The notes beneath the pieces were generated by a model. The model did no database searches and had not been told where the DNA came from. It was given only the letters and a program-made list of their open reading frames with translations. DNA of 32,300 bases from positions 1 through 32,300 of the forward strand of contig JAESTF010000199.1 of assembly GCA_016763795.1 (NCBI GenBank). The letters are read 5' to 3'. Shown here in pieces: positions 1-32,300 of the stretch. How positions within the stretch are numbered: the stretch's first letter is position 1; every line of letters starts with the position of its first letter. The position numbers and the translations under genes are program-made. Source of the DNA: Flavobacteriales bacterium (GTDB lineage Bacteria; Bacteroidota; Bacteroidia; Flavobacteriales_E; Vicingaceae).

Positions 1-783
1 CATAATATAATTAACAGCTAAAAAAGCAGGAACATATCCTCTTGTTTCTCTTGGTAAATAACTTCTAATTTCCCAATAATTTTTTTTCCCTCCCGATCGT
101 CTAATTGCTTTATTTACATTTCCTGGTCCACAATTATAAGCTGCTAGTGCTAAATCCCAATCATCATACATTTTATGTAAGGATTTTAAATAGCGGCAAG
201 CTGCATCTGTAGATTTGTACACATCACTTCTTCCATCATAATACGAAGTAACTTCTAAGTCAAACATTTTTCCTGTACGGTACATAAATTGCCATAAACC
301 TCCTGCACCAACTCTAGATTTTGCTTTAGGGTTTAAAGCCGATTCTACTATTGGCAAATATTTGAGTTCTAATGGTAAATTATATTTATCTAAATTTTCT
401 TCAAAAATTGGAAAATATAGAGGGGCTAACCCTAACATTTTTGCAGTCGTTCTTTTTCTTCTCTTGGCATATAAATTAATGTACCCTGTAATTTGACTGT
501 TGTAAACAATACTAAATGGAGAATTGGCATTTAATGCTTCAAAACGCTTTGCATACGTTAAACTATCAAAAACAGGAACAGAATCGGGTGCATAACCATT
601 TATATTTAATTCCTCAACATTATCATTAAACCCTAAACTTTCGAAATAACCCGATGCCATCATACTATCAATAGCAGCTAAAACAGGGTCATCATCCAAT
701 ATTGTTTTAGAGATATCTTTAGTCTGAGCAACAGAACTTAATGTTGCAACCAACAATAATGTAACAAGTAATTTGAATTTCAT
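1..783 (-). CDS. Lytic transglycosylase, MltD/Slt-like (3' partial, runs off the window)
   Basis: Manual reverse translation from ATG at 783: MKFKLLVTLLLVATLSSVAQTKD... with signal peptide and SLT motifs ...LPLELKYLPIVESALNPKAKSRVGAGGLWQFMYRTGKMFDLEV...DAACRYLKSLHKMYDDWDLALAAYNCGPGNVNKAI... Confidence 0.92.
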   Translation of the reverse strand, partial: MKFKLLVTLLLVATLSSVAQTKDISKTILDDDPVLAAIDSMMASGYFESLGFNDNVEELNINGYAPDSVPVFDSLTYAKRFEALNANSPFSIVYNSQITGYINLYAKRRKRTTAKMLGLAPLYFPIFEENLDKYNLPLELKYLPIVESALNPKAKSRVGAGGLWQFMYRTGKMFDLEVTSYYDGRSDVYKSTDAACRYLKSLHKMYDDWDLALAAYNCGPGNVNKAIRRSGGKKNYWEIRSYLPRETRGYVPAFLAVNYIM

Positions 784-921
784 AAAATACTTAAACGTTA
801 GTTTTTATTTATTATTTGAGAGAAGATTAAGAAGACAGAGTTCTTCTTATAGAAAATTTTATTTAGCAAGCAGGTGTGCTACTAAAAAAGTTCCATGTTA
901 AACACAGAACTTAGTGGTGAA

Positions 922-1122
922 TTATTTCAACTTTTCAGTTTCTTTTTCTTCTGATTTAGCAGCATCTTCGCCTTCTTTCATCCCATCTTTAAACTCTTTA
1001 ATTCCTGAGCCAACTCCTCTCATTAATTGAGGTATTTTTTTACCTCCAAATAACAATAAAACGATGGCTACAATTAACCCTATTTGCCATGGACCAATAA
1101 ATCCTAATAATACAATATTCAT
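922..1122 (-). CDS. tatA: Sec-independent protein translocase TatA/TatE family
   Basis: [52 protein letters not shown]; the start at 1122 is preferred over the longer ORF start at 1170. Confidence 0.92.
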
Positions 1123-1260
1123 GTTCTTTAATTTTATCACTACAACAGTAGCGGTTTTTAAGAAAGACAAAGGTACAAAAGATTTTGTTTAGATGTGTAA
1201 AAAGAAAGAACGTCATTATTGAGTGTTGCTTGTCTGATTGATTTATTCAGAAAAAAGTTG

Positions 1261-2175
1261 TTAGACGTGTTTTATTCGAGAATTCACTTTCCATACCAGA
1301 AAGAAAACAATAGCAGAAATAATAAAACTTCCAATATAAATTATTACGCTGCTTTCACCCTCTCCAAAAATAGAACTTTCAGTATTATTAACCATTTCGG
1401 GATAAAGGTAACTAATGACTACTACAACTCCATTATTAATAAAATGGCCTAAAATTGGCACCCACAATGATTTTGACCAATAAAAAATATACCCAAACAA
1501 AATCCCCAATAATAATCTTGGGAAAAAACCAAAAAACTGCATGTGTAGTGCGCTAAATAAAATGGCTGACACCCAAATTCCTAAATGAGCATTTTTACTC
1601 CAATTAATAAATATTTTTTGCAAGACACCTCTAAATAAAAGCTCTTCTCCTATAGCTGGAACTATTGCCACTATTAGTAAGATGTACAATAAACTTCCTA
1701 TACCATTAAACGTTAAAAAAGCTTTAGTTGCTTGTTCTGCATTATGTTCACTATCTCGCATCCACTGTTCAATTCCACTCATGAAATCAGGTAAGACCAT
1801 ATTTGCATTAACCTCAATTACCCAAGAAATAAAAGGAGTTAAAACAATCATTAAAACCAGTATCAACAAATAATTAATTGGCTTTTGAAAAGAACTTATA
1901 CTTAATTTTTGAAATGACTTTTTTGATGTGGCAACCCCATAAGTTATAGGAGGGATAATAAATAACCCAATAGCACTAAATAATTGAACCAGTTTCATTC
2001 CTTCAATAATGTTAGGATCTCCTAAATTATTTATTTCGGAAGGATTAAAGCTATAAATTAATGCTGCAGCAAGCGTTCCAATAATTGAAAATAAAACAAC
2101 CGAAACTAAGCACAAACTCAATATTAAAATGAATTGTGTAAAAGGCTTGTCTTCTATTTCTAATTTTGTGAGCAT
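1261..2175 (-). CDS. CPBP family intramembrane glutamic endopeptidase
   Basis: Multi-TM protein with EELLFRG and HFINN motifs of the CPBP (Abi) family; start MLTKLEIEDK at 2175 avoids overlap with dus. Confidence 0.88.
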   Translation of the reverse strand: MLTKLEIEDKPFTQFILILSLCLVSVVLFSIIGTLAAALIYSFNPSEINNLGDPNIIEGMKLVQLFSAIGLFIIPPITYGVATSKKSFQKLSISSFQKPINYLLILVLMIVLTPFISWVIEVNANMVLPDFMSGIEQWMRDSEHNAEQATKAFLTFNGIGSLLYILLIVAIVPAIGEELLFRGVLQKIFINWSKNAHLGIWVSAILFSALHMQFFGFFPRLLLGILFGYIFYWSKSLWVPILGHFINNGVVVVISYLYPEMVNNTESSIFGEGESSVIIYIGSFIISAIVFFLVWKVNSRIKHV

Positions 2176-2200
2176 ATTAAATAGTAACTTCGCCACAAAG

Positions 2201-3178
2201 ATGGTAAAAATCGGTGATATAGAGTTGGGAGAATTTCCATTATTACTTGCTCCTATGGAAGATGTGAGTGATCCTCCTTTTCGTGCGTTATGTAAAGAAA
2301 ATGGAGCAGATTTAATGTATACCGAGTTTATTTCTTCGGAAGGATTAATTAGAGATGCTGTCAAAAGTGTTCAGAAATTGGACATTTTTGAATATGAAAG
2401 ACCTGTTGGAATTCAAATATTTGGAAACAATATTGAATCGATGAAACGTGCTACCGAACTAACTACCGCTGCTAATCCAGATATTATTGACATTAATTAC
2501 GGATGCCCAGTAAAAAAAGTAGCTGGCAAAGGTGCTGGTGCAGGAATTTTGCAAGACATCCCTAAAATGGTAGAAATGACTGCAGAAATTGTAAAATCTA
2601 CTCATTTACCTGTTACCGTAAAAACTCGTTTGGGTTGGAATGAAGAAACAAAATATATTGTAGAGGTTGCTGAACGGTTACAAGATGTAGGAATAAAAGG
2701 ACTTTCGATACATGGAAGAACCCGAAAACAAATGTATAAAGGGGATGCTGATTGGACCTTAATAGGTGATGTGAAAAATAATCCTAGAATGCACATTCCT
2801 ATTTTTGGAAACGGTGATGTTACTACACCCGAAAGAGTTGTTGAAGTAAAAAATAAATATGGTGTTGATGGTGTAATGATTGGTAGAGCAAGCATTGGTT
2901 ACCCTTGGGTTTTTAATGAAATTAAGCACTTTATGGCAACTGGTGAACATCTTGCTAAACCCGTTTTACAAGATCGTATAAATGCTGCTCGTAAGCATTT
3001 AGAAATGTCGGTAAAATGGAAAGGAGAAAAATTAGGAGTCTTAGAAATGCGGAGGCATTATGGAAACTACTTTAAAGGTATTCCTGATTTTAAACCTCAT
3101 CGAATGAGACTTGTTACACAAGATGCTGTTGCGGATGTTTATGCTGCTTTAGATCAAATTCAGGCTACTTTTGTTTAA
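2201..3178 (+). CDS. dusB: tRNA-dihydrouridine synthase (DusB-type)
   Basis: MVKIGDIELGEFPLLLAPMEDVSDPPFRALCKENGADLMYTEF...DINYGCPVKKVAGKGAGAGIL...IHGRTRKQMYKGDADW...GNGDV...DGVMIGRA. Confidence 0.95.
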   Translation: MVKIGDIELGEFPLLLAPMEDVSDPPFRALCKENGADLMYTEFISSEGLIRDAVKSVQKLDIFEYERPVGIQIFGNNIESMKRATELTTAANPDIIDINYGCPVKKVAGKGAGAGILQDIPKMVEMTAEIVKSTHLPVTVKTRLGWNEETKYIVEVAERLQDVGIKGLSIHGRTRKQMYKGDADWTLIGDVKNNPRMHIPIFGNGDVTTPERVVEVKNKYGVDGVMIGRASIGYPWVFNEIKHFMATGEHLAKPVLQDRINAARKHLEMSVKWKGEKLGVLEMRRHYGNYFKGIPDFKPHRMRLVTQDAVADVYAALDQIQATFV

Positions 3179-3186
3179 CACTTTAT

Positions 3187-3338
3187 GTCATTCTGAACAA
3201 AATTTTCTGTTTGCTATAGCAAACATAGAAAATGTAGTGATGAATCTTATTACATAGAACCACCATTTTAATCAATAGATTATTCGGCTTCAATTTCTAA
3301 TGTGAATAAGTTTGCCTCAAATTATTGCTCAGAATGAC
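3187..3338. repeat. Short palindromic MITE/REP-like intergenic element
   Basis: Terminal inverted repeat GTCATTCTGA (3187-3196) / TCAGAATGAC (3329-3338); internal hairpin ATTTTCT-GTTTGCTATAGCAAAC-AT-AGAAAAT (3202-3233). Confidence 0.7.
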
Positions 3339-3345
3339 AAAAAAA

Positions 3346-4550
3346 TTACAAATACTTTTTTGTTAAAATCCGAACAGGATACCAAGAAGCTATTAATCCA
3401 ATAATAATAACAATAATAGAAACATTAATAAAGTCCATAATATTTAATTCTACAGGATAAGCATCCACCACACCTCCGTTTAACTCTAACCACCCAAATT
3501 GTATTTGTGTCCAACAAATAAAGGCTCCAAGTGTCATGCCTGAAAATGCTCCTAGTAAATTAATGAGCATCCCTTCTGCAAAAAATATTTTACGAATTAC
3601 ACTGTTATTTGCACCCATTGTTTTCAAAATCCAAACATCTTTTTGTTTATCAATTATGAGCATCGTTAATGATCCAATAATATTAAAAGAAGCAATAACA
3701 AGTATAAATGATAGAATTAAAAACGTAATCCATTTCTCAGTTTTATTGGTTTTAAATATTAGTTCATTCATTTCATATCGAGTCTGAACTCTATATTTAT
3801 CACCAACAATTTGTTGTACTTTTTCTTTTACTTCATTCCAATCATTTCCTTTTTTTAGCCCTAATTCTACCGAAGAAATTTTTCCTTTATGCTTTAATAG
3901 TTTTTGAACAAACTCTAAACTACCAATTACGTATTTGGTATCAAAATCTGGATTAACTGAAAAAACACCTGTTGCAATTGCTGTTTTTCTGTTAAACTCA
4001 GAGCCAGGTGTTAGCCCTTTTTTTGTCCCTCTTTTTGGAACAATAACACCAACTTGGTAAATATCTTGAGATATAAAAAGAGATAATTGGTCGGCAATTC
4101 CCCAACCCATAATAATGTTATTATTCTTTTCTGGATTATGCTGAATCTCCCCTTCTATCATTAGAGAGTCCATACCGGTCATCGCATAAAAACTTTCTTC
4201 TAAGCCTTTAATTGTGGCGACTGTTTGCTTGTCGTTGTATTTTATTAGAGCTACTTCTTCGAGGGCAGAATTATAAAATTCTACTTCTTCTAAATTTAGA
4301 ATTTTATCTTTCGGAAAATCTTTTTCACTAAATGTTTTCCCTTCAATAACCGTAATTTTAAATCTGGGTCAAAAGAAGCATAAAGGTCCTCAACCAATGT
4401 CTCTAAACCATTAAAAGCTGAAAGCACAATAATTAAGGCCATTGTTCCTACAGCAATTCCACTTACCGAAATCCAAGATATAATATTAATTACATTGTGT
4501 GATTTCTTAGAAATTAAGTATCGTTTAGCTATGTAAAAAGGTAAGTTCAA
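3346..4550 (-). CDS. ABC transporter permease, LolC/LolE (FtsX/MacB-like) family, interrupted by an apparent -1 nt frameshift near 4356-4359
   Basis: ORF 4296..4550 gives the N-terminus (MNLPFYIAKRYLISKKSHNVINIISWISVSGIAVGTMALIIVLSAFNGLE..FDPDLK). The other frame continues it as ITVIEGKTFSEKDFPKDKILNLEEVEFYNSALEEVALIKYNDKQTVATIKGLEESFYAMTGMDSLM... into ORF 3346..4182. Confidence 0.88.
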
Positions 4551-4627
4551 TATTTAGTGTTTGGCATATGTCATATGGCATTTAGAGTAGAATTTTCATA
4601 CACTAAAAACCAAAAACAATACACGAT

Positions 4628-4966
4628 TTATTCTTTAAGCAGTTTATCAATTTCTTCTGCGTAATCTAATGAATCATCCACATAAAAAGCAACTTCTGGA
4701 GTAATTCTTAGTTGCTTTCCTATTCGCCTTCCTAGCTCTCCTCTTACTAATTTTGAGTGAGCAGAAATTAGCTCGACACACTCTTTTGGTTCCATTTTTC
4801 CAAAAACACTCAAATAAATTTTAGCGAAGCTAAAATCGGGAGAAACACGAACAACTGTTACCGTAACCATTGTGTTTGGAAACCAATTCCCCGAGTTTAA
4901 TTGAAAAATTAGGCTTATTTCTTTTTGTAATAATCTTGCTACTTTTTGTTGTCGTATAGAACTCAT
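4628..4966 (-). CDS. rbfA: 30S ribosome-binding factor RbfA
   Basis: MSSIRQQKVARLLQKEISLIFQ...VTVTVVRVSPDFSFAKIYLSVFG...LRITPEVAFYVDDSLDYAEEIDKLL. Confidence 0.94.
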   Translation of the reverse strand: MSSIRQQKVARLLQKEISLIFQLNSGNWFPNTMVTVTVVRVSPDFSFAKIYLSVFGKMEPKECVELISAHSKLVRGELGRRIGKQLRITPEVAFYVDDSLDYAEEIDKLLKE

Positions 4967-5018
4967 AAATACAAAGGTATCGAATATGTTTTTAACATTA
5001 TTGTTGTTGAAAAGTTAA

Positions 5019-5050
5019 TTGAAAATCAATCTATTAATTTTCTACATTTA
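5019..5050 (+). promoter_or_regulatory. Candidate Bacteroidota promoter, TTG-N21-TACATTTA
   Basis: Matches the flavobacterial TTG / TAnnTTTG layout apart from the last base; immediately upstream of ATG 5060. Confidence 0.35.
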
Positions 5051-5059
5051 CCATCACTT

Positions 5060-5932
5060 ATGAAAATTTTATTTGCTATATCTGTCATTTTTGGAACACT
5101 GATTTGTTCGGCTCAATCTAATCTAGATTTCGAAAAATGGGACATTAATTACAATGGTATTGATGAAGCAAAATATTGGATAAACACATCTGATGCAACT
5201 AAATATAGTGCTCCATCCACATTGTTTAAGGTGGTTGAAAACCCTGAACACGGATTGGCAAGTATAAAGTTAGTTACTGCATATTGGGAGCTAGGAGCAT
5301 CTTTCCAGTTAGATACATTAGTTGGGTCATTAATGCAACAATCCTCTTATACAAAAAGACCCGAAAGCTTTGAGTTTTCTTATAAAGCTAACTCAAAATT
5401 TGGTGATGAAGTTTTAGTGGGAATACAATTAACTAAAACAATTAAGGATTCTATAATTGTAATAGGAGAAGGATTTTTTACTTCAAATCAACAAAAAGAA
5501 AACTGGACTAAGGAAAAAATTGAGGTTGAATATTATTCTGTAGGCATCCCTGATAACATTAATATTATTGCTGTGTCGAGCGCAAATATTGTAATAACAA
5601 ATGGTAAAAATGGTTATGCAAAAATTGGATCAACACTAGAGTTGGATAATTTTAAGCTGAACTTAGAAACAAAAGAAGGAACAAATAGTGACTATTTTAT
5701 TCATGTTTTTCCTAATCCTGCTAAAGAATTTATAAATATAGAGACTAATACACCTGAGGATCAAAAGATAGAAATTTACAATTTAGCAGGAAAGCTAGAG
5801 TTGACATTTTCTTTCAATACTCAAACTAAAATAGATATTTCTAACCTTCCTTCAGGAATTTATATTTATAAGGTTTTTAATTTGAAGACAGGAGAAATAA
5901 ATGCTTCTAATAAATTTAACATAATTCGTTAA
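5060..5932 (+). CDS. T9SS type A sorting domain-containing secreted protein (PCMD-like N-terminal region)
   Basis: Signal peptide MKILFAISVIFGTLICSAQ; C-terminal VFPNPAKEFINIETN...IEIYNLAGKLELTF...IDISNLPSGIYIYKV; start refined from 4946 to 5060. Confidence 0.88.
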   Translation: MKILFAISVIFGTLICSAQSNLDFEKWDINYNGIDEAKYWINTSDATKYSAPSTLFKVVENPEHGLASIKLVTAYWELGASFQLDTLVGSLMQQSSYTKRPESFEFSYKANSKFGDEVLVGIQLTKTIKDSIIVIGEGFFTSNQQKENWTKEKIEVEYYSVGIPDNINIIAVSSANIVITNGKNGYAKIGSTLELDNFKLNLETKEGTNSDYFIHVFPNPAKEFINIETNTPEDQKIEIYNLAGKLELTFSFNTQTKIDISNLPSGIYIYKVFNLKTGEINASNKFNIIR

Positions 5933-6008
5933 TCCTGTTTCATTTCATAAGTAATTGTTTTTAAGTAAAATAGATAGTAGCTTAGCTACTTATTAAAAAT
6001 TAAAAACT

Positions 6009-7127
6009 ATGAAAAAAATATTACTTTCTTTTATAATGCTTGTAAATATTGGTATTTACAGTATCCAAGCTCAAATAACAATAGATGACACTCATCTTAT
6101 TAATGTCGGAGATGATGTAGTTCAGGCACATGACACACTTCCTGTTGGTGTTTCTATTGGTTTTGGAGGGGCAAATCAAACATGGGATTATTCAGCTGTT
6201 TTAGATGAAGATGGGGTGGATACGTTGAGGTTTAGAACACCTGCAGGAGCAACAGGGGCAAGTAATTATCCGTTAGCAAATATGGTGTTAACAGATACTG
6301 GGCAAGATAGTGCTTGGACCTATTTAACAAAAAATACAGGAGGGTTATTTATAGTTGGCCAATCACAATTTAATAACGGTCAGCTAATAAACATTCCTTT
6401 TGCGGCAACAATAATCACTTTTCCTTCTACTATGGGAACAAACTATGCTGGAAGTTGGAATGGAACATTAGTTGGGTTTGATGTATCAACTATTACTTTA
6501 TTAGGTTTAGATTCTCTTAAAGTAACGAGAGGAAGCGATGCAACAAGCAATATTGATGGTTGGGGAGATGTTATTACTCCATTTGGAACATTTGCTTCTT
6601 TAAGACAAATTGTCTATCAAGAAGATATTGATACTACATGGGAAAAAAGTAGTTCAACAGGAATGTGGTCGATAATTAGTCCAACAACTATTTCTACGCT
6701 AGGTTTTCTTGGAGTTACACTTACGGATATTTCTTATGATACAACAAGAACTGCAAGGTGGTGGACAGATGATGCTAGCTCTAAATTTGTATTAGTAGAG
6801 ATGGACTACGAAGCAAACGGGACGGTTAATAATGTTGATTGGCAAAAGTCAGCACCAACGGTTGGTATAAATGATCTAATGGATAATAAATTTGAAGTGA
6901 CTTCATATCCAAATCCAGCAACTACGGAAATTATAATCACAAGTAATTTGGCTAACAATAGCATTAAAATTTTAAATGTTACTGGTAAGTTAGTTTTTGA
7001 AAAGAGATTTATTACTAGCCAGATAAGATTATCTGTTTCGGATTTAGATAATGGAATATACTTTTATAACATTTATGATGTTGAAGGGGCTATCTTATAT
7101 TCTAATAAGTTTGTAGTGGCGAAATAG
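6009..7127 (+). CDS. T9SS type A sorting domain-containing secreted protein
   Basis: Signal peptide MKKILLSFIMLVNIGIYSIQAQ; C-terminal TSYPNPATTEIIITSNLANNSIKILNVTGKLVFEKRF...LSVSDLDNGIYFYNIYD. Confidence 0.9.
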   Translation: MKKILLSFIMLVNIGIYSIQAQITIDDTHLINVGDDVVQAHDTLPVGVSIGFGGANQTWDYSAVLDEDGVDTLRFRTPAGATGASNYPLANMVLTDTGQDSAWTYLTKNTGGLFIVGQSQFNNGQLINIPFAATIITFPSTMGTNYAGSWNGTLVGFDVSTITLLGLDSLKVTRGSDATSNIDGWGDVITPFGTFASLRQIVYQEDIDTTWEKSSSTGMWSIISPTTISTLGFLGVTLTDISYDTTRTARWWTDDASSKFVLVEMDYEANGTVNNVDWQKSAPTVGINDLMDNKFEVTSYPNPATTEIIITSNLANNSIKILNVTGKLVFEKRFITSQIRLSVSDLDNGIYFYNIYDVEGAILYSNKFVVAK

Positions 7128-7138
7128 AATAGGAGTTA

Positions 7139-7190
7139 ACATTAAACAAAAAAGCTCGATGAAATTTCATCGAGCTTTTTTGTTTAATGT
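7139..7190. terminator. Bidirectional Rho-independent terminator; perfect 26+26 bp palindrome
   Basis: ACATTAAACAAAAAAGCTCGATGAAA|TTTCATCGAGCTTTTTTGTTTAATGT between convergent genes, with A- and T-tracts on either side of the GC stem. Confidence 0.93.
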
Positions 7191-7204
7191 AAGGAAAGAC
7201 CTTT

Positions 7205-8745
7205 TTATAACGGAATATTTCCGTGCTTTTTTCTTGGTAAAGTGTCTACTTTATTCTCTAACATTTTAAAAGCAGCAATTAATTTCTCTCTTGTTTGTTG
7301 AGGTTTAATAACTTCATCTATATAGCCACGAGCAGCAGCCTTGTATGGGTTGGCAAACATTTCAGCATATTCAGCTTCTTTTTCTTTCCATTTTTCTTCT
7401 GGATTAGCAGCTGCTGTAATCTCTCTTTTAAAGATAATTTCTGCAGCTCCTTTAGCTCCCATAACTGCAATTTCTGCACTAGGCCACGCAAAATTCATGT
7501 CTGCGCCAATGTGTTTAGAGTTCATTACATCATAAGCACCACCATAAGCTTTACGTGTAATAACAGTTACTCTTGGCACTGTCGCTTCGCAAAAAGCGTA
7601 TAATAATTTTGCTCCGTTGGTAATAATGGCATTCCACTCCTGATCGGTACCAGGTAAGAACCCAGGAACATCCTCTAAAACTAAAAGAGGAATATTAAAA
7701 GCATCACAAAAACGAACAAATCGGGCTCCTTTTTGAGAAGATTTGATATCTAAAACTCCAGCTAAAAATGCTGGTTGGTTAGCTACAATTCCAATTGATT
7801 TTCCTGCTAAACGTGCAAAACCTACAACAATATTTTCTGCAAAATCTTTATGTATTTCATAAAAACTACCCTTATCTATTGTTTGCTCGATTACTTCTTT
7901 AATGTCGTAAGGTTGATTCGGGTTATCAGGAATAATGGTATTTAATTCTTCTCTACTTTCATTACCTATTTCATAAGGAATAGAAGGAGCGTCTTCTTCG
8001 CAATTTTGAGGCATGTAAGAAAGCATATCTTTAATTCCGTTGATGCATTCTATTTCGTTAGTATAGGTTAAGTGTGTTACTCCCGATTTGCTTGAATGTG
8101 CAGATGCACCTCCTAAATCTTCAGCACTAACCTCTTCATGTGTTACTGTTTTTACAACATTTGACCCGTAACAAACATATAAGAAGTGTTTTCTACCATC
8201 ATAATAAAATCCGTTAAAGCTGGAGAATAAACGGCTCCACCAGCACAAGGCCCCATTATAGCAGAAAGTTGAGGTACAACTCCGCTTGCTAATGTGTTTT
8301 TGTAAAAAATATCAGCATAACCACCCAAACTTACAACACCTTCTTGAATACGAGCTCCACCAGAATCGTTTAATCCAATAACTGGTGCACCATTTTTCAT
8401 GGCCATATCCATTACTTTACAAATCTTTTCAGCGTGAGCTTCTGCTAATGAACCTCCTAAAACGGTAAAATCTTGAGAGAAAACATAAACCAATCTGCCG
8501 TTGATGTTCCCATAGCCAGTAACAACACCGTCACCTAAAAATTTGGTTTTCTCTAATCCGAAATTGGTAGAATTATGTGTTACCAACATTCCCATTTCTT
8601 GAAAAGTTCCTTCATCTACTAAAAAATGAATCCGCTCCCGGGCAGTTAATTTCCCTTTTTTGTGTTGCGCTTCAATTCTTTTTTCTCCACCACCTAATTT
8701 AGCATCTTCTATTTTAGACTCAAGCTGATTAAATTTTTCTTGCAT
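7205..8745 (-). CDS. Acyl-CoA carboxylase carboxyltransferase (propionyl-CoA carboxylase beta-like), interrupted by an apparent 1-nt deletion near 8163
   Basis: N-terminal frame [39 protein letters not shown]...[30 protein letters not shown], then -1 shift to (P)[31 protein letters not shown]...; the restored product is about 513 aa, a normal length for the family. Confidence 0.93.
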
Positions 8746-8878
8746 GTATTTATTATATTACTTAAAGTATGTTATATGTAACTCGCTAATATAAATTTTT
8801 CTTTTAATTAGAAAACTTTATCGTGTTTGTTTCATAATTACCGTTTCCAATAGAAAAGTAAAAGTAAAAAAAATAGGC

Positions 8879-8955
8879 TTAACTATTAGTTTTAGATTTT
8901 GATGTTTTGTTAGGTTAAAAAACCTATTTTTAATTACTGGAAACCAGATAGTTAA
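8879..8955 (+). other. Potential three-way-junction structured element in an intergenic region
   Basis: Closing pair TTAACTAT (8879-8886) / ATAGTTAA (8948-8955) enclosing TAGGTT-AAAA-AACCTA and CTGG-AAA-CCAG hairpins. Confidence 0.3.
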
Positions 8956-9040
8956 AAATTTTTCAAAATAGTTCGTTTTTTTAATTTTAGAATAGATTAT
9001 TTAACTACGTTTGCCGGCTGAAATTTAAAAAATTAATGTT

Positions 9041-9607
9041 ATGTTTTTTGATGTAAAAGAGATTGTAACTGCATCTATGATTTTATTTGCAGTAATTGAT
9101 ATTATTGGTTCTGTGCCTATCATTATTGATTTAAGACAAAAGGTTGGCCATATCCAATCTGAAAAAGCAAGTATTGTAGCGTTAGTAATTATGATTGTTT
9201 TTCTTTTTGTGGGAGAATCTATTTTGAATTTAATTGGAATTGATGTTAGTTCGTTTGCTATAGCAGGGGCATTTATCTTATTTTTTTTAGCGTTGGAAAT
9301 GATTTTAGGAATAAGGTTGTATAAAGATGATGCTCCAGAAACGGCTTCAATAGTTCCAATAGCTTTCCCTTTAATTGCAGGTGCAGGAACAATGACTGCT
9401 TTACTTTCTTTACGTGCAGAATATGCAGTCCAAAACATAATTGTAGCAGTATTATTAAATATGATTTTAGTTTATGCCGTTCTTAAATTATCTGTAAAAA
9501 TTGAAAAGGTTTTAGGGAAAGGAGGGATTTCTGTATTGCGTAAAGTTTTTGGAGTAATTTTATTGGCGATAGCTGTAAAGCTCTTCAGAACTAATTTTGG
9601 AATTTAG
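9041..9607 (+). CDS. MarC family integral membrane protein
   Basis: Multi-TM; AVIDIIGSVPIIIDLRQK...GAFILFFLALEMILG...SIVPIAFPLIAGAGTMTALLSLRAEY. Confidence 0.9.
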   Translation: MFFDVKEIVTASMILFAVIDIIGSVPIIIDLRQKVGHIQSEKASIVALVIMIVFLFVGESILNLIGIDVSSFAIAGAFILFFLALEMILGIRLYKDDAPETASIVPIAFPLIAGAGTMTALLSLRAEYAVQNIIVAVLLNMILVYAVLKLSVKIEKVLGKGGISVLRKVFGVILLAIAVKLFRTNFGI

Positions 9608-9608
9608 A

Positions 9609-10079
9609 ATGGCAAAAATCACAATCTATACAGATGGCGCAGCAAAAGGAAATCCTGGGAATGGCGGCTATGGTGTTGTAATGATGAGTGGTAAGCACAA
9701 GAAGGAGCTTTCGGAAGGTTTTCGTTTAACTACAAATAACCGAATGGAATTATTAAGTGTAATAGTAGCTTTAGAAACGATTAAAAATAAAGCTGATGTT
9801 CAAATTTTTTCTGATTCAAAATATGTGGTAGATTCTGTTGAAAAAGGGTGGGTATTTGGATGGCAGAAAAAAGGATTTAAAGGAAAAAAAAACATTGATT
9901 TGTGGAAACGATTTTTATTAATTTATCCCCAACATAACATTAAATTTAATTGGGTAAAAGGCCATGCAGGAAATATTTACAACGAACGTTGTGATGTTTT
10001 AGCAGTTGAGGCAGCAGAAGGAGATAGTTTATTGGTAGATGAGGATTACGAAAAGACAAAAGAAAAAGGATTGTTTTAA
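9609..10079 (+). CDS. rnhA: Ribonuclease HI
   Basis: MAKITIYTDGAAKGNPGNGGYGVVM...TTNNRMELLSVIVALE...IFSDSKYVVDSVEKGWVFGWQKKGFKGKKNIDLW...FNWVKGHAGNIYNERCDVLA. Confidence 0.95.
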   Translation: MAKITIYTDGAAKGNPGNGGYGVVMMSGKHKKELSEGFRLTTNNRMELLSVIVALETIKNKADVQIFSDSKYVVDSVEKGWVFGWQKKGFKGKKNIDLWKRFLLIYPQHNIKFNWVKGHAGNIYNERCDVLAVEAAEGDSLLVDEDYEKTKEKGLF

Positions 10080-10117
10080 GGTTTAAATATTAAGAATCTT
10101 GTTATTCGTCTAAATAG

Positions 10118-10150
10118 TTGCTTTTCACTAAAAGAGTTTCTTTACATTTG
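10118..10150 (+). promoter_or_regulatory. Candidate Bacteroidota promoter, TTG-N22-TACATTTG
   Basis: -7 element TACATTTG (10143-10150) and TTG at 10118-10120, 19 nt upstream of ATG 10169. Confidence 0.45.
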
Positions 10151-10168
10151 TCACCTTTTAAAATTAAG

Positions 10169-11326
10169 ATGCCTAACTACCCGAGTTCTATAAAATCGAA
10201 ATTACCACAAGTAGGAACTACGATTTTTACAGTAATGAGCCAGTTGGCTCATAAAAATAATGCAATAAACCTTTCGCAAGGCTTTCCCGATTTTGAAAGT
10301 TCAGCCGAATTAATAAGTTTGGTTAATAATGCGATGAAAAAAGGGCTAAATCAATATGCTCCAATGCCAGGTATCTTATCTTTAAGAGAACAAATTTCTA
10401 TAAAAACAGAAAACCTTTATGGTGCAATTTATCATCCAGAATCAGAAATCACAATTACAGCAGGTGCAACTCAAGCAATTTATACAGCAATAGCAGCAAC
10501 AATTAGAGAGGGAGACGAAGTGATAATTTTCACTCCAGCTTACGATTGTTATGAGCCAGCAATAGAATTAAACGGAGGTAAAACGGTGTTTCTTCAAATG
10601 CATGCTCCAAACTATAAAGTAGATTGGGAGGTTGTAAAAAAACTGATTACCCAACGTACCAAAATGATTATCATTAATACCCCTCACAATCCTACAGGAA
10701 CTGTTTTGGAAGAGGAGGATATGTTAGCGTTGGAGAAAATAGTTTCAGATACTGATATTGTTTTAATTAGTGATGAAGTGTATGAACACATTATTTTTGA
10801 TGGGAAACAACATCAAAGTGTGTCTAAATATCCAGGATTAGCTGAACGTTCATTTATTGTGTCATCATTTGGGAAAACATTTCATAATACAGGATGGAAA
10901 ATGGGTTATTGTTTGGCCCCAAAAAATTTGATGGTTGAGTTTAGAAAAGCGCATCAGTTTATTGTTTTTTCGGCAAATACTCCAGTTCAATATGGGTTAG
11001 CAGAGTACTTAAAAAATGAAGAAAATTATTTAAGTTTAAATTCATTTTATCAAGAAAAAAGAGATTTGTTTACCTCTTTGGTAAAAGATTCTAGGTTTGA
11101 AGTATTACCATCATCAGGAACGTATTTCCAATTGTTAAGTTATAAAGGAGTTACGGATGCTTCTGATACAGATTTTGCGATTGAATTAACCGAAAAACAT
11201 AAAATTGCCTCTATTCCTGTTTCTGTTTTTTATCATCAAAAAGTAGATGAAAAAATATTACGTTTTTGTGTGGCAAAGAAAGAAGAGACCTTACATAAAG
11301 CGGCAGAAATAATAAATTCGATATAG
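10169..11326 (+). CDS. Methionine/glutamine-type aminotransferase (class I/II PLP-dependent, YbdL-like)
   Basis: INLSQGFPDFESS...QYAPMPGILSLREQI...ITAGATQAIYTAIAA...IINTPHNPTGTVL...LISDEVYEHIIFDG...VSSFGKTFHNTGWKMGY; start refined from 10118. Confidence 0.93.
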   Translation: MPNYPSSIKSKLPQVGTTIFTVMSQLAHKNNAINLSQGFPDFESSAELISLVNNAMKKGLNQYAPMPGILSLREQISIKTENLYGAIYHPESEITITAGATQAIYTAIAATIREGDEVIIFTPAYDCYEPAIELNGGKTVFLQMHAPNYKVDWEVVKKLITQRTKMIIINTPHNPTGTVLEEEDMLALEKIVSDTDIVLISDEVYEHIIFDGKQHQSVSKYPGLAERSFIVSSFGKTFHNTGWKMGYCLAPKNLMVEFRKAHQFIVFSANTPVQYGLAEYLKNEENYLSLNSFYQEKRDLFTSLVKDSRFEVLPSSGTYFQLLSYKGVTDASDTDFAIELTEKHKIASIPVSVFYHQKVDEKILRFCVAKKEETLHKAAEIINSI

Positions 11327-11383
11327 CTGTTAATATCTTTATTCGTATTTTCTCGTTCCTTTTTTCTATTTTAGATTTTAGAA

Positions 11384-14335
11384 ATGAAGAAACTACTCGT
11401 TTATAGCTTATTTTTTATTTTTTGTTTGGGGAGCAAAAATGTTTCTGCATCGTTAATTCTCAGAAAAGATACAACTAAAAGTGATGTGTATTATTTTGTT
11501 TCTAATCGAAGTAATGAGAAGGGAGAATATACGATGTATAAAGCTCGAACCAATCACAGCGGTATTTCATCTTGTTTAATAAAAGGAAATTTTGAGGTAG
11601 AAGGTTTTAAGCACATGCGGAAAGCTGAAATTTCTGTTTATAATATCTCTAATGATGAATTGGTAGGGATATATAACACGAATCCTGTTACAGGAAATTA
11701 TCTTGTTATTTTAGCACCAAATGTTAAGTATGAGTTTGTTGTAAATACTTACGGTTATGCTCCGATTAAAAAAATAGTTGAAGTACCAAGTTTTGCAAGT
11801 ACAAATGTATTGGAAGATGTTTCTACACAAAAAATCAGCTTAAAAATGGGTGATGAAAATGTAAGCTTGAGTTTAAATACATGGATAGAGGAAGAAAAAG
11901 AACCGACATTATTCTTATTAACGGTTTATAATGAAGATGAAGAAGAAAGCCACAGTGTAGAATTGTATCAAGCAGAAGAAGGAGAATCTATAGAGAAATT
12001 AGATAGAAGGAAATTAAAAGAAACTGATTTCGGAAATATTGATGAATTGATAAAATCACATGCTGAGGCAGAAAGTAAAAAACCTGAATTAGCAGAAAAG
12101 GCATTTTTAAAAAAAGAGTATCAAATAGCAATTAGTATTTATTCTCAGTTATTAAAATTAGATGGGGATGATCCTGTTTATAATTACAGAAAAGGAGTTG
12201 CTTTATTTTATACCAATCAAAACAAATTAAAAGCACTTCCTTTCTTAAAAAAGGCTGCAACAGCTATAGAAACACCTTACGATGTTTATTATTTAATGGC
12301 AAAATCATATCATTTATGGGCTGATTTTTCTAATGCTCAAGTTGCTTACGAAAAATTTAAATCGAAGGCATCAGAAAAAGAGGTGAAAGATTTAAATATC
12401 AACCGGTTAATTGAAAACTGTATTAATGGAAAAAAGTTAATGGGAGAGCAGTTAGACATGAGAATTGTAAATAAAACGCCTCTTTTTATAGAGAAATTAC
12501 CAAAGGGATATCCATCGGCATTGGTTGCTGATAAGCTGATGAAAAAAACAAAGTTTTTTATTTCTCCAGTAGATGAAAAGAAAAAAGCAAAATTGTTAAT
12601 GTTTAAAACTGAGCGAAATGAGATGATTCAAACGAGTTATGGGTTAAATGATGAAAATGGAAAGGATTTATATGCAAATATGTTAATTGGAGGCGATAAA
12701 TGGGGTATTCCAAAACCCTTAGGAGAGAACATTAATACACCTTATGATGAAGAATATGCTTATGTTTCATTAAACGGGCGGACATTGTATTTTTCATCCA
12801 AAGGGCATAGCAGTATTGGAGGGTATGATATTTTTGTGTCCACTAGAAAATCAACAACTTCTCCTTGGGGGAAACCTAAAAATGTAGGATATCCAATTAA
12901 TTCACCTTATGATGATATTTTATTTATGCCGGATTTAACAGGAAAAATGGCCTATTTTTCATCTAATAGAAGAAGTCCAACAGGAGGTTATAATTTTTAT
13001 GAAATTGAAATGCCAAAACCACCTTTACCATTGACTATTATTAAAGGTCATTTTATGACAACTGATTCTATTCCCAATTATACAGCTTCTATTGCAGTTT
13101 ATAATACCAATAATCAAGAAATAGTAGGGATTTATAATACAAATGTAAATAATGGTAATTTTTTAATGGCATTAATGCCTGGGATTAAGTATGAATATAT
13201 TTTAGAGTGTGATGGTTTTAAAGAACATACGGCATTTATTACGGTTCCTGAACAAACAGAAATTTTTGCTTTAAGACAAAATATTCGATTAAAAAAAGAG
13301 GATGCATTTGAAATATTAAAGGTAGATAATTTTTTTACTAAGCAAGAAGCAGATAATGCTCCTGAATACAAGTTATCAAAAAAAGATTTTGAAGTAGAAA
13401 AAAAGGAAGAAAAAACCAGAAAAAAATTAACAGAAATATTAGCAGAAAGTAGAAAACTAAGTACTGAACAACTGCAAATTATAGCTAGTGCAGAACAGTT
13501 TTTTGTAAATAAACAGTATTTAAAATCTGCAAAACAATTTGAAAAAATTGCAGCTGTTACTAGTTTAAATAGTAAACAGAGTTATTATTATGGGAAAGCA
13601 CTTTTTAATGTTTCTAAAGAATATGAAAAAACATTAGTACATCTAGAAAAAGCAGGTACAGATAAAAATACGCCTTATGAAGTTTATTATATGCTAGGTA
13701 AAACGAATCATTATGCCTACCGTTTTCAGCGAGCTGTAAAAGCTTATGAAAAATATAAACAGTTTGCTTCCGAAAAGGAAATAGCAAATAAAAGTATTGA
13801 AGTTGATATTAAGCTTTCAAAATTCGGAAAAAAATTAGTGAACGAGCCGAAGCCAATAGAGGTGATCTCTAAAAAAGAGTTTAAAAAAGAGCATTTACAT
13901 ACCATTTATAATTCGTTAGAATTACGGTCTAAATTTTTACTAGCTCCAGATGATATGGTTAGTGTAAAAGACAGAAAAGAAAACTTTAAGCCTACTATGT
14001 ATTTAAATAGCTCTAAATCATTAATTTATTATTCGAGTTACGGTATGGATGGAGCAAACGGTAAAGACATTTTTATTATGCGAAAGTTGCCAAATAAAAC
14101 GTGGACAGATCCGATTAATTTAGGGGATTTGATAAATACAAAAGGCGATGAGGATTATCCTTACCTTACAGAAGATGGGAAAACACTTTATTTTTGCTCG
14201 ACAAAACATGGAAGTATGGGTGGTTATGATATTTGTAAAGCAACTTGGAATGAACGTAAAAACAAGTGGAATGCACCAGTAAATATGGGAGCTCCTATAA
14301 ATTCTCCGTTTGATGATTTGTTTTTTGTGGAGTAA
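11384..14335 (+). CDS. Duplicated regulatory-like/TPR/PD40 beta-propeller protein (PorE-related architecture, no OmpA domain)
   Basis: Two copies of [ISVYN..N.E.VGIYNTN...YLVILAPNVKYEF / IAVYNTNNQEIVGIYNTN...FLMALMPGIKYEY] + TPR [FLKKEYQIAISIYSQLLKLDGDDPVYNYRKGVALF / FVNKQYLKSAKQFEKIAAVTSLNSKQSYYYGKALF] + PD40 [YVSLNGRTLYFSSKGHSSIGGYDIFVS / YLTEDGKTLYFCSTKHGSMGGYDICKA]. Confidence 0.85.
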   Translation: MKKLLVYSLFFIFCLGSKNVSASLILRKDTTKSDVYYFVSNRSNEKGEYTMYKARTNHSGISSCLIKGNFEVEGFKHMRKAEISVYNISNDELVGIYNTNPVTGNYLVILAPNVKYEFVVNTYGYAPIKKIVEVPSFASTNVLEDVSTQKISLKMGDENVSLSLNTWIEEEKEPTLFLLTVYNEDEEESHSVELYQAEEGESIEKLDRRKLKETDFGNIDELIKSHAEAESKKPELAEKAFLKKEYQIAISIYSQLLKLDGDDPVYNYRKGVALFYTNQNKLKALPFLKKAATAIETPYDVYYLMAKSYHLWADFSNAQVAYEKFKSKASEKEVKDLNINRLIENCINGKKLMGEQLDMRIVNKTPLFIEKLPKGYPSALVADKLMKKTKFFISPVDEKKKAKLLMFKTERNEMIQTSYGLNDENGKDLYANMLIGGDKWGIPKPLGENINTPYDEEYAYVSLNGRTLYFSSKGHSSIGGYDIFVSTRKSTTSPWGKPKNVGYPINSPYDDILFMPDLTGKMAYFSSNRRSPTGGYNFYEIEMPKPPLPLTIIKGHFMTTDSIPNYTASIAVYNTNNQEIVGIYNTNVNNGNFLMALMPGIKYEYILECDGFKEHTAFITVPEQTEIFALRQNIRLKKEDAFEILKVDNFFTKQEADNAPEYKLSKKDFEVEKKEEKTRKKLTEILAESRKLSTEQLQIIASAEQFFVNKQYLKSAKQFEKIAAVTSLNSKQSYYYGKALFNVSKEYEKTLVHLEKAGTDKNTPYEVYYMLGKTNHYAYRFQRAVKAYEKYKQFASEKEIANKSIEVDIKLSKFGKKLVNEPKPIEVISKKEFKKEHLHTIYNSLELRSKFLLAPDDMVSVKDRKENFKPTMYLNSSKSLIYYSSYGMDGANGKDIFIMRKLPNKTWTDPINLGDLINTKGDEDYPYLTEDGKTLYFCSTKHGSMGGYDICKATWNERKNKWNAPVNMGAPINSPFDDLFFVE

Positions 14336-14344
14336 TTTTAAATT

Positions 14345-15187
14345 ATGAATTTAAAGATAACCATTATACAATCTGAATTACATTGGGAAAATGTAGCTGA
14401 AAATTTGATCATGTTTTCAGGAAAAATTGATGCAATTTCTAAAACTACAGATGTAATTGTATTACCAGAAATGTTTAACACAGGCTTTTCTATGGAATCG
14501 GAAAAACTAGCGGAAACGATGGAAGGTAAAACGATTGTTTGGATGAAAGAGCAAGCGAAAAAACATGATGCTGTAATTGTTGGGAGTTTAATTATTGAGG
14601 AAAATGAGCAGTATTTTAATCGTTTAATATGGATACAGCCAGATGGTATTTTGTATTCTTATGATAAAAGACATTTGTTTAGAATGGCTGGAGAGCACAA
14701 GTGTTTTACAGCAGGAAGTAAGCGCTTAATTATTGATTATAAAGGTTGGAAAATTTGTCCGTTGGTTTGTTACGATTTGAGATTTCCTGTTTGGGCAAGG
14801 AATAAAGAGTTATCAGTTGACAGTTATCAGTTGATAGAAAACAAACAGCAAATAACAAACAACAAGGTGCAAAATTTGAATGCTTACGACATTTTAATTT
14901 ACATTGCTAACTGGCCAGCTGTTAGAAAAGCACCATGGAGTAAATTACTAGAAGCAAGAGCGATAGAAAATCAATGTTATGTTGTTGGTGCAAATAGAGT
15001 TGGAGAAGATGGAACCAGCAATAGTTATTCAGGTAACTCGACAGTTATAAACCCTAAAGGTGAGCCAATTTCTAATTTACCAGAAAATGAAAATTGCATA
15101 GAAACAGTGAATTTATCTTTAGATGAATTGAATGATTTTAGAGAAAAATTCCCAGTGAGTTTAGATGGTGATGAGTTTACTCTTTGA
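14345..15187 (+). CDS. Omega-amidase / carbon-nitrogen hydrolase (YafV-like, nitrilase superfamily)
   Basis: VIVLPEMFNTGFSM...YDKRHLFRMAGEHKCFTAG...WKICPLVCYDLRFPVWARN...YDILIYIANWPAVRKAPWSKLLEARAIENQCYVVGANRVGEDG; Glu-Lys-Cys triad present. Confidence 0.94.
   Translation: MNLKITIIQSELHWENVAENLIMFSGKIDAISKTTDVIVLPEMFNTGFSMESEKLAETMEGKTIVWMKEQAKKHDAVIVGSLIIEENEQYFNRLIWIQPDGILYSYDKRHLFRMAGEHKCFTAGSKRLIIDYKGWKICPLVCYDLRFPVWARNKELSVDSYQLIENKQQITNNKVQNLNAYDILIYIANWPAVRKAPWSKLLEARAIENQCYVVGANRVGEDGTSNSYSGNSTVINPKGEPISNLPENENCIETVNLSLDELNDFREKFPVSLDGDEFTL
14810..14837. repeat. 14-bp tandem duplication inside the omega-amidase ORF
   Basis: TTATCAGTTGACAG (14810-14823) followed by TTATCAGTTGATAG (14824-14837), one mismatch. 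Confidence 0.8.
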
Positions 15188-16781
15188 TTGTCCAAATAAT
15201 ATCATTGTCCCAGTTTGCTCTGATATTAATTTCTTTCTCATAATAAATTACTTTTTCGGGTTGTAACCCTTCTAAGTAATTACCAGTATTCCAGTTGCCA
15301 TCACCATTATTATCAACAATTAACTTTAAAGAATAAGCTCCAGGTTGTAAGTATTTATATTGTTTATTTTTTTTGTTAGAAAAATAACTTTCGTTGACTA
15401 ATTTATCTTTTTTATAAAGTTGTAGAATGTATTTTTCTTTAAAATTAGGGTTTAGGGTTAAGTTAATAATTCCATAATCAGATTCTTTTTTGGTTTTAAA
15501 ATCAATTTTAACAGTATCATTTTCTAAACCATAAATATCTTTAAAAGTGTTTGAAGGAATGGAGAGCTGGTAGCTAGTATTTTCTTTAAAATCATACGCC
15601 AATTCAAATTTTCTTAATCCAATATCTGTAAAAAATGATGTAGTAATTAAAACACTATCTTCATACAACATAACGCTATTAGAGCTGTATTCGGTAAATG
15701 GTGTATTAATACTTAATATAATACTTTTATTTAAATCAAAGTTGCTTGTGATGTTTGTAGTCATGTGTAAAGAAGTATCTATTAATTTACTTCTATCAAT
15801 AATTTCAATATCGATAGTGTCAATAATTTTAGCATTATCTTTTAATTCTAATACCAAGTTTTCGAGATCTAAATCAGGTGTTAACCATATTGTTAAACTA
15901 TCTCCATTTTCGTTTTTTTCTATTAGACTCCAGCTCTCAATTTCCTCATTAAAGACTTTATTTAAAGGGGTTATGATTAGGTTTTTAGTTGGTTGATTCA
16001 ATACAATATCAATTTTTCCATAAAGCTTATTTTTTATTTTATCAATAAATTGCAAACCACCTTTTTCTTTAAATAAGTAAATTATATTATTTGAACTCGA
16101 TGAATCAAGGAAGATAATTTCATTTTGAAAGCCTATTTCTTCGTTAGGCAAATCGAATAAATAATTACTATTAATATCGTTAATTGCAAAAAATTTGTAC
16201 TTACCATTTGCAATATTAGTAATCGAAAACTTTCCTTCTTTATCAGTTAATGCGACATATCTCGGTAATTCTTTTAAAGGAATCGAATCTTCAAACTGAT
16301 CATAAAGCAATACGTAAATATTTTCTTTTGCAGATTGGTCAAAAGCATTGATTACGGTTCCAGAATAGCTAAGAGAATCAATATAATTTCCAGTAGAAAA
16401 AATATATTTATAATTGGGAAAAATGTTGTTTTCGGTAATGTCAGAAATAGCGTTTCCAAAATTTAAACTGTAAGTAGTATTTGGTGCCAATTTACTTTTA
16501 AGCTTAATGACTAATTTTTTTCCTTTGATGCTAATTTCAGGAGGAGTTTCCATTAAAGGCGATACAATTAACTGGCTAGAAACATTAGTTAGCCTAATAT
16601 ATTCGTCAAATTCAATTACGATTGTTTCATCATTAAAAGCAACAGAACCATTTAAGGGAGAGCTTTCAATTTCTTTTGGTATAGCTACGTCTTTTTCTCC
16701 ACCAGTTAATGGTTTAATCTGAGCACAAGAAAATAAAATTATTGCACTTATAATAAAAGGTATGATTTGTTTTAGATTCAA
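15177..16781 (-). CDS. Ig-like domain-containing lipoprotein
   Basis: Lipoprotein signal MNLKQIIPFIISAIILFSCAQIKPLTGGEKD; Big_5-like IVIEFDEYIRLTNVSSQLIVSPLMETPPEISIKGKKLVIKLKSKLAPNTTYSLNFGNAISDITENN. Confidence 0.85.
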   Translation of the reverse strand: MNLKQIIPFIISAIILFSCAQIKPLTGGEKDVAIPKEIESSPLNGSVAFNDETIVIEFDEYIRLTNVSSQLIVSPLMETPPEISIKGKKLVIKLKSKLAPNTTYSLNFGNAISDITENNIFPNYKYIFSTGNYIDSLSYSGTVINAFDQSAKENIYVLLYDQFEDSIPLKELPRYVALTDKEGKFSITNIANGKYKFFAINDINSNYLFDLPNEEIGFQNEIIFLDSSSSNNIIYLFKEKGGLQFIDKIKNKLYGKIDIVLNQPTKNLIITPLNKVFNEEIESWSLIEKNENGDSLTIWLTPDLDLENLVLELKDNAKIIDTIDIEIIDRSKLIDTSLHMTTNITSNFDLNKSIILSINTPFTEYSSNSVMLYEDSVLITTSFFTDIGLRKFELAYDFKENTSYQLSIPSNTFKDIYGLENDTVKIDFKTKKESDYGIINLTLNPNFKEKYILQLYKKDKLVNESYFSNKKNKQYKYLQPGAYSLKLIVDNNGDGNWNTGNYLEGLQPEKVIYYEKEINIRANWDNDIIWTIKE

Positions 16782-17263
16782 AGAAGAGGTTCTATAATTT
16801 GAACAATTTTAGATAAATATTTTTCATCTACTTCATCAAAATCGTTAAGCTTATCGCTATCAACATCAAGTATTAACGCAACATTACCATCTTTATTTAA
16901 AATGGGTAAAACAATTTCAGATTTAGATGCGGCATTACAAATAATATGATCTGGAAATTCATTTACGTCAGGAACAATAATAATTTCATTTTTGTGCCAT
17001 GCTGTTCCACTTACTCCTCTTCCTAATTGTATTCGTGTACATGCAATTGGGCCTTGAAATGGTCCTAAAACCAATTCGTTACCTTTTACAAAGTAAACTC
17101 CAACCCATAGCCATTCAAACCCATATTTTAATGCTGACATAATATTTGCCAAACTGGCTATTAAATCGTCTTCTCCTTGAATTAATGCAAAAATTTGAGG
17201 GTACAATTCTTTGTATTTTTCTTCTTTTGTAAGATTGTTAGTAATGAGAAGTTCTTCAGCCAT
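16778..17263 (-). CDS. GAF domain protein, free methionine-(R)-sulfoxide reductase-like
   Basis: MSALKYGFEWLWVGVYFVKGNELVLGPFQGPIACTRIQLGRGVSGTAWHKNEIIIVPDVNEFPDHIICNAASKSEIVLPI; 4-bp overlap with the downstream lipoprotein gene; start MAEELL at 17263. Confidence 0.88.
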   Translation of the reverse strand: MAEELLITNNLTKEEKYKELYPQIFALIQGEDDLIASLANIMSALKYGFEWLWVGVYFVKGNELVLGPFQGPIACTRIQLGRGVSGTAWHKNEIIIVPDVNEFPDHIICNAASKSEIVLPILNKDGNVALILDVDSDKLNDFDEVDEKYLSKIVQIIEPLL

Positions 17264-17330
17264 AGTGCAAATATAAACCAAAACAATTGTGATTTCGATT
17301 GAAGTATCGGAATCTTGTTCTTTTCTAAAT

Positions 17331-17359
17331 AAAAAAGCACCCTCGATAAACGAGGGTGC
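17331..17359 (-). terminator. Rho-independent terminator of the VWA gene
   Basis: GCACCCTCG (17337-17345) ATAAA CGAGGGTGC (17351-17359), followed on the minus strand by TTTTTT. Confidence 0.9.
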
Positions 17360-17389
17360 AGATTGGTAAGTGTTGTGGTTATTGATGTA

Positions 17390-19393
17390 CTATTTTTCTA
17401 TCAGTAACGCACTTGCTTGCATCTCACTCATTTCTACCAACCTTATAAACTCTGCTCTATAGCCATTATCGTCTTTCCCTTTACTGCTTTTAGCTAGTTT
17501 TATAACTTGTGTATAAGAAGCATTTACTTTATGTTTAGAATTTCTTAACAACAACCCAAACTCAGCAACAGCAGCTGAAAACTTAAAGTTATTAGAACTC
17601 TTTGCAAAAGGAACTAATTTGCCTTTTAAATGCCTTACAATTAGTTTACTCTTTTTTCCTTGAGGAGCTTTGTATCTAAATTTTACAGTTAATATTTCGT
17701 TGTTGTTAGAAGTTTTTTCAATTTCATTTTTTTGGTATCTTAAAGGATCTACACTTGCTATTTCTTCAGAGCTGCCTTTTAAAACCACCTCGTATAAAGC
17801 TGTAACAGTATGCCCAGACCCTAGCTCTCCAGCATCTTTTGTATCATCATTAAAGTCTTCATCATTTAATAGTCTGTTTTCGTAGCCAATTAATTTATAA
17901 GAAGCTATTTTGTTAGGATTAAATTCTACTTGAATTTTAACATCTTTAGCAATGGTGTGCATTGTTCCTCCCATTTCGGTAACCAACACTTTTTTAGCTT
18001 CTAAAATGTTATCAATGTAAGCGTAATTCCCGTTTCCTTTATCAGCTAAAGTTTCCATTTTAGAATCTTTGTAATTCCCCATTCCAAAACCTAAACAGGT
18101 TAAAAATACACCAGATTCTCTTTTCTTTTCAATCAATCTAGTCATTTCACCATCACTACTTGCTCCAATATTAAAATCACCATCAGTAGCTAAAATAACT
18201 CTGTTGTTTCCTTCTTTTATGAAATTTTCTATGGCAACTTTATATGCTAATTTTATTCCTGCACCACCAGCTGTAGAGCCTCCAGCATTTAAGTTGTTTA
18301 ATGCATTCATTATTTTTTCTTTTTCATTTCCAGGAGTAGATTCTAATACTAAACCAGCAGCACCAGCATAAACAACTATTGCAACCTTGTCGTTTTCAGT
18401 AAGGTTTTTAATTAATAATCCGAATGATTTTTTTAATAAAGGCAATTTATTTGGAGAGCTCATAGAACCAGAAACATCTAATAAAAAAACGATATTGCTT
18501 GAAGGAAGATTTTCCATTTCAATTTTTTCTCCTTGTATTCCGATATGTACTAATTTGTGTTTTGTGTTCCACGGACAATCACTCATTTCTGTAGTTATCG
18601 AAAAAGGAGCCTCGTCTTTTGGTTGAGGATAATCATAATTAAAATAATTAATCATTTCTTCAATTCTTACTGCATCAATTGGCGGGTTTTGACCGCTATT
18701 AATAAACCTTCTCATATTAGAATACGAAGCTGCATCAACATCAATAGAAAAAGTAGAAAGTGGTGTAGCTTTTGCCATTTTAAAATTATTTTCTGGATTA
18801 TGAGCATACCCTTCTGTGTTAAAATTATCTCTTCGAGATTCTATAGGAGCAGATAAATAGCCATAAGATTTATTTCTGTTTTTTTGCTTTCTGTATTTTC
18901 TTTTTGAAGAAATTGAAGCTACTGAACGGCTAGGCATGTTTTTAATGTCTTGAACTGTAATTGTTGTTTCAGAAGAAACTTCATCTTTACTAATCAAAGG
19001 AATTTCATTGGTAATAATCGTAAATTCTTCTAAGTTCTCTGCTGAGGCGCTAAGCGTTATATTTTTAACCGTATTTTTTCCTGCGGAAACAATAATGTTT
19101 TCAATTTTTTCAAGCTTATATCCAACATAAGCAACTTGAATTTTATATTTTCCAGGCTTAATATTTGTAAAAATATATTTCCCATCAAAATCGGTAGTAG
19201 TTCCTGATACTTGAGTGTTTGATTTAAATAAAGTTACATTAGCAAAAGGCAAAGGGTCTCCATTTGATGCATCGATGATTTCGCCTTTTAAAGTTCCGGT
19301 AGCATTTTGAGCTATTAATCCATTAAATGAGGATAGTAAAATAAATACTAACAAAATAGGTAGTGTTTGTGTTGCTTTTTTTATTGTTTTCAT
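17390..19393 (-). CDS. VWA domain protein (YfbK-like, DUF3520 C-terminal) with N-terminal carboxypeptidase-regulatory-like domain
   Basis: Signal peptide; GTLKGEIIDASNGDPLPFANVTLFKSNTQVSGTTTDFDGKYIFTNIKPGKYKIQVAYVGYK; VWA MIDAS VFLLDVSGSMSSPNKL; YfbK N-terminal FSIDVDAASYSNMRRFINSGQNPP. Confidence 0.92.
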   Translation of the reverse strand: MKTIKKATQTLPILLVFILLSSFNGLIAQNATGTLKGEIIDASNGDPLPFANVTLFKSNTQVSGTTTDFDGKYIFTNIKPGKYKIQVAYVGYKLEKIENIIVSAGKNTVKNITLSASAENLEEFTIITNEIPLISKDEVSSETTITVQDIKNMPSRSVASISSKRKYRKQKNRNKSYGYLSAPIESRRDNFNTEGYAHNPENNFKMAKATPLSTFSIDVDAASYSNMRRFINSGQNPPIDAVRIEEMINYFNYDYPQPKDEAPFSITTEMSDCPWNTKHKLVHIGIQGEKIEMENLPSSNIVFLLDVSGSMSSPNKLPLLKKSFGLLIKNLTENDKVAIVVYAGAAGLVLESTPGNEKEKIMNALNNLNAGGSTAGGAGIKLAYKVAIENFIKEGNNRVILATDGDFNIGASSDGEMTRLIEKKRESGVFLTCLGFGMGNYKDSKMETLADKGNGNYAYIDNILEAKKVLVTEMGGTMHTIAKDVKIQVEFNPNKIASYKLIGYENRLLNDEDFNDDTKDAGELGSGHTVTALYEVVLKGSSEEIASVDPLRYQKNEIEKTSNNNEILTVKFRYKAPQGKKSKLIVRHLKGKLVPFAKSSNNFKFSAAVAEFGLLLRNSKHKVNASYTQVIKLAKSSKGKDDNGYRAEFIRLVEMSEMQASALLIEK

Positions 19394-19508
19394 AATTATA
19401 ATTTTTAGTGAGACTTATTTTTTGATAGGTAGATGTAAGTAATTCTTAAATTCCATAAAACGAATGATTATTTTTGTTTGAAAATCAGTTTAATTATTAA
19501 AATTATTC

Positions 19509-20624
19509 TTGGATAGAGTAGATAATATACAAGCAAGCAAACAGAAAAAAGTTTCTGACAACAATCAAAATCGATACGATTTTATAATTGTTGGACAAGG
19601 GTTGGCAGGTTCTGTATTGGCTTATTCGTTAATGCAGAAAAAGCAAAAAGTTTTGGTAATTGATGAAGAAGCTCAATCAAGTTCTTCTAGGGTAGCTGCA
19701 GGGTTATGTAATCCTGTAGTTTTTAAACGATTGACTAAAAGTTGGATGATAGATGAGGTTTTACCTTTTGCTAAAGCATTCTATCAAAATCAAGAAACAT
19801 TATTAAATGAGCAGTTTTATTTTGATGTTCCATTATATAAATTGTTTGTGGATGAAAAAGAGCAACAGTTTTGGAAACAAAAAAGCAATGAACCTCATTT
19901 GTTTGATTGGATAAATGATAAAACAGAATTCCCTTTTGATGCAACACATTTAACTTATCCTTTTGGTGCTGCTAAAACCTTACAGTCAGGATTTTTAAAA
20001 ACAGCAAGTTGGTTGTCTAAATTTAAAAACTATTTGATTGATAATAATGCTTATCTCAACCAAAAATTTGATTACAGTAAAATTGAATTAATTGAAAATG
20101 GTGTAGTTTGGAATGGTTATCGAGCTAAAAAAATTATTTTTTGCGAAGGATATCAATGTACCCACAATCCTTATTTTGACTGGTTACCATTTAAATTAAC
20201 CAAAGGAGAAGTGTTAACGGTAAAGTTTAAAAATTTAGAATTAAAGCATGCCATTAATAAAGGTGTTTTTGTCCTTCCTTATGAGGATAATTATAAATTA
20301 GGAGCAACTTATAATTGGGACGAGTTGGATGAAGTTCCCACCCAAGAAGGAAAAGAACAATTGTTAAAAAGAGCTGCACGCTTTATTGATGATGATATAG
20401 AAATTATCTCTCATAAGGCTGGTGTTCGTCCAACAGTTTCTGATAGAAGACCTCTGTTAGGGATCCATCCAAAAGAGAAACAATTAGCAGTGTTTAATGG
20501 AATGGGAACAAAGGGGGTAATGTTAGCTCCTTATTTTGCAAATAAAATGGTACATTTAATGCTCAAAAATGAGCCACTTCCAAGTGAGGTAAATATTAAT
20601 CGATTTATTAAAAAAGAGGCTTGA
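19509..20624 (+). CDS. FAD-dependent oxidoreductase (DAO family)
   Basis: YDFIIVGQGLAGSVLAYSLMQKKQKVLVIDEE Rossmann FAD motif; C-terminal GVRPTVSDRRPLLGIHPKEKQLAVFNGMGTKGVMLAPYFA; TTG start apparent. Confidence 0.88.
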   Translation: MDRVDNIQASKQKKVSDNNQNRYDFIIVGQGLAGSVLAYSLMQKKQKVLVIDEEAQSSSSRVAAGLCNPVVFKRLTKSWMIDEVLPFAKAFYQNQETLLNEQFYFDVPLYKLFVDEKEQQFWKQKSNEPHLFDWINDKTEFPFDATHLTYPFGAAKTLQSGFLKTASWLSKFKNYLIDNNAYLNQKFDYSKIELIENGVVWNGYRAKKIIFCEGYQCTHNPYFDWLPFKLTKGEVLTVKFKNLELKHAINKGVFVLPYEDNYKLGATYNWDELDEVPTQEGKEQLLKRAARFIDDDIEIISHKAGVRPTVSDRRPLLGIHPKEKQLAVFNGMGTKGVMLAPYFANKMVHLMLKNEPLPSEVNINRFIKKEA

Positions 20625-20664
20625 TTTTTGCACCAACTTTGGTCAAATTAAAAAAATTACAACT

Positions 20665-21009
20665 ATGAAAAAACTAATCCCTATTATAATTCTATCAATT
20701 GCTTTTGGATTTTCAATTAATACTGTTAAAGCTCAAAAAGTGTATACCGTAAAATACGAAAGCCAAGCAGATGTTAAAGTTTACATTGTAAAGTATGAAT
20801 CGCAATGCGATTTAAAGGTTTATCATGTAAAATATGAATCACAAGCAAAAAAAGATGGTAAATGGTTTAATGTAAAGTACGAAAGCCAGGCAGACAAGAA
20901 AATCTATTATGTAAAGTATGAATCTCAAGCAGATTTAAAAATTTACTATGTGGATTATGAATCTCAAGCTGGCTGGAAAAATTCTTCTAAGTCACATTTA
21001 ATGAAATAG
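20665..21009 (+). CDS. Small secreted protein of six ~13-aa KxYxVKYESQADL repeats (DUF6150-like)
   Basis: Signal peptide MKKLIPIIILSIAFGFSINTVKAQ, then KVYTVKYESQADV/KVYIVKYESQCDL/KVYHVKYESQAKKDG/KWFNVKYESQADK/KIYYVKYESQADL/KIYYVDYESQAGW. Confidence 0.85.
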   Translation: MKKLIPIIILSIAFGFSINTVKAQKVYTVKYESQADVKVYIVKYESQCDLKVYHVKYESQAKKDGKWFNVKYESQADKKIYYVKYESQADLKIYYVDYESQAGWKNSSKSHLMK

Positions 21010-21013
21010 TATT

Positions 21014-21847
21014 TTAACAACCATCAGGGCCAATATCTAATACAAACTTTTGTTTAACAGTTAATCCTTTTGCATTTTTTGCGGGATTCCATTTAGGCAT
21101 TGATTGAACCAGTTTAACTAACATGTTATCTATTTCTGTATCACCATAAGAGCTATCTATTAGAATGCTTTCGGGGTTTCCATTCTTATTAATTGTAAAA
21201 GAGATAGATGCTTGAGGTAAAAGTTTAAAATTTTTAGCTTGAATTTTATTCATACTATTTTTTTCAAAATAAGTAATCATTTGCTCATAACCATTAATAT
21301 ACTCTGCTTCTATTTTAGGGGTAACAATTAAAGATACATTCATTTGTCGGTTTTGAATTTGGTCGTTATAATTTTTCTTTTGATAATGAACATTGATAAG
21401 GATATTAGAAGAAATACTGGCTGAATTAAAAAGCTCTTTTTGTTTGCTGGTTAACGTTGCATCTAAACCTTTTGCTTCATATTCTTTACCATTTATAGTC
21501 GCTGTAATAATAACAGAGTTATAATCAGAAATCCAACTAGAAGGATAATTTTCAATAATATCGCTAAGGGATTTAGCTTTTTTTATTTTTTCTTGAGTTA
21601 TAGGTCTATAAAATCCTTGCTTGGTAAAGCCTCTAACCATATAAGATATTTTCTGTTTTACAGGAGCTTTTTTTAAGTTAGAAATTTCTAGCTCAAAATA
21701 AGTTTTGACCGAATCAGATGGTGCTACGGTAACAGGATTTGTGTTAGAATTTCTTAATTCAACATTTTCTGATTTATTGATAAATCCAAAAGCAGTAAAA
21801 CCAATAATTGCGATTATTGTACTAAAAAGTATCATCTTTTTTTTCAT
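21014..21847 (-). CDS. Secreted/anchored protein with TonB C-terminal-like domain
   Basis: N-terminal TM/signal MKKKMILFSTIIAIIGFTAFGF; C-terminal ASISFTINKNGNPESILIDSSYGDTEIDNMLVKLVQSMPKWNPAKNAKGLTVKQKFVLDI resembles the TonB_C fold. Confidence 0.75.
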   Translation of the reverse strand: MKKKMILFSTIIAIIGFTAFGFINKSENVELRNSNTNPVTVAPSDSVKTYFELEISNLKKAPVKQKISYMVRGFTKQGFYRPITQEKIKKAKSLSDIIENYPSSWISDYNSVIITATINGKEYEAKGLDATLTSKQKELFNSASISSNILINVHYQKKNYNDQIQNRQMNVSLIVTPKIEAEYINGYEQMITYFEKNSMNKIQAKNFKLLPQASISFTINKNGNPESILIDSSYGDTEIDNMLVKLVQSMPKWNPAKNAKGLTVKQKFVLDIGPDGC

Positions 21848-21909
21848 AACAAATTAATTTTTAAGATTAAATGATAGAACAAATCTAACACTGAATTGTC
21901 TTTTTTAGC

Positions 21910-21946
21910 GTAAACAGACTGTAAATTAATGTAAAACCATTGTAAA
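21910..21946. promoter_or_regulatory. Four phased GTAAA direct repeats (candidate OmpR-type operator)
   Basis: GTAAA starts at 21910, 21921, 21931 and 21942 (spacings 11, 10, 11) in the divergent intergenic region. Confidence 0.45.
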
Positions 21947-21984
21947 AGAGTATTCAGCAAAAACAAAAACTATAAATTTACAAC

Positions 21985-22827
21985 ATGAAAAAATGGAGGC
22001 TCGTATTTGTTGGAATACTATTTTTTTTCGCAGTTGAAGGATGTGAAAAAAATGATTTTGAATTACAACAGGATCATGAAGAGGTAATTATGCGAAAAAT
22101 TGGGCATGAAATTTTACTATCTTCAGGAGATACCGTTTCTTTGGTTAAACCAATTATAAAAGAAGGGAGTCAATACAGAATTCAATTTGCTACAGAATTC
22201 GGGTTTCCACCCGAAGAGTTGGCTGTTATAATTGACACTACTTTAAAAAGAGCTCAGTTTAAAGAAAATTATTTAGTGAAAGTTGAAAAATGTGCGACAG
22301 GTGAGGTGGTTTATAGCTATGAGGTTGATGTTTTTGCTCCAACACCTTTTTTAGAGGAACTAGCCTGCAAAGAGAGAGCGCAGCCAGAATCTTGTTATGA
22401 AGTAATTATTCAGTTTATTAGACCTGAACAAGGTTCATTAAATGGTTTTGTATATATATATCTAATTGTCCCTGTTTTTTTTATAGGGCTATTTTTTCTT
22501 AAAAGGAAAAAATCAAGGCTAGATAAGGATAAAATTAAAATAGGGGAATATTTATTTGATGCTCAAAAGATGACCCTTATTCGGCAGGAAAAAACCATTG
22601 AATTAACAAGTAAGGAAAATGAGTTGTTGAGTTTGTTGTATGCATCTGTTAATGAAACTGTAAATAAAGAAACGCTGCTGAATAAAGTATGGGGAGATGA
22701 AGGAGATTATGTAGGCAGAACGCTAGATGTATATATTTCTAAACTCAGAAAAAAATTAGAAAGTGATTCTTCAATTAAATTGAAGAATATTAGAGGAATT
22801 GGTTATAAATTGATTGTTGAGGATTAA
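21985..22827 (+). CDS. Membrane-spanning OmpR/PhoB-type winged-helix transcriptional regulator, periplasmic N-terminus and cytoplasmic C-terminal DNA-binding domain
   Basis: N-terminal signal MKKWRLVFVGILFFFAVEG; TM GFVYIYLIVPVFFIGLFFLKRKKSR; C-terminal IELTSKENELLSLLYASVNETVNKETLLNKVWGDEGDYVGRTLDVYISKLRKKLESDSSIKLKNIRGIGYKLIVE (Trans_reg_C). Confidence 0.9.
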   Translation: MKKWRLVFVGILFFFAVEGCEKNDFELQQDHEEVIMRKIGHEILLSSGDTVSLVKPIIKEGSQYRIQFATEFGFPPEELAVIIDTTLKRAQFKENYLVKVEKCATGEVVYSYEVDVFAPTPFLEELACKERAQPESCYEVIIQFIRPEQGSLNGFVYIYLIVPVFFIGLFFLKRKKSRLDKDKIKIGEYLFDAQKMTLIRQEKTIELTSKENELLSLLYASVNETVNKETLLNKVWGDEGDYVGRTLDVYISKLRKKLESDSSIKLKNIRGIGYKLIVED

Positions 22828-22828
22828 T

Positions 22829-24373
22829 TTACTCTTCTGTCATCAAAATCTTTAACACATTTAATTGATTGTCTTTATCTACTTTTTTACCATCATGGTA
22901 AAAAGTAATTAATTGCAAAGGGACATTGTTCCAACAAAGATTTGCAACATTATCTGGGCTAATAGTATGTCTACCTACAGTTTTCTCTGTGGGCCAATCT
23001 ATTTGCGGAAAACAGACATAAGCCAACTCAGAGCAAACTATTTTTTCGGTAGTATTTACATCAAAATTAAAATCATATTCTTTACCTATTTGTCTAAAAG
23101 CAAGCAGTAAAGATTCCTTTTCTTTTTCAGTTACATTATCTTTAAAAATAGGCCTTAGAATAGCAATATCATCAATATTCATAAACTCTTCTAAAGAGCT
23201 TAGTTTAACACCTTCGCGTAAAGCTTCAACAATACAATAGCCATTCTTAGAGTCTTCATCATTTCCTTTAGGAGTAATTTTATGATGATGAGGTTGAATA
23301 ACTTCATGCTCCCACAATCCTTTTTCTTTTAATTCTTTTTGATTTCCAACCCAAATAGCTACATGGCCAAAATGACCAGGAATTAATTTATCAGTTAATC
23401 TGAAAGGTGTTTTTTCTAAAATAATATCAAGCGGTTGTAGTTGTGCTAGTAATTCTTTTCTAATAACTTCTTTACCGTATAGTTTCCCTTTACGTGATTC
23501 AATTAGGCCTACAGAATTTCCAAAAAATTTACTTACCCCATCAAAACCATCATCACGTAATTCTGCGACCACATCACGAGAAATTTTACCAAACATTTTA
23601 AATTTCTTTTTTAACATTCCTGCTGTTCCGATATTCTTTAAATGATTGTACGATGGACTCGAATAAATCAATAGTCTTAAATAAGATAAATCATCATCTT
23701 TTAAATCAGTAAATAATTCTTTTTTTTCTTCAAAAAACCGAATACCTTCTTGAATCCGTTTTTGTTTACTCATAGAATTAGCAGCTAAGGTGATCTCTAA
23801 TAATTCATTAGCAGAAATTCCAAAACCTTTATCAGGGTCATTTAACAACCTTCTAAGACGTTTATCATTTTCAAATAGCAATGCACCCATCATATAATTA
23901 TCATATAGTGTAAGTGCAGCAGCAACTGAAAGCATTACTGCTTTTGTTCTTATTACTTCAGGGATTTGTTCTTTTTCTAATTCTTCTTTAGTAGCATCTA
24001 AAGCACATTCGTAGCGATTAGTTACAGCATAAAGTTTATCCCTTAAATCTAGGCACAACTGTGTATTTTCTTTTAAGAATTCTAAATTTTTAGAGCCAAT
24101 AGGCTTATCTGGATTTTGGCTAATTTCTTTCGCAATTTTCAGCATTTCAGCTCTTACCATTAAGCTTTGCTCTACTAAAATTTGAAACTCTATAATTTCA
24201 AAATCTACTAAAGAATCTAAGTCATTAACCGAATTTATTTGATTTTGAATGTTAACCCAACATAGTTTTTTTTGTTGTTTTTTCTTTTCTTTCGTAGAGA
24301 AATAACCAACAACTAGAATCATTATAACCAATGTAATGATATAATAGGGAAAATATTTTTTTTCGAGGCGCAT
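22829..24373 (-). CDS. Permuted papain-like amidase, YiiX/YaeF (NlpC/P60 clan) family
   Basis: TM N-terminus; DIILEKTPFRLTDKLIPGHFGHVAIWVGN...(His) ... EYDFNFDVNTTEKIVCSELAYVCFPQIDW (Cys). Confidence 0.82.
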   Translation of the reverse strand: MRLEKKYFPYYIITLVIMILVVGYFSTKEKKKQQKKLCWVNIQNQINSVNDLDSLVDFEIIEFQILVEQSLMVRAEMLKIAKEISQNPDKPIGSKNLEFLKENTQLCLDLRDKLYAVTNRYECALDATKEELEKEQIPEVIRTKAVMLSVAAALTLYDNYMMGALLFENDKRLRRLLNDPDKGFGISANELLEITLAANSMSKQKRIQEGIRFFEEKKELFTDLKDDDLSYLRLLIYSSPSYNHLKNIGTAGMLKKKFKMFGKISRDVVAELRDDGFDGVSKFFGNSVGLIESRKGKLYGKEVIRKELLAQLQPLDIILEKTPFRLTDKLIPGHFGHVAIWVGNQKELKEKGLWEHEVIQPHHHKITPKGNDEDSKNGYCIVEALREGVKLSSLEEFMNIDDIAILRPIFKDNVTEKEKESLLLAFRQIGKEYDFNFDVNTTEKIVCSELAYVCFPQIDWPTEKTVGRHTISPDNVANLCWNNVPLQLITFYHDGKKVDKDNQLNVLKILMTEE

Positions 24374-24468
24374 CGTTTAATTTGTTCTGTTGAGTCTGTC
24401 GATACATTTGGCAAATTCAAGAACTTAAAAATAAGAATTTCTTTTAAATCTTTATTTTTACATTAAAT

Positions 24469-24530
24469 AAAATCATTGTCAGTTTGAGTGATTCGCTGAA
24501 AGCGAATTGTATTGAAAACAAAATGATTTT
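24469..24530. repeat. Flavobacterial REP-like palindromic unit
   Basis: GTCAGTTTGAGTG-ATTCGCTGAAAGCGAAT-TGTATTGAAAAC core with hairpin ATTCGCT/AGCGAAT (24491-24507) and outer inverted repeat AAAATCATT (24469-24477) / AATGATTTT (24522-24530). Confidence 0.75.
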
Positions 24531-24542
24531 AAACAAAAAATT

Positions 24543-24869
24543 ATGACAATAGAAGAAGCACAACAAGCAGTTGACGAATGGATTAAGGAAAATGGAGTTC
24601 GTTACTTTAATGAGTTAACCAATATGGCAATGCTTACTGAAGAAGTAGGGGAAGTTGCTCGAATTATTGCCAGAAGGTATGGTGAACAATCAGAAAAAGA
24701 GAGCGATAAGAAAAAAGACTTAGGAGAAGAAATGGCTGATGTGTTGTTTGTGTTAATTTGTTTAGCAAACCAAACAGGTGTAGATTTAACTGATGCGTTG
24801 CAAAAGAGTTTAGAGAAAAAAGCTAAACGTGATAAGGAAAGGCATCATAATAACCCAAAGTTGAAATAG
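24543..24869 (+). CDS. MazG-like nucleotide pyrophosphohydrolase
   Basis: MTIEEAQQAVDEWIKENGVRYFNELTNMAMLTEEVGEVARIIARRYGEQ...KKDLGEEMADVLFVLICLANQTGVDL (EEVGE...EEMADV motifs). Confidence 0.93.
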   Translation: MTIEEAQQAVDEWIKENGVRYFNELTNMAMLTEEVGEVARIIARRYGEQSEKESDKKKDLGEEMADVLFVLICLANQTGVDLTDALQKSLEKKAKRDKERHHNNPKLK

Positions 24870-24989
24870 TTTTTTTTGCAACTTAGATTATTGGCCTTTT
24901 TAATAATTAGGTTTAGCTTAACTTATAACAGGGATGTATATCTGAAGCAAATTAAAATCGATTTTTGTGGTGCCTTAGGAATGTAATTT

Positions 24990-25070
24990 ATGGATTGGTT
25001 TGATGTGTTATTAGATAGAGTCCTTTGGTTATTTTTAATACTTTCGTTATTGTTTTATAAGAAAAAATAA
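24990..25070 (+). CDS. Candidate 26-aa single-TM microprotein
   Basis: ATG..TAA encoding MDWFDVLLDRVLWLFLILSLLFYKKK, AGGA about 10 nt upstream, 4 nt before the methyltransferase start. Confidence 0.4.
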   Translation: MDWFDVLLDRVLWLFLILSLLFYKKK

Positions 25071-25074
25071 AAGG

Positions 25075-25656
25075 ATGGAGTTAACAAAAGAGTTTTGGGA
25101 TGAAAGGTATCAAAATGATGATATTGGTTGGGATGTTGGAGAAATAACAACACCCTTAAAGGCATATTTTGATCAATTAGAAGATAAATCAATCTCTATT
25201 TTAATTCCTGGTGCAGGAAATTCTTATGAAGCAGAATACCTTCATAATTTAGGGTTTAGAAATGTAGTGGTAATTGATATTGCTCCTACAGTAATTTCAA
25301 AGTTTAAAGAAAGAGTGTTTGGGTTTCCAAAACCCCATATTATAAAATCAAATTTTTTTGAGTTGAATGGACGGTTTGATATAATTGTGGAGCAAACATT
25401 TTTTTGTGCAATAGATAAAAAACTAAGGCAAAAGTATGCAGTGCAGGCTCATAAATTATTAAAACCAAATGGGAAAATTGTAGGGTTAATGTTTGATGCA
25501 CCTTTAAACGAAGATCATCCGCCTTTTGGGGGAAGTGTTACAGAGTATAAAACTTATTTTACTTCGTTATTTGATGTTCAAGTTATGGATCCAGCTTACA
25601 ACTCTATAGAAACAAGAATGGGGCGAGAGATTTTTGTTAAAATGGTTAAGAAGTAG
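25075..25656 (+). CDS. SAM-dependent methyltransferase, thiopurine S-methyltransferase (TPMT)-like
   Basis: MELTKEFWDERYQNDDIGWDVGEITTPLKAYFDQ...ILIPGAGNSYEAEYLHNLGFRNVVVIDIAP...EQTFFCAIDKKLRQKYAVQAHKLLKPNG. Confidence 0.9.
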   Translation: MELTKEFWDERYQNDDIGWDVGEITTPLKAYFDQLEDKSISILIPGAGNSYEAEYLHNLGFRNVVVIDIAPTVISKFKERVFGFPKPHIIKSNFFELNGRFDIIVEQTFFCAIDKKLRQKYAVQAHKLLKPNGKIVGLMFDAPLNEDHPPFGGSVTEYKTYFTSLFDVQVMDPAYNSIETRMGREIFVKMVKK

Positions 25657-25750
25657 AATTACTTTATTGGTTTAAATTCTGCCCTTTTTTCCAGCCAATA
25701 ATTTTTTTTATCTATATCGTGGCCAATCTAAACTCTAAAGCTCTATGTTT

Positions 25751-27001
25751 TTATGAAAAATCTACTTGCTTTAAAACGATTGAATCAACTTTAGATTTAT
25801 AGTTGTTGAGTTCTTTTTTAAATCGTTTTAAATGTTCTGGATTAACTGGCTCTGAAGGAGGGAAGTCTTCTTTTAAATGATTGGTTTGGCTTCCATTTTT
25901 CCAAAATCGATAACAAACATGAGGTCCTGTTGCTAAACCTGTACTCCCAACATATCCAATAACATCACTTTGCGATACATGTTGTCCAACCTTTACACCA
26001 CGCTTACTCATGTGCAAATATTGAGTAGTATAAGTACTGTTGTGTTTTACTTTTACAAAATTTCCGTTATACTTTGAGTAAGCTGAAGCAATTACAACTC
26101 CATCACCAGTTGCCATAATTGGTGTTCCTGTTGCTGCTGCGTAATCAGTTCCAAGATGTGGTTTGTTTCTTTTTTGTACAGGATGAAATCGTCTCATTGT
26201 AAACCCGGAAGTTAACCTTCCAAACTTAAGAGGAGATTTTAAAAATGCTCTTCTTAAACTATTGGCTTCAGTATCAAAATAATCACCAACACTATCTTGA
26301 ACAAAATAACAAGCAAAGAAATCTTTATTGTAGTGATTAAAATTTGACGCTAAAACTTTTCCAATTCCGATTGATTTTCCTTCAACAAATTTTTCTTCAT
26401 AAACTACTTTAAACCAATCTCCCTTTTGGATGCGATAAAAATCTATAGTCCAGGCAAATACATCAGCCATTTCTATAGCTAAAACAGGGCTAACATTTGC
26501 ATCTGCTAAAGTCTGGTAAAGCGATGATTTTATAGTTCCTGAAGCAGTATTGATTTTGGTAATAACTTCTCGTTCCCCTTTAAAAATAACTATAGAATCT
26601 CGCATATCGTAAACGATATAGTCAATTGAATTGGGTTCATAAATAAAGTATTGTGCTTTTTCTATAGAATCCTTTTTGCAGAGAATGGTGTAGTTTTTTC
26701 CTGCAGCCATTTTTCTAACATTAAAAATAGAGTCAGATTGTTTAGCTAATTTATCTATATAAACATAGGGGATATGGTGTTTTAATAAAATATTGGCTAA
26801 AAACTGATTCGCTTTAATAACTTCTTTATGTACAATAAATGAATCTAGATTAATTCCATACTCCATGGTTGGTTTGTATTCAGGAATGATTTCTTTAGTT
26901 ACTTCTGCAAGCTTTTCTGGAGTAGAACCTCCGCAAGCAAACAGAACTAAAGTAAAAAGAAATAGGGTGATATTATTTATAGTTGTAATTTGACTTTTCA
27001 T
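25751..27001 (-). CDS. Peptidoglycan DD-metallopeptidase, M23 family (lipoprotein)
   Basis: Lipobox LFACGG; RFHPVQKRNKPHLGTDYAAATGTPIMATGDGVVIASAYSKYNGNFVKVKHNSTYTTQYLHMSKRGVKVGQHVSQSDVIGYVGSTGLATGPHVCYRF; start refined from 27037. Confidence 0.94.
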   Translation of the reverse strand: MKSQITTINNITLFLFTLVLFACGGSTPEKLAEVTKEIIPEYKPTMEYGINLDSFIVHKEVIKANQFLANILLKHHIPYVYIDKLAKQSDSIFNVRKMAAGKNYTILCKKDSIEKAQYFIYEPNSIDYIVYDMRDSIVIFKGEREVITKINTASGTIKSSLYQTLADANVSPVLAIEMADVFAWTIDFYRIQKGDWFKVVYEEKFVEGKSIGIGKVLASNFNHYNKDFFACYFVQDSVGDYFDTEANSLRRAFLKSPLKFGRLTSGFTMRRFHPVQKRNKPHLGTDYAAATGTPIMATGDGVVIASAYSKYNGNFVKVKHNSTYTTQYLHMSKRGVKVGQHVSQSDVIGYVGSTGLATGPHVCYRFWKNGSQTNHLKEDFPPSEPVNPEHLKRFKKELNNYKSKVDSIVLKQVDFS

Positions 27002-27014
27002 AATCAGCAAAAAT

Positions 27015-27040
27015 AAGGTGTTGAAATAATTCAACACCTT
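27015..27040 (-). terminator. Rho-independent terminator/attenuator between the DUF3108 and M23 genes
   Basis: AAGGTGTTGAA-ATAA-TTCAACACCTT, followed by ATTTTT on the minus strand; ends 13 nt before the M23 ATG. Confidence 0.65.
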
Positions 27041-27071
27041 AATAATACTATTGTTTTAAACAGAATAATGT

Positions 27072-27890
27072 TTACTTTTTTACCAAAGATACTGGGTTAG
27101 CTAATCCTGAATATTTTGTTAATTCCATTTTTACTGAACCAACCATTACTTTTCCTTGTGCCAATAATGGGATTTTGTTTCCATCATCAGAAATCCAAAC
27201 AGCAACATCTGTTTCATCTTTAAATAACCTTCCTTCTTGTACTACAGGATGAAATTTTAGTGCTTTAATTTTTTTGCCACTTACTTTTATGGTTTCTTTT
27301 CCCATATACTTAATTCTTAAAGGCCAAACCTCATCATCGACAAAAGACCAAATGGTGAAAATTTCACCTGTTTTTGCTTTAGAATAGTCAATTGATCTAG
27401 CATAATAAAATGCCGATAACATATCCTGAATTCCATGAGGAGTATCAAAAGATTTTCCTTCACCATTATCTACTTTGTTTTTTGCTTGTGCAAACTTGTA
27501 TGTTTGTTTTATTCTATAGCCCCCTTCATTTACATCTCGTTTAAACATCCAAGGAAAAACACCATCAACATCTAAAAATGTTTCATAAGTGTCTCTTACT
27601 TTAAAAAACCAATCGAAAGCCCCTTTTGTTTTTCCAGAACCAACAATGTGATAAACTTCCCGTCCTGCAATTTTTTGAGTTAATTTTTTAACTTCAAGTT
27701 TTGCTGTACCTGCATTTATAATTCCATATTGCAGTCGGTATTCTAACTTTTCTCCAGCTATAAAGGCATTGTGGTTGATGTTTCTTAAAGTTGGTGTTAC
27801 TTCAGTTTCTAATATTGGAATATCTTGTTGTGTAAAACTGAAAAAAGCAACTGTTGCTACTGCTGCAAGTATTAAATTTCTAGTTTTCAT
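27072..27890 (-). CDS. DUF3108 domain-containing secreted protein
   Basis: Signal peptide; FIAGEKLEYRLQYGIINAGTAKLEVKK...GAFDWFFKVRDTYETFLDVDGVFPWMFKRDVNEGGYRIKQTYKF...YARSIDYS. Confidence 0.88.
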   Translation of the reverse strand: MKTRNLILAAVATVAFFSFTQQDIPILETEVTPTLRNINHNAFIAGEKLEYRLQYGIINAGTAKLEVKKLTQKIAGREVYHIVGSGKTKGAFDWFFKVRDTYETFLDVDGVFPWMFKRDVNEGGYRIKQTYKFAQAKNKVDNGEGKSFDTPHGIQDMLSAFYYARSIDYSKAKTGEIFTIWSFVDDEVWPLRIKYMGKETIKVSGKKIKALKFHPVVQEGRLFKDETDVAVWISDDGNKIPLLAQGKVMVGSVKMELTKYSGLANPVSLVKK

Positions 27891-27985
27891 AAGTTAAGTG
27901 TTTTTAGTGTGTGGTTAGGACTTTACAAAGTTTGTGCCATAGGCCTTAATATATTACGTGTATTTTAAAAAAATGTTGTATAAAA

Positions 27986-28013
27986 AAAGCTCCACCTAAA
28001 TAGATGAAGCTTT
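27986..28013 (-). terminator. Rho-independent terminator of the reprolysin-family gene
   Basis: AAAGCTCCA...TGAAGCTTT hairpin flanked by an A-run on + (U-tract on minus). Confidence 0.65.
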
Positions 28014-28032
28014 GTAATAGATACAGTTAATA

Positions 28033-31000
28033 TTATTGAATCGTTATTTTTTGAGTAGTTACACCCTTATCAGAAGTAACAGTTACGAAATAAATCCCTT
28101 TAGCACTATTGCTTAAATCAATCTGCTCTATAACGTTAATGTTGTTTTTAGAAAAGATAATTTGACCTTGTGTATTCATCACTTTTACTGTAACATTTTT
28201 GGACCCTGTTGTGTTTAATGTGAAAAGTCCAATATTTGGATTTGGATAAATAGAAATGTCATTTGATACTACATTTTCGTTTACACCAGTTACAGTAGTG
28301 TTAAAGCAAATGTCAAGCTCCCAACTATCTAATGAACCACCATCTTGGTTTGCCATATCATCAATGGTTAATGTCCATATTCCTAAAACATCTTCTCCAT
28401 TATAATTAGCTAAAGAACCTTGTGGTTGATAGGTCCCGCCCCCAATTGGCGGACAAGGTAGGGCTCCTGGTGTTGCACCATCATCAAAATTAACATTAAA
28501 ATCATTTTCATTAAAACAGATTTGATCCCATAAAATGACACTAGTTCCTTGCGGGCTTGTTAATGTTACTATTAAGTCATTAATCCAAGAATGAGTTCCT
28601 GTTAGATTAGTTACATCTAAATCATTAATAATTCCAGAAGTTGTAATGTTTATTGTTGATGTTATCGTTGGTGTTCCTGAAGATGAAATATTTACAGAAA
28701 CATCAGTGCTGACATAATTATTACAGTTACTTGTCGTAAAATCAAACGAAGTAGAAAAACTACCGTTTCCACACATATTACTTGGTCTAACTCTCCAGTA
28801 ATGTATTGTGTTTGATGCAAGAGAGCTTGAAGTATAACTATTTGTAATAAGACCTGTAGCATTATCAACAATAGCTGTAAAAGCGGCATCTGTTGCTATA
28901 TCAATATCATAAGCTGAAGCATTTGGATCTGCAATCCAAGTAAAAACAATTGGACCTAAAACACTTAAAGCACCATTTGTAGGGGAGGTAAGTGTTGTTG
29001 CAGTAAGTGCAGATGAAAATACATCTAATGTAATCGCTGCATTCTTAACAATTAGAGGAGATGGTGCTGTACCAGTTACAGTAATTGCATAGTTTCCAAC
29101 AGCACCTATAGTAATTCCATTAATTGTCATTATAACAGGAGTTCCATCTGCTGTTGCTGTAGCAGGATTAAAAGAAACAGTTGTTCCTGCAGGAAGACCA
29201 GTAGCAGAAAATGTTGTTACTTGAGAAAATCCTAAAAATGTGTTATATGTAAAGTTGTACGTTGCAGAACCTGGAGCACACAAACTATTTGCTGTTGCTG
29301 CAGGTAAGAAATTCAGTACAAATTCTGAAGCTGTTATTGAGAAATTAGTTGTATTTAATGCATAAAAAATATTTCCTGACCCTCTAACCATAACTCTAGC
29401 TGTTGAAGTTGTAGAAGCAGTAGGAACAGTAATGGTTGCAGTTCCATTATTAGGCACATTTGTAGCCAATGTTAATGGATAAGTAAGTCCACCATCTAAT
29501 GAAAGAAAGATGTCAACATTTGCAGCACTTACTGGTGCTGCTGTTGTATTGGCAACATTCCAAGTAATTTGTTTTGAAGCTCCTTCATCCCAAGAAACAG
29601 CTGTTGTTTGAGACGTTACTGTAAAAGGACCTGAACTACCATTAACAGTGACTTGCATTAAATCAATTTTGTTTTGACCCACCCCTGGCGCATTATCTCT
29701 TACTGTAAGGGCAAAATTCATTGTTCGTGCTACATCAGAAACTGTTTCCCATTGTGTAGTTAGATTTCCAGCAATTACATCTGTAAGTTTTGGCATGTAT
29801 CTATTAGGAGACGTTGTTGGAACTATAGATCTAAAGTTTGGCCCTGAAGTATTTGTTGCGCTAACACTAGTCGATGCGGTAAATCCTACATCCCCCTGTT
29901 CCCAACAATAAGTTAAAACATCTCCTGCATCAGCATCTGTTCCACTTCCTTCTAATATAAATGCAGTCCCTCGGGGAATAGTATAGTTAGAACCAGCATT
30001 TGCAGTTGGTGTAGCATTTGTTAAAGCGGTACTTGTTTGACAAGATGTAGTTCCGATGTAATTAGTAATTTGTTTAATATTAAAATAGTGAAAATAATCA
30101 TCACTGTGCGGCTGAACATCAGATGCTCCAGTAATTCCTGCATACCCCATTATAGTAGAACCACTTCCTGGCTCCATTTGAGCGCCAGAACCTTCATTAG
30201 CTCCATGTGTGTGTGTGTGGTTTCCTCCAAATTGATGACCCATTTCGTGGGCTACAAAATCAATATCAAAATCATCTCCTTGTGGAGTTGAATGAGATGT
30301 ATAGCCACTTCCTTTACTTCCGTCCACACAAATACATCCAATACATCCAGCATTACCATTATTACCAGCTTGATGAACCAAATGGCCAACATCATAATTA
30401 GCTTCTCCTATTACACTTGTAAGGGTAGATTGTAATTGAGCATTTAATGAACCAGTATAAGGATCTGAACCTGAATTGGTATAAATTACATCATCATTAT
30501 TTGCAATTAAAACCATTGTTATTGCAAAATCAACTTCATAAACACCATTTACACGAGTCATTGTTGTGTTCATTGCTGCTAAAGCTTGTGCTTTTGTTCC
30601 TCCATGCCAAGTAGTATATTCTCCTGTTGCAGACATTGCTAATCTAAAAGTTCTTAATGATTGCCCATCAGCATCTTTATTAGCATTTGGTGATTTCTTA
30701 AATTCATAAGGAACATCATCCGTTAAACAGTTAAATATGTGGTTACGATTTTCAGAACTAGATCTAGTATAAACAGCATATGTTGCTAAATTCGTAGTAT
30801 ATGGCTCAATAAACATGGAGTTTTTAGTTCCAGAAAGAATCATACTGCTCAACCCTTTTTCATCAGAAAGACTAAAGCGAATCATTGCAGAAGGATCATC
30901 AATTCCTTTACCAACGTATGATTTTATGTTTGGATATTTTGCTGCTAAATCAGGGTGCATCACTGGCGCCTCTAATATTCTAAACTGTTCCGTTTTACCA

Positions 31001-31269
31001 TTCGCAATAGGGAAATCTATGATAGTAGCTGAAACTGTATTAACTTGGTTTCTTAAAGGAGCGTTAGCTAAAGCTAATCTTAAAGCAGTTATGTTTAATT
31101 CGTAAAATTCTGAATTAGACGGCAAGTTGCTGGCACTTTTATTAAGTAATGAAGCAGCTGGCTGAACTGATTTTGTCCAATAATTAACAGTTTTGTTTTG
31201 AGCTGAAACACCCGTTATTATTGCAAGAGATATACAGGTTGCAAAAAATTTTTGATAAATATTTTTCAT
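28033..31269 (-). CDS. Reprolysin-like (metzincin) secreted zinc protease with FnIII-like region, proprotein convertase P-domain and T9SS sorting domain
   Basis: HEMGHQFGGNHTH zinc site and TIMGYAG Met-turn; P-domain NLTGTHSWINDLIVTLTSPQGTSVILWDQICFNENDFNVNFDDGA...GEDVLGIWTLTIDDMANQDGGSLDSWELDI; CTD ISIYPNPNIGLFTLNTTG...IDLSNSAKGIYFVTV. Confidence 0.95.
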   Translation of the reverse strand: MKNIYQKFFATCISLAIITGVSAQNKTVNYWTKSVQPAASLLNKSASNLPSNSEFYELNITALRLALANAPLRNQVNTVSATIIDFPIANGKTEQFRILEAPVMHPDLAAKYPNIKSYVGKGIDDPSAMIRFSLSDEKGLSSMILSGTKNSMFIEPYTTNLATYAVYTRSSSENRNHIFNCLTDDVPYEFKKSPNANKDADGQSLRTFRLAMSATGEYTTWHGGTKAQALAAMNTTMTRVNGVYEVDFAITMVLIANNDDVIYTNSGSDPYTGSLNAQLQSTLTSVIGEANYDVGHLVHQAGNNGNAGCIGCICVDGSKGSGYTSHSTPQGDDFDIDFVAHEMGHQFGGNHTHTHGANEGSGAQMEPGSGSTIMGYAGITGASDVQPHSDDYFHYFNIKQITNYIGTTSCQTSTALTNATPTANAGSNYTIPRGTAFILEGSGTDADAGDVLTYCWEQGDVGFTASTSVSATNTSGPNFRSIVPTTSPNRYMPKLTDVIAGNLTTQWETVSDVARTMNFALTVRDNAPGVGQNKIDLMQVTVNGSSGPFTVTSQTTAVSWDEGASKQITWNVANTTAAPVSAANVDIFLSLDGGLTYPLTLATNVPNNGTATITVPTASTTSTARVMVRGSGNIFYALNTTNFSITASEFVLNFLPAATANSLCAPGSATYNFTYNTFLGFSQVTTFSATGLPAGTTVSFNPATATADGTPVIMTINGITIGAVGNYAITVTGTAPSPLIVKNAAITLDVFSSALTATTLTSPTNGALSVLGPIVFTWIADPNASAYDIDIATDAAFTAIVDNATGLITNSYTSSSLASNTIHYWRVRPSNMCGNGSFSTSFDFTTSNCNNYVSTDVSVNISSSGTPTITSTINITTSGIINDLDVTNLTGTHSWINDLIVTLTSPQGTSVILWDQICFNENDFNVNFDDGATPGALPCPPIGGGTYQPQGSLANYNGEDVLGIWTLTIDDMANQDGGSLDSWELDICFNTTVTGVNENVVSNDISIYPNPNIGLFTLNTTGSKNVTVKVMNTQGQIIFSKNNINVIEQIDLSNSAKGIYFVTVTSDKGVTTQKITIQ

Positions 31270-31300
31270 AACAATGAAATGTTTTTTAGTTAGTTCGGTA

Positions 31301-31333
31301 TGAAGTTACTAAAAACCTAGAAATATTTAACAA
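31301..31333 (-). promoter_or_regulatory. Candidate promoter TTG-N22-TAACTTCA for the metalloprotease gene
   Basis: Minus-strand TTG (31331-31333), 22-nt spacer, TAACTTCA (31301-31308); imperfect -7 match. Confidence 0.25.
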
Positions 31334-31377
31334 GAAAAGACGTTATTATTGGATTTCCAAATGATAAGAATACGTTG

Positions 31378-31518
31378 TTAAACAACAATATTCATTATTT
31401 TTTTAGGTGTTTTATCGCCCAAATACTTTGCAATTTGTTCGTTTGCTATTACTTCCTTTTCTATTTTCTCTTTAGAAAATGTTAACAAACCCAAAAGGGT
31501 TCCATTTTTCTCATTATA
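31378..31518 (-). pseudogene. Vestigial leucyl-tRNA synthetase C-terminal fragment
   Basis: Minus-strand open frame without a start codon: YNEKNGTLLGLLTFSKEKIEKEVIANEQIAKYLGDKTPKKIMNIVV*, resembling the LeuRS C-terminus (...[37 protein letters not shown]). Confidence 0.55.
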
Positions 31519-31572
31519 TCAACAAGATAAAAAGCTGTTTAGGCTAGGTTTAGCTTTAAAATTCTGGTAACA

Positions 31573-31606
31573 AAAAGCCCTGATTCTTTTGGAATCAAGG
31601 CTTTTA
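31573..31606 (-). terminator. Rho-independent terminator of the downstream T9SS gene
   Basis: AAAAGCCCTGATTC-TTTTG-GAATCAAGGCTTTT hairpin 17 nt beyond the stop codon. Confidence 0.85.
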
Positions 31607-31622
31607 AAATATTGTATTAAGC

Positions 31623-32300
31623 TTATTGCTTAATCACTTTGTAAATCTTATAACTATTATCAGCACCAACCTTTAAGAAATAAATTCCTTTACTGTGGTT
31701 ACTAATGTCAATTACAACATTTTTATCAGTAACATTATTGAGTTGATAAACCACTTTTCCATCAATAGACATTAAAGTAAAGTTTACTAGAGTACCACCA
31801 TTAGCTATACTAACGTTAATGAAGTTGCTAGTGGGATTAGGAAAAATATGAATACTAGATAAAGCAGTATTTTCATTAATACTAACCGTAGAAATGTTAC
31901 AAGCAGAAGTTACTATACAAGAACCATTACTAATTTCTACCGCATAACTACCACCAAGAGAAGGTACAAATGATTGGCTTATTGCACCAGCAATAGGAGC
32001 ATTACTATTATTACAATCAACCCATTGATAAGTGAAACCAGAAGCATTAGCTGTTATGGTATCACCACTTAGGGTGACTGTCGCATCAATAGGAGTAATG
32101 ACTACATCTTGCGTTTGCGTAGAAGTATTACCATTACCATCATCATAAGTCCAAGTAATTGTTGTTGTACCTTGAGCCGTGATAGGGAAAGTAGTAGTAG
32201 TTGTACCAGTTACAGCACCTACACAGTTATCCGTTGCAGTTGGAGCAGTTGGAGCAGCTACAGAACATTGATCCGTTGCATCAACTAAAGCACCTAAATC
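31623..32300 (-). CDS. T9SS type A sorting domain-containing secreted protein with HYR/Ig-like repeats (5' partial)
   Basis: Manual reverse translation: ...SVAAPTAPTATDNCVGAVTGTTTTTFPITAQGTTTITWTYDDGNGNTSTQTQDVVI...SSIHIFPNPTSNFINVSIANGG...VVIDISNHSKGIYFLKVGADNSYKIYKVIKQ*. Confidence 0.88.
   Translation of the reverse strand, partial: DLGALVDATDQCSVAAPTAPTATDNCVGAVTGTTTTTFPITAQGTTTITWTYDDGNGNTSTQTQDVVITPIDATVTLSGDTITANASGFTYQWVDCNNSNAPIAGAISQSFVPSLGGSYAVEISNGSCIVTSACNISTVSINENTALSSIHIFPNPTSNFINVSIANGGTLVNFTLMSIDGKVVYQLNNVTDKNVVIDISNHSKGIYFLKVGADNSYKIYKVIKQ

Follow-up and report, generated by a model that had tools for sequence, protein, structure and literature searches.

A helically phased TGTAAA array is the predicted operator of a membrane-anchored OmpR/PhoB-type regulator in Bacteroidia

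What reads the four GTAAA repeats that separate two divergent genes in a Flavobacteriales genome, and which genes do they control? The repeats lie in a window of 32,300 nucleotides, which is the whole stretch of DNA that we analysed; its host genome is a MAG that is 75% complete. The intergenic region (21848-21984) is bounded exactly by the start codons of a TonB-C-like gene and of the gene for a regulator with a winged helix-turn-helix (wHTH) domain. A first-pass annotation had placed the starts of GTAAA at 21910, 21921, 21931, and 21942, with three of the four as TGTAAA, and all four positions are correct. On the plus strand, box 1 is cGTAAA (21909..21914), and box 2 (21920..21925), box 3 (21930..21935), and box 4 (21941..21946) are all TGTAAA. 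Boxes 2 and 3 are the first and second halves of an invariant core, TGTAAATTARTGTAAA; box 4 lies 11 bp past the core. We propose that the array is the operator of the adjacent regulator, a membrane-anchored one-component protein of the OmpR/PhoB type, which would activate its own gene and genes for exported proteins. We put the probability of this reading at about 0.83.

The regulator (21985..22827, plus strand; 280 amino acids) has an N-terminal hydrophobic signal or anchor, a periplasmic domain, a transmembrane (TM) helix, and a C-terminal Trans_reg_C domain. This winged helix (residues 203–276, codons 22591..22812, plus strand) matches PF00486 with E = 2.1e-20, and the AF2 model (mean pLDDT of 89) has a single TM helix at about residues 153–175. 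Trans_reg_C is present in all 50 of the family members that we compared, and the hydrophobic TM segment is above threshold in 49 of them. We found no receiver or kinase domain: only Trans_reg_C recurs in Pfam among the 50 members, and the other hits are isolated weak matches. Foldseek and sequence searches of PDB match OmpR-type DNA-binding domains (VicR, KdpE, PhoB-DNA, CadC, and ToxR-DNA). Foldseek with the full regulator gave winged-helix matches only, among the matches listed, and the periplasmic domain has no match to a Pfam family. With a DNA-binding domain and a predicted TM helix in one chain, the protein is a transmembrane transcription regulator, a class (the ToxR/CadC/TcpP type) that is defined in a review (PMC10269533); it does not have the topology of the ToxR-like subfamily, which is an N-terminal cytoplasmic winged helix and a C-terminal periplasmic domain.

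Head-to-tail direct repeats at steps of 10 or 11 bp, in phase with the promoter, are the layout of an OmpR/PhoB-type operator, and the array has this layout. The 11/10/11 spacing given by the first-pass annotation holds; the step in the invariant core is 10 bp and not 11 bp (boxes 2 and 3), and the 11-bp steps are on the flanks. In the window, the 11/10/11 four-box pattern has no second match even if up to three mismatches are allowed, and the actual site has zero mismatches. At the same threshold, shuffled windows gave a mean of 0.05 matches (5 of 100 shuffles had one match). With a slightly stricter four-box pattern, also at up to three mismatches, we found 12 matches in 46 related genomes, versus 0 for the reversed control. 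Only exact or compound patterns separate true core sites from the reversed control: a relaxed search of the window's own genome for the core, with two mismatches, was uninformative (32 matches versus 31 for the reversed control). We dropped two near-matches (G000:C60 and C202) because their neighbors are housekeeping or transport genes and they lack the geometry of the array.

Conservation at orthologous loci had been named beforehand as the test that could refute a function for the boxes. We ran this test, and the position, spacing, and helical phase of the boxes are kept across Bacteroidia. Upstream of regulator orthologues, the TGTAAA-N4-TGTAAA core is present at 12 of 12 letters in all 8 genomes from the same genus, and the mean score is 11.9 of 12 in 14 further genomes from the same family (the mean for shuffled sequences is about 8.8). 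Among 26 loci that are more distant still, most also have the core upstream (shuffle mean of about 8.5 of 12). We did not see a canonical core at the canonical place in the very distant orthologues L141, L139, L140, and L144. In an alignment of the eight genomes of the genus, the pairwise identity of boxes 2–4 is 91%, versus 39% for one flank (21889-21908), 59% for the other (21947-21968), and only 42% for box 1. At the regulator locus, three boxes (2–4) are conserved and box 1 is lineage-specific; box 1 is kept at some promoters of TonB-C-like paralogues. Among the closest genomes, shared ancestry could account for part of the conserved position.

The site also co-occurs with the regulator. 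We found orthologues of the regulator in 24 of 46 genomes from the same family (an order-level genome search gave the same set), in public MAG contigs, and, at a strict cut-off, in 41 of the 295 genomes that we sampled from the whole class. Within the family, the exact core is present in 18 of the 24 genomes with the regulator and in 1 of the 22 without it (p = 7.7e-7); across the class, correctly phased sites are present in 20 of 41 regulator-positive genomes and in 2 of 254 regulator-negative genomes (Fisher p = 1e-17). These p-values are indicative, as the genomes are not phylogenetically independent. About half of the regulator-positive genomes of the class lack an exact phased compound site. 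Both of the class-level exceptions (G326 and G160) encode, at the site itself, a more distant member of the regulator family (L216 and L220); that is, the DNA site alone located regulators that the protein search had missed. One regulator-negative genome of the family (G031, 93% complete) retains a phased site before a lipoprotein gene. In the regulator-negative genomes of the family, we found only partial matches of the response-regulator type. A short stretch of another genome (G014:C6:7944-8081) matches the regulator's end at 63% identity and has an internal stop; it is possibly the remnant of a lost regulator gene.

The array is flanked by two predicted promoters, each with a TAnnTTTR element. 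On the regulator's side, the predicted -7 element is TAAATTTA (21973..21980, plus strand), from -12 to -5 of the ATG; in most other genera this element is of the TAGCTTTG type. On the TonB-C-like side, it is TAGATTTG (21880..21887, minus strand), 38 bp from the core, with a predicted start at about 21875. By sequence, these are -7 elements of the Bacteroidetes sigma-A type (TAnnTTTG at -12 to -5), with predicted start sites. In nearly all loci from the same family, the TAnnTTTR element begins at -12 from the regulator's ATG. The -7 element of Flavobacterium johnsoniae extends from T-12 to G-5 (PMC6847099), and in this register the predicted start is the A of the regulator's ATG, so the mRNA would be leaderless. 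Leaderless mRNAs are only 5.5% of the mapped mRNAs in F. psychrophilum (PMC9723704).

The distances between the array and these promoters are also constrained. The first box of the core lies 65–66, 76–78, or 87 bp from the regulator's ATG in nearly all loci from the same family and in many distant ones, which corresponds to steps of whole helical turns. From the core to the -7 box on the TonB-C-like side, the distance is 37–38 bp; it is shorter by one turn, at 27 bp, where an extra repeat sits nearer the promoter. Promoters of TonB-C-like and lipoprotein genes, whether or not they are linked to the regulator, have the core at these same distances (37–38 or 27 bp) from a TAnnTTTR box. The four boxes cover about -76 to -39 relative to the regulator's predicted start, with the genus-conserved box 4 at -44, and about -71 to -34 relative to the start of the TonB-C-like gene. 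This span matches the position of an OmpR/PhoB-type activator site relative to the predicted starts. We did not see a clear -33 element at either of the divergent promoters.

The first-pass annotation proposed that the array controls the regulator "itself and/or" the TonB-C-like protein. A TAnnTTTG-type -7 box at a fixed distance on each side supports control of both genes, and the predicted regulon is wider than was claimed. The array precedes five TonB-C-like paralogues that are not linked to the regulator, one of them in the window's own genome (G000:C162, G026:C28, G042:C5, G023:C180, and G030:C158); at two of the five, the full 11/10/11 array is present with zero mismatches. The divergent partner in other genera is a lipoprotein that carries a GGWYCPDN motif; its gene keeps the array when it is unlinked (L113 and L114). 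We also predict as targets a YceI-like protein (PF04264) and, named by eye from sequence only, serine-hydrolase-like proteins and a propeller-like lipoprotein. In the 46 family genomes, a compound search for the core, a free spacer of 20–33, and a -7 box found about 31 sites, versus 3–4 for the reversed control. Of 47 sites in the loci that the searches of family and class recovered, 45 have a spacer of 31 or 32, even though 14 lengths were allowed. The same site and geometry before unlinked genes for exported proteins is a predicted trans regulon. This regulon was absent from the first-pass annotation, as were the 10-bp core, the weak box 1, the leaderless start, and the conserved cysteines (described below); its reading of the array is otherwise supported.

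Some of these loci have features of their own. At one unlinked TonB-C-like promoter (L117, 2209-2244), the four TGTAAA boxes are at 10-bp steps instead of 11/10/11. At another locus (L121, G042:C1), the genes for the regulator and a TonB-C-like protein have the same orientation, in tandem, and the array precedes the TonB-C-like one. The GGWYCPDN-like lipoprotein family includes L113, L114, L194, and L195, and the first two of these have no Pfam match. The YceI-family members of the predicted regulon (L158, 814-1446 on the minus strand, and L174) end in cysteine (FGIC or FGLC).

We considered that the boxes might have arisen by chance as repeats in an AT-rich intergenic region, or that they might be kept by plain shared ancestry. 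AT content is high here, and words as short as TGTAAA occur often, as the two-mismatch search of the window's own genome illustrates. However, the conservation, the phasing, the trans sites, and the pattern controls argue against chance, and the boxes are conserved across families whose regulators share only about 35–40% identity, so we give chance or ancestry a negligible probability. The first-pass annotation had argued from phasing and context that the array is functional and not an accident of composition, and conservation and the controls back this argument. We also considered that another OmpR-family regulator, such as a response regulator of the RprY or PhoB type, binds the array and that the membrane protein is only a target. 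In favor of this, RprY has the DNA-binding domain nearest to the regulator's, several response regulators of this kind are encoded in every genome, and the PhoB-like half-site TGTCA resembles TGTAA. But OmpR-type response regulators persist in the regulator-negative genomes that lack the site, so they do not explain it; the two class-level exceptions turned out to be missed members of the membrane regulator's own family; and a TonB-C-like homologue beside an RprXY-like pair (G035:C190) has no array. This makes binding by a response regulator quite unlikely. Taken together, conservation, phasing, promoter geometry, the trans sites, and co-occurrence indicate that the membrane-anchored regulator most likely binds the array.

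If the regulator binds the array, it might keep its own gene and its targets repressed until a signal in the periplasm frees the promoters. Divergent pairs of a regulator and its target are often under repression, and the boxes are near the -33 regions. However, the array ends upstream of both -7 boxes and does not overlap either predicted start site. Furthermore, a helical phase that is kept across whole-turn shifts, together with the lack of a good -33 element, is typical of activators. We give repression a small chance; activation is most likely, judging solely by the position of the site and the missing -33 elements.

We propose that the regulator stays anchored in the inner membrane and that copies of its winged helix bind the TGTAAA half-sites head-to-tail, at a step of 10 bp in the core pair and of 11 bp to the further boxes. 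The array would occupy the space that separates two divergent sigma-A promoters, and because these lack a clear -33 element, it would recruit RNA polymerase on both sides. The regulator's leaderless mRNA would be under positive autoregulation, and a small regulon of exported proteins would be activated (the TonB-C-like paralogues, the GGWYCPDN lipoprotein, the YceI-like protein, and others). The periplasmic signal may act via the cysteine-bearing domain of the regulator.

This domain has three conserved cysteines, C103, C128, and C137 (codons within 22291-22395, plus strand). C128 is present in all 50 sequences, and C103 and C137 are present in 48, with both missing from the same two (L137 and L145), which suggests that C103 and C137 form a disulfide and that C128 is free. 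Disulfide or redox input is known for ToxR and TcpP (PMC7496328); given this precedent and the conserved cysteines, a similar input to the regulator is a reasonable guess.

The divergent target is an exported protein of 277 amino acids (21014..21847, minus strand) whose C-terminal domain resembles that of TonB. Its score for TonB_C (PF03544) is 23.1 bits, versus a gathering cut-off of 24.6, and TonB-CTD is at the top of its Foldseek results (E = 0.05). Its C-terminal cysteine, C277 (codon 21017-21019, minus strand), is the last residue in 20 of 20 aligned homologues and is constant though the surrounding residues vary. We speculate, with low confidence, that there is a thiol/redox circuit in the periplasm in which C103–C137 is a structural disulfide and the terminal cysteine of each TonB-C-like target forms a mixed disulfide with the free C128, giving a self-limiting feedback loop in which products of the regulon act back on the regulator. 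Just downstream of the TonB-C-like gene, and convergent with it, is a gene for a DUF6150 protein with repeated YESQA-like units (20665-21009). The distant TonB-C-like gene in G035:C190 (L119), which lacks the array, is divergent to an RprXY-like histidine kinase/response regulator pair; this layout hints that the target family may have moved between two-component and one-component regulators.

How membrane-fixed transcription factors find and activate promoters is an open question that has mostly been studied in Proteobacteria (ToxR, TcpP, and CadC). The regulator family offers a Bacteroidia-wide case with a reversed topology, a cysteine-bearing sensor, a sharp phased operator, and predicted targets on both sides. 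The system is suited to testing membrane-tethered activation, and the operator pattern alone retrieves the predicted regulon. In the open-licence papers that we searched, we found no description of the regulator family or of the operator.

Like PhoB at the pho box (1gxp), the regulator has an OmpR-type DNA-binding fold and head-to-tail half-sites that are one helical turn apart. PhoB's half-sites lie beside the upstream promoter element or replace it. Unlike PhoB, the regulator has no receiver domain or kinase, its half-site is TGTAAA instead of TGTCA, its core step is 10 bp, and there is no sign of a phosphate regulon. In NCBIfam, the DNA-binding domain matches RprY most closely (NF051850, E = 1.3e-29, far under the equivalog cut-off), but RprY is a cytosolic response regulator of Bacteroidetes with a receiver domain, whereas the regulator has a periplasmic domain and a TM helix. 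A paper on RprY that we consulted offers no consensus for its binding sites with which TGTAAA could be compared. The target resembles TonB (PF03544) in its C-terminal domain, but it is below the Pfam threshold, has an extra N-terminal domain, and ends in an invariant cysteine. Like ToxR, CadC, and TcpP, the regulator is a membrane-anchored one-component protein with an OmpR-type winged helix and a cysteine-bearing periplasmic domain. Unlike them, it has its winged helix at the C terminus and its sensor at the N terminus, behind the signal or anchor; its periplasmic domain matches nothing in Pfam; and its hosts are Bacteroidia. Among the neighboring genes that we examined, we recognised no partner like ToxS or TcpH. 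At ompU, the operator of ToxR is likewise a direct repeat (TNAAA-N5-TNAAT, from -51 to -37; PMC7496328), whereas the predicted operator described here is TGTAAA with 10- and 11-bp steps. In short, the regulator would function in the manner of the ToxR-type transmembrane regulators, through an operator that resembles the pho box.
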